NCBI RefSeq assembly: GCF_041146795.1
Contig: NC_135170.1
Span: 36,748,159 to 36,812,158 of the forward strand
Source of the DNA: Maylandia zebra
Lineage: Eukaryota; Chordata; Actinopteri; Cichliformes; Cichlidae
DNA length: 64,000 bases
Direction of reading: 5' to 3'
A program made the position numbers and the translations under genes. Below, in pieces: positions 1 to 64,000 of this stretch. Numbering within the stretch: the first letter of the stretch is position 1; each line of letters starts with the position of its first letter. The notes under the pieces were generated by a model, which saw only the letters and a list, made by a program, of their open reading frames with translations, did not search any database and had not been told where the DNA came from.

Positions 1-66
1 CAGGAAGTCAAAAATCTGGGCATGAGGACATGAAGTAAAACGCGCTAAGCGAGGGCGGGGCCTTAC

Positions 67-3000
67 ACTGGTGACCTTGCGGTAGATCTGGCCAGCGTTC
101 TGACACTCAGAGTATGGATACTCGGAGGTCGCCATCTCCAGGATGCACATGCCGAAGGCGTAAATGTCCACGGCCTCATCGTACTTCTCCTCATACATCT
201 CTGGAGCCATGAACTCTGGAGTTCCTGAATGCACCACCAGAAAAACCATGAAGCAGCTTTTTGGGCCCACTGACTTTCTGAGGTCATGGAGGGTTACAGA
301 CTGTCTCTTACCAATCACACTCTTAGCGAACGAGGCCTTCTTGAGTGTGGCGAGGCCCAGATCTCCGATCTTGACGGAGGCCGTGGGCCCGGTGATGAAG
401 ATGTTGTCACACTTGAGGTCTCGGTGAATGATCGGGGGGCAGCGTGAGTGCAGGAAGTGAAGCCCCTTTAGGATCTGGAGGCTCCAACGCTGCAGCAGCT
501 TCAGTTTCATCTGACGGAACCTGCGCAGGTACCTGGACGAGTTTAAAGAAAGACAGACGAGATCCAAGAAGTCAAATTAGGATCAATAAATAATTAGAAT
601 AATAACTTTATCTAAATAGCACTTTTCAAAACACGGGGTTACAAAGCGCAGCTGGACACTGATGATAAGTGTACATGTTAAAACTTACAGACATTCATTC
701 AACGCGTGGTTTCAAACTGCGTCAACAAATGAAGGGGAATGAATTAAGGAAACGCTAACCTATAAAAATGAGTTTTCAGCATTCACTAAAACACAAAGTC
801 AGCCAACCTGATAGTCTGAGGAAGGCTGTCCCACAGCCTACAAACTGCGATCATCTCTGGTTTTAAAATCAGAGGGAGGGACAGTCAGAAGGCCCTGATT
901 GGACGATCGGAGAGGCGGGCTGATCAGGTGTTAGAAGCTCAGCTACATAAGCAGGGCCCATCCATGTAGAGCCTTATATGTCAATAACACAATCTTAAAT
1001 CTGAATTATACTGGAACCCAGTGAACGGAGGCAGGGATTGGTGTGATATGTGACTGATAGCTGGTCTTCTGCTTTCTGAACTAATTGGAGATGAGCTATG
1101 GAGAGACGCACGTGAAAGACGCAGTAATCAAGATGTATACTAAAAGTTCAAGATGACTGACTGGCAGTAAAGGTTTGATTGTCACAATATTTCTCAGATG
1201 AAGGAAACAATACTGGCTAACCTTTGAGAGATTCAAAATTCAGGCGGTAATCAAAAGCGATAAAAAGCAGATGATTTGATGTTATTGGCGAGGGGCCGAT
1301 GTACTGATAAACGTCCTTAGAGAAACTGTCTGGGCCGAGCACTAGAACCTCGGTTTTACCAGAGTTGAGATGGAGGAAGTCAGACTACATGCAACTAATA
1401 ATGGCAGAGAAACATTGAAGCAAGAGAGGCTGTTGACATATTACAGTGTGTCATCTGCATAGCAGTGGTAGGAGACTCCATTAAAACCACTGATTAGTTG
1501 ACCCAGAGGTAACATAGACAAAGACAACAGAACTGGTCCAAGGACCGAGCCCTGGGAGACTCCACTGGTGCAGATGAGGACACTGGTTAATATGAATTCT
1601 GAGGAATCTGAAAAGTATAAAGAAACCCATTTGAGACCAGTACCAGCGATGCCGACCCAACAATCTCAACGAGCTGACAAGAAACAGGAAGTTTGGAAAT
1701 TGGCCCAAAATTGTTTAAAAGAGTGGAGGAGGTTTTTTTTAGTACAGGAAAGACACCGGCTGTTTTAAAGTAATCTGGGACACAGCCAGATGTAAGGGAC
1801 TGACAAGAGAGAGAGGCCAGGGGGAGGTGCACATGTGTGAGGCTATATCCAAAAGATCTGTTGGAGAAGTGCTTTGACCTCAGACAACAGAACTGGGTAA
1901 AAGCCTTCGGGTGGTTGAAGAGGCACGGACTGGGTGTGACCTGATATTTTGATCTTGCAGGTGAAGAAACATTTTCCCAGTTATTAGCAGACACTGGAGT
2001 AACAGCAGACTGAAGAGGGTTAGGATGTTTGCTGATGGTGTCAAATAACAACATCGGATTAATCTTTGTTATCGTTACTCACACTAGTAAAATAAGATGT
2101 TGGATGAGTGTGACTAATAACTCCTTCATATGGAGATAGGAAGTCTTGTTCCATCTACCTCCAGGTTTTCTGCACCCTCTTCTTTGGTGGTGGATATGAT
2201 CACTAATCCAGGGGAAGAACTGGTAACGGATTAATCTGACTTTAAATCTGCAACACGATCCAGAATTCATCAGCATGTATTATTTAACCAGTAAACTGAG
2301 TAAATGGTAAATGGCCTGTATTTGTACAGTGCTTTACTAGTCCCTAAGGACACATCCAGGTATCCACCCATTCACACACACATGCACACACTGGTGATGG
2401 CAGCTACATTGTAGCCACAGCCGCCCTGGGGCGCACTGACAGAGTCACTGATATCTGAAAAATTAGTTGTTGATGTACTACGGTGAGAATCAGCATCAAG
2501 TTCCCAAATACAGAGTGTTGAGGAACTACAGAAGAACCAAATGTTCTGGTTCTGGACTCACATCTTGAGGGTCCCGGACGTCATGAGCTCCGTCACCAGG
2601 ATGGTGCATTTGTGTCCCTTCAGCGTCGACTTCCAAGAGTCGTAGAATCGGACGATGTTGGGATGCTGCAGAGCTTTCAGCATCTCCACCTCCTCGTTGA
2701 AGCGCTGACGCTCGGCCTTGTTTAGACGGTGAGTCTGTTACGACACGAACACATGAACATTTCCAATCATTCGCTCGTCCGTGAATTCAGAGATCAGATC
2801 GGCAAAAAACTCCCTGAAAAGCCTTCAGCTAATCCAAAATGCTGCAGCAAGAGTCCTGACAGGGACTAGAAAGAGAGAGCAGATTTCTCCTGTTTTGGCT
2901 TCCTGTTAAATCCAGAATTGAATTCAAAATCCTGCTCCTCACATACAAGGTCTTAAATAATCAGGCCCCATCTTATCTTAATGACCTTGTAGTACCATAT

Positions 3001-4421
3001 CACCCTATTAGAGCGCTTTGCTCTCGCTCTGCAGGCCTACTTGTTGTTCCTAGAGTATTTAAAAGTAGAATGGGAGGCAGAGCCTTCAGTTTTCAGGCCC
3101 CTCTTCTGTGGAACCAGCTTCCAGTTTGGATTCAGGAGACAGACACTATCTCTACTTTTAAGATTAGGCTTAAAACTTTCCTTTTTGCTAAAGCATATAG
3201 TTAGGGCTGGACCAGGTGACCCTGAGTCCTCCCTTAGTTATGCTGCAATAGACGTAGGCTGCCGGGGGATTCCCATGATGCATTGAGTTTTTCCTTTCCA
3301 GTCACCTTTCTCACTCACTATGTGTTAACAGACCTCTCTGCATTGAATCATATCTGTTATTAACCTCTGTCTCTCTTCCACAGCATGTCTTTATCCTGTC
3401 TTCCTTCTCTCACACCAACCAATCACAGCAGATGGCCCCGCCCCTCCCTGAGCCTGGTTCTGCTGGAGGTTTCTTCCTGTTAAAAGGGAGTTTTTCCTTC
3501 CCACTGTTGCCAAAGTGCTGCTCATAGGGGGTCATATGATTGTTGGGTTTTTCTCTGTATCTATAAAGCGCCTTGAGGCGACTTATGTTGTGATTTGGCG
3601 CTATATAAATAAAATTGAATTGAATTGAATCAATGAGGCGGCTCTGACGCAGCTTTGCTGTGAAGGACGCTGAGCCCTCGTACACTAACAGATCTGCTGA
3701 CAGGACAACATACGCTTCTCACATCACTGCAGAGCATGATGGGAAACCAGCACCAAACACACACACGCCGTCTGTACGACGCGTTTCTTTGGTGTATATT
3801 TAATTTTTCTGGTTCACACACACAAGAGCTGTGGTGGCACCAGTCTAACCATTAAACAGACATCAAATCGCACCAAGACATACAATTCAAAAAGTCAAAT
3901 AAATTACACGCAGATTCAGATACTGAAAAGCAGTAAACTAAAAATACAATATTACAACAAAATAAATAAATGGGACAAGAATACATTTAAAAGGAATAAA
4001 CTCACAATAAATAAATAAAGTAATTAAAATAATAAAAATACAGTTAGAAATATAAAACAAAATGAATGATACAGGAACAATAAAAGTCATAAGATTTAAT
4101 TAAACATTTACAAATAAAATAAATGAAATATTTAATGAAATAAAAAATAAAGAACATGTAAATGCTGATTTTAAAACTTCTTGTTTAGACACTGGAGGTT
4201 ACACGCGTAACCCTGGCTCTGCGTCACAATCAATCTACTCACCACGATTTTCACAATAAAAGCATGAAAATAAAGGACCACTAAGAAAATGTTTATTTGT
4301 GTGTAATCTCAGAAGCTGACCAATCACAGGTGAGCACGAAGGCCAGGTGAGAGTGCCTGTAATAATGACCATAAACACAAAGCAGGAAGTTCAGCACAGA
4401 GTTGATCTTTGACCTCTTTGC

Positions 4422-4493
<72 letters not shown>

Positions 4494-7400
4494 CAACAGC
4501 CAGCAGCTGTCCGTCCAATCAGATACTGTGTACGGTACAACAACGCGCTGAGTCACTGTTAACCCTTTATCACACACGTGCTGGTCTATGTGTCCTTGAG
4601 AGGACCGGGCCCCGTGTGTTTTTCACTCTATTAAAGATGAGACGAAAGGACGAAGGACGAGGAAGACAATGGTTTTTGTTGAGCCTGACTGAAGTAGGAG
4701 CTTTAAATCAGTCATAAAGTGTTTTATAACCTCACACATAAATTCCTCAGGACAGTCCCTTCGTATTAAACTTCATGCTGTCCTGACTCAGAGCTGAACC
4801 TTAAACCACAGACGCTCTCATAAAAACCTAAAAAGACAAACAAACCAACCTTACACTGATCTGGTCTGGGACCAGAGGTCTGCAGGCTCTGATGAAACCC
4901 GGTGTGTGACACTCAGCTGTGTGATATTCAGCTCAGCAGGTTTGCATAAACGTTCACTGAGGGGAGAGTCAGTGCTGCTCTGACATGACTGTGCACAGCT
5001 GTCCTGCCTGCATGTGTGCAGCAAACGTGTGCTCAGCCTTCATGGCTGTGAGCATGCTGCTCCTTTACTCACAGTCTGAGTAACAGCCAACAGGGGCACG
5101 CTCCAGCAGACACAGTGGACTCTTCCATTCACACAGCAGATGTGAACCACAGCCTGAGATTAAAGGAAAGAGACACGGTGACGTGGAGTTCCACCTGGCT
5201 GTCACATCACAGTCACTCTCAGTGTCATTGATCTTTCTGAGGTAACTTCACTAATTCCTCCAAACCATCAACGAGCCCATTCCTACAAGACTGCTGGGAG
5301 AAGTCCTGCCATTAGAAAGCAGAGCTCTGCCTCCGTGTACACACCTGTGCTCATAGTCCCAGACACACCTGAGCGATACGGACGCTCTGTACCTGAGGAC
5401 AGCGAGGGGCGTGGCACCTGGATGTGGAAACATCTGTGTGAGCTGTAAATGCTTTGACATTTGTCTTGTTGTGTGAGTCTACCGGAGGTCACTGAGGGTA
5501 ACAGCCAATCACAGCAGACTTTACATTCACAACCATGAGGATGATTTCATGAAACTGATGTGCTGCACGCCACCTCTGCCCCCTCGTCACACTTTCGCAT
5601 CCACAGCACCTTTACTACAACAGCACTGACAGAAATACACGGTTTACTTTCAGAGGAACAGGTTTTCTTACTGCAGCGCAGTGAAGCTCTGATATTTACT
5701 GTGAGGTCGGAGCAGGTCATGATGGTGACACGAGCGCTCCTACAGACTCAGGATTCAATCGCGTTCACAACGACACGCTGCTGACGTCTCTGACTCGCTT
5801 GGAACCGATCTTTGACCTTTACTGTGAAACACTTAAGTATCTGTATCAAGCCTCCATGGAGAATCCTGGCTGACCTGTGACCTCTCAGGAAGTCTCATTT
5901 AGGTTCAAAGTTACTTTATTTAGACTTTACAGAGAAATGATGGCGTTTGTCGTCACAAAACACACCTATGTGAACCTGACACACACATGTTTGGTCATCA
6001 GGCACGATGAGTCTAATACAACAGTTCTTATTAAGTTGAGTGAGAGGAACAAAGCTGTTTCCATAACGCCTCGCCCTGCATCCCGCAGAGGATGGAGCCA
6101 TTATTAGAAGTGATAAATCCTCTGCACCTGTTTAGAGTCCAGGGAGGCTAAACAGGCTGCGACTCACCTGTCAGACGGCAGAGGTCTGAGCGAACCATGC
6201 CACCAAACGAGTCAAATCAGAAACAATCAAATGATTACAGGGAGTGCAGAATTATTAGGCAAGTTGTATTTCTGAGGAATAATTTTATTATTGAACAACA
6301 ACCATGTTCTCAATGAACCCAAAAAACTCATTAATATCAAAGCTGAATGTTTTTGGAAGTAGTTTTTAGTTTGTTTTTAGTTTTAGCTGTTTTAGGGGGA
6401 TATCTGTGTGTGCAGGTGACTATTACTGTGCAGAATTATTAGGCAACTTAACAAAAAACAAATATATACCCATTTCAATTATCTTGGACGTGTGTGATGG
6501 AGCACTGTCCTGCATGAAAATCATGTTTTTCTTGAAGGATGCAGACTTCTTCCTGTACCACTGCTTGAAGAAGGTGTCTTCCAGAAACTGGCAGTAGGAC
6601 TGGGAGTTGAGCTTGACTCCATCCTCAACCCGAAAAGGCCCCACAAGCTCATCTTTGATGATACCAGCCCAAACCAGTACTCCACCTCCACCTTGCTGGC
6701 GTCTGAGTGGGACTGGAGCTCTCTGCCCTTTACCAATCCAGCCACGGGCCCATCCATCTGGCCCATCAAGACTCACTCTCATTTCATCAGTCCATAAAAC
6801 CTTAGAAAAACCAGTCTTGAGATATTTCTTGGCCCAGTCTTGACGTTTCAGCTTGTGTGTCTTGTTCAGTGGTGGTCGTCTTTCAGCCTTTCTTACCTTG
6901 GCCATGTCTCTGAGTATTGCACACCTTGTGCTTTTGGGCACTCCAGTGATGTTGCAGCTCTGAAATATGGCCAAACTGGTGGCAAGTGGCATCTTGGCAG
7001 CTGCACGCTTGACTTTTCTCAGTTCATGGGCAGTTATTTTGCGCCTTGGTTTTTCCACACGCTTCTTGCGACCCTGTTGACTATTTTGAATGAAACGCTT
7101 GATTGTTTGATGATCACGCTTCAGAAGCTTTGCAATTTTGAGACTGCTGCATCCCTCTGCAAGATATCTCACTATTTTTGACTTTTCTGAGCCTGTCAAG
7201 TCCTTCTTTTGACCCATTTTGCCAAAGGAAAGGACGTTGCCTAATAATTATGCACACCTGATATAGGGTGTTGATGTCATTAGACCACACCCCTTCTCAT
7301 TACAGAGATGCACATCACCTAATATGCTTAATTGGTAGTAGGCTTTCGAGCCTATACAGCTTGGAGTAAGACAACATGCATGAAGAGGATGATGTGGACA

Positions 7401-8664
7401 AAATACTCATTTGCCTAATAATTCTGCACTCCCTGTATTATTATTATTTATTAAACGTGACAAACTTCATCTAATATTCTCTGTTAGACGGTATCAGGAA
7501 GTGACACGATGCAAACAGGCAGACAGAAAGATGAGAAACACTGGATTCCTCAGCAGCTGTGCTGGCAGAGTTTAAACAGGTCTGTTTTCATCCACCTGCT
7601 ACAAGTTTATTAACACTTTAACTGGATTATTCTGACAGAACGAGCTCACAGATGAGTAAAGCGCTGCAGTGTTTGGGAGTATGTGGCGTCTACAGCTGCT
7701 GATAACGGTGAAGGTAAAGTTGGGAGGCAAACCCATCGAAGCTCACCTCCGTTTATCTCACAGGCGTGCCGCGCCCTTCGGCAGTATCTATGGGCGTCTC
7801 CGGCCACCAGCTTGCTTTCAGTTAAACAGAACCAGCTCGTCTAACGTCGTTTCACACCAAACGCCGAGCAAAGCTTCGCCTCGTGTTGCTCGCACGTTTA
7901 CAGTCGCCGGTCTGTTTGTGGACACAAATGTTCACCTGTGACGACCAGCGAAAGAACAACCGTTTGTCCACAAACAGGGAGACGTCTTCACCTGGCCGCG
8001 GCGAGCTGGCACCGACACCTGCTCAGACTGAACGCCGCAGGAGGAGCACCCCGCGACCCCGACCCTGGACCTCGCTCTGACTGACGATAGCCTTAGTTTG
8101 ATGCTCTCAGCAGTGCCGCGCTTTTTTGGGGAGTTATTGCAGAAATGCATCTTGGGAGTTGTGGCCAATCATGTTCCTGTTAGTTTTACAGATGGGTCAC
8201 TGTCAGAAGGCGTGCTCATTAGTGCCGGTGTGTGAACTCATGTCGATGATGATGATGATGAAGAGTCTGAGAGCGTGCAGCTCGCTCAGCCCTGAGGACG
8301 GAGGCGCGTCCTCGCAGACACAAACTCAGGTGTGTTAAACATTTACCAAACCTAAAGGTCCTCATTCTGAGCCAATCAGAGCTCACGGTCTGAGGCATCA
8401 GCCAATAAAAGCATAAAACCGACCTCAGAGCTCAAACACACAAACTGACCTGAGATAAGAAACAAACAAGTACAAACAAACGATTATTGTTGTTTAGTAA
8501 ATAATAAAAACAAATCTTTACTTTTACCACTATTACTGTGTGTGTGTGTGTGCATGTGTGCGTGTGTGCATGCGTGTGTGTGTGTGCATGTGTGCGTGTG
8601 TGCATGCGTGTGTGTGTGTGCATGTGTGCGTGTGTGCATGCGTGTGTGTGTGTGCATGTGTGTG

Positions 8665-8709
<45 letters not shown>

Positions 8710-9114
8710 ATGTGTGTGTGTGTGTGCATGTGTGTGTGTTACCTGCAGCTCACACCAGGCCACCTCCACCGTGGTCTCGGTGTCGAGTCCTTTGTAAACC
8801 GCCTTAAAGGATCCTCGTCCGATCTCGATGTCGAACTTGAGGAATCGTCCATCGGGCGATGAAGCTACCGCCTGTGTCTCTGCTTCGTCGCGCTCTTCCT
8901 CCTTCTGTTGCCATGGTAACACCTCCCTGTTTGACAGCACTGCGGCCGCCTCCTCCCCAGAGTCCGAGCTGCCGTCCTGAGGCTTAACCGCAGCATCTGA
9001 TTGGCTGGCGGGGTCGTCCTTCGATGTGGTCATGTCCGACTCCTCTTCATTCTCTTGTTGTTTTTCTTCTTCAGGTCTTTTTTTGCTGTCGCTGTCAGGG
9101 GTCCAAGGCAGCAT
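67..9114 (-). CDS. wnk4: WNK lysine-deficient protein kinase, 5' part (partial, continues beyond window start)
   Basis: Cytosolic Ser/Thr kinase of the WNK family; known members phosphorylate SPAK/OSR1 and so control cation-chloride cotransport. Four coding exons on the minus strand join in frame: 8743-9114, 2562-2734, 312-532 and 67-224, each with GT/AG borders; later exons lie outside the window. The first ~90 residues are acidic and low-complexity. The kinase domain then opens with the glycine loop [11 protein letters not shown], which carries the WNK-type catalytic lysine, and VAWCEL has Cys where most kinases have Lys. Further along are [16 protein letters not shown] (DLG in place of DFG) and [17 protein letters not shown]. 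The segment [17 protein letters not shown] and HFLHSR fit WNK4 better than WNK1, which is why wnk4 is chosen; a fish paralogue is possible. The start ATG at 9114 is the first in the open frame; an upstream exon cannot be excluded. The introns carry L2, SINE and Tc1 insertions. Confidence 0.92.
800..2060 (-). mobile_element. degenerate L2-like LINE reverse transcriptase relic
   Basis: Read on the minus strand, broken frames show [20 protein letters not shown] and then [12 protein letters not shown] near 1680-1830. GSVLGP and YADDT follow near 1445-1565, and [10 protein letters not shown] lies near 830. These are reverse-transcriptase blocks in the L2/CR1 order. Stops and frameshifts are frequent, so it is an old, dead copy. 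It lies in the wnk4 intron between exons 2 and 3. Confidence 0.75.
2303..2445 (-). repeat. partial SINE (same family as 51408-51695)
   Basis: The stretch beginning with the taaatggtaaatggcctgt block and continuing through the 'cactggtgatggcagctaca' block repeats the sequence at 51408-51520. The tRNA-like end is missing here. It lies in the wnk4 intron between exons 2 and 3. Confidence 0.6.
2805..3632 (+). mobile_element. L2/Maui-like LINE, 3' end (5' truncated)
   Basis: The copy starts in the last coding block of the reverse transcriptase ([17 protein letters not shown]-like reading near 2820-2880) and runs through the 3' UTR. It ends in the tail 'gaattgaattgaat' after a ggcgctatataaataaaa block. 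The same 3' end recurs at 57476-57914 (inverted), 61419-62052 and, as a short tail, 50150-50263. It lies in wnk4 intron 1 and has no intact frame. Confidence 0.8.
3633..4423. other. A/T-rich intron sequence, nothing recognised
   Basis: wnk4 intron 1 sequence rich in aaataaa runs. No coding similarity or repeat family was recognised. Confidence 0.5.
4424..4491. repeat. (GT)n microsatellite
   Basis: A pure GT dinucleotide run of about 68 bases in wnk4 intron 1. Open frames across it are artefacts. Confidence 0.97.
4492..6237. other. wnk4 intron 1 sequence, nothing recognised
   Basis: About 1.7 kb of unique-looking intron sequence. Short open frames here show no family motifs and are treated as chance. 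Confidence 0.5.
6238..7435 (-). mobile_element. Tc1/mariner-like element with internally deleted transposase, copy 1
   Basis: The 1198-bp element lies in wnk4 intron 1. Outer terminal inverted repeats start cagggagtgcagaattatta and are flanked by a TA duplication (6236-6237 and 7436-7437). Similar inner repeats near 6427 and 7240 give the IR/DR layout of many Tc1 elements. The minus-strand frame (7217 to 6423, 264 residues) begins [15 protein letters not shown], has an HTH N-terminus, and carries the first two catalytic Asp in WTDEM and FMQDSAPSH. About 20 residues after the second Asp the frame runs straight into the inner repeat. The C-terminal catalytic part with the third acidic residue is therefore missing, and the product should be inactive. 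Copy 2 at 47996-49192 has the same break. Confidence 0.93.
7436..8536. other. wnk4 intron 1 sequence, nothing recognised
   Basis: About 1.1 kb between the Tc1-like element and a microsatellite. No gene or repeat was recognised, and the open frames are short and featureless. Confidence 0.5.
8537..8739. repeat. compound GT/GCATGT microsatellite next to wnk4 exon 1
   Basis: GT runs are interrupted by regular gcatgtgtgc and gcatgcgtgt blocks forming a higher-order repeat. It starts only a few bases inside the intron from the wnk4 exon 1 donor at 8742-8741. Several open frames here, including the tail of the first wnk4 frame, are read-through of the repeat. Confidence 0.95.
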
Positions 9115-10136
9115 CCTCCACCTGTGTCAGCTGACTGGTGGTGATGTCTGAGTAGGAGGAGCTGTGGGAGGGTCGATGGAGACACGAGATGTTAAACATC
9201 ACCATGACGACACACCAACATACAACAACTGCATAACCTGAGCGTCACACAACATACGACCTGATGAATCGGTGCAGCATCGACTCATTTAAACTTGTTG
9301 ATCCGATCAGTATCAGAGGGCGTTAATGAAAAGAATAACAGGTGCAGGGGCAGCAACGACACACCCCCTGAAACAGGAAACAGGTGGAGGTCGCTGACAC
9401 TTCCCCTCCTCATCTGACTGCTTTTCACCAGATGTGCATCTGGCTGGGGTCAGTGTGAGGCCATACCTGCAGCCTATAAAGGGCGTCCGTCACTTCCACT
9501 TAACCCACCAGCAGGACCAGTATCTGCTCCTCTGTGTAAGGATGAGCTCTGCCGGAGCCACAACATGACCTCCAGCAAGAACACTCTGAGCACCGTCACA
9601 GACTCCATGAGGGTGGCCCGAGAGCCCGATGTGAGCCCTGTGCTCCTGCCCAGCACCGTGGAGCCTGACGGGCATGTGCCACAGAGTACCAGAGCTGCCC
9701 TGTGCTTCTCACAGATGTGTGAGCAGCTTCAGCCTGAGCACACGTGACAGACGTGAAGGGTCAGGAGAAGCTGAGGAGAACGCTACGCTGCCTGTAACAT
9801 CGTTCAGAGACTTGATGGCAGATCAGTGATGGTCGGGGGAGGCGTATCCACGGAGGGACACCAGTGTAGCGGGTCCCGCGTTCCTCTGGTGGAAGACGTG
9901 TGGAGGACGAAGGACGTGATGGGCCCACACGCTCGTCTGACCTAAAGCTTGCAGAACATCCGGGACATGATGTCTGTACCTCAGACAGGAGCTCAGACCG
10001 GGTCCAGATCTGAGAGGAGGTCCTTTAGCACGCGCTCGCCCCGACGTTATCATCATGTACATAAAACACGAGGCCACACAAACTACTCACTTGGTTTTAC
10101 TTTGGTCTGATTTTTTAAAGAAACTTCACTGAAGTT
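9115..10136. other. wnk4 upstream region, no gene recognised
   Basis: This holds wnk4 5' flank and probably 5' UTR or promoter. The stretch 9450-10080 is moderately GC-rich and has several short open frames on both strands but no family motif. It may be an old repeat that I could not name. Confidence 0.45.
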
Positions 10137-10191
10137 TTATATACATACATACATATATATATAGTATATATACATACATATATATGTATAT

Positions 10192-10255
<64 letters not shown>

Positions 10256-10328
10256 ACTATATATACATACATACATATATAGTATTTATATACATACATA
10301 CATATACTATATATATGTATGTATATAA
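10137..10328. repeat. TA/TACA-rich low-complexity repeat
   Basis: Alternating atatat, atacatac and gtatatata blocks form a long self-complementary A/T tract. Confidence 0.9.
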
Positions 10329-13300
10329 AAAATGTTACTGATTTTGTTTTCTGCGTAAATCAAGTAAATAAAGTTTATTCGTATTTCGTTTTGATATTCT
10401 ACTTTTTAAAGCACCTGTTTTAAAATGTTTGAAGCACAAAGGAAGTTGTTTACTTCATAAACTATAATACAGTGTGTGTGTGTGTGTGTGTGTGGTACTC
10501 ACGCTGTGTGTGCAGCAGCGGTCACTTCATCAGTCTGACGCCGCAGAAGCAGAAACAGAACAGCAGGTGTTTCAGAGCCGGACTCTGGAAACAGCTTCAG
10601 CTTCTCGGAGCACATACGTCATTTCTGCGCAGGCTGCACGCGCTGCAGAAAGAGAGTGTGAGCACGAGCTCTATCAGCACAGCACAGGCGGCACGAAGTG
10701 CATGAAGCCCCGCCCACCGGACACCTGTCACCTGCCTGATAGAAACAGGAAGCGAACCAGCCCCCGGGCACTGTGTGAGTACTGACATAAGTACTGCATG
10801 TGCTACCAACACGGAGTGCCTGCAGTACTCGGAGCCATGGCTCAGTATTATTGAATAACACACGTTGGATCGGTATTTAATTAGTCCGCGTGCTCGTGAA
10901 GGATGATTTTAGTGCCGTCAGTCGCTCGGTGAAGTCGCGATGAACACACTCGCTCTGCTCAGTGAAAAGTTGCTGGTTTGATTCCAGCCAGAGAGTCTGG
11001 GTCTCGGCAGGAAGGCCAGTGCAGAGCGCCCCCTCGTGGTCGTGTTTATGTCGCTGAAGGTTTTCACTCTGATGATTTTATAGTTGAGATCTAATAAAGA
11101 AAACTGAAGGTAAAATGATTTTAACGGTAAAATAAGGGACAGAAACGTGATGACGCTGTTAGTATAAGAGCAAAGTGAAACTAGTGATAGTGTTAGGCAA
11201 TCGATTGTGTTATTGATTTATTTGCATTTGTTTATTGAGTTTCTCACGGGTGTTTTTATAAAACCACACTGACGTCATTTATTCATTTCTTTAATTATGT
11301 TTTTTTTCTAACAGATTTTTTTTCTTACAGTTTTTCCCTCCGTGGGGTCACGTGACGTTGTTTCTGGTGGACGGCAGTTTTCCTGTCGTTTATTTATTTG
11401 ACTGTATTTATTATTTCGTTTGTGGGCGGAGCTTCGTCTTCAGTCGCTGCCCTGTCAGAGCTGTTCGTCTGTGTCTGGAGCAGCAGCATGTGAGTACAGC
11501 CCTGCTGTTGTTTGTTTGTTTGTTTGTTTGTTTGTTTGTTTGTTTGTTTGTTTGTGCAGTCAGAGATCGGTTTCTGGCTTTTTAGGATGCGTCTCCATGG
11601 TAACAGTCTTGCTTCAAACCAAAAAGCTCTGAAACATTTGGGATGTGAGCAGCACTGACAGCTGCACAGCTTAGTGGAGATACAAGGTTAGCATGGAGGT
11701 AAATATCATGACAGCACTGAGAGTGGGTCCACAGAGGTGGTGATGGAGCTGAAACAGGGTTTAGAATAATATTAAAATAATACTGTATAATAATAACACC
11801 AACAATAATAATAATATAATAATATTGTTGCTAATTTTACATTTGTGGGTGAAGACTTTGTTCTGAGCAGATCAAACATGAAACAAAGGCGCGTGCGTCC
11901 TGTCAGCGTGCGACAGCCCCGTTTCCTGTCCGTGCGGTCAGACCAGAGCGCTCTGATCTCTGATGTTTGTTTGGTGATGTCACAGAGGACCAGTCCTCTG
12001 GATGTGTCTGTGCTTCGGCCTGTTGTCTGAACTAAAACGTTTGACCTCAAATAAAACAGGAGTAAACGTCTGACACAGGGAAGGCGAGCACGCCGCCGGC
12101 CTCCATCACTGACCTACAGTCAGCTTTAGTCTGTGATCCCATGCCAACATCAAACTGAAGTCTGGGCCGGGATGTGATCAGGATGCAGTGCGGCTGGGTC
12201 AGGGTCACACCTGAGTCAGGACCCTGTCAGGGAGGGGCTTGAACGGTTTCCATGGCCACACATTATATCAGCGTTACAGGAGCGTGACGCTTTATGTTCA
12301 AATAATGATGATAAATATTGATGAATACAAAAACACATTTGTGGTCTGTCATGTGACTGCTGTGAAGCGTTGCTCACGACCTCAGCACAGGTGATGATGA
12401 TGATGATGATGATGAACTCACTGCAGCTGTTACAGTACACTGAGTGTGAGGCTTCTGAGTGGGTGGAGGAGCTCAAGTGTTGGGCTGTGTTCACAGTGAG
12501 CGTGGATGGATGTAGTCCTGCGGTCAGCTGGAGGTCACTTCACTGTAATCCTGTCAGTTTCTTATCAACAACAGTTCACTACTGAAAGAGCACAACAGGC
12601 TTTTATTGTGAAAGGCAAGGACAGGAAGAGTCCTTTTGAATAGAAAACACTGAGGAAGAGGAGTCACATGACAGGATGACAGAATTCCTCCTTTTACATG
12701 AGTGCTGAGACAACAGGAAGTTTGAATCTCAGTCAGATTTTTTACCCGGATCAATAAAACATGAACAATGTCACTGATTATTATTGATCTGAGGCTTTAT
12801 TGATCCAGCTAACAGTAAGAACTCGAATTTGTAGCTGTGAACAAAGGCTACGTTTACCACAGTGATGAAAAGTTTCAAAGTAAAAGCCTCGTCGGTGTAG
12901 CGGAGCCCAGAGGAACAGACCAGCAGCTTTAAAGGGTTCGAAGGTTAACTTCTTTTTTCTTCTCTCTTCTTTCTTAATCCCTGTGGGAGGATTTAATCTG
13001 ATAATCTGCTCATTTCCTCGTTGGCTTCATGAATCCGTCTCCTTTATCTTCTTCTCATCCCTTTGTTCTCCTCCTCCTCACTCTGTGTAATCCCCGCCTT
13101 AATCTTTTGTTTTCCTGCTGTTTTGTTACAACATTGTTTTATTCCAGAAACTTCCTCTCCCGGCGCCTGATATCAGTAACGAGTGTTAACAACAAGTTAA
13201 TAATGATTATTGATCAGCTGACCGTGATGGTGTGTTTCTGACGTCTGAGTCTTTATTCCAACAAACATCAGTGTGAGGACTGGAGTCTGCAGGGGGCACC

Positions 13301-13433
13301 GCTGAACTTTGAACTGTTTTTCTGCAGACAGGCTCCACCCCCGGCTCCCTGCTGCTTACACCGAGTCAAAATGGCCGCCAGCAGCTGAACATGTGACAGG
13401 AAGTTAAAGTAACAAGTCGACTCTGTGATCATC
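10329..13433. other. intergenic region between wnk4 and lrrc3c
   Basis: No protein-coding gene is supported. It contains a short GT run near 10473-10494, a (TTTG)n run at 11508-11554 and a short (GAT)n run near 12393-12414. A possible non-coding first exon of lrrc3c could lie near 11440-11490, where a gtgagt donor-like site follows a GC-richer stretch; this is speculative. Confidence 0.4.
11508..11554. repeat. (TTTG)n microsatellite
   Basis: Uninterrupted TTTG tetranucleotide repeat of about 47 bases. Confidence 0.95.
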
Positions 13434-14788
13434 ATGTCCCACGCCAAGCACCTGCTGCCGATGCCTTCCACTGTGGTGGATGTTTCACTGCAGAGGATGC
13501 CCCGCCTCCTTTTTCTTCTTCTTCTGGTGTTGACGTCACTCAGCCTGGTGTCGGCCACATCACCGCTCACTGTGGCATTGTGGCGTCGTGGCAACCGAGT
13601 CTCCACTATCAGCGCCTGCCACCGACTGGAGACAGCAGACGGAGGACTGACGGTCCGCTGCAGTGGACTCAGACTGACCCAGGTGTGTGTGTGTCTGTGT
13701 GCGTGCGTGTGCGTGTGTGGCTGCTTTTCCTAGCTTCAGGTGGACTTTAGCCTCTGAATGACCTGTGAAAACCTCCAACCCGAGAATGAAACTACCCCTG
13801 ACTTTAAGTTCTCAGGCAGGATGAGGATGTTCTTTAAGCTTTAGCAGACGGCATCCGTGCGCTCACAGTATCCAGGTGTGTTTGTGCGCTCAGGTACCCA
13901 TCGGCCTGCCGAACCGCACCACTCGTCTGTTTCTGAATAAAAACCTGCTGACCTCTCTGGCGGCCGACATGTTCTCCAGTCTGTTCCTGCTCGATGAGCT
14001 CGACCTGTCACATAACCAGGTAGTGAACAGCTCTTCATACCAGTTTAGAGTATGCACCAGTTTAATACCAGTAAGACACAGCAGGATCATACTGTTTCGC
14101 CCTCCTCAGCTCTCCTCACTTGAAGACGGTTGTTTCCGTGGGTTGGACTCGCTTACTTTCTTGGACCTGTCGTACAACCGCCTGTCCACGCTGGAGCTGC
14201 CGGTGCTCGGCGGTCTGCAGATTGAGGCCAACCTCACACATAACCCCTGGCACTGTGACTGCAGGATGGAGGTGTGCACAGATGCAATGATGTGTGTTTG
14301 TAGTTCACACAAAGTCATTACAACTTTCTGTTTGTGTTTAGATGTCCATGCCTCAGTTGGATCTGGACCCGACCTCACTAGCAGAAGTTGTCTGTGCAAC
14401 CTCTGATCTCCCAAACCTCGGTAAGCTTTCTCTCAGCAGATGTGCTGAACAAAGAACACACAACACATCATTTTTCCTTCTTTTGTACCATTTTGTTCTT
14501 TACTTTCGGCTATACACTGATTTATGGTCTGACACTGTGTGATGTGGTGTTACAGGAGCTGTCGGGATACCACTGGTTGTGCTGATGGAGGACTGGGATC
14601 TGTGTTTGTCTGTGAGGAGAACCACTGATGTGGTGACACTCGTCACCATGTTCCTCTGGCTCTTCATGCTCATCTGCTACCTGGCCTACTACATCCGCCA
14701 GAACCAGGCGGTCACACGCCGAAACCTGGAGTACCTGAAGTTACTGGAGAGCAAAAATCCTTATAAACCCAAAAAGACAACTTCATGA
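13434..14788 (+). CDS. lrrc3c: leucine-rich repeat-containing protein 3C-like, type I membrane protein
   Basis: Five coding exons join in frame at 13434-13682, 13894-14019, 14110-14271, 14342-14420 and 14556-14788, giving 282 residues, close to the LRRC3 family size. The start used is ATG 13434; the ATG at 13497 would begin directly at the signal peptide MPRLLFLLLLVLTSLSLVSA. An LRRNT-like cysteine segment follows, then three leucine-rich repeats (RLFLNKNLLTSL, LDELDLSHNQLSSL, LTFLDLSYNRLSTL) and an LRRCT start with NPWHCDC. Near residues 225-247 is a transmembrane span (VVTLVTMFLWLFMLICYLAY), and a short basic tail ends in KKTTS. The symbol rests on domain layout plus position next to psmd3 and csf3, as in human 17q21.1. 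The function is not established; a surface recognition or adhesion role is inferred. A Penelope-like element follows about 100 bases after the stop. Confidence 0.87.
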
Positions 14789-14876
14789 TGACCTTTTGGA
14801 ATTCCTGAATGCCTGTCTAGAGTTACCCACAGCTGTGTTTTCCCTCAAAGACATCCGTAATGACTTCCAGAGCAAT

Positions 14877-15717
14877 TTCTTTGCCCACAGTCAAAGGAGC
14901 TTGCAAAGAAAAGCGTCTGGACTTCTTTAAGTTGCTTGAAGACGTTTCACCTCTCATCCGAGAAGCTTCTTCAGTTCTAAGGTCAAATGGTGGAGAGTCC
15001 CAGATATAAACCTAGTGGGAGTGACCCCCCACAGAGGGACAAAAGGACCCCTGATGATCCTCTAATCGCCTGAGCCAATCAGGGTGTGGGCCCCAATCAG
15101 GAGCGCATGGCACAACACAGAAGAGCCACCTCCACAGGACAAGACTCAGCAGTCCATCTGCATCTAAAGGTCAAAGGTCACTCTTTCGAGGATGCCAATG
15201 TTCACATTTTGGACAGAGAGGACAGATGGTTTGAAAGAGGAGTGAAAGAAGCCATCTATGTCCACTGTGAGCGACCATCTTTGAACAGAGGCGGGGCTTA
15301 CGACACCAACTCTCTGCCATCTATAATCCAGTTTTGAGATCCCTTCCCAGACGCCTTAACGCCCACTCACATCCTGGGCCATCTGACCTCAGGAATTCGC
15401 ATGATAAGGTGGGGCCAGGTTTCACAATGAACACACCCGAAACTCTGGCTGATTGGGACCCACGCCCAGTTTCCCACCTTGGCTCAGGCGATTAGAGGAT
15501 CATCAGGGGGTCCTTTTGTCCCTCTGTGGGGGGTCACTCCCACAGGTTTATATCTGGGACTCTCCACCATTTGACCTTAGAACTGAAGAAGCTTCTCGGA
15601 TGAGAGGTGAAACGTCTTCAAGCTACTTAAAGAAGTCCAGACGCTTTTCTTTCCAAGCTCCTTTGACTAAGATGACCTGGATGACTGAGAACCTTCACAG
15701 ACATTCTTTGCCCACAG
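14877..15717 (+). mobile_element. Penelope-like element fragment with GIY-YIG remnant, inverted ends and 14-bp target duplication
   Basis: The element body is 14891-15703. Its flanks are the direct repeat ttctttgcccacag at 14877-14890 and 15704-15717, read as a target-site duplication. About 170 bases at the left (to ~15065) are the inverted copy of 15483-15668. Between them a plus-strand frame (15086-15337) reads ERMAQHRRATSTGQDSA, then KGHSFEDANVHILDREDRWF, then ERGVKEAIYV and ERPSLNRGG. This is the C-terminal GIY-YIG endonuclease part known from fish Penelope-like elements. The reverse transcriptase and the GIY-YIG start are absent, so it is not mobile by itself. It probably lies in the lrrc3c 3' UTR. 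Confidence 0.82.
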
Positions 15718-17425
15718 GTGCCCACGGGACTCCAGGTACCTTCTGATCAGTTGCTCCCCTCCAAAAGTTACAAAAGCACATAAAGGACTCCCTAATGATG
15801 CAATGCAATACCTCACTGACACTCAGCATCTCTAAGGAACCACAAAGCTTCTCTAGAATGTGATCATGTACTTCTAGGTCTTCCTCTGAGAACCCTGTAA
15901 CCTTCTGAAGCACGTCTTCAGAGTGTCCTGTGAAAGATTTCTACAACATATTCAAGTCCTCCTAGAACCTTCTCAGTCTCTTCACAAGCCCATAAGCCCT
16001 TCACAAGGACTCTCAAACTTTCCTGTGACTTCCTTATAGAGACTGTTTGTTCTCCTAGGTCAATGTGATCTGAGTTTCTCAGAGATGTCTGATACTAGTT
16101 TTCCACCGACATGGTCCCGGTGGTGGTGCAGATCCAGTTTGGTCTTGGTACCTTATCAGAACCAGCCTGGATGACGTCCTTCCTCTAAGTATCGGCTCTG
16201 GGGAAAACAACATCAGAAGGACCCTAGCCTGAAGCAAAAAAAACACCGAAACTTTGCGTCTTTACCAACTGTTAGTTTCCACGACACGCTTACCATGTTT
16301 TGAAGGAAGGAAGGTTCAGGGCTTAAGCAATCAGCATCATGGGCTCATCCGGTTAGAAGAAGAATAAGCAGCCATCTAATTCAGAATTATTCTCAGGGTT
16401 CTCCTTTTATTCTCGAATAAATAAGGCAAAGAAGGAAGGAAACAAAGACACTCATGGACTGCCACAGCTGAAAGAAAACAGGAAAACAGAGATTTAAGTT
16501 ACTCATTCCCTTAAACAATACATAAAATAAAACCCAAATAGAACCTCACCTCAGCTGCCGCCCCGTGTGGAAGTGAAGAAAGAGTGAGCCAAAAGTGAAT
16601 GCAGTCCTTATATAATGTGTGACAGGTGAGTGCAATCGAGGACAAGCACCACACCCAATCAAAGGTGAGAGAACTAAACAAGGTGCATCTGGTGAAGTGA
16701 GTGGTACCAGTTCAGACTTTTTGCAGGAGAAACACGTGAAACTGGTTCTAGACAGGATGCTAGCCGTGCTTAGAAAACACGAAGAGCTGCAGTAGGACCT
16801 GGTTACCAACAATAAACAAAAGCCCTCAAAGTTCGTTCTGCAGTTTTCCTTTCTTCTGAACTTCACCAACCACAGCATGGCTGTGCAGCAGAACGTGTAG
16901 GTACACAAAGACTACACATGCTCACATTTCACTGTGAGCGGCCCCTTCACCTGAGAGGTGATGCTGCTGTATGGGCAGATGGTGATTTTGATTTTGGGCT
17001 GACCTCTCTGTGAGGAAGCCGCAGGGATGCGTGAGAATGTAAAACTGGTCACTGAGAGGTTACTGAGGAAGTTCTAGGATCCCCTGAAGCTCTTCCTCAG
17101 GTGGCTTCCACAGTCAGGACCGCCCTGAGTGGTTTTTACACCAGCAGGGGAAATATTTTTCTTTTTAATAAATGAATCATGACGAGGGAACTGTTGTTGC
17201 TCTCCACTTGAAGGCTTTGTGCCTTTGCAGCGTGACGTCAGCAGAGACAGATATAAAATCACAGGACGGTCGTTTGGCTGTGAAGCTCTTCAGGAAATAC
17301 TCTGACCTTCCTGACACCACCATGAGACTTTCTTAATATAATGCCATAATGTCATTGGTCATCATCCTATGGTTTCACCCACACAAAGACATATTGGGCC
17401 TCGAAGTTCTAGAGAAGCATTTTGG
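15718..17425. other. intergenic region downstream of lrrc3c, nothing recognised
   Basis: About 1.7 kb. A candidate polyadenylation signal (aataaa) near 16528 could serve an extended lrrc3c 3' UTR. No coding similarity was seen. Confidence 0.4.
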
Positions 17426-18491
17426 CAGTGTTGGGGAGTAACTGAGTACATGCACCGCCGTTATGTATTTAAAATACAAAGTATGAGTAACTGTATTCCG
17501 TTACAGTTACCAATTAAAAGATGATATTCAGAATACAGTTACTTTGTTGAAGTAAATGGATTACATGGCGGTCTTTTCCTGTTTCATATGTTCGGCTATG
17601 TCCTCTCTATTTTTGGTAATTCCACGCCGGTGGAAACCCGAACAAACACGCATTAAGAGGCTCTAATGTCTCAGTCTCATGGCCCACGTCACCCCTACCT
17701 GCAGCAGCATAATGATTGGAAGAAATATTTTTTAAAAATTATTCACAAAAATTGTTTAATATGAAGGCAACAGGCAGAGTGTTACAGGCATCGCCCTAAA
17801 GCATGCAGCCTGATGGGCAGTGTAGTCTGTGCTGCAGGGAGAATGGACTGCCATACCCGTGATGTGTCTGTGAGCGCGAGGAGGGAGAAAAAGGAAAGGT
17901 ACGAGCTGTCACGGAGCAGAAACGGGAGCTGGAAGCATGTAAATATAATAATAACCACTGCAGCCAAACAGAGGGCCTGACGAGCCCAGCTGTAAGTAAG
18001 CTATTAAGACTCGACTGTACACTGTGTTCGTGTTTTCCTCTGAAACAATAAGCTCTGTTGGAGCAGCCTTTCAAATCCTCTCTCTGTCTCTGCTAGCAAA
18101 GTGACCCAGGCAACAAAGTAAAGCTAGTTTTCAGCTACGAGCCGACACGAACCCGACGTATTAGCCAGAGGTCCCTTTACTACGGTTCAGAGCGGCGGAC
18201 CTGTTTTATATACGCGCGGAATAGTTTTCTATACGAGATCGCTGCAAAAAGTGCAGCCTTACCTAATGTCCACCTACTGTTACTCATTTATATTAAGATT
18301 TAAACATCTAGTTGGTGTGACGAGTAACCTTCAGTAACAGTAATAAATAACACAGCAATAGTACATTCATGTAGTTGTAAAAAGCATGATAATATATTAA
18401 GTAATCCAAAGTATTCAGAATACGTTACAAAATACTTGTAATCTGTAGTGGAATACATTTTAAAAGTAACCTTCCCAACACTGCATTTTGG
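17418..18491. mobile_element. non-autonomous hAT-type DNA transposon with 8-bp target duplication
   Basis: The 1058-bp element (17426-18483) is bounded by cagtgttggggagtaac at the left and its near-inverse gttaccttcccaacactg-like end at the right. The 8-bp direct repeat cattttgg flanks both sides (17418-17425 and 18484-18491). A short CAG-type inverted end plus an 8-bp duplication is the hAT signature. No transposase frame was seen. Confidence 0.85.
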
Positions 18492-18836
18492 TTTCTTGAA
18501 GATGTTTGAGGCGGTACGTGTGATTCAGAGAACTGTTCCCTGGCTCTCCATCAGCCCTGTTTGTTTGAACTGTGTCCTCTGTGTTCAGTGAGCTCAGCCG
18601 TCATTCTGACTCCACGCGTGAAATAAACCGTTTGTTCTGCTGAGTTCATGTCTTTACTCTTATTCTGACTTCATTATTCTGACTCTAAAGTTACAGAGAC
18701 ACCATCGTTATGTTCGCCACTTCATATTCAAATAACATCAGAAATCACAGTGTGTTCGGCACAGTCTATGGATCCCTGCAGGGTCAGACTTTCATATGTC
18801 AGAAATCCGCGAATCAATGCAACGCACTAAAACACA

Positions 18837-18843
<7 letters not shown>

Positions 18844-18891
<48 letters not shown>
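18844..18891. repeat. (AC)n microsatellite
   Basis: Pure AC run left of the LINE block. A matching AC run lies on the right side at 21837-21890. Confidence 0.96.
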
Positions 18892-18892
<1 letters not shown>

Positions 18893-18944
18893 GCCCGTTC
18901 AGCTATCTTAGTGAGGACCTTCATTGACATAATGCCTTCCCTAG

Positions 18945-19035
18945 CCCCTTAGTCTAATCCTAACCATTAAAAATGAATGCCTAACCCTGACCCTAAACCT
19001 AACCATAACCTAATTGTAACCCTGACACTAAAACC
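18945..19035. repeat. degenerate TAACCC-like (telomere-like) tract
   Basis: Imperfect units such as cctaaccctgaccctaaacc lie between the AC run and the LINE. The sequence around it (agctatcttagtgaggacc) is the inverse of sequence on the far side of the LINE block (ggtcctcacaaagatagct near 21810-21828), which suggests a single older repeat split by the LINE. Confidence 0.55.
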
Positions 19036-19080
19036 ACATTTTGAGCCTCAAAAAGGTCTTCAAACTTGTGAGGACCAGTG

Positions 19081-20956
19081 AGTGAGCCTTCAAGAGCCTT
19101 CAAGAGAGTGAACACCAGGAAAGCAGCAGGACCAGACGGCATCCCAGGTCGTATCCTCAGAGACTGCGCATACCAGCTAGCTCCTGTGTTCACTGAGATA
19201 TTCAACATCTCTTTATCTCAGTCGGTGATCCCCACATGCTTCAAAGAGTCCATCATTGTTCCTGTCCCGAAGAAACCCCACCCTGCTTCTCTCAATGACT
19301 ATCGCCCTGTAGCCCTCACCTCAGTAGTGATGAAGTGCTTTGAACGCCTGGTCAGAGACTTCATCATTTCTTCACTACCAGACACACTGGACCCACTACA
19401 GTTCGCTTACCGTCCAAATCGTTCCACAGACGATGCCATCTCTCATCTCCTCCACACATCACTCACTCACTTGGACACTAGAAGGGGGAATTATGTTAAA
19501 ATGCTCTTCATAGACTACAGCTCTGCATTTAACACCATAATTCCCTCCACACTCACCACCAAGCTGGAGCATCTGGGACTCAGCTCATCTATGTGTCAGT
19601 GGATCTCCAACTTCCTAACTGGCAGACCACAGGCAGTAAGGATGGGCGGACATGTCTCAGCCTCCACCACTCTCAGCACTGGAGCCCCCCAGGGGTGTGT
19701 TCTGAGCCCCCTGCTGTACTCTTTGTACACATATGACTGTGTGGCCACTACCAGCTCCACCACCATCATCAAGTTTGCTGACGACACCGTCGTGGTGGGC
19801 CTGATCTCTGATAACAACGAGACGGCCTACGTGAAGGAGATTAGGAATCTGGAGAACTGGTGCCAGAGGAACAACCTCCTTCTAAACGTCAGTAAGACAA
19901 AGGAGCTGATAGTGGACTTCAGCACTAAGCAGGAGAGGAACTACCAGACCCCCATCATCAACGAGTGCCCAGTGGAGAGAGTGGACAGCTTCAAATACCT
20001 CGGAGTTCACATCACGCAGGACCTGTCATGGTCCTGTCACATCAACACCGTGGTGAAAAAGGCCCGACAGCGTCTCTACCACCTCAGACGCTTGAGAGAC
20101 TTCCAACTGCCCTCCAAGGTGCTCAGGAACTTTTACTCGTGCACCATAGAGAGCATCCTGACGGGAAACATCTTAACCTGGTTCGGGAACAGCACCATGC
20201 AGGACAGACGAGCTCTACAGAGGGTTGTGCGGTCAGCTGAGCGCACCATCCGCTCCGAGCTCCCTGACCTGCACTCAATCTACAGCAGGCGGTGCTGGAC
20301 CAAGGCCAGGAAGATCGTGAAGGACCTCAGCCATCCCAACAACAGACTGTTCTCTCTGTTGAGGTCAGGAAAGCGATTCCGCTCCCTGAAGACCAACACA
20401 GAGAGACTGAGGAGGAGCTTCTTCCCGCAGGCGATACGGTCTCTCAATCACACCACCACACAGTACTGACCCACACATACAGTTCTTACACACACACTGG
20501 ACTTTCTGGACTTTGTTTTTGCACAACACTGGTCACTATATTCTTCATTTCCGGTTAATACTTGTACAGCTGCTGTTATTGTGTATATATTTATTTATAT
20601 TTAGATTTCTTCATACATTCTTATATAGTTCTATATTGTGTATTTTGTTGTACAGTTATTTTATTTTCAACTTTAATTTATATATTTATCTTTATCTTAT
20701 TCTTCCCAGTTAAATTTACCCTTCATTCTAATTTGTGTTGTACAGTTATTTCATTTTTAACCTTAATTTATATTTTATTCCTTCCTAGTTAAATTTACCC
20801 TTTTTAATTTTTCATATTTATTTCCTATCTTATTCATAGCCTTTTCCTTTTTTGTTCTCTTTAGGTCACGAGCAGTTGTCCAAGCATTTCACTACATATC
20901 GTACTGTGTATGACTGTGTACGTGACAAATAAAATTTGAATTTGAATTTGAATTTG
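19081..20956 (+). mobile_element. Rex1-like (CR1/L2 group) LINE with intact reverse transcriptase frame, 5' truncated
   Basis: An open frame of 463 residues (19078-20469) covers the whole reverse-transcriptase domain. It has [62 protein letters not shown] and the catalytic [10 protein letters not shown], then the thumb and C-terminal block. The endonuclease half and any ORF1 are missing through 5' truncation. The 3' UTR ends in an (aatttg)n tail at about 20930-20956. The Rex1 assignment is from memory of fish LINE types; the CR1/L2 group is safer. Related copies are at 20957-21782, 37692-37946 and 59738-61407. Confidence 0.87.
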
Positions 20957-21782
20957 AAGGTGCTCAGGAACTTTTACTCGTGCACCATAGAGAGCATCCT
21001 GGCGGGAAACATCTTAACCTGGTTCGGGAACAGCACCATGCAGGACAGACGAGCTCTACAGAGGGTTGTGCGGTCAGCTGAGCGCACCATCCGCTCCGAG
21101 CTCCCTGACCTGCACTCAATCTACAGCAGGCGGTGCTGGACCAAGGCCAGGAAGATGGTGAAGGACCTCAGCCATCCCAACAACAGACTGTTCTCTCTGC
21201 TGAGGTCAGGAAAGCGATTCCACTCCCTGAAGACCAACACAGAGAGACTGAGGAGGAGCTTCTTCCCGCAGGCGATACGGTCTCTCAATCACACCACCAC
21301 ACAGTACTGACCCACACATATGGTTCTTACACACACACTGGACTTTCTGGACTTTGGTTTTGCACAACACTGGTCACTATATTCTTCATTTCCGGTTAAT
21401 ACTTGTACAGCTGCTGTTATTGTGTATATATTTATTTATATTTCTTCATACATTCTTATATAGTTCTATATTGTGTATTTTGTTGTACAGTTATTTTATT
21501 TTCTACTTTAATTTATATATTTTATCTTATTCTTCCCAGTTAAATTTACCCTTCATTCTAATTTGTGTTGTACAGTTATTTCATTTTTAACCTTAATTTA
21601 TATTTTATTCCTTCCTAGTTAAATTTACCCTTTTTAATTTTTCATATTTATTTCCTATCTTATTCATAGCCTTTTCCTTTTTTGTTTTCTTTAGGTCACG
21701 AGCAGTTGTCCAAGCATTTCACTACATATCGTACTGTGTATGACTGTGTACGTGACAAATAAAATTTGAATTTGAATTTGAG
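20957..21782 (+). mobile_element. second, more truncated copy of the same LINE joined to the tail of the first
   Basis: It begins at the position equivalent to 20117 of the first copy and repeats the last ~124 codons (ending at 21310), the 3' UTR and the (aatttg)n tail. Differences are few, so the two copies are of similar age. It abuts the tail of the first copy with no spacer. Confidence 0.88.
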
Positions 21783-21834
21783 TGTGTGACTCACAAGTGA
21801 CAGATTTCGGTCCTCACAAAGATAGCTAGACAGG

Positions 21835-21836
<2 letters not shown>

Positions 21837-21890
<54 letters not shown>
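21837..21890. repeat. (AC)n microsatellite
   Basis: Pure AC run just upstream of psmd3. Confidence 0.96.
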
Positions 21891-21891
<1 letters not shown>

Positions 21892-22032
21892 CTGTGATCG
21901 ATTATCGAGCCTGCGCTGCTGTTTCCGCTCTCTTCTGCTTCTGCCTGTCATATCCCAGAATCCTCTGCGCCACAGAATAGTGTCCAGTCATTGTGGTTCA
22001 GCTCGGTTCGGTTTCATCCACCCAGACACAGC

Positions 22033-27927
<5,895 letters not shown>

Positions 27928-28080
27928 GCCTCTCTGTTCACTTCCTCTGTGTGTGTGTGTTTGCGTGTGTGTGTGTGTGCGCTGATGTTACCACGTCAGT
28001 TATTACCCAGAATCCCCCTCTGCTCTTGTTTTCTCCCATGGCAGCGTTGCTGCTGTTTGTTTCTCTCTGATAAATAAAGT

Positions 28081-28949
28081 TTTTTGTTTACACGCCTGTT
28101 TGTTTGTTGGTTTGTTTGTTCTCTGGGTGATGATGTCAGTGATGAGGTTTCCAGGTTGACAGTGAGGGCTGGTAGCAGATGAGAGATGAACAGCAGCAGT
28201 GCACGCAGCTCTCAGAGCACAGAGTAACTGTGATGAGCTGTCTACAGTAATGCTAATGTTAGCCATGTGCTAACAGTCTTTGGTGTCCGTGTGCTCCTAC
28301 GGGAAGGGTTGTTGAAGCCAGGAGCCGTGACGAGGGAGGGCATTATGAAGCTGTGAGGCATAAATGATTAGAATAAATGAACAGGAGAAGTTAGCTGCTT
28401 TCCACATCTGTGCACAGCTGCCTTCCTGAACACCTGAGGCCCTCCTGATGGTCGCTGCATGTGCGAGAGTCAGCGCAGTAATCATGGGAATAAAAGTGAT
28501 TCTGAAAAAGGAACGATGTGAAAGATACTGTAGAGGTCTGCACACTGACACAGAACAACAGCACAAATTGGAAAAATGAACTGATTCAGTCAAGGTCAAA
28601 GGTGAAAGTGTGCAGGCAGTCACATGACCTCAGATGTAAAGGATGGACAGACAGAGTCCATCTAATGTTCCAGTGAAGAAGTGAAGGTGGCTGACAATCT
28701 GCAGACTGGACAAGTGGACACTGATGAGAGTTGGAAACGTTTGTCCCGTCTCTGGTCCCCCACACCTTACATCGTTTTTTTGACTCGAAACGTTAAAGTA
28801 CTATAAATGTGTTACAGTGAGGTTTATATTTATCAGGTATGTGTGCTTTTGAAGCCAAATGCTGCAATTTTTCTGTAAAGCAAATTTACCTATGGGTATA
28901 AATAAAGTTACCTTACCAGTTGTTGATGCAGTGGTGTAAACCACACCAC
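28081..28949. other. psmd3 downstream flank, nothing recognised
   Basis: Sequence after the psmd3 polyadenylation signal. It holds a short (TTTG) run near 28095-28120 and no gene. Confidence 0.5.
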
Positions 28950-29370
28950 CACTGGACTCTAGAGCAGTGTCAGCGTGTTCGCCGGACTGACCAATCACGC
29001 TTCTCCATCTGGCGATGGACGAACGAGTCTGGGTTTGGCGGTTGCCGGGACAACGGTACTTGTCTGACTGCGCTGTGTAAAGTTTGGTAGAGGGGGGGTT
29101 ATGGTGTGGGGTGTTCTTCAGGAGTCTTCGTGCTTCAGCAGACCGAGACACTGCGGACACCTTCGTGTTCCCAGTATGTGGGACCAGTGTGGGGATGGCT
29201 CCTTCCTGTTCCCACATGACTGCACACCAGTGCACAAAGAAAAGTCCACAAGGACACGGACGAGCCGGTTTGGTGCGGGAGGACCGGCCTGCACAGAGTC
29301 CTGACCTCAGCCTGATCCAACACCTTTGGGACCAATCAGAGCGGAGACTGTGAGCCAGGCCTTCTCCTCC
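28950..29370 (+). mobile_element. degenerate Tc1-like transposase relic
   Basis: Broken frames show GGLWCGVFF (the GGGxxVWG-type block) near 29090, PHDCTPVHKEKS near 29213 and PAQSPDLSLIQHLWDQSERR near 29290-29350. This is the end of a Tc1-like DDE domain. The acidic residue expected in the NPIEHLW block is Gln here, and the frame shifts twice. This copy is dead. Confidence 0.78.
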
Positions 29371-31228
29371 AACATCAGTGTGACCTCACACATGTGCTTC
29401 TGGAAGGATGATCAACCCTCCCCATAAACACTCCTGAACCTGAGGAAATCCTTCCAGGAGACGTCCAGCTGCACACGGTGGGCCGACATCATATTCCACC
29501 CTGTGGATCAACAGTGGGAGCTCACTGGAGTTCATGTGACCTTTGCACATGTCGGGCCAAGAATCAAGCAAACGTGATGTATTTATATAAACAGAAAAAC
29601 AATTTGAGACAAAACAAGAATAAAAATAAGAAGTTAAAACACATCATGTGGCCCAGAACACAAATGCACTCAGAATTACATTCAGTGTAAAACAAAGTGT
29701 GCAGGACTTTATCTAAGAAACCTTTACAGAGAAGCGCCTGGACTGTATCATCCAGACAACAACAGGAGTCAAGAAACTGGAGCGAGTCCGGCCCTTTATT
29801 TTGAAGAGCTCAGCTTACCGTGACGGGACGACTGAGAGCCTGCACAGACATGCAGGACGTCAGCAGAGGTCACATGATGGTCGGGGCTGAGCTCGGTGCT
29901 TCAGAGGAACAGCCACGGATACGGATGTGTTCTCACCAAGAGGCAGAGGGTCTGACTCCTGCTCCAGTTTAAAGCAGGTGAGCTGCTGTTGTCATTGTCT
30001 CTGTTAACTGAAGGCAGAAACCAGCTGCAGGTGAGCCCAGCGTCTGATGACTGAGTGCAGAAAACAAGCTTTTTCCTCTCTGCGGGTGAACATCGAGGCT
30101 TTGCTTTCAAACTTTTAATCTCTGCTCAACGTTTTTACTTTTCACTTTACAAACTGATCACAAAGTCACTTCACATGACCAGACTTCCTTCTTTGGCAAT
30201 AAGAGTGCATGTAGCTTCCTGTTGAACTGGGTGGGGGCTGTTACTAAACCCTGCTGTTTGAGGGCTGAGCGGGCAGCTCTACCGTCCAGGACGGCCACGT
30301 CTGGCGATGCAGTGATGAAGCCCCGGTAACGGGTTGAATCCCTCCGGCCAAGGGCAGATCGAATGAACTCGAGAGCATGTCACAATGCTCCTCGCTGCTG
30401 ATAGTTTTCACCTTTTGGGTGGCTCCATAATGTGCGTATGGTGTCTGTGATAATCGTCAGAGTCGCCTCAGATCAAAAACCTGATTCCTGCATATTTTCA
30501 ACAGCTCGATTCACATGAAGAGGAAGTTGTTTCAGAGAAACGGGGCCTATCTGTGGTCACGTGATATCCTGGAGAACGATATGGGTCTTGGCACGGGCTT
30601 CATTCGGACAGGCCTCGCGGCTTCACTGTTAGACACAACATCATTAGTCACTTCCTGGCGGAATTCTGTGATGAACCCACAGTGTACACGGCCTCAGGAA
30701 ACCCCCACTGGGCCCTGCCCACACTAGCTTTACCCATCCGGTGCCCATCAGTTTTTTGTGGTCCCCAAGGGCTAAACTGCTGTGGGCCTGTGTGGACACA
30801 CCCACAGTGGCCCCACACAGCCATGTTTGGAGGCACGTTACTTAATATAAGGAAACAGCAGACAGGGAAATGTGATTACTGTGGAGAAGATGAAAGAATG
30901 TTTTATTCCACTGCCAGAAATATGAAGTTAAACTGGTTCTTACTGACACGCTGCAAAGAACTCAACAAGTGAAACAAACAGTCTGACAGCTCTGAGTTGG
31001 TCTCTGCGAGCAGAGCTACATACCGAACAGCACCAGCAGGAAACACATGTGGTACAGAGGCCCTCTGTGGATCATGGGGTCTGCCCACAGTGCCCATGTT
31101 GGCCTCAGGAGGGCATCACTGGGCAGCATTAGTGTGATGGGCTCAGTATCACTCTGTGTCAGTGTGGTTTGTGTGAGCAGTCAGCTGGTCCATGTATATA
31201 TATATACATACATAAATGGAAACAGGCT
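29371..31228. other. gene-free region, weak LINE relic near 30860-31000
   Basis: No gene was recognised. Around 30860-30960 the reading GKCDYCGEDERM and the following block resemble the Cys-rich C-terminus of LINE reverse transcriptases, but the match is short. Confidence 0.35.
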
Positions 31229-32332
31229 GTTTTACAGCTGATCAAAAGTTTAGGATAGAAAGTTCCAGACTTGAACTCAGTAATAAATTGGTCCGCTGTT
31301 CTTGTTGATCACTTCATGCAAGTGTTTCCATGAGGTGAGTGGGAACATTTCTCCAAGTGGTGAAGACGGCCACACGAAGGGCGTCTGCTGTCTGGAACTG
31401 TTGTCCTTTCTCAGTTGGATTTAGATCAGGGAAAGATGCACGATGGTCCAAAAGAGTGACGTTATTCTCCTGGAAGAAGTCCTTTGTCCTGTGGGCATTG
31501 GGTACTGTAGCGTTGTCCTGTTGAAAAACCCAGTCGTTACCACACAGGCAAGGGCCCTCAGTCATGAGGGATGCTCTCTGCAACATCTGGACATAGCCAG
31601 CAGCCGTTTGTCACCCCTGCACCTCCTGAAGCTTCATTGTTCCACTGAAGGAAAAAGCATCTCCCCAATCATTGTGGCGCCCCCTCGTCTGTAGGGCGAA
31701 GAAAACATCTCAGGTGGGATCTGCTTGTCATGCCGGTAAGGTTGGAAACCATCAGGACCATCAAGGTTGCATTTTTTTTACAGGAGAAACAAAAGGTTAT
31801 ATTTTTTTCTCATCAGAGAATTAGTTTTTGAAGTCCTTCAGTCTCAGATGCCATTTGATGGTTATGGGGGTGCGGTCGGCACCACTAATGGCCTTAATTT
31901 GGGTTGAGGATTTTTTAGGTTTCCACTTCATGTTTTTTTTCCATAACTCCCAGGACGACCGTCTTAACTGCATCCCACCTCAGCAGCGATGGTGCGCTGT
32001 GAGCGACCCTACTTATGCAGTTCAACAAGCCATGTTCAAAAAGGAAAGTGTTTTTGCTTTTGCCATCAGAACATCCTGACAGTCTGACAATGACAATGAA
32101 TCCACAGTTTTGCACAGATTTGGCCTTTTAAAGGCATGTGGTCCTAAACATTTGATCAGCTGTAAAACAGCCCGTCCCAGTTTAAGTTTATGAAATGTAA
32201 GTTAAATGTTTTGTCTCACTGCCATTTCTGCTTGTTGCATGTTGTTGGAACCTTGTTAAGATCCAACCATGCAAAAGATGATTTTTTGCCATTTTTCAAG
32301 TGGTCTCAAACTTTTGATCGGGACTGTGTTTA
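31229..32332 (-). mobile_element. degenerate Tc1-like transposon
   Basis: The minus-strand frame 31586-31314 reads VFQQDNATVPNAHRTKDFF and then FPDLNPTEKG, which is a Tc1-like catalytic end. N-terminal blocks lie in broken frames near 31900-32115. Ends containing gatcaaaagtttaggat (31238) and its inverse acttttgatcgggactg (32312-32328), with an inner gatcagctgtaaaa copy at 32152, suggest an IR/DR layout. Several stops and frameshifts show an old copy. Confidence 0.75.
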
Positions 32333-32803
32333 ACAATCGATTAGTTTCTTCTGAATGGATTAAGAATGCTTTTTTTTTCCACATTGCAATGCATCACAAT
32401 TGTAAATCATTACACAATTAATTGTGTCAGCTCTATTAGATGTAAGATTGTATATTTGCTTTGGAAATGGGCAGTTTGCTTTATTGTGCTTTGTATTTGT
32501 TTTCAGACTGCAAGGAAAGAAGGCTAATGTACACCGAGCATCTGAGGAACACCACGCAAGTCCTCCAGCACATTGGATCCAAAAACCCGGTCCAGTTCCT
32601 CAGACACCATCAGAGACTGTTTTGAAAGCCCTCTACTATCAATCTGGATAAAAAGAAACTTTGCCAACCACTGCAAGTATCAATGTTTTAAATTTTGTTT
32701 GACTGTTTATTATGTACTTATTTGTTTTTGGTTGTATTAAGTTTGATATTAATTAGATCAGTGCCTTTTTAGTCATTAATTTGATTATTAAATATTAACT
32801 GTT

Positions 32804-33090
32804 TAGGGCAGCATGGTGGTTAGCACTGTCGCTGCACAGCAAGAAGGTCCTGAGTTGAATTCCACCATCTTTCTGTGTGGAGTTTGCATGTTCTCCCCGT
32901 GTTTGCGTGGGTTCTCCCCGGGTACTCCGGCTTCCTCCCACCGTCCAAAGACATGCAGTTAGTGGGGATAGGTTAATTGGATAATCCAAATTGCCCGTGA
33001 GTGTGAATGGTTGTCTGTCCCTGTGTGTTAGCCCTGTGACAGACTGGCGACTTCGCCCTATGAAAGCTGGGATAGGCTCCAGGAGACGGT
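32804..33090 (+). repeat. tRNA-derived SINE-like teleost repeat
   Basis: It begins gggcagcatggtggttagca, with A-box-like (tggttagcactg) and B-box-like (gagttgaattcc) blocks, followed by gttctccccgtgtttgcgtg and ccaaagacatgcag. This is a common interspersed unit in fish genomes. The exact family is not named with confidence. Confidence 0.65.
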
Positions 33091-33324
33091 AAACAAGCTT
33101 ATTAAAATGTATTTTAACTGGTTTACTTTATATTAGTTTTTTATTTCAATGTAATAATTGTACAAAAACCAAAGTTCACTGTGAATTTTACATTTATCAA
33201 CAAGTATACTGTTATGTATTCTGCATTATCTCTATATTTTCCACGGGGAAATTCTGGTAACTACAGCTGCCAGTATTTTACCGTAAATTCTACAATATTG
33301 TTTTTACAGTGTTGGACAACACCC

Positions 33325-33640
33325 GCCTCTCCAACACCACCCTAAGAGAGTCCAGCTTCTGATCAGTTTACTGAGTCTGTTGGCGTCTGCGACCCTCAAC
33401 CCTCTGTCCCAGCATGCAACAGCACAGAGGATAGCACTGACCACAACAGACTCATAGACAATTCTGAGCATTGGTCGACAGATGTTGAAGGACCTCAGAG
33501 ACTGTGGCCCTTCCTGTAGAGGGCAGTGGTGTTTTTAACCACGTCCGGTTTATTATCAGTGTGTACTCTGAGGTATTTACCGTACTCCACAACGTCCACA
33601 TCAACCATGTCCACTGAAAACGAGTGACTCCTGCTGGGTG
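33325..33640 (-). mobile_element. LINE reverse-transcriptase C-terminal relic
   Basis: On the minus strand, broken frames give KGHSL-GPSTSVDQCSE- and VLSSVLLHAGTEG-like blocks. With one-base shifts these match the LRSFNICRxMLxxFYESVV thumb region of fish LINEs. The copy is degenerate. It ends about 250 bases before the endonuclease-fusion gene. Confidence 0.5.
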
Positions 33641-33891
33641 TGCTCCAGGGGTAAAAATGTGTGGAGTTTATCTAAACGCAGGAAGGAAAGCTTGAAGAAA
33701 GCACCGCTGTGCGTCCAGCACAGAGCCACAGCCTGCTGGGTGAAAGCAAAGAACAAATATAAAGAGTGTTCACAGCAGCAAACAGGCTGACTGACCTTTG
33801 ACCCTCACTGCCCTCAGTCATTACTGTTTATATGATGATGATAATGATGGTGAAACGTTTCTCCCATGAAGGCGTCCTTTCCTGCTCTGTG

Positions 33892-36793
33892 ATGGACAGA
33901 GAAACCTCCATGATGAGCACTGCTGCTGACGAGCTGCTGGAGGCCAGTTTCTCCAGGATAAAGATTTTGGACCACTATAGAGATCAGCTTACAGCCCTGT
34001 CTGAGGAGCTCAAGGAACTAAAGCCAAAATATAACAGGACAGGATGTGTTAAGTTTTTTTCAAGGAGATCATCTTCCCTATTGTCTTGTCCTGAAATCAC
34101 TGAATCACTGGAGAAGTTGCAGAAGATAGAAGGTGAAATCAATGAAGCCCAGCAAAAAAACGAGGAACTGTTAGAGAAGCTGAAGATTTCTACAAACAGC
34201 TGTGAGCACGTCGTGGAAGAAATTCTGTCAGCAGCAGCAAAAAGACTTAAAGTCAAGAACCAAATTAACTTCAGCTCAGCATCAGCTCGAAAACTCATCC
34301 AAGAAATGTCTCGATGTGAGTTTCAGCACATCCTCGAAGGAAAAGTGGTGGTGAGGTTCTGTTATTTCATTTTTACATCATCATTAGTGAGATCTAAACA
34401 CATACTAAAGGTTTAAAAACATATCATTCATGCTTTTATGGTTTATCACTGCAGCAGTTTTTCCCTTAACACTGACAAACTGATGAAGAACAGAAATGAT
34501 TCTGTTGTAACCTGTTCTCTCTGACGGTCAGGTTGGATCTGTAGATGGTGGAAAGGAGTTGCCACTTCCTGAAGTCATTCAAATGTCGACAGAATTAATC
34601 CGGAAGAATCATGTGACCGAAGCTAGCGAATCACTGAGAGCTGCAGCTGACAAGATCAAAAAGTTCATCTGGGACCTTTTTCAGCAATTCAGCAACATTG
34701 AGTAAGTTTTTCTCTCTGTATATAAAATGACTCCACCACAGCTCTGACTTCCTGTAGGTGTTAAACAACCAATGAAATCTTCTTATGGCCTCTCACGTCG
34801 CGATGAGACACATAGTCAATAGTGCGCCAACAACCCTCTCTGGGACACGCCCCCCTCCCACTGGGGTTTACATACGTGGGACTCTCCACCATTTGGTCTT
34901 AAAACTGAAGAAGGTTCTCGGATGAAGCGTCTTCACAAACTCGAAGAAGTCCAGTCGGCTCCGGGAGTATCCTGTGTAACTGCGAGAGATCAGCTCAAAG
35001 GGAAACCCTTCTCCAAGAAAACAAGCTCGACTATGTCACAGGTGAACCTCCACCATGCACATGTGGCACATGTGGCAGGGATCCATGTTCATAAAGCCCA
35101 GCGACACTCGAACCACTTTCTGAACCTGCGAGGCTTCAGACGTCATCGATGACGACACATTAGGTGATCAGCTGTGAAAACACCTGGATCACTGCTGTCA
35201 CTGCCTTTGTGTTGTGTTTGGAGTTAGTTTCTGGGTGCTGAGGTTTGGAAACTGTTCTCAAACTCTTCTCTGTGTGACCCCCCCCCCCAAATCAACATAT
35301 GACCCAGTTTAAAACCCTGATGCTCACTAACCATGAGTTACAACAGTAGATCAACCTAACGATGCCTGAATTGAACTCATATCCTTTAAAGAATTTGGCA
35401 CGGTCACAGCAAATCTGCCAGGTTGGAGCACAGACTTACATCCATTGTTCTGAATTACTAAGTCCTCCATAAATAATCACCAAGGAAACTATAAACAACA
35501 TCATGTCACAGTCAGGCAGGATTTCATTAGTAAATTTGCTGCATTCCAGCTGTTTTAGGTAAATCTGGTACGAGTCCTGTTTGTTGTTTGTTGTTTGTGG
35601 TGACGACTTACAGCTGAAATCACACTGACTCGACCTTCACTGGGTTCTTTTACAGAGACAAGGTGATCAAGCTACCTCAACAAGCAGGTGAAGAACAGTC
35701 TGCCTCCGAAACAAGGAGTGGTGGTGACAACAAGGAAGAAAGTAATCAACCAAGTGAGGAGAGTGGTGTTGATGACACAAAGAAAGATAAAGACTATGTG
35801 CCCCCACCTTACTGGCGTGATAGTGATGATGGTAATGGTGCTGCTAAAAGGAAATTTAACGAGCAGAAGAATGCAAGCGATGCTGGAAGCTGGGTGCTGA
35901 TCAATTTTCGCTCGATTAAAGGGAAAAAGGAAAAATTGAAGGGTTTATTAGAGAAAAACAAAGATGTATTAATTTTAACAGAGACGTGGACGAAAAATGA
36001 AAAGAAGAAGCACAAGGATCAGGTCCTTCGAGACATGTTAACTGAAGAGTACAAATTTGTTCAGTTTACGAGGGAAGAGAACAAAAAAGGAGGTGGCGTC
36101 GCGATTTTATTCTTAAAGACCCTTTACAAGGGTAAAAAAATTAATCTGATCTCAGCCAAACACTTTGAATATGTGGCTGTAAGGCTGAAGCGAACTGGTT
36201 ACCAACCTGTCCTGGTCATCGGTGTGTATCGCCCTCCGCAGACGAAATTCAAAGATTTCCAGCCGGAGTTTGAAAGCCTCTTGCAGGACGTTTCTGCAAA
36301 ATGCAAAGACTGCATCATTTTGGCTGGAGATTTTAATATCTGGGTTGATAAAAAGTTGAAGAACAAAACCAAAAAAAAAATCAAAAAAAGATTTTCGTCT
36401 ATATTGAACAAAAACAGTCTTAAGCAACATGTAAAAAGCCCAACACATAAAGGAGGTCACATTCTGGATCTGGTCATCAGCAGAAATGTTGAAGTCTCTG
36501 ATCTGAGTGTTCGTAATGACGACATAGCAGATCATTGCAGTATATACTTCAATGCCACACCTCCCCTTAAAGCAGAGGAGACTGAAGATGAGGATGAATT
36601 TGAAGATGAATTTGAGGATCAAGTTGTGAATGAAGTTAAGGATGAAGATGAGGATGAAGTTGAGGATGAAGATGAGGATGAGGTTGAGGATGAGGTTGAG
36701 GATGAAGATGAGGATGAAGTTGAGGATGAAGATGAGGATGAGGTTGAGGATGAAGATGAGCCCACAAAAAAAATGAAAAAAAGTGAAGAGTAG
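33892..36793 (+). CDS. putative host gene: helical N-terminus fused to a LINE-type APE-like endonuclease domain and an acidic tail
   Basis: Three exons join with GT/AG borders and matching phases: 33892-34350, 34532-34701 and 35656-36793 (588 residues). The ATG at 33892 has G at -3 and +4; the frame is open from 33802, so an earlier start or exon is possible. Residues 1-~209 are predicted largely helical and rich in Glu/Lys heptad-like stretches; I do not recognise the family. Residues ~288-509 align block by block with LINE endonucleases: INFRSI (Asn293), LTETW (Glu319), KKGGGVAILF, GVYRPP (Tyr401), AGDFNIWVD (Asp435, Asn437), HILDLVIS (Asp481) and ADHC (Asp502, His503). The usual metal-binding and catalytic residues are all present. 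Residues ~516-578 are a Glu/Asp tail. No reverse transcriptase follows. Introns argue against a processed copy. Nuclease activity is inferred only; a chance fusion or pseudogene remains possible. Confidence 0.62.
34835..34960 (+). mobile_element. Penelope-like element end fragment in intron 2 of the endonuclease-fusion gene
   Basis: The block around gggactctccaccatttgg, then actgaagaaggttctcggat and gaagaagtccag, repeats the end region of the Penelope-like element at 15560-15640 in diverged form. Confidence 0.65.
36571..36762 (+). repeat. GATGAAGATGAGGATGAG-type coding repeat (acidic tail)
   Basis: Imperfect tandem units of gat/gag/gaa/gtt codons encode the Asp/Glu tail of the fusion gene. 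The period is about 24-36 bases and stays in frame to the stop at 36791-36793. Confidence 0.85.
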
Positions 36794-37691
36794 AAAACTT
36801 GATGCACCTATTTGTCCTTTAAAAGCTGAAATATGTTGGACTCCTGGACGTCCGAGCATTGACGTTTCAGGAGTCATCATCATACACACATAACACATCG
36901 CATTGACTCAGGGGGCTGAATAATCACGCACACCCACTTTGCAGTTATTTATTTGTTAAAAATGTTCGGAATCATGTCTGATTTTCGTTCCACTTCTCAC
37001 AGATTTGGAGAAGGGTGGCAGATGTAACTGGCTGATAATGTTAAAAAAAATTCTACCCACTGTTAACCATAATTCAATAACCCTGTAAAACTAATAACTG
37101 AATGTGCTTTTAACTCTTCTTAGAATGAGATTTTAACCACTACGGTGCAAAGTTTTTAGATACTGTGTTGATAAAGTACAAGAGATACAATCAGTCAGTG
37201 TTTATTCAGCAGTCAAGGACATCAATATTTGCATAGTATTTTTACTGACATGTTTTGGGCAAAAACATTTTGAATTTTAAAATACGAACATTTGTAACAA
37301 ACAATTGACAAATTAGCCAGTTCCAATGTAAAACTTTATCTGCCTGTTAAAAAAAGAAGATAATCTTCTCACAAACTGGTGTTTGATTTTGAAACAGGAA
37401 AAAAGTGGGGAAACAAATGAAAAGACTAACATTTGAATAAAACCTGAAAGCAAGTAAATACTTTCTATGCTGCCTTATGGTAAACTTTGGTAATATTGAT
37501 AAAGAACAGCACTGGCTGATGATGAAATACAGTCAGCTGGCATGGTGACACTGCCAGTATTAACCTGCAGGGCTGGACTGGGACAGAAAATTGGCCCCAG
37601 GTATTAAAGCCATAAAGCCTTTGAATGAAAACAAACCCTGTTGTGACAGTGATGTACAGTCTTGTTGGTATATGTATGATTTCTAAACATT
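36794..37691. other. downstream flank of the endonuclease-fusion gene
   Basis: A/T-rich sequence with no reverse-transcriptase remnant. A candidate polyadenylation signal (aataaa) lies near 37436. Confidence 0.5.
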
Positions 37692-37946
37692 CTTTCCCAG
37701 TTAAATTTACCCTTCATTCTAATTTGTGTTGTACAGTTATTTCATTTTTAACTTTAATTTTTATATTTTATTTTCTTCCTTCATAGTTAAATTTACCCTT
37801 TTTAATTTTCATATTTATTTCCTATCTCATTCATAGCCTTTTCTTTTTTCTTTAGGTCACGAGCAGTTGTCCAAGCATTTCACTGCATATCGTACTATGT
37901 ATGACTGTGTACGTGACAAATAAAATTTGAATTTGATTTGATTTGA
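37692..37946 (+). mobile_element. 3' UTR fragment of the Rex1-like LINE
   Basis: Matches 20705-20950 of the first LINE copy, from tcccagttaaatttaccc through tcacgagcagttgtccaagc to an aatttg-type tail. It is a very short 5'-truncated insertion. Confidence 0.85.
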
Positions 37947-40217
37947 TTTTTACCTCAGATAAAAACTTTGTTTGCAAGATTCAGATAATTATTTAATAAA
38001 AGCTAGTGTCATGAAATCAATATCCTTAGTATCCTTCTTTTCCTATTATATTGTTTTATGTACTTTAATAATGAAGGCTTGTAGAGCAAGGCCACTTTTG
38101 ACTCGCAAAGTGCTCAGCCAGACTAAAAAACAGGAAGTTTTAGTGCACAGGCATATTAATAGATAAGACACAGAAAAGAGGAACTTTGCCATATAAGCAA
38201 TGTTTGAAACTGTGTGACGTGCAAAGTACAGAAATAATACCATATAAGACACATGTGGAGCTAAAAATGTTAGAGCTGCAACTGGCGTTTGAGCTGTGCA
38301 GGGGTCTCTCTCTTCCGGAAGATGATTGAATAAAAAGAAATATAAATGTTTTAACACACTATGAGTCGGTTTTCTCTGTTCTGTCACGGGGACAAAAGAA
38401 TCGGGGTTAAAAGCTAGACATTTTAAATGAGAATAAGAAAGTATTTCTTTGTGCCCCCCTCTCCCTGTTAATGCCCTACCTGCCCCCCTGGCAGCACTTT
38501 GCTAGACCCGCCCCTGCACAGTTACCAGCTGTCAGCTGCTTAGAAAAGGATCCTGGTGTTATTTGTCTCTCAGAAACAGTTCATAACTTCAACTCATCCA
38601 TGTCACCTAAAAGGTAAACCTGTTTCTCCATCACAGCTCTGATGGTTCAGTAAGGACATCTCCTGGTTTCATCTTCATGTTTCCCTCTCACCACATATCC
38701 AAACCGACATCATGACCAGCAGCTTTACAGCTGTGGCTCCAGCAAACATCAGCTGATACTAGAAAGTAATATTAAATAAATTCTAACAACAGCTGATCAA
38801 GCTTAAACGTGCTGCTGTTGTTTAGCGCGACATCTGCTGGTTTCCTCTTTCTGGCGCAAAGTGGGCGATAAACAAACAAGAGAGACGATCAGCTGATCAT
38901 TGATCAGTTTCATGATTGAAGTAGAAACAGGAGAGGGAGGGGAGAGAATGAGAGAAGAAGAGGCAGCTGTGCAGCATAAAGACAGAATAAATCCAGCTTT
39001 GTGTCTTTTTTCCATCCTAGCTAAAGTCCGGGACAAACTGCGTCTCTTCTCAGCTCAATACGAAACGTGTAATATTTTCTCTGAATGAGGGACCATTCCA
39101 TTTTTAAGGAGCCGTTGGCAACTCTACTAACTAACCTTATGAATAAAATAAAGTTCACTATCAGTAACATCATAGCACCACCCAGCTGTATAGAAACTCT
39201 GTCATGCTAGCTAGCACGCAGTACGAAAAAGTCAGCATGACGAAAATAAACTCCACCTAAACTTCGTTTATATCTGACCTGCAGGTTATAACTTCTTACC
39301 TGAAGTTCAGTTCACCTGACACTCGGACCGGCGGCCGCCTCGGGTCTCTGCTCCTGCCTCTCCTTTCCCTCATCCACCTGCTGGCCTCTGTGAAAGCTCC
39401 ACCAGAGAAACCAAACAACTGAGTTATTTTTACAGATCTGCCAGCATCTGGCCAATCCACCACCTCTCATTGTTCATGCCATTACAAAAATAAATAAATA
39501 AATAAGTCATCAGCCCACCGGCAAATGCCCGGTATGCCTGATGGCCAGTCCAGCTATGTTAACCTGTTAATCTTTCGCTGAAAAATTGTTTTCTGCGGTG
39601 CCTCTTTCGTGCTTGTGTAACCAAGACGTCTACTCACCAAAGAATGAGTGAAGCAATATGGATAACAGCAGAGGACAATTTATTTAGGGTCTGATGGCAA
39701 TTTACCATCGGTGTCCAGCACTTTAAAGGATTGATGGACTGGAGCACATCCGTCCTTAACATACCCTCTTAAACATCAGCTTGACACTGATACATCAAAG
39801 GAAACTTAACCGACTCTAAGTGCAAATGTTTCAACCTGAACAACTTAAAACTTCTCTGGGATACAATGTAAACAAAGGCAAGAAGAAGAAGAAAAGAAAA
39901 AAATATATTTCCATCAATAGCCACTTCTCCTAACCAGGAGACAAGTGAATATATTGTGTAAAGAGTCCTTTTTCTCAGTCCTGGGGTTGTAACACCACAA
40001 CCTCCTCAGTGCGTAATCAGAGAGTCTATTTGACAATAACCAAAATGTCTTTGGATAGTCTTTGTGAATGCGAAAAACAACAACAACAATGGTGTTAGCT
40101 GGCCAGCAAAATAAAGAGAGTGTATGGCACTGAGTGCGGGCGTGTGTGTGAGTACTTCGGTCCAAATAATCGAGGTCCAGATGGATGAATGAATGGCAGC
40201 CGCCGGTCCTTTAATGG
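37947..40217. other. gene-free region
   Basis: No gene was recognised. A possible solo LTR-like stretch near 38160-38400 has an aataaa but no clear ends. A short (AAAT)n run lies near 39487-39506. Confidence 0.4.
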
Positions 40218-40415
40218 CAGCAGCGAGACAGCGCAGCAGCGTAGCAGCAGTGAGGCAGCGCAGCAGCGAGACAGCGAGGCAGCGCAGCAGCGAGACAGCG
40301 AGGCAGCGCAGCAGCGAGACAGCGAGGCAGCGCAGCAGCAGTGAGGCAGCGCAGCAGCGAGACAGCGAGGCAGCGCAGCAGCGAGACAGCGAGGCAGCGC
40401 AGCAGCGAGGCGTCT
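40218..40415. repeat. 24-bp minisatellite (GAGGCAGCGCAGCAGCGAGACAGC-like unit, written in parts)
   Basis: Tandem units built of gaggcagcgcagcag plus cgagacagc give about eight copies with small losses. Because the period is a multiple of three, frames stay open on both strands (Ser/Glu/Ala/Gln-rich or Leu/Arg-rich). No start context or splice sites support coding. Confidence 0.9.
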
Positions 40416-41492
40416 GGCAGGAGAACGAACAATAGTCTTTTTTAAAGGCTACTGCAGAAGGAGATATTCCCCGCTAGCTCACCCAAGCTTGCTCTCTGGC
40501 ACAGCTACAAGCCATGTGAGCTCGTAGCCCCTCCCACTTGGATGTACTACAAAAGTCGACGTAAAGCAGCCGCAAACCAATAGCAATAAAAAAACCTCAA
40601 AATCACTGAAGAACATTTTATACCCAATATAGATATATACATATATACTGAATATCACACAATATCAGATAACCAAATTAACACTGGGTTACACTTGGCT
40701 CTCCTACCTTTGCTAACGTGATGCTCATAGTCCAGAAGCCGATGCTGCATTCACTTACACTCGGATATCTGAGCATCACTGTGAAAACATAATTATACAT
40801 TTGATTTCATTGAATTTTATTGTTTTAGCTTTGGGGTGCCACCTGGCCAGTCTGGTTGGCGGGGGGTGGCCTGTGCCCCCCCAGGCCACCCTGCTGGACA
40901 TGCCACTGCAAACAAGGCAAAGTAAATCGTTTTGTTTTTTTTTTATTTCAAATCTCTTTGAAAACCTCTAAACTTTCCTAGCAGTCCTTCACAAACAGGG
41001 AACAGTCTGTCTATTCTCTCCATCTGTCAGCTGCTGCTGGCTCTTCCTCCTCCTCTTCCTCACACACTGCCGAGTTTGTCCTGGTGGATCATCAGGGCTG
41101 CAAAGCCTCACAGATGATGTGCAGCAGTGGGTCCCTCAGTCTGTCCTCACTCTGGACACTTGCAGTCGTCACACATGGAAATCAAATGTGTGATAAGCTG
41201 CAGGATTCAGACACAAGTGTAACTTATAAACACATGTTCATACTTTTATTCCACAATCAGAGAGAAAGAAACAGAGAGAGAGTGCAGGACAGACAGACAG
41301 GTGACAGTCTCAGGTGTACACACTGCTACACAACAGCACAGAGAAGCAGGATTTAGTGTTTGTGTTATTACGAGTGTAAACAAGAAGAGTTCCAGATGGT
41401 GCAGTGGACACATGTGTGACTCCACCAGTAATGTTTTAATGTTCTTCATTATTAAACATTCGCACATAAATAAGGGACATAATATTCAGTAC
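40416..41492. other. gene-free region
   Basis: No gene or named repeat was recognised. Open frames are short and lack family motifs. Confidence 0.45.
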
Positions 41493-41801
41493 TTACTTTT
41501 GAAGGTTCACTCTTTGACCGCCCCCTTCTGCCGTATTTTGCGGCAAAATTAGCCAAAAATCAGAAGATTGATAATATATCTTTTTTCGATTTATTTTGTC
41601 GGTATGTGAGAGGCCAAATAGAATATGTTGAAACTTCAGTTTACACGAGGCATCAATTTTGGTGTTTATAAAATTATTTAGATCAATCCAAAATACATGA
41701 CATGTTGGTTCCTCTGCATTGCTGCAAAAAGTACAAAGAGTGTCAATATTTTTCTTAAATTTAACCAGATATGTCTTTACCAGATAACATCTATGGATCA
41801 A
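41493..41801 (-). mobile_element. L1-like LINE C-terminal relic
   Basis: The minus frame reads TLCTFCSNAEEPTCHVFW followed by KLKFQHILFGL, the CxFC...H.FW zinc-knuckle end typical of fish L1-type reverse transcriptases. The rest of the element is missing. Confidence 0.6.
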
Positions 41802-41875
41802 CTTAAGAGTAACTTCTCTGAGCTTAGTAGTTTATTTTATTACTACCTGTAATTCTCACTAATAACTCTTTTAGG

Positions 41876-42085
41876 CTGCGTCCGCACCTACACGAGTATT
41901 TTTGAACATGCAGCTGTTTCGTCCACGTAAATGGCGTTTCGAATCACCGAAAACTGAGATTTTTTAAAACTCATTTTTTTCCGTTTACGTGTGGACGAGG
42001 AATACGGAGTTCGTCACGCGACATCAAAGGTATGTGCCCTTTTTCACGTCACGCTGTGGCCACGTTTACATGAGATGAATTGCAG
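41876..42085. repeat. probable MITE-like teleost repeat
   Basis: It contains ggctgcgtccgcacctacac and an inverse-type block ccgtttacgtgtggacgag, a pattern seen in non-autonomous fish DNA elements. Ends are not clear. Confidence 0.4.
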
Positions 42086-43183
42086 AATGGCAGATAGAGA
42101 CAAAATACTGTGATTCTGACTGTCTGCAGGTTTTACACGCAGTTACTGTCCCTCCATTTACAAAGGCAGAGGCGTCATGGTGTCATTATTTTACTGTAGT
42201 TGTTTTTTCCTGTGTAATAATGTTCAACATTGCTGTCAATACATTTTTCAAAAAATGCCTCTCTGTGCAAAATGTGTTCAAAAACATAAACAGGTGTGAG
42301 ATCCTGTTTGACAGTTGTCAGGCTGCTGATGTAAACTGATTCATTAGTGTATGTTTGACAAAGAATCTGAATTGACACGTCTCACTTTTTATCTGGCACG
42401 AATCCATGTGTTATTTTATCAGGTGGCAATATGTCCTAGTGCAGTCAGAGGGGAGGAGCCAGGGCCAAAGGTGAGGCCCATCAAGCACAGAATAATTTTA
42501 ATCTGAGGATAAAACGCAGGTACTGAGGCTGAAAGAAGCTTCAGTGCTCTCAGAAGACTAAAAACATGCTAAGGTCAACAATGACTCGAATGAGATTAAA
42601 CAATGCTGCTGTATGTCCACCAGCAGACACTGGACAGTATAGATGTAAAACCAATATGCCAGCAGTTTATCTCAGCTAACAAGAGGAGCAGGCCTGTGTT
42701 TGGCTGCTTCACATAGTGGACATTGAGTTGTTGTGTGGGGCATGTAGTCCATGTCTGTTGCTGTAACAGTAGCTCATGTTTAGAATAAAAATCCCAGCTC
42801 ACTGAGTTGATCGGGGCAACAGTGCCTAAACTGTTGCATAATGTTGCTGAGAGATCTTTTACTCTGTGTTAATCTTAGACGAGTAGTTTTATGGACAAAA
42901 CCCAGCAGGTCATTCAATGTTTCCTTAGTGCTGATGTGTCAGAGATGTTGGTGTAACTGAAGTAATGTTGTTAAGTCCTTAAAGTCATATTCTTTATTGT
43001 CATGACTGTATTTGAAGCTATTTTTAGTTTTGTATGATACCTGATTTATATGGAATATGGCTGAAGTAAACTAAAGCCTGAAATACTTATTCAGTCATTT
43101 GTTTAATAGTAATTTAACATTATATAATTCACATATAAAACTATGAACTGTAATTTTAAATGGTCTAAAAGCACGTAGAATAG
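42086..43183. other. A/T-rich gene-free region
   Basis: No gene or recognisable repeat was seen. Confidence 0.5.
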
Positions 43184-43269
43184 CATATCGTTAGCTTCAT
43201 AGCATAAGTGCCTAAGTCATTGACTTAGTCAAATGACTTAGGCAATTATGCTATGAAGCTAACGATATG
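43184..43269. repeat. 38-bp near-perfect inverted repeat (hairpin)
   Basis: Arms 43184-43221 and 43232-43269 pair over 38 bases with one mismatch, around a 10-base loop (gacttagtca). It could be a tiny fold-back MITE or a pre-miRNA-like hairpin. Transcription is unknown. Confidence 0.9.
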
Positions 43270-43391
43270 TAGGCAAGTATATTTCTCCTTTTTTATCAAG
43301 AAGCAAAAAGAAAAAGAAAAAAGAAACAGGCCAGGGTTCGGTGGTTGAATCATCCGCCCCCCCCCCAACGCCAAAACCAAATCTACGCCCT

Positions 43392-44090
43392 TGATTTAAG
43401 ACCTTGTATGTGAGGAGCAGGATTTTGAATTCTGGATTTAACAGGAAGCCAAAACAGGAGAAATCTGCTCTCTCTTTCTAGTCCCTGTCAGGACTCTTGC
43501 TGCAGCATTTTGGATCAGCTGAAGGCTTTTCAGGGAGTTTTTAGGACTTCCTGATAATAATGAATTACAGTCGTCCAGCCTGGAAGTAATAAATGCATGA
43601 ACTAGTTTTTCAGCGTCACTCTGAGACAGGATATTTCTAACTTTAGAGATGTTGCACAAATGGAAGAAAGCAGTCTTACATATTTGTTTAATATGTGCGT
43701 TGAAGGACATGTCCTGGTCAAAAATGACTCCAAGGTTCCTCACAGTGTTACTGGAGGCCAAGGTAATGCCATCCAGAGTAAGAATCTGCTTAGATACCAT
43801 AAGCTTTTCAGGGCCGAGTACAATAACCTCAGTTTGATCTGAATTAAGAAGCAGAAAGTTAGCGGCCATCCAGGTCTTTATGTCTTTAAGACATTCCTGC
43901 AGTTTAACTCATTGGTGTGTGTTATCTGGCTTCATGGACAGATAGAGCTGGGTGTCATCAGCATAGCAGTGTAAATGTATGCTATGTCTTCTAATGATGC
44001 TGCCTAAGGGAAGCATGTATAATGTAAACAGAACTGGTCCTAGCACTGAACCCTGTGGAACAATCTATGTGCAAGCACTCGAGGATGTTG
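43392..44090 (-). mobile_element. L2/Maui-like LINE reverse-transcriptase C-terminal fragment
   Basis: The minus frame 43869-43438 (143 residues) reads SDQTEVIVLGPEKL, NTVRNLGVIFDQDMSF, SRLDDCNSLLSG and [16 protein letters not shown], the classic L2-type end of the RT. Palm-domain remnants continue in broken frames to about 44090. The 3' UTR is missing. Confidence 0.85.
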
Positions 44091-44668
44091 AGCTTTTTCA
44101 GAGAGTAATCCAAACAGCAGTGGGTTTATGGCCGACCTTGAGCCACGGACCGATCATCAGCATCTTCTTCCTGTCACGTGACGGGGTCTGTCTCCGCCCA
44201 TCAGCGACCCTCAGCATGAACTCCATCCAGAGTTGCAGCACAGCTGTGTGTGAGTCCTCTCCGCCATTCACTCAGAGATCTTCATGTAGATCAATTTTAA
44301 ATACCGAGCTGAAGTTTACTGTAACAGCTGGAGAACAGCTGCACTCATTGTTTGACTGGAGCTGAACATTTGCACTCTCGGTGAGCGTTGGGACCTGGAA
44401 ATGGATCAGACAGCACTTCCTGTCAGGCACAATTCACTTCAAGATGTTTAATGATGATGTGTGAGAAGGTCGTGCGCACGCTCGTCTCTGAGCTCACAGC
44501 GTGGCTGCACCTCAGGAGGTGACTCGACGTGACATCATGCTGATTGCATCATCAGTGCTGGAAGTTTCAGTAATGGGAATTTAAAAGTTTTGCAAGTAGG
44601 AATGTAATATTTGTGTAAGTTGTTTTTAGAGGCTTTTACTGCAGCGGGGTCTCATTTAAACACATATC
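44091..44668. other. gene-free region
   Basis: No gene or named repeat was recognised. Confidence 0.5.
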
Positions 44669-45672
44669 TACACAGCAAAATCTCCAGTGTTAAATTAACA
44701 CTGGAGAGTGTCTATATGGGTCCACACCTCTGAGTGTTAAATACAACACTGTTGAGTGTTAAATTAACACTTTTGACAGTGTTATATGTTTAAAAGTAAC
44801 TTAGTCAGTTTTGAAGATTAACAAAGACTAACACTGAGCAGTGCTGATTTTCTAACACTGGAATATTTCTAACATTTTGAGTTATTTTCCAGTGTTAGAA
44901 AATCATTAAGAAAGCCCAGCAGAGGATGTACTTCCTGAGGCAGCTGAAGAAATTCAACCTGCCAACACGGACGATGATGCAGTTCTACACCGCAATCATC
45001 GAGTCCATCCTCACCTCCTCCATCACCGTGTGGTACGCTGGAGCCACTATCAGGGACAAACAGAGACTGCAGCGTGTTGTGCGCTCTGCTGAGAAGGTGA
45101 TTGGCTGCAGACTCCCATCTCTGCAGGACCTGTACACCTCCAGGACACTGCGGCGTGCAGCCCGGATCTCAGCTGACCCTTCTCACCCTGGACACAGTCT
45201 GTTTGACCTGCTCCCCTCAGGCAGGAGGCTCCGGTCCATTCGCACCAGAACCTCTCGCCATAAGAACAGTTTCTTCCCCTCTGCTGTTGAACTCATGAAC
45301 AATAACCGTATGACTGTTCCCACCACTAACACATGACCCTACGCTGTGTTCACTGCATCATTCCATGTTTGCACTGATCACCACCTGCACTCATGTATAT
45401 ATCATGTATATATCATGTATATATCTATCTACTTAACACTTTTAATTCTTATTCTTATTTTTATTTTCATGTCTATTTAAGCTTAATTTATAACAGTATT
45501 TATAACAGTATGTTTGCACTGAAGCACCGCAGCAATTTCCTAATGTTGTAAACCTGCTCAACATTTGGCAATAAAACCCTTTCTGATTCTGATTCTGAAT
45601 TTAACACTCAGAGGTGTGGACCCATATAGACACTCTCCAGTGTTAATTTAACACTGGAGATTTTGCTGTGTA
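44669..45672. mobile_element. fold-back DNA element with 74-bp inverted ends, interrupted by a LINE
   Basis: 44669-44742 (starting tacacagcaaaatctccagt) and 45599-45672 are inverse copies. Each arm itself holds a small palindrome (ctccagtgtt...aacactggag). The ends are TA-CACAGC, which fits a TA target duplication. Further AACACT-rich inverted blocks follow at 44743-44890. The inside from about 44893 is a LINE fragment. Confidence 0.85.
44893..45598 (+). mobile_element. Rex1-like LINE 3' fragment inserted in the fold-back element
   Basis: The frame 44926-45336 reads [47 protein letters not shown] and FDLLPSGRRLRSI, the C-terminal block also seen at 20050-20460 but from a different subfamily. 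The 3' UTR ends in a (gattct)n tail near 45583-45598. Confidence 0.85.
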
Positions 45673-45860
45673 CGTGTGACTCTGAACTCAGTGTGACGTT
45701 TACATTTAATGAGTTTTTATTTATTTAAGATTTATTTTGGGGCTTTATTTGGCAAAAGAGCAGGAAGGAGGAGCTCAGCTTTAATTGTTTCTAATGCAGA
45801 AGAAAAAACCCAGATGGGGGAAATGTTTACATAGTTTAACCAGGAGCAGGAAATAAAACT

Positions 45861-45986
45861 GCGCGCACACACGCACACACGCGCACACACACACACACAC
45901 ACGCGCACACACACACACACACACACGCGAGCGCACACGCGCACACACGCGCGCGCGCACACACGCGCACGCGCGCGCACACACAC
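45861..45986. repeat. (CA)n/(CG)n compound microsatellite
   Basis: Alternating cacaca and cgcgcg purine-pyrimidine tract of about 125 bases, a sequence type able to form Z-DNA. Confidence 0.93.
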
Positions 45987-47110
45987 TTACAGCAGCTTAT
46001 TTCCTGATTACTTCCTGTTCAGAGTCCGTGGCCTTTGTTTAAACATCATAAAGATCTGATCATTAAAACACAGGAATATGACGTAAACACTGAACTGCTG
46101 AAATTAAAGTTTCAGATTAAATTCCTGAAGTGTCCTGAGGGTGCAGGTGAAGAGCTGAGCAGCAGAATCAGCAACAGCGTGATCGTCTGTGAGGTGGAGG
46201 TGATAAAACTGATGAACTTCAGAGTTCGATCCACCGCACAAACACACTGCCGGTGCAGGGAAAGCACACCTGGATGGACCTCAGCATGACTGAAGCAGTG
46301 TGAGGTCATGCTGACACAGACGAAGCCTGGAGATCCTCACAGAGGAGAACATGGTTAGAATCACTCGTGCTCTGTTTTTGCCTTATTTCCTGTATTTCCT
46401 GTAAGTTTGCACCTTTTTCCTGCAGCATATGAAGAAATGAGGCGTGGCTTAAGACTTTTGCACAGCTCAGTAAAGCTGTAAGTTTCATCCTGGAGCAGCT
46501 GGGCTCGGCTCCTCACCGAGCCTGGATACGTGTTTAATAAGCTGGATGGATGTTCCCGTTGTTCCTCACACCAACATTGGAGGAAACATCCTGTCAGACC
46601 TGCTTTGAAGTGGAAACCTCCCAAATCCTTGCCTGTGGTGAATGATCCTGCTGACTCAGGGGGATTTTGAAGGTTATGAAACAGCTGCAGAAGCTCAGCG
46701 ACGAGGCTGCTCAGCTTGATTCTGCCGTTATTGCCACTGCTCTGACGTCAGCTCGCACACTTCCTGTCCGGCACCGGCGAAGTTACACGTCAGGCCCGCC
46801 CTTCTACCTGCTGCTAGTTTTAAATCTGGGCCCTGAGTGGGAGTGGGAGCCTGCAGACTCCACGAGGACGTGTGCAGAGCGGCTCGTGCTAACCACCCCG
46901 GCATGAAGTGTCAGAAGTACACTGCAGGATAAGATTTGTGTGATACGCTCGTGTCCAGTTATTTACACGCCTGTGATCATTGCCTGCTCCTGCATAAGAA
47001 AAGTAACTGCAGCCCAGAGAGGGCGCTGATAACTGGGTGGGTTTGGATAATCGATTTATCGATTACAATCGCTGAAAGCCGACAGCTCGCTGACTCTGAT
47101 GAGTCGGCGG
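45987..47110. other. gene-free region left of the assembly gap
   Basis: Several short open frames are present without domains, splice logic or homology that I recognise. Confidence 0.45.
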
Positions 47111-47210
47111 NNNNNNNNNNNNNNNNNNNNNNNNNNNNNNNNNNNNNNNNNNNNNNNNNNNNNNNNNNNNNNNNNNNNNNNNNNNNNNNNNNNNNNNNNN
47201 NNNNNNNNNN
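47111..47210. other. assembly gap (100 N)
   Basis: A run of exactly 100 undetermined bases, probably a placeholder of unknown true size. Frames crossing it are meaningless. Confidence 1.
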
Positions 47211-47980
47211 ATTCTTCATTATTCGCTTGCTTGTTACGCACAAGATGTTTACAGGTCTGTCGGCCGCTGTTTTTTTTCCAAAAGAATTATGCACAAAAAT
47301 TGATAAAACATTATTAAACTTCATTTGGAAAAAGAGATTACTTTATATTAAAACAAATGTCATGATAAACAAGTTGTGTTCTGGTGCCTAAATTCTTTAG
47401 ATTTTACTCCCTAAATGCGTCTTTTAAAATCAAATGGATCAAACTCTTTTTAAAAAAAATCCCAGTTCAGTTTGGAATTTTATTACCAAACATATCTTTA
47501 ACTCAGAGGATTGAATGCACTTTCTGCTAAGATGCAATAACAATATCTCTAAATCACCGATTAAACTCTCCAACTCTCACAGTCAGCTCTTCTCATCTTG
47601 GTTAATCATTTACTCTCAAAACTTTTCTCCCAGAAATATCTCATTTGGAACAATCAGGATATTACATTTAAGAACAAATCATTATATATTCAGAGGCTTG
47701 ATAGAAAAATTTTACTTGCGAGTCAGTTACTGAACGCTAATGGTCAATTATTTTCTTATAGGGAATTTTTGTCTGTTTATGATTTTCCTGTCAACACAAG
47801 AATGTGCTGTAGATGGGGTGAGAGGTTGCTGGTGTCTGCTCCTAAAGGTAGAAACTGTATTATTCCAGAACTACATCCTGCTAGCATGTACATCGGTAAC
47901 ATCTGTCCTTTATTGAGTGATGAAGCCACAAATCAATGTATTAGAATAAGCAGACAAGGGAATAAATATAAATAAAATAA
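47211..47980 (+). mobile_element. L1-like LINE C-terminal fragment
   Basis: Broken plus-strand frames show CTKIDKTLLNFIWKKRLLYI followed by downstream blocks (SSWLIIYSQNF, LLNANGQLFSYREFLSVYDF) typical of the region after the RT in fish L1-type elements. The 5' part would lie in or beyond the gap. Confidence 0.65.
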
Positions 47981-47995
47981 ATAAATCAGTATATA

Positions 47996-49192
47996 CAGGG
48001 AGTGCAGAATTATTAGGCAAGTTGTATTTCTGAGGAATAATGTTATTATTGAACAACAACCATGTTCTCAATGAACCCAAAAAACTCATTAATATCAAAG
48101 CTGAATGTTGTTGGAAGTAGTTTTTAGTTTGTTTTTAGTTTTAGCTATTTTAGGGGGATATCTGTGTGTGCAGGTGACTATTACTGTGCAGAATTATTAG
48201 GCAACTTAACAAAAACAAATATATACCCATTTCAATTATCTTGGACGCGTGTGATGGAGCATTGTCCTGCATGAAAATCATGTTTTTCTTGAAGGATGCA
48301 GACTTCTTCCTGTACCACTGCTTGAAGAAGGTGTCTTCCAGAAACTGGCAGTAGGACTGGGAGTTGAGCTTGACTCCATCCTCAACCCGAAAAGGCCCCA
48401 CAAGCTCATCTTTGATGATACCAGCCCAAACCAGTACTCCACCTCCACCTTGCTGGCGTCTGAGTGGGACTGGAGCTCTCTGCCCTTTACCAATCCAGCC
48501 ACGGGCCCATCCATCTGGCCCATCAAGACTCACTCTCATTTCATCAGTCCATAAAACCTTAGAAAAACCAGTCTTGAGATATTTCTTGGCCCAGTCTTGA
48601 CGTTTCAGCTTGTGTGTCTTGTTCAGTGGTGGTCGTCTTTCAGCCTTTCTTACCTTGGCCATGTCTCTGAGTATTGCACACCTTGTGCTTTTGGGCACTC
48701 CAGTGATGTTGCAGCTCTGAAATATGGCCAAACTGGTGGCAAGTGGCATCTTGGCAGCTGCACGCTTGACTTTTCTCAGTTCATGGGCAGTTATTTTGCT
48801 CCTTGGTTTTTCCACACGCTTCTTGCGACCCTGTTGACTATTTTGAATGAAATGCTTGATTGTTCGATGATCACGCTTCAGAAGCTTTGCAATTTTGAGA
48901 CTGCTGCATCCCTCTGCAAGATATCTCACTATTTTTGACTTTTCTGAGCCTGTCAAGTCCTTCTTTTGACCCATTTTGCCAAAGGAAAGGACGTTGCCTA
49001 ATAATTATGCACACCTGATATAGGGTGTTGATGTCATTAGACCACACCCCTTCTCATTACAGAGATGCACATCACCTAATATGCTTAATTGGTAGTAGGC
49101 TTTCGAGCCTCTACAGCTTGGAGTAAAACAACATGCATGAAGAGGATGATGTGGACAAAATACTCATTTGCCTAATAATTCTGCACTCCCTG
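47996..49192 (-). mobile_element. Tc1/mariner-like element with internally deleted transposase, copy 2
   Basis: The 1197-bp sister of the element at 6238-7435 has the same terminal repeats and a TA duplication (47994-47995 and 49193-49194). The minus frame 48974-48150 differs from copy 1 at five residues over the first ~249. It then shifts frame by loss of one A in an A-run near 48209-48214. The same break after [11 protein letters not shown] removes the third catalytic residue. It lies beside the L1-like fragment. Confidence 0.93.
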
Positions 49193-49329
49193 TATATTAA
49201 ATATTTTAATATACAGATATACAATGAATAAGATTAACAAAATTAAAAGATTAAGAGTGACCAACAGCTGACTACCAGCTGACTCTGCTACGTCTTTGAA
49301 AAAAGTGTGTTTTTAAAAGTGATTTAAAG

Positions 49330-50105
49330 ATTTCAGGTGTTGGGGCCGGACTAACACGGGGAGGCAGTTTTCTCCATAATTCGAGCGAATGCTCGGTCTC
49401 GGTGTTTCAGTCTCGACATGGGGACAGCAAGGAGCGACTGGTCAGTTGATCTGAGAGACCTTTGTGGAGTGTATCGGTGTCGAAGGTCTGACAGGTAAGA
49501 AGGAGCCAGGTCATTTAAAACTTCAAAAGCAAACAATAAAATTTTGTAAAGAAAATGGACAAACAGCCAGTGTAAGGAGGCAGAAGCAGGGCTAAAGTGC
49601 TCACGTCAGCAGGCGAGCAGCAGCATTCTGGACGCGCGATAGTGAAGCCTGATCAGTACCAACATGAAGTGCATTACAATAATCCAGGCGAGTGGTCACA
49701 GATGCATGTAAAAGGTTTGACTTCAGAGAGCTGCCTCAGCTGAAAAAAGCTTTTTCTCACCACTGTATTTACCCGTTTGTCCATTTCAAGAGCTGTGTCC
49801 ATTTTTACTCCGAGGTTGGTGACAATTGGTTTGACACAGGATGTAAGAGGACCCAGGTCAGATGGAGGGACACCAGGTCCACTCGGCCCAAATATAATGA
49901 CCTCGGTCTTCTTTTCATTAAAATTTAAAACATTGAGAGCCAGCCATGCTCTGATATCCTTGAGACAGTCTAAAATAGGCCTGAGGGGGTCGTTGTGTTT
50001 CAGGGGGAGATAAATCACAAAAATGAAAAGAGACTTTATGCTTTTTAATAATATGGCCAAGGAGAAGTAAATAAATGCTCAAAAGAAGGGGCCCGAGGAT
50101 GGATC
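49330..50105 (-). mobile_element. L2-like LINE fragment, other subfamily
   Basis: Minus frames include [39 protein letters not shown] and then LNDLAPSYLSDLRHRYTPQR and RAFARIMEKTAS, the L2-type RT end. It contains internal frame breaks. Confidence 0.8.
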
Positions 50106-50149
50106 CTTGAGGTACACCACATGGGAGGGGGGCGGAAGATGGGGGGCCG

Positions 50150-50263
50150 AGTGATTGTCGGGTTTTTCTCTGTACGTATTATTGTCGGGTCTACCTTACA
50201 ATATAAAGCACCTTGAGGCGACTTTTGTTGTGATTTTGTGCTGCATAAATAAAAATGAATTGT
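50150..50263 (+). mobile_element. L2/Maui-like LINE tail
   Basis: Short copy of the 3' end (ttgtcgggtttttctctgta, ccttgaggcgactt, aaataaaaatgaattg) also seen at 3535-3632. Confidence 0.75.
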
Positions 50264-51407
50264 TAAACTCCAGCATCTGTGTGAACTTTAAGCTGGTTCA
50301 TGAGGGTCAAAGGTCGAACGCATTCTGAAAAGTTGGAAAGAGCTGAAATCTGACTGAAGGTTTCTGTATGTGTGTGTCTGTGTGTGTCTGTGTGTGCGTT
50401 GCTGTAACAGATTAACCGTCACTTCCTCTCGTGCCGTCGTGCTTCTGCTTTTTAAGAAATCCTGGACAGAGGAGATTCGTCACCGTCTGCAGGGCAGAAG
50501 TTTGTGGACGCCTCAGAGCTTCAGCTCACAGAGAGGAGAAAGACTGGAAACAACGTGGGCTGCTGGGAGAGGTGAAAACGCACAAACAGGATTTTTATTT
50601 CCAAATAAACAAATAGGAAATATCTAAAAGGGTGCAGCTGAAATGAGTCCTGTCCTGTTTGTCAGTGTCTGCTGTGTACACAGGGCTGAGCAGCCCACCC
50701 CGAACCACTGGACACCAGTGCCAGTGACACTGGTGTCCAGTGACACTGGTGTCCAGTGGCACTGGTCTGGCATCGAGGGCGTGGAAGACAGCAGTGATGA
50801 GACGGGGGGCTGTTTCCTGGTTCCAGGTTGGCAGAGTCTTTGTAAACACGCTGTTCAGATATGTTGACATGAACATTTGCACAGACACAGAAAGGAACGG
50901 TCACATGATCACACGATCTACTGCAGGATTGTAGGAATGAGAGGAAGAAGAGGCGAGGACAGAGCCGGCGTGGCTATGGAGCTGTAACCAGCACAGAGCT
51001 GGTCCTGAGGATCAGCATCGATCTCCGAGCCTTCGTTCTGTTTGCACGGCTGCCCAGGAACAGCACGTCCTTCTGCTTCCTGCGCTCTGAGACAAACAGC
51101 AGCACGGATATTTCTGAACACTGAGCGTCACATCCAGCTTCCTCTCATGGCGGGGCTGCTGCGACGTCATTGGTCAGAGATTCTCCCGGGATCGTTTTGT
51201 TAAACATAACAAACCGTAAATCAGAGCCGGCCTTTCCTCCCTGTGGGTCTGAAGGAAAAGCAGACCCACAGGGAGTGAGTTACTCTGAGGCCCAACAGTG
51301 CGGCTTAGCCAGGTTAACCGGCTGCAGGTGAGCCTCAGGTCACCTGTTACACCTGAGAGCTGCTCACCAATCATCGTCAGCTCCTCTGTGTGAACAGAAA
51401 CATTAAA
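50264..51407. other. gene-free region
   Basis: No gene was recognised. A small palindromic repeat lies at 50704-50759: ccactggacaccagtg at one end, its inverse at the other, and a direct repeat of acactggtgtccagtg between them. Confidence 0.5.
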
Positions 51408-51695
51408 TGGTAAATGGCCTGTATTTGTATAGCGCTTTACTAGACCCTAAGGACCCCAAAACGCTTTACATGTCCAGTCATCCACACACTGGTGATGGCA
51501 GCTACAGTGTAGCCAGAGGCGAGGCTGCCGGACACTGGCGCCACCGGGCCCTCTGACCACCACCAGTAGGCAACGGGTGAAGCGTCTTGCCCAAGGACAC
51601 AACGAGCGAGGCTGTCCGAGCCGGGGCTCGAACCGGCAACCTTCCAATTACAAGACGAACTCCCAACTCTTGAGCAATGATCGCCCGTGCAGCAT
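51408..51695 (-). repeat. tRNA-derived SINE
   Basis: On the minus strand the unit starts near 51695 with a tRNA-like head including the B box ggttcgagcc near 51627. It continues into a body with cttgggcaagacgcttcacc and ends with a LINE-like tail (agtaaagcgctatacaaata). A partial copy is at 2303-2445. Confidence 0.72.
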
Positions 51696-52509
51696 TAAAT
51701 TAAAATTAAAGCAACAAACACACACCTGCTCACTGCCAGTACTGAGCACGCAACAACATGAGTCATGCTTACCTGTACACATGTACACCTGCATGCAGGT
51801 ATTACCATGGAAACAGAGCTGTTTGACAGCAGTGTCTTACAGTCTCAGTAAGTCATCAGGCAGAGATGGCCAAAGCACAGACTTTGTGTACTGAAGCAGA
51901 CATACAGATACCTGGCTTATAATACTCCAGTAAAACTTTAAGTACTGAAGTAACTTTTTACTCAAGTAAAAGTGAAAAAGTACCAGTTCTGAAATGTACT
52001 CGCAGTAAGGAAGTAAAAGCAGCTCCCTGAAGAACAATTCTACTTAGCATGTTTGTACAAAGGAACCTGGTGCTGCAGTAATATAATCATCAAAGCATCT
52101 GAGTATATGAGAATAGTAATGTTATTCAAATGTACTCAGCTTGAACCTGTTCTGCAGCACACCTGCAGGGACGCAGAAATAAATGTGCTGTCAGCACACG
52201 GCAGAGGGGGACTTTACCTCCACACCTGAACAGGAGCATGAGTCTGGGGTCAGCAGGTGGAGGAACACTGAGATGTGTGGAGTGTCTCAGTGTGGGGAAG
52301 ACATGACAGCTCACGTGAACTTCTAATGTGATCAGCTGACCTGCTGCTCTTTGTGGATTACACACCTGGATTCATCCAGATGTCAGCAGATGTTTCACAG
52401 CTGATCCTCCACATGATACTACTCTGTTTATGTTAGACAGCCACTGCGCAGCAGTCACACTGTTCATCCTGCACTAACCTGCAGCCTTTAAATAACAGTC
52501 AGTCTGCAG
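51696..52509. other. gene-free region
   Basis: No gene was recognised. The stretch 51880-52020 (actttaagtactgaagtaac, tactcaagtaaaagtg) looks like a further interspersed repeat that I cannot name. Confidence 0.4.
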
Positions 52510-52776
52510 GTTTCATCACTCTGACCAAACCTAACTGAACCAGCAGCAGAAGATCAAACTACGCTTCATGTTTGATAAACTCTTTTTCTCTCCTCCACTC
52601 CTTATTGTGTCGTACATGTCATTGTCTTTCTTTATGCCACCTGTTCTGACCGGTCTCCCTGATGTGGTGTCTGTGTAATGTACGGGCGGAAGAGGTCCTA
52701 TTTCTCTGGCTGTTACGTCCTGCACAGCTCTCTCTCCCTCTCTGCACTCAGAGACCATCAAATCTGTTTTCTGCAT
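52510..52776 (-). repeat. ~265-bp dispersed repeat, copy B
   Basis: Inverse of copy A at 23024-23290 with only three differences seen by eye. The shared open frame is kept (52776 to 52531), with one substitution (Ala to Thr). Confidence 0.8.
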
Positions 52777-53091
52777 TATTCTCTGCTGCTGTGTTCAGTG
52801 CTGTCGGCCTCTGACAGCAAAGCCTCATCTCTGCTGTTCACACTGAACACACTGAATTTTAAGCTTATCTGCTATAAAAAGCCTTCATGTGTTTCTGTTT
52901 TAGCCTCAGTGACTTTGACACAAAGGCCTCTGCTGTGATGCTCACACCTCTGATCAAGTCTCACAGTGTCAGCTTGGTTTTATACACAGACACAAAATAT
53001 GGAGATGAACTGATAACTGATCAGAATATTTCTGACTGACTGAGTGAAAACTGAATCTATTATAGACACCAGTGACGATACCCAGGCCTAC

Positions 53092-53098
53092 CACACAC

Positions 53099-53174
<76 letters not shown>
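53092..53174. repeat. (AC)n microsatellite upstream of csf3
   Basis: Nearly pure AC run of 83 bases about 0.5 kb upstream of the csf3 start. Confidence 0.96.
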
Positions 53175-53176
<2 letters not shown>

Positions 53177-53575
53177 GTTTTAGTTCAGTGTTAGTTCACA
53201 CACATTGGTTAGATTTGGTGACCTGTAATAACCGTGGACAAGAAGTCAGCAGCTCGGTGAGGGGAGGAGTCAAAAACACACGTGGACCCTCAGTACCTAA
53301 AACCTTTTTGAAACATGAGTGAGTGACAGGTGGGAGCGGACGACAGGAAACACCCACGCGATGATTCAGGTGTAAACATCGTCACGTGGGCAGAAGGTGG
53401 GTTCAGGAAGTGTTACCTGTGAATAATCCTGAAACATCCCGGATTAGCGGGAACTTCTGTGCTCACATCCAAACTTCCCGCATTGACTCACGCTCTGTGA
53501 GGTCAGAGCGCGAGCCCCGCTGTGTCTGTGACGCAGCAGCACCGAATAAGTTCCGTCAGATGTGACGGAATGACC

Positions 53576-53602
53576 GGAAAACCCCGCGCGGAAGCATAAA
53601 AA
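53576..53602 (+). promoter_or_regulatory. csf3 core promoter: kappaB-like site and TATA-like box
   Basis: ggaaaacccc (53576-53585) reads ggggttttcc on the other strand, an NF-kappaB-type site. cataaaaa (53595-53602) is TATA-like and sits 93 bases before the csf3 ATG. Mammalian CSF3 promoters also combine a CK-1/kappaB element with a TATA box; use here is inferred. Confidence 0.5.
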
Positions 53603-53694
53603 CGAGAAAGCGGCTGGAATGAAAGTTCAGAGAGAGTCCGAGCAGCTGCACGGCAGACACGCACCGAAACAGGGACACCCACGGACCCGCAGAC

Positions 53695-56076
53695 ATGAAC
53701 GCGTTCACAGGTAAGAGCATGCGCCGTGACGCAGGAGGGGCCGCTAAACTCTGCAGAAATACGCACGGAGCTTGGTAGAAGAGTCGGGTCACTTTAAAAA
53801 AGTGAGCTCCAGAGCCTCAGGTGAGGCTCAGGTGACGGGGGCGGACGGGGGTCTGTATGGAGGGTCATTAGTGCCAAACAAGTTAGAAGGAGCTGGAGGA
53901 AGTGCAGTCCTGAGAATCACACCTGCAGACACTGTATGTGTGTGCGCACAGGTGTGATCTTGGTGTGACGGTGGATCACAGGACCGCTTTAAATATTCGG
54001 ATAGCTCGCAAAGTTTTCACGTGTCATGCAGCTGAGACACGGAACCAGCAGAGGGCGTGAAGGCCCTGCGCCTGTTTATGTGAGTGACAGTATAAGTAGG
54101 CCTACCTGCACCAGTACCTTCAGCCGCTCCGCTGACTCTGTCCTCCTCCGGGTTGTTCTGGTCCAGCTCAGAGGTCCGGGCTGCTGAAGGTTCAGGAATA
54201 GTTGAAGCAGAACCACCGTCAGGCTTGCAGATTAAATAAAACATAATCGGTGTGTTCAGAGTCCCTGAAGCTGTTTTCATACAAATCCAGGAAACTGTGA
54301 AAAAGTTTATTTATAAGCGTTAATCAATAACTCCCCAAAAGTTCATTGATGATTGATCATCAGAGTGTGAGGGTGCAGAGGCAGAAACAAATGAGTAAAC
54401 ATCATAGTTCTAGCTGTCAGCCGCTTTTTAAGATTTTAATGATTAATTAGCTCTTAATGAATAATTAATGATTAATTAATGCTTTATTAACATCGTCACA
54501 TCTGATTGGACCACAGTTTTTTCTTTCTGTGCTTGGTATCAGAGATTATCTTGTGGTGCTGTTGGCTCTTCTCAGGGGTCACTCTCTTTGTTTTTCCAGT
54601 TGTTGCCCTGCTGCACTGCTGCCTGTTAGCAGCGCTGGTTCAATCGGCTCCCGTCAGCTCGCCGTCCAACCCGTCGCAGACGTTCAAAGAGGCGGTCGAG
54701 CGAGTGATGAGGCTGGTGGAGAAAATCCGGAAAGACGTCCGCTCCGTGCACGGCAGCATCATCAACATTGACGTACGCACATGCCCATCTATATCACGGC
54801 GCAGCCGGACCACCGTGTGCTGTCACGCTTTGCAAAAGCTGCAGTAAACTGCAGTGCCAGCAGGGGGCGATATGTTATTACTAGCCAACATTGTTAACAC
54901 ATTTACTTGGAAGGCGTGTTAGCCATCAATCCTGGAATAGAAGAAATCTGGAACGTATGTCATAGCTTCCTTGGTCACTAGCGGCTCCCCCACCCCTTGG
55001 TGGAACTGCAGCTTACTGCAGCTTCTGCATGCTTGTCCACTTCAGGTTTGTGAAGCATGACCGCACACAATGGGCAGGTGTGTCTTTTAAACGGTTTGCC
55101 GTGGTACTGGGTTCAACTTGCTGCTCCTTCTTCTTCTTGAGCTAATAGATGTTTACTGTCCTCCTCAGGGTTTTACCCTCGACCCCTCCAGTCAGACTGG
55201 AGAGCTGGAGATGAAGAGGATAAACCTGGGAATCCCTGACCCCCCCATCCTCAAAGAGCTGTCCGAACAGTTCACAGCGGTCAGTCTCCAGCTCGGGTGG
55301 TGCCGTGGGTGGTATTGGGGAGTTCTTTGGTTCCTTTGGGCTCATTAATGGTTTCAGTTGGTCCTTGAATGCAATTGGGAGGGTTTAGTGATGTCATAGA
55401 TAGTGATGGGAGTGCATGTGCTTTGGTCATGGGGCAGGTTTGGGAGGCTATTGACAATTTTTTGGTTCCTTTACTGCCCATTAAAGAATTACTGAATCGC
55501 TCCAGGTGTTTGTGTAGTGGTCGAGTCTGTTCTGGTGATGTAATGTGATGGGTTTGTGTTTCCCTGCAGGACATGTGTGTGAGCCGTATGCTGGCGGGCG
55601 GGCGGCTGTACCAGGGGCTGCTGGTAGATTTGTCTCGCAGACTGGGGGGACTGGAGGCCCTGAGTGCTGAACTGAGAGACCTGGTGACCCACATCAACCA
55701 GGTAACACACACACCGGCTGAGAGCGTGCACTTCCTGTTGTCTGCAGTTGTAACCCTTCACAGTGGAACGTGTCCACTTTCTTGCCACCCTATGACATCA
55801 CTTCCTCAGAACTTGTGCTTGTTTTGAAACAGGAAGTTCTCGGCTTTATTCAAGTTGTTGGGTCTTTGCTGTGTGTTTCAGATGAAGGACGCGGCTCAGC
55901 TGAGCAGTGACTCTTTGGATCAGAGCAGCCTGGACTTGACTTTGAATCTCCATGGCAACTACGATGTCCAGGTGGCAGCCCACCTGACGCTGTGCCAGCT
56001 GCTCGAGTTCTGTCACGACCTGATCCGCAGCCTCAGAAACATGGCCGAAACACAGATGGCTCGTGGGACGCGCTAA
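53695..56076 (+). CDS. csf3: granulocyte colony-stimulating factor (G-CSF)
   Basis: Secreted four-helix cytokine of the IL-6 group that acts through the G-CSF receptor on neutrophil-lineage cells. Five coding exons join in frame: 53695-53710 (only 16 bases), 54600-54772, 55169-55279, 55570-55701 and 55882-56076, encoding 208 residues. A first exon holding only about five codons is the known CSF3 layout. The signal peptide is MNAFTVVALLHCCLLAALVQ, followed by APVSS. Helix A is in SQTFKEAVERVMRLVEKIRK, and helix D in TLCQLLEFCHDLIRSLRNMA. MKRINLGIPDPP and MCVSRMLAGGRLYQGLL lie between. It sits downstream of psmd3, as in mammals, but here about 26 kb of repeat-rich DNA and one unknown gene separate them. 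Fish carry more than one csf3 copy, so the exact paralogue is open. Confidence 0.93.
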
Positions 56077-57360
56077 GCCCCGCCCACTGCAGGATCAGAG
56101 CTGCTAGCACGATTCAGGGGAGAAACTTTATCGATCGTGGAGTTGTTGACACTGTTTGTCTCATCATCATCACCTCCTGACGAGCGCCCGCCTCCGTGAT
56201 GCAGCGGGACTAAAGACTGATAGATGACACACAGGAAGTTTATCCCTCGTCTTCAGCAGCTTCAGGATCAGCCAACACGTTTTATTGTGAAGGCGGCCTG
56301 TTGGAGCTCCGTTTCCTGCTTTGTGTGTCGCAGCACGTCGAAGCGCTCTATCGTCCCGGGATCAGCTGGGAACACACAGCAGGAATGTGATGAATGTGTG
56401 CCCGATCATACTGGTGCAGAAGAAGAAGAAGGAGCTGGCTGCAGGTCCAGACCTGCTTCACGCCCGAGGTTATTCTCACCTGCAGACGCTGGAGAAGGAA
56501 AAAACAGCGTCATCATCTGAACCCGAACTCCACAGCCGATCGACTTCTGTCCCGTTTCAGTTCTAATCAGCTTCAGTGAAACATCTGGAGCGTTCACCAC
56601 AAACTCTCAGGGCCATTTTTTACTGTTCACTGTACAGAAAACAATCAAATCAAGTTTGAAACGTGTCTTAATGAGGTCACTTCCTGCTGTTATTACTTTA
56701 GAGTAAAAGCTCCTTCAGTTGAACCTGATGGTACAGCTTTTATTTTGAAGCCGCAGCAGGAAATGACCTGGCAAGAGAAAGTCATAATGTTGTCACGTTT
56801 TTATTCATAAATATTTATTATTTTTTATTTAATTGTTTTTAAAAAGCAATATCTTGTTCTTTGTGTTTATTTATAATATTTTTATTTATTGATTATATTT
56901 ATTGACTATTTATTGCTTTTTTTTAACTTCCTGTTTGTGTTGTCAGTGTTAAATCTGCAAAATGTTTTCAAGGACATTTTTTATCCTGCTGATTTTTGTG
57001 ATTCGCTTCATTTCTTGACGCTTTCGTTTTTACTCATTGACGTTTGTTTGTTTTTATTGTTTATGTTTGAGAACTAAAAATAATATTCCTACCTGCTGAT
57101 CTCTGTCGCCACGTTAGAGATCAGCAGGTATGATGTCAGTTCTGCAGAAAATAGCATCAACATTCCTCAGAGCTCCGTGGGGAGAGGAGGAGGGTCTGAA
57201 GTCCCGGATGAGCATCAATAATAAATAATAAATATTGTTACACAAAACTTTATTCTTTAGTTTTCTTTTGAATGTTGAATTCAGTTTTTTATATTAATAA
57301 GTGATTGTTTTGATCTTTGGTCTTTGACCCTGCAGCGAGTCTGCAGCTGAGAGAATAAAG
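56077..57360 (+). promoter_or_regulatory. csf3 3' UTR with AU-rich element, hairpin and polyadenylation signals
   Basis: The stretch 56805-56920 has six ATTTA pentamers in an A/T-rich setting, the AU-rich element that gives cytokine mRNAs a short life. A perfect 15-bp stem follows (57090-57104 with 57116-57130, starting tacctgctgatctct, 11-base loop). Candidate polyadenylation signals lie at 57220-57225, 57227-57232 and 57354-57359. The UTR end is inferred. Confidence 0.65.
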
Positions 57361-57475
57361 ACTCAGAGTTTCCTCTCATTCGTTCATGTGCAGCTTGTTC
57401 CTGAAAGCAGGAAATGAAGCTCCAGCTGCTCAGACTGAACATCCATGTGATCATGTGATCATGCATGCACGCTTT

Positions 57476-59737
<2,262 letters not shown>

Positions 59738-61407
59738 TTCAAATTCAAATTTTATTTGTCACGTACACAGTCATACACAGTACGATATGTAGTGAAATGC
59801 TTGGACAACTGCTCGTGACCTAAAGAAAACAAAAAAGGAAAAGGCTATGAATAAGATAGGAAATAAATATGAAAAATTAAAAAGGGTAAATTTAACTAGG
59901 AAGGAATAAAATATAAATTAAGGTTTAAAAATGAAATAACTGTACAACACAAATTAGAATGAAGGGTAAATTTAACTGGGAAGAATAAGATAAAATATAT
60001 AAATTAAAGTTGAAAATAAAATAACTGTACAACAAAATACACAATACACAATATAGAACTATATAAGAATGTATGAAGAAATCTAAATATAAATAAATAT
60101 ATACACAATAACAGCAGCTGTACAAGTATTAACCGGAAATGAAGAATATAGTGACCAGTGTTGTGCAAAAAAACAATGTGTGCAAAACCAAAGTCCAGAA
60201 AGTCCAGTGTGTGTGTAAGAACCATATGTGTGGGTCAGTACTGTGTGGTGGTGTGATTGAGAGACCGTATCGCCTGCGGGAAGAAGCTCCTCCTCAGTCT
60301 CTCTGTGTTGGTCTTCAGGGAGCGGAATCGCTTTCCTGACCTCAGCAGAGAGAACAGTCTGTTGTTGGGATGGCTGAGGTCCTTCACCATCTTCCTGGCC
60401 TTGGTCCAGCACCGCCTGCTGTAGATTGAGTGCAGGTCAGGGAGCTCGGAGCGGATGGTGCGCTCAGCTGACCGCACAACCCTCTGTAGAGCTCGTCTGT
60501 CCTGCATGGTGCTGTTCCCGAACCAGGTTAAGATGTTTCCCGCCAGGATGCTCTCTATGGTGCACGAGTAAAAGTTCCTGAGCACCTTGGAGGGCAGTTG
60601 GAAGTCTCTCAAGCGTCTGAGGTGGTAGAGACGCTGTCGGGCCTTTTTCACCACGGTGTTGATGTGACAGGACCATGACAGGTCCTGCGTGATGTGAACT
60701 CCGAGGTATTTGAAGCTGTCCACTCTCTCCACTGGGCACTCGTTGATGACGGGGGTCTGGTAGTTCCTCTCCTGCTTAGTGCTGAAGTCCACTATCAGCT
60801 CCTTTGTCTTACTGACGTTTAGAAGGAGGTTGTTCCTCTGGCACCAGTTCTCCAGATTCCTAATCTCCTTCAGGTAGGCCGTCTCGTTGTTATCAGAGAT
60901 CAGGCCCACCACGACGGTGTCGTCAGCAAACTTGATGATGGTGGTGGAGCTGGTAGTGGCCACACAGTCATATGTGTACAGAGAGTACAGCAGGGGGCTC
61001 AGAACACACCCCTGGGGGGCTCCAGTGCTGAGAGTGGTGGAGGCTGAGACATGTCCGCCCATCCTTACTGCCTGTGGTCTGCCAGTTAGGAAGTTGGAGA
61101 TCCACTGACACATAGATGAGCTGAGTCCCAGATGCTCCAGCTTGGTGGTGAGTGTGGAGGGAATTATGGTGTTAAATGCAGAGCTGTAGTCTATGAAGAG
61201 CATTTTAACATAATTCCCCCTTCTAGTGTCCAAGTGAGTGAGTGATGTGTGGAGGAGATGAGAGATGGCATCGTCTGTGGAACGATTTGGACGGTAAGCG
61301 AACTGTAGTGGGTCCAGTGTGTCTGGTAGTGAAGAAATGATGAAGTCTCTGACCAGGCGTTCAAAGCACTTCATCACTACTGAGGTGAGGGCTACAGGGC
61401 GATAGTC
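59738..61407 (-). mobile_element. Rex1-like LINE, RT-containing, inserted in the L2 element
   Basis: The minus-strand frame 61377-60235 (380 residues) is nearly identical to the copy at 19321-20469. It has [48 protein letters not shown] and [10 protein letters not shown]. The 3' UTR and tail reach 59738. The 5' end stops at the [10 protein letters not shown] block (near 61407). The close match to the other copies suggests recent activity of this family. Confidence 0.9.
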
Positions 61408-61418
61408 GATGAGTCATT

Positions 61419-62052
61419 CAGGCCCCTCTTCTGTGGAACCAGCTTCCAGTTTGGATTCAGGAGACAGACACTATCTCTACTTTCAAGATTAGGCTTCAAA
61501 CTTTCCTTTTTGCTAAAGCATATAGTTAGGGCTGGACCAGGTGACCCTGAATCCTCCCTTAGTTATGCTGCAATAGACGTAGGCTGCCGGGCATTCCCAT
61601 GATGCATTGAGTTTTTCCTTTCCAGTCACCTTTCTCACTCACTATGTGTTAACAGACCTCTGCATTGAATCATATCTGTTATTAACTCATTCAATGCCAG
61701 CCATTGGCAGTGAATGAGTTAAACCCATTGACTCATTCACTGCAATTGACGGCTATAGACGTCAGTGGCAGTGAATGAGTCAACCTCTGTCTCTCTTCCA
61801 CAGCATGTCTTTATCCTGTCTTCCTTCTCTCACACCAACCAATCACAGCAGATGGCCCCGCCCCTCCCTGAGCCTGGTTCTGCTGGAGGTTTCTTCCTGT
61901 TAAAAGGGAGTTTTTCCTTCCCACTGTTGCCAAAGTGCTTTCTTATAGGGGGTCATATGATTGTTGGGTTTTTCTCTGTATCTATGAAGCGCCTTGAGGC
62001 GACTTTTGTTGTGATTTGGCGCTATATAAATAAAATTGAATTGAATTGAATA
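61419..62052 (+). mobile_element. L2/Maui-like LINE 3' end (right flank of the nested block)
   Basis: It starts ttcaggcccctcttctgtgg and ends in gaattgaattgaat like 3095-3632. A ~98-bp insertion sits inside at 61686-61783. With 57915-59737 it may be the remainder of one L2 copy whose RT is missing. Confidence 0.82.
61682..61783. mobile_element. small TTAA-type MITE inside the L2 tail
   Basis: Compared with the uninterrupted copy near 3357-3370, about 98 bases are added after TTAA (61682-61685). They begin ctcattcaatgccagccatt and end with the inverse-like tggcagtgaatgagt, and are followed by TCAA. TTAA insertion with inverted ends is the piggyBac pattern. Confidence 0.6.
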
Positions 62053-63923
62053 AACTCGGCCGTCTGCTCCTTGCTATCTAAAATATATCAGGACACTGGA
62101 GTAAACTCTCGACCGTCTCACACTTCTGCTTAATCAGTTTTTTGTTTGACGTTTATTCAGCTGTGTGAAAACCACCCGGGAGATAAATAAAGTTTTATTT
62201 TATCTAATATAATCTAATCTAATAACTTTAATCTCAGCCAAACCAATTTACTCACAAACAAATAAAACACTGAAAAAAGCCAAACAACATCATTTTAATG
62301 TTGTCTAAGTGACTTATATATTACGTTTAACCTGAGTAGCGCTGTGAAAGTCCGCGCTGTGCCAATGATGATGTGCCGGGAGTTGTGCCGTTCTCTGCGG
62401 CTTCAGTGACCCTCGAGCTGCCGGCTCGCTATCGAGCTGGTGGGTAACAGACGTCTCCGAAAACGTCGGAGCACTTTTGCAAATGTGCGACATCTTGATA
62501 AACCGAGCAGATATTTGATGTTTACACAGCTACTTTCTGCCTGAAAATATGTTAAAAGTTTATTTTGTGACCCAGAAAGATTAATAAGAGTAATTTTAAA
62601 ACTTAGTAGCGGCCGCCATTGCCGGAAACTGGAGTTTTGCTGGGCCGCGCTATGAATTCTGGGATATGGTGGGCCACGAAGGACACACCCGACGCATCCT
62701 TCAAATTCGGGGAAAAGGAGGACGCATTTGTTGGCTGCATTCACAGGAGTCTACGAATTTGGACAGCCTTTGGCGCGTCGCTATGACGTAATTGTCTACA
62801 AATGCGGCCTCACGAGGATGCAGCCCATGAATTTGGACACGACCACTCACCCACTCACCGCGTCCCTCCTGGCTCACAGCTTCTTCTTCTTCTTGGTTGG
62901 CAACCAATGTTAAGGTGCATTACCAACCCCTGGCTTACAGCTCAGTGGACATTTAGATGAGAAAATATATATTTGACACATTTAAGGAAAATACTAATAA
63001 AATTAAATAAAAATAAATAAATAAATGTACCCCTTAGAATTTTTTTGCTCTTTTTTTCTCTATAAAATTGTTGTTTTCTTTTAGAATCACTCATCTTAGG
63101 AGTAGGATTTACATTAACATTGAAACAAATTAAGTTTGAGTTAAAATGTACATTTTTTGCAATCTCTGGTCAACTGACTCAGTGACTGAAATGACTCAAG
63201 AAACCGATTCACTTTGGTGAGTGACATTAAAACTCGATTCAGTAAAAAGAATTGAATTTACCATCACTATTCTGGGCGTTCCTGGAAGCCACTGACTGCC
63301 GTGTGGTCCGACTGTGCTGCCCAGTGGCGGAGCTGGGCGGGCTTACTGGGCTTAAGCCCGGGGTCTTTTGGAGTGTAATTTTTTCATAGTTAGATGCCTG
63401 GCTGACAACTGTATAAAACAAAAACTACACACAATATTTGAAGCACATAGTGCACACTGTGGGAATTTACGACTGCGTGTAAATCCCCCCCTTATATTGG
63501 TATGATCCAGCACTAAGCGACTGAGCGAGGGGGCGGGTCAGCTGCTGCCTGCGAGCGCGCTGTTGGAGAAACGGAGCGAGGCAGACAGAGGAGAGCTTAA
63601 GTTTGACCAGTTACCAAAGCAAATCATTCGTGCTGTACAAATAATGTAAATATGACGGTGTATCATGAAAGATTGATGTCAAACTGATCACTTGACCCAT
63701 ATTACGTTACTCGTTCGTCAAGTGAATCAACAAATGGCGAAATGAAAAGCCGAACAACAACAATGCTGTTTCTTTAGAGAGTCTTAGCTTACATGTGTGT
63801 TTATTTCATATTTTCAGTTGTTTCCCTCCACGGCTAAATAAATCAGTAATGTACTGATATACAAGAATGGACATAAGGGGCGTCTTTCAAAGAAACAACT
63901 CAGGTAGATGTTATTTTATATAT

Positions 63924-63925
<2 letters not shown>
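62053..63925. other. gene-free region right of the nested LINE block
   Basis: No exon could be supported. 62330-62900 is GC-richer and may be an unnamed repeat (acgaatttggacagcc-type blocks). 63480-63600 is GC-rich without coding evidence. Confidence 0.4.

Positions 63926-64000
<75 letters not shown>
63926..64000. repeat. (AT)n microsatellite, cut by the window end
   Basis: Pure AT dinucleotide run of at least 75 bases that continues past the window. Confidence 0.95.

Follow-up and report, generated by a model that had tools for sequence, protein, structure and literature searches.

Host genes built from LINEs are apparently rare. The passages of PMC4161310 (2014) that deal with them list L1TD1, the sole gene then reported to have arisen de novo from a non-LTR element, plus smaller exonizations, such as bcntp97 of ruminants, a bucentaur paralogue with an exon derived from an RTE non-LTR element (Iwashita et al. 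2006, cited in PMC4161310). According to the same passages, L1TD1 of placental mammals stems from LINE-1 ORF1 and is linked to genome defence. The gene described here, which lies in a 64,000-nucleotide stretch of DNA from the cichlid Maylandia zebra (referred to as the window), is likewise a LINE-derived protein-coding host gene, whereas L1TD1 is mammalian, derives from ORF1 instead of the endonuclease (EN) and, as far as those passages go, has no known enzymatic activity. The nearest precedent for the window gene is ruminant bcntp97, also a host gene with LINE coding sequence gained as an extra exon. The RTE-derived exon of bcntp97 is the endonuclease part. Unlike bcntp97, with its bucentaur host gene, its RTE source and its occurrence in ruminants, the window gene belongs to a multicopy family of many teleosts in which an ApoL gene is the host, and the catalytic set of this family is kept in the 35 ENs examined.

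For the other half of the protein, the described systems are APOL1 and APOL3 of mammals, which, in the parts of PMC13177371 that treat them, are membrane-associated and act against trypanosomes and intracellular bacteria. These members of a membrane-active, infection-linked multigene family have the ApoL domain (PF05461), to which the N-terminal domain of the window family is similar; the window copy differs from them in lacking hydrophobic segments. We know of no nuclease domain in APOL1 or APOL3; APOL proteins are known for membrane action, to which the ApoL-EN family would add a possible enzymatic arm. The LINE ORF2 protein (LINE-1, 8sp7/1vyb, and the LINE of the window) has an EN with the same fold, as predicted, and the same catalytic residues as that of the window gene, but the latter has no reverse transcriptase (RT), is joined to ApoL in a predicted spliced gene, and falls in an EN clade of its own. 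A literature search made largely outside subscription journals found no description of ApoL joined to a LINE EN, and term counts in two APOL reviews returned neither 'fish' nor 'endonuclease'. This agrees with an earlier reading of the window from its letters alone (the sequence-only reading), which knew of no described vertebrate gene of such layout, with bcntp97 to be added as a related precedent. What is new is the recognition of the ApoL-EN family, not the sequences, since the proteins are already in databases as uncharacterised entries.

Judged from its sequence, the window gene is a domesticated transposable-element gene, with a transposable element-derived domain in a predicted spliced host gene and membership in a family of single origin. 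We consider it fairly probable that, in one ancient event, a teleost ApoL-like gene captured a LINE EN as its last exon, or part of it, and has retained it as an active, Mg2+-dependent, DNA-nicking nuclease, with a soluble product in the case of the window copy and innate immunity as the likeliest role. A multicopy teleost EN family in which the catalytic set is preserved and an APOL-type domain is attached would stand out as an old, unusually clear example of LINE domestication.

The gene, as predicted, is encoded on the + strand by three exons, 33892-34350, 34532-34701 and 35656-36793, which join into 1767 nt, or 588 residues and a stop. The two introns, of 181 nt (34351-34531) and 954 nt (34702-35655), are both GT-AG and interrupt the frame in phases 0 then 2, with donors GTGAGG and GTAAGT and acceptors GGTCAG and TTACAG. 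Exon 1 holds the beginning of the ApoL-like domain, and exon 2 its C-terminal helical part with the KNHVTEASESLR motif, which is also matched by BLAST to the relatives P0007, P0008 and P0010. Exon 3 (family EN profile E 6.1e-83) comprises a linker of approximately residues 210-286 (35656-35884), delimited by the frame and by alignment of close relatives, the LINE-type endonuclease domain at approximately residues 287-513 (35885-36565), delimited by Pfam, catalytic residues and predicted fold, an acidic repeat of 14.8 copies of a 12-nt tandem unit (36583-36760), a basic tail and the stop codon. The repeat, recognized both as a tandem repeat and in alignment with relatives, is longer than in the five nearest relatives; it was probably expanded in the window copy, since those five have a short version only. 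It is followed by the basic KKMKKSEE that ends the protein, and a basic tail with final EE is common to many relatives. The first AATAAA past the stop, at 37436-37441, is a candidate poly(A) signal by motif.

Two family profiles were run against the six-frame translation of the window, taken as stop-free segments of at least 25 aa, at E up to 10. The ApoL profile, which was built without the window protein, has two matches in that scan, one to exon 1 (33802-34413, E 4.1e-11) and one to exon 2 (34511-34702, E 7.9e-14); they share a strand and are collinear. The EN profile matches only exon 3 and the window LINE at 58 kb. Because the profiles fall on the exons, the exon structure and its junctions are backed by homology and not by splice motifs alone. 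The 588-residue frame proposed in the sequence-only reading is thus borne out by canonical splice sites, by phases and by profile matches, exon by exon. That reading also began exon 1 at 33892, the first in-frame ATG; the frame holds, but the start gives way to the ATG at 33913, which is probably the true one because relatives begin with M(S/A)TAD, corresponding to window residues 8-13.

The N-terminal domain had been taken for a novel helical domain. According to profile, BLAST and Kyte-Doolittle analyses, it appears instead to be ApoL-like, of the APOL1/APOL3 kind, minus the two hydrophobic segments of its relatives. BLAST aligns the window N-terminus with Parambassis P0007 (E 1.6e-11) and Chaetodon P0008 (E 4.3e-12) over approximately 100 residues, and all three N-terminal domains have a KNHVTEASxSLR block in common. 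With a threshold of E 0.01, Pfam ApoL (PF05461) is detected in 14 of 39 EN-bearing members, the best match having E 3.3e-07, and in 23/28 relatives from the N-terminal search, the latter set being biased toward ApoL, as it was hand-picked from 64 N-terminal matches partly for precomputed PF05461. For the window protein, Pfam gives no ApoL match at E up to 1. Against the family ApoL profile, the whole protein is matched in three collinear pieces with an E-value of 9.8e-20; exon 1 is collinear with model positions 2-45 and 103-172. The window copy lacks positions 46-102 and 173-224, which are the two hydrophobic stretches. By Kyte-Doolittle analysis, the window protein has no hydrophobic segment, whereas two or three hydrophobic regions are seen in most complete relatives; P0040 and P0050 of Dicentrarchus are likewise without any. 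With both segments absent, the product of the window gene is probably soluble.

A PDB search with the N-terminal profile returned no APOL chain among 20 weak matches (best E 0.09); these matches, to a haemolysin BL component, viral fusion proteins and coiled coils, were attributed to chance resemblance of hydrophobic or helical sequence and set aside. Fold searches with a model of P0026, a full-length relative, list chains of the endonuclease type that cover the EN part, and therefore carry no information on the ApoL fold; in that model, the first ApoL hydrophobic region (residues 46-88) is of low confidence, with pLDDT under 50. A further precomputed domain, PF28311, occurs on many N-terminal domains of relatives and seems to cover the N-terminal region.

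Within residues 307-506, the window protein matches Exo_endo_phos_2 (PF14529, 4.6e-10) and Exo_endo_phos (PF03372, 9.8e-08), and the predicted fold of the domain matches human LINE-1 EN (8sp7/1vyb). A PDB sequence search with the whole window protein yielded no match, and nucleotide-level searches of genome and viral contig collections yielded no relatives. That the last exon can be aligned with the EN of the LINE in the window was correctly seen from the letters; the two domains, the latter at 58.3-59.1 kb, are 30% identical with an E-value of 4.5e-20. The observation that no RT is attached also holds for Pfam matches, both in the frame of the gene, which ends at 36793, and in the four frames of at least 120 aa between 38.0 and 43.9 kb; a shorter, opposite-strand frame at 41493-41831 matches zf-RVT below threshold (E 0.0035). 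The missing RT proves little by itself, since the LINE frame of the window (58191-59480, + strand, 430 aa) also has EN matches only and no RT. By the extent of its matches, that frame is a truncated or broken copy.

The APE-type catalytic positions of the window EN are N293, E319, Y401, D435, N437, T473, D481, D502 and H503. It may be argued that the retained domain is catalytically dead or serves for binding alone, for instance as a decoy against LINE integration or a DNA-binding anchor, as the Arg of the YRPP motif is replaced by His in 17 of the 35 family ENs (those labelled 'fusion' in the tree described below), and DNA mimicry by the acidic linkers and tails is conceivable. Binding alone, however, would not need the catalytic and metal-binding positions, which are intact in 35/35 of these ENs, D502 and H503 included, with the Tyr present in 34/35. 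We regard a binding-only module as rather improbable, if deserving of some weight, and favour retention of the captured EN as an active nuclease.

The subfamily formed by the window EN and P0002-P0006 was compared at the protein level with columns conserved in the 29 other members; columns gapped in any of the six sequences were dropped, so that loop indels are uncounted. Variable columns among the six number 7 of 74 at conserved positions vs 64 of 154 elsewhere (Fisher p 3.1e-7). Because conserved columns vary less, the EN is, on this protein-level measure, still constrained in the subfamily of the window. Length changes among the six, as seen by eye, fall in the linker, near YRPP and in the lysine-rich loop after GDFNIWVD; an interface with DNA or with a partner may be evolving at these regions.

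The window copy itself could nevertheless be a degenerate, non-expressed paralogue within a real family, having lost its hydrophobic segments and grown an acidic repeat. The absence of these segments, the tandem-repeat expansion at 36583-36760, the long branch to the six-member subfamily, and seven EN substitutions confined to the window copy are all in keeping with decay. Against this, the 588-codon frame is intact with good splice sites, and the seven substitutions spare the conserved columns (0/74, vs 7/154 of the others), a difference that is not significant (p 0.099). Five close relatives also carry the subfamily EN in open frames, although a protein search finds open frames only and would miss broken copies. 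Degeneration of the window copy is accordingly held to be unlikely, and we continue to favour a working, probably soluble member of the family.

The wider family was collected by protein searches. A whole-protein search gave 20 relatives among 7992 scored candidates, and with the EN of P0007 as query, 72 proteins were retrieved at E up to 1e-5, including many uncharacterised proteins of teleosts; the whole-protein and N-terminal searches scored only the 7992 and 7997 candidates, respectively, that shared most words. Defined by an ApoL profile match at E up to 1e-5 together with at least 180 EN profile positions, the ApoL-EN layout occurs in 41 of 152 sequences (149 database proteins and three from the window), 27 of which were used as rows of the ApoL profile and 14 of which, window included, were not. 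These 41 sequences come from 24 teleost species, P0026, P0057 and the window, and span Cypriniformes, Lampriformes and percomorphs. Pfam ApoL (PF05461) is precomputed for several EN-bearing relatives, and RT is absent, among the matches listed, from the precomputed Pfam domains of relatives with the layout. The family is multicopy, as evidenced by three Parambassis proteins on contigs of equal size and, likewise, two Dicentrarchus genes. Unbroken ApoL-EN frames are found in P0026 (675 aa on a 2304-nt contig) and P0057 (681 aa on 2760 nt, with 17 member sequences). We infer that these contigs are cDNA assemblies of spliced products, although they may alternatively represent an intronless copy.

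A tree of the endonucleases was built from 93 sequences with an EN match, of which 21 were dropped by hand to leave 72; a length filter removed none. Those dropped, as isoforms, partial ENs or near-duplicates, are P0001, P0010, P0028, P0029, P0033, P0035-P0037, P0039-P0041, P0046, P0048, P0049, P0056, P0059-P0062, P0082 and P0150. Labels were set before the tree was made: 35 'fusion', 34 'LINE' (among them P0013, P0014 and the window LINE, whose frames show no RT) and three 'ambiguous' (P0063, P0071 and P0089, which are RT-less frames). The 35 'fusion' entries comprise 28 with an ApoL part, window included, and seven EN-only frames (P0002-P0006, P0009 and P0012) whose contigs are too short for an ApoL part to be visible. 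All 35 form one clade against the 34 LINE ENs, on a branch with support of 100/100 that is present in 100% of 200 bootstrap trees; the 28 ApoL-bearing ENs all lie inside it and no LINE EN does. The EN of the window LINE, an L2 element according to the sequence-only reading, had no firm position in the tree.

These results bear on whether the gene is a chance fusion, in which a decaying LINE fragment happens to neighbour two old exons and prediction has joined them into one frame by accident. The window does contain other LINE and Tc1-like frames, one of which (58191-59480) is also an EN without RT. The two-domain layout, however, recurs in many fish with ENs of one clade, which largely refutes the idea; moreover, the matches of exons 1 and 2 to the ApoL family agree in order and strand, the catalytic set is intact in a constrained EN subfamily, and the basic tail with terminal EE is the one common to many relatives. 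Because the same layout is present in proteins of 24 teleost species plus P0026 and P0057, the window gene is, by comparison of these sequences, not a chance fusion, and we give that account hardly any credence. The central claim of the sequence-only reading, capture of a LINE EN without RT as the final exon of a host gene, is supported by the recurrence of the layout across teleosts and by the single EN clade. Equally far-fetched is the idea that the database fusions are gene-model artefacts in which ApoL genes were read into adjacent LINE copies, since read-throughs that arose independently would be dispersed over the LINE ENs and would not place 28 ApoL-bearing ENs in one clade with no LINE inside, and the full frame runs unbroken on contigs of 2.3-2.8 kb (P0026, P0057), even though chimaera-like models do exist (P0091 into RT, P0092 into RNase A).

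The proposed single capture of an active nuclease by an ApoL gene suggests how the products might work. Most members would act on membranes, inserting into or remodelling them through the hydrophobic segments of the ApoL part, with the nuclease attached by an acidic, flexible linker. For the window copy, a soluble nuclease, possibly located in the nucleus, is expected from the loss of membrane segments and from the basic KKMKKSEE after the acidic repeat; its helical, ApoL-derived part would serve in oligomerisation or targeting. Such a protein could attack the DNA of pathogens or hold mobile elements in check. By analogy with APOL biology, and considering the multicopy state and the loop indels, a role in innate immunity, directed at the nucleic acid of intracellular pathogens or mobile elements, is plausible, and we hold it with slightly less than even confidence. 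More speculative, and on present evidence doubtful, is a two-part teleost immune effector in which ApoL membrane attack or targeting is coupled to an active LINE-derived nuclease, amplified and diversified as in an arms race and made soluble in the window lineage by loss of membrane segments. If true, vertebrates would have a counterpart to toxins in which a nuclease is combined with a membrane part.

Other ApoL-like proteins turned up in the searches. P0118 and P0143 are ApoL-like with a C-terminal half of approximately 250 residues, mutually similar by eye and with no convincing Pfam family, which may represent one more partner of ApoL-like domains in fish. In gene models, P0092 (Perca fluviatilis) combines an ApoL-like domain with a C-terminal RNase A and has a signal-peptide-like stretch mid-protein, and P0091 (Perca flavescens) has an ApoL-like domain joined to a C-terminal RT. 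RNase A and RT as swappable payloads were set aside, as both are probable gene-model read-throughs; an ApoL-RNase fusion would be notable if real.

As for the neighbourhood of the window gene, its proposed position between psmd3 and csf3 stands on one side only. The upstream gene is psmd3, with TPR, PCI and Rpn3_C parts matched by Pfam at 24.3-27.3 kb. At about 54.5-56.1 kb lies a candidate csf3, proposed from its residue pattern, for which Pfam and PDB searches brought no confirmation: the four candidate exons have no Pfam match, and two of them have no meaningful PDB match. An exon at 8533-9126 (-) looks by motif like that of a WNK kinase; this frame, including its CA-repeat tail, has no Pfam match. 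Two nearly identical Tc1-like transposase frames, with HTH and DDE_3 matches, are found at 6423-7247 (-) and 48150-49004 (-). Three RT-type frames, at 19072-20469 (+), 20933-21310 (+) and 60235-61413 (-), are near-identical by eye where they overlap, and the first of them matches ALKBH8_N in addition to RVT_1.
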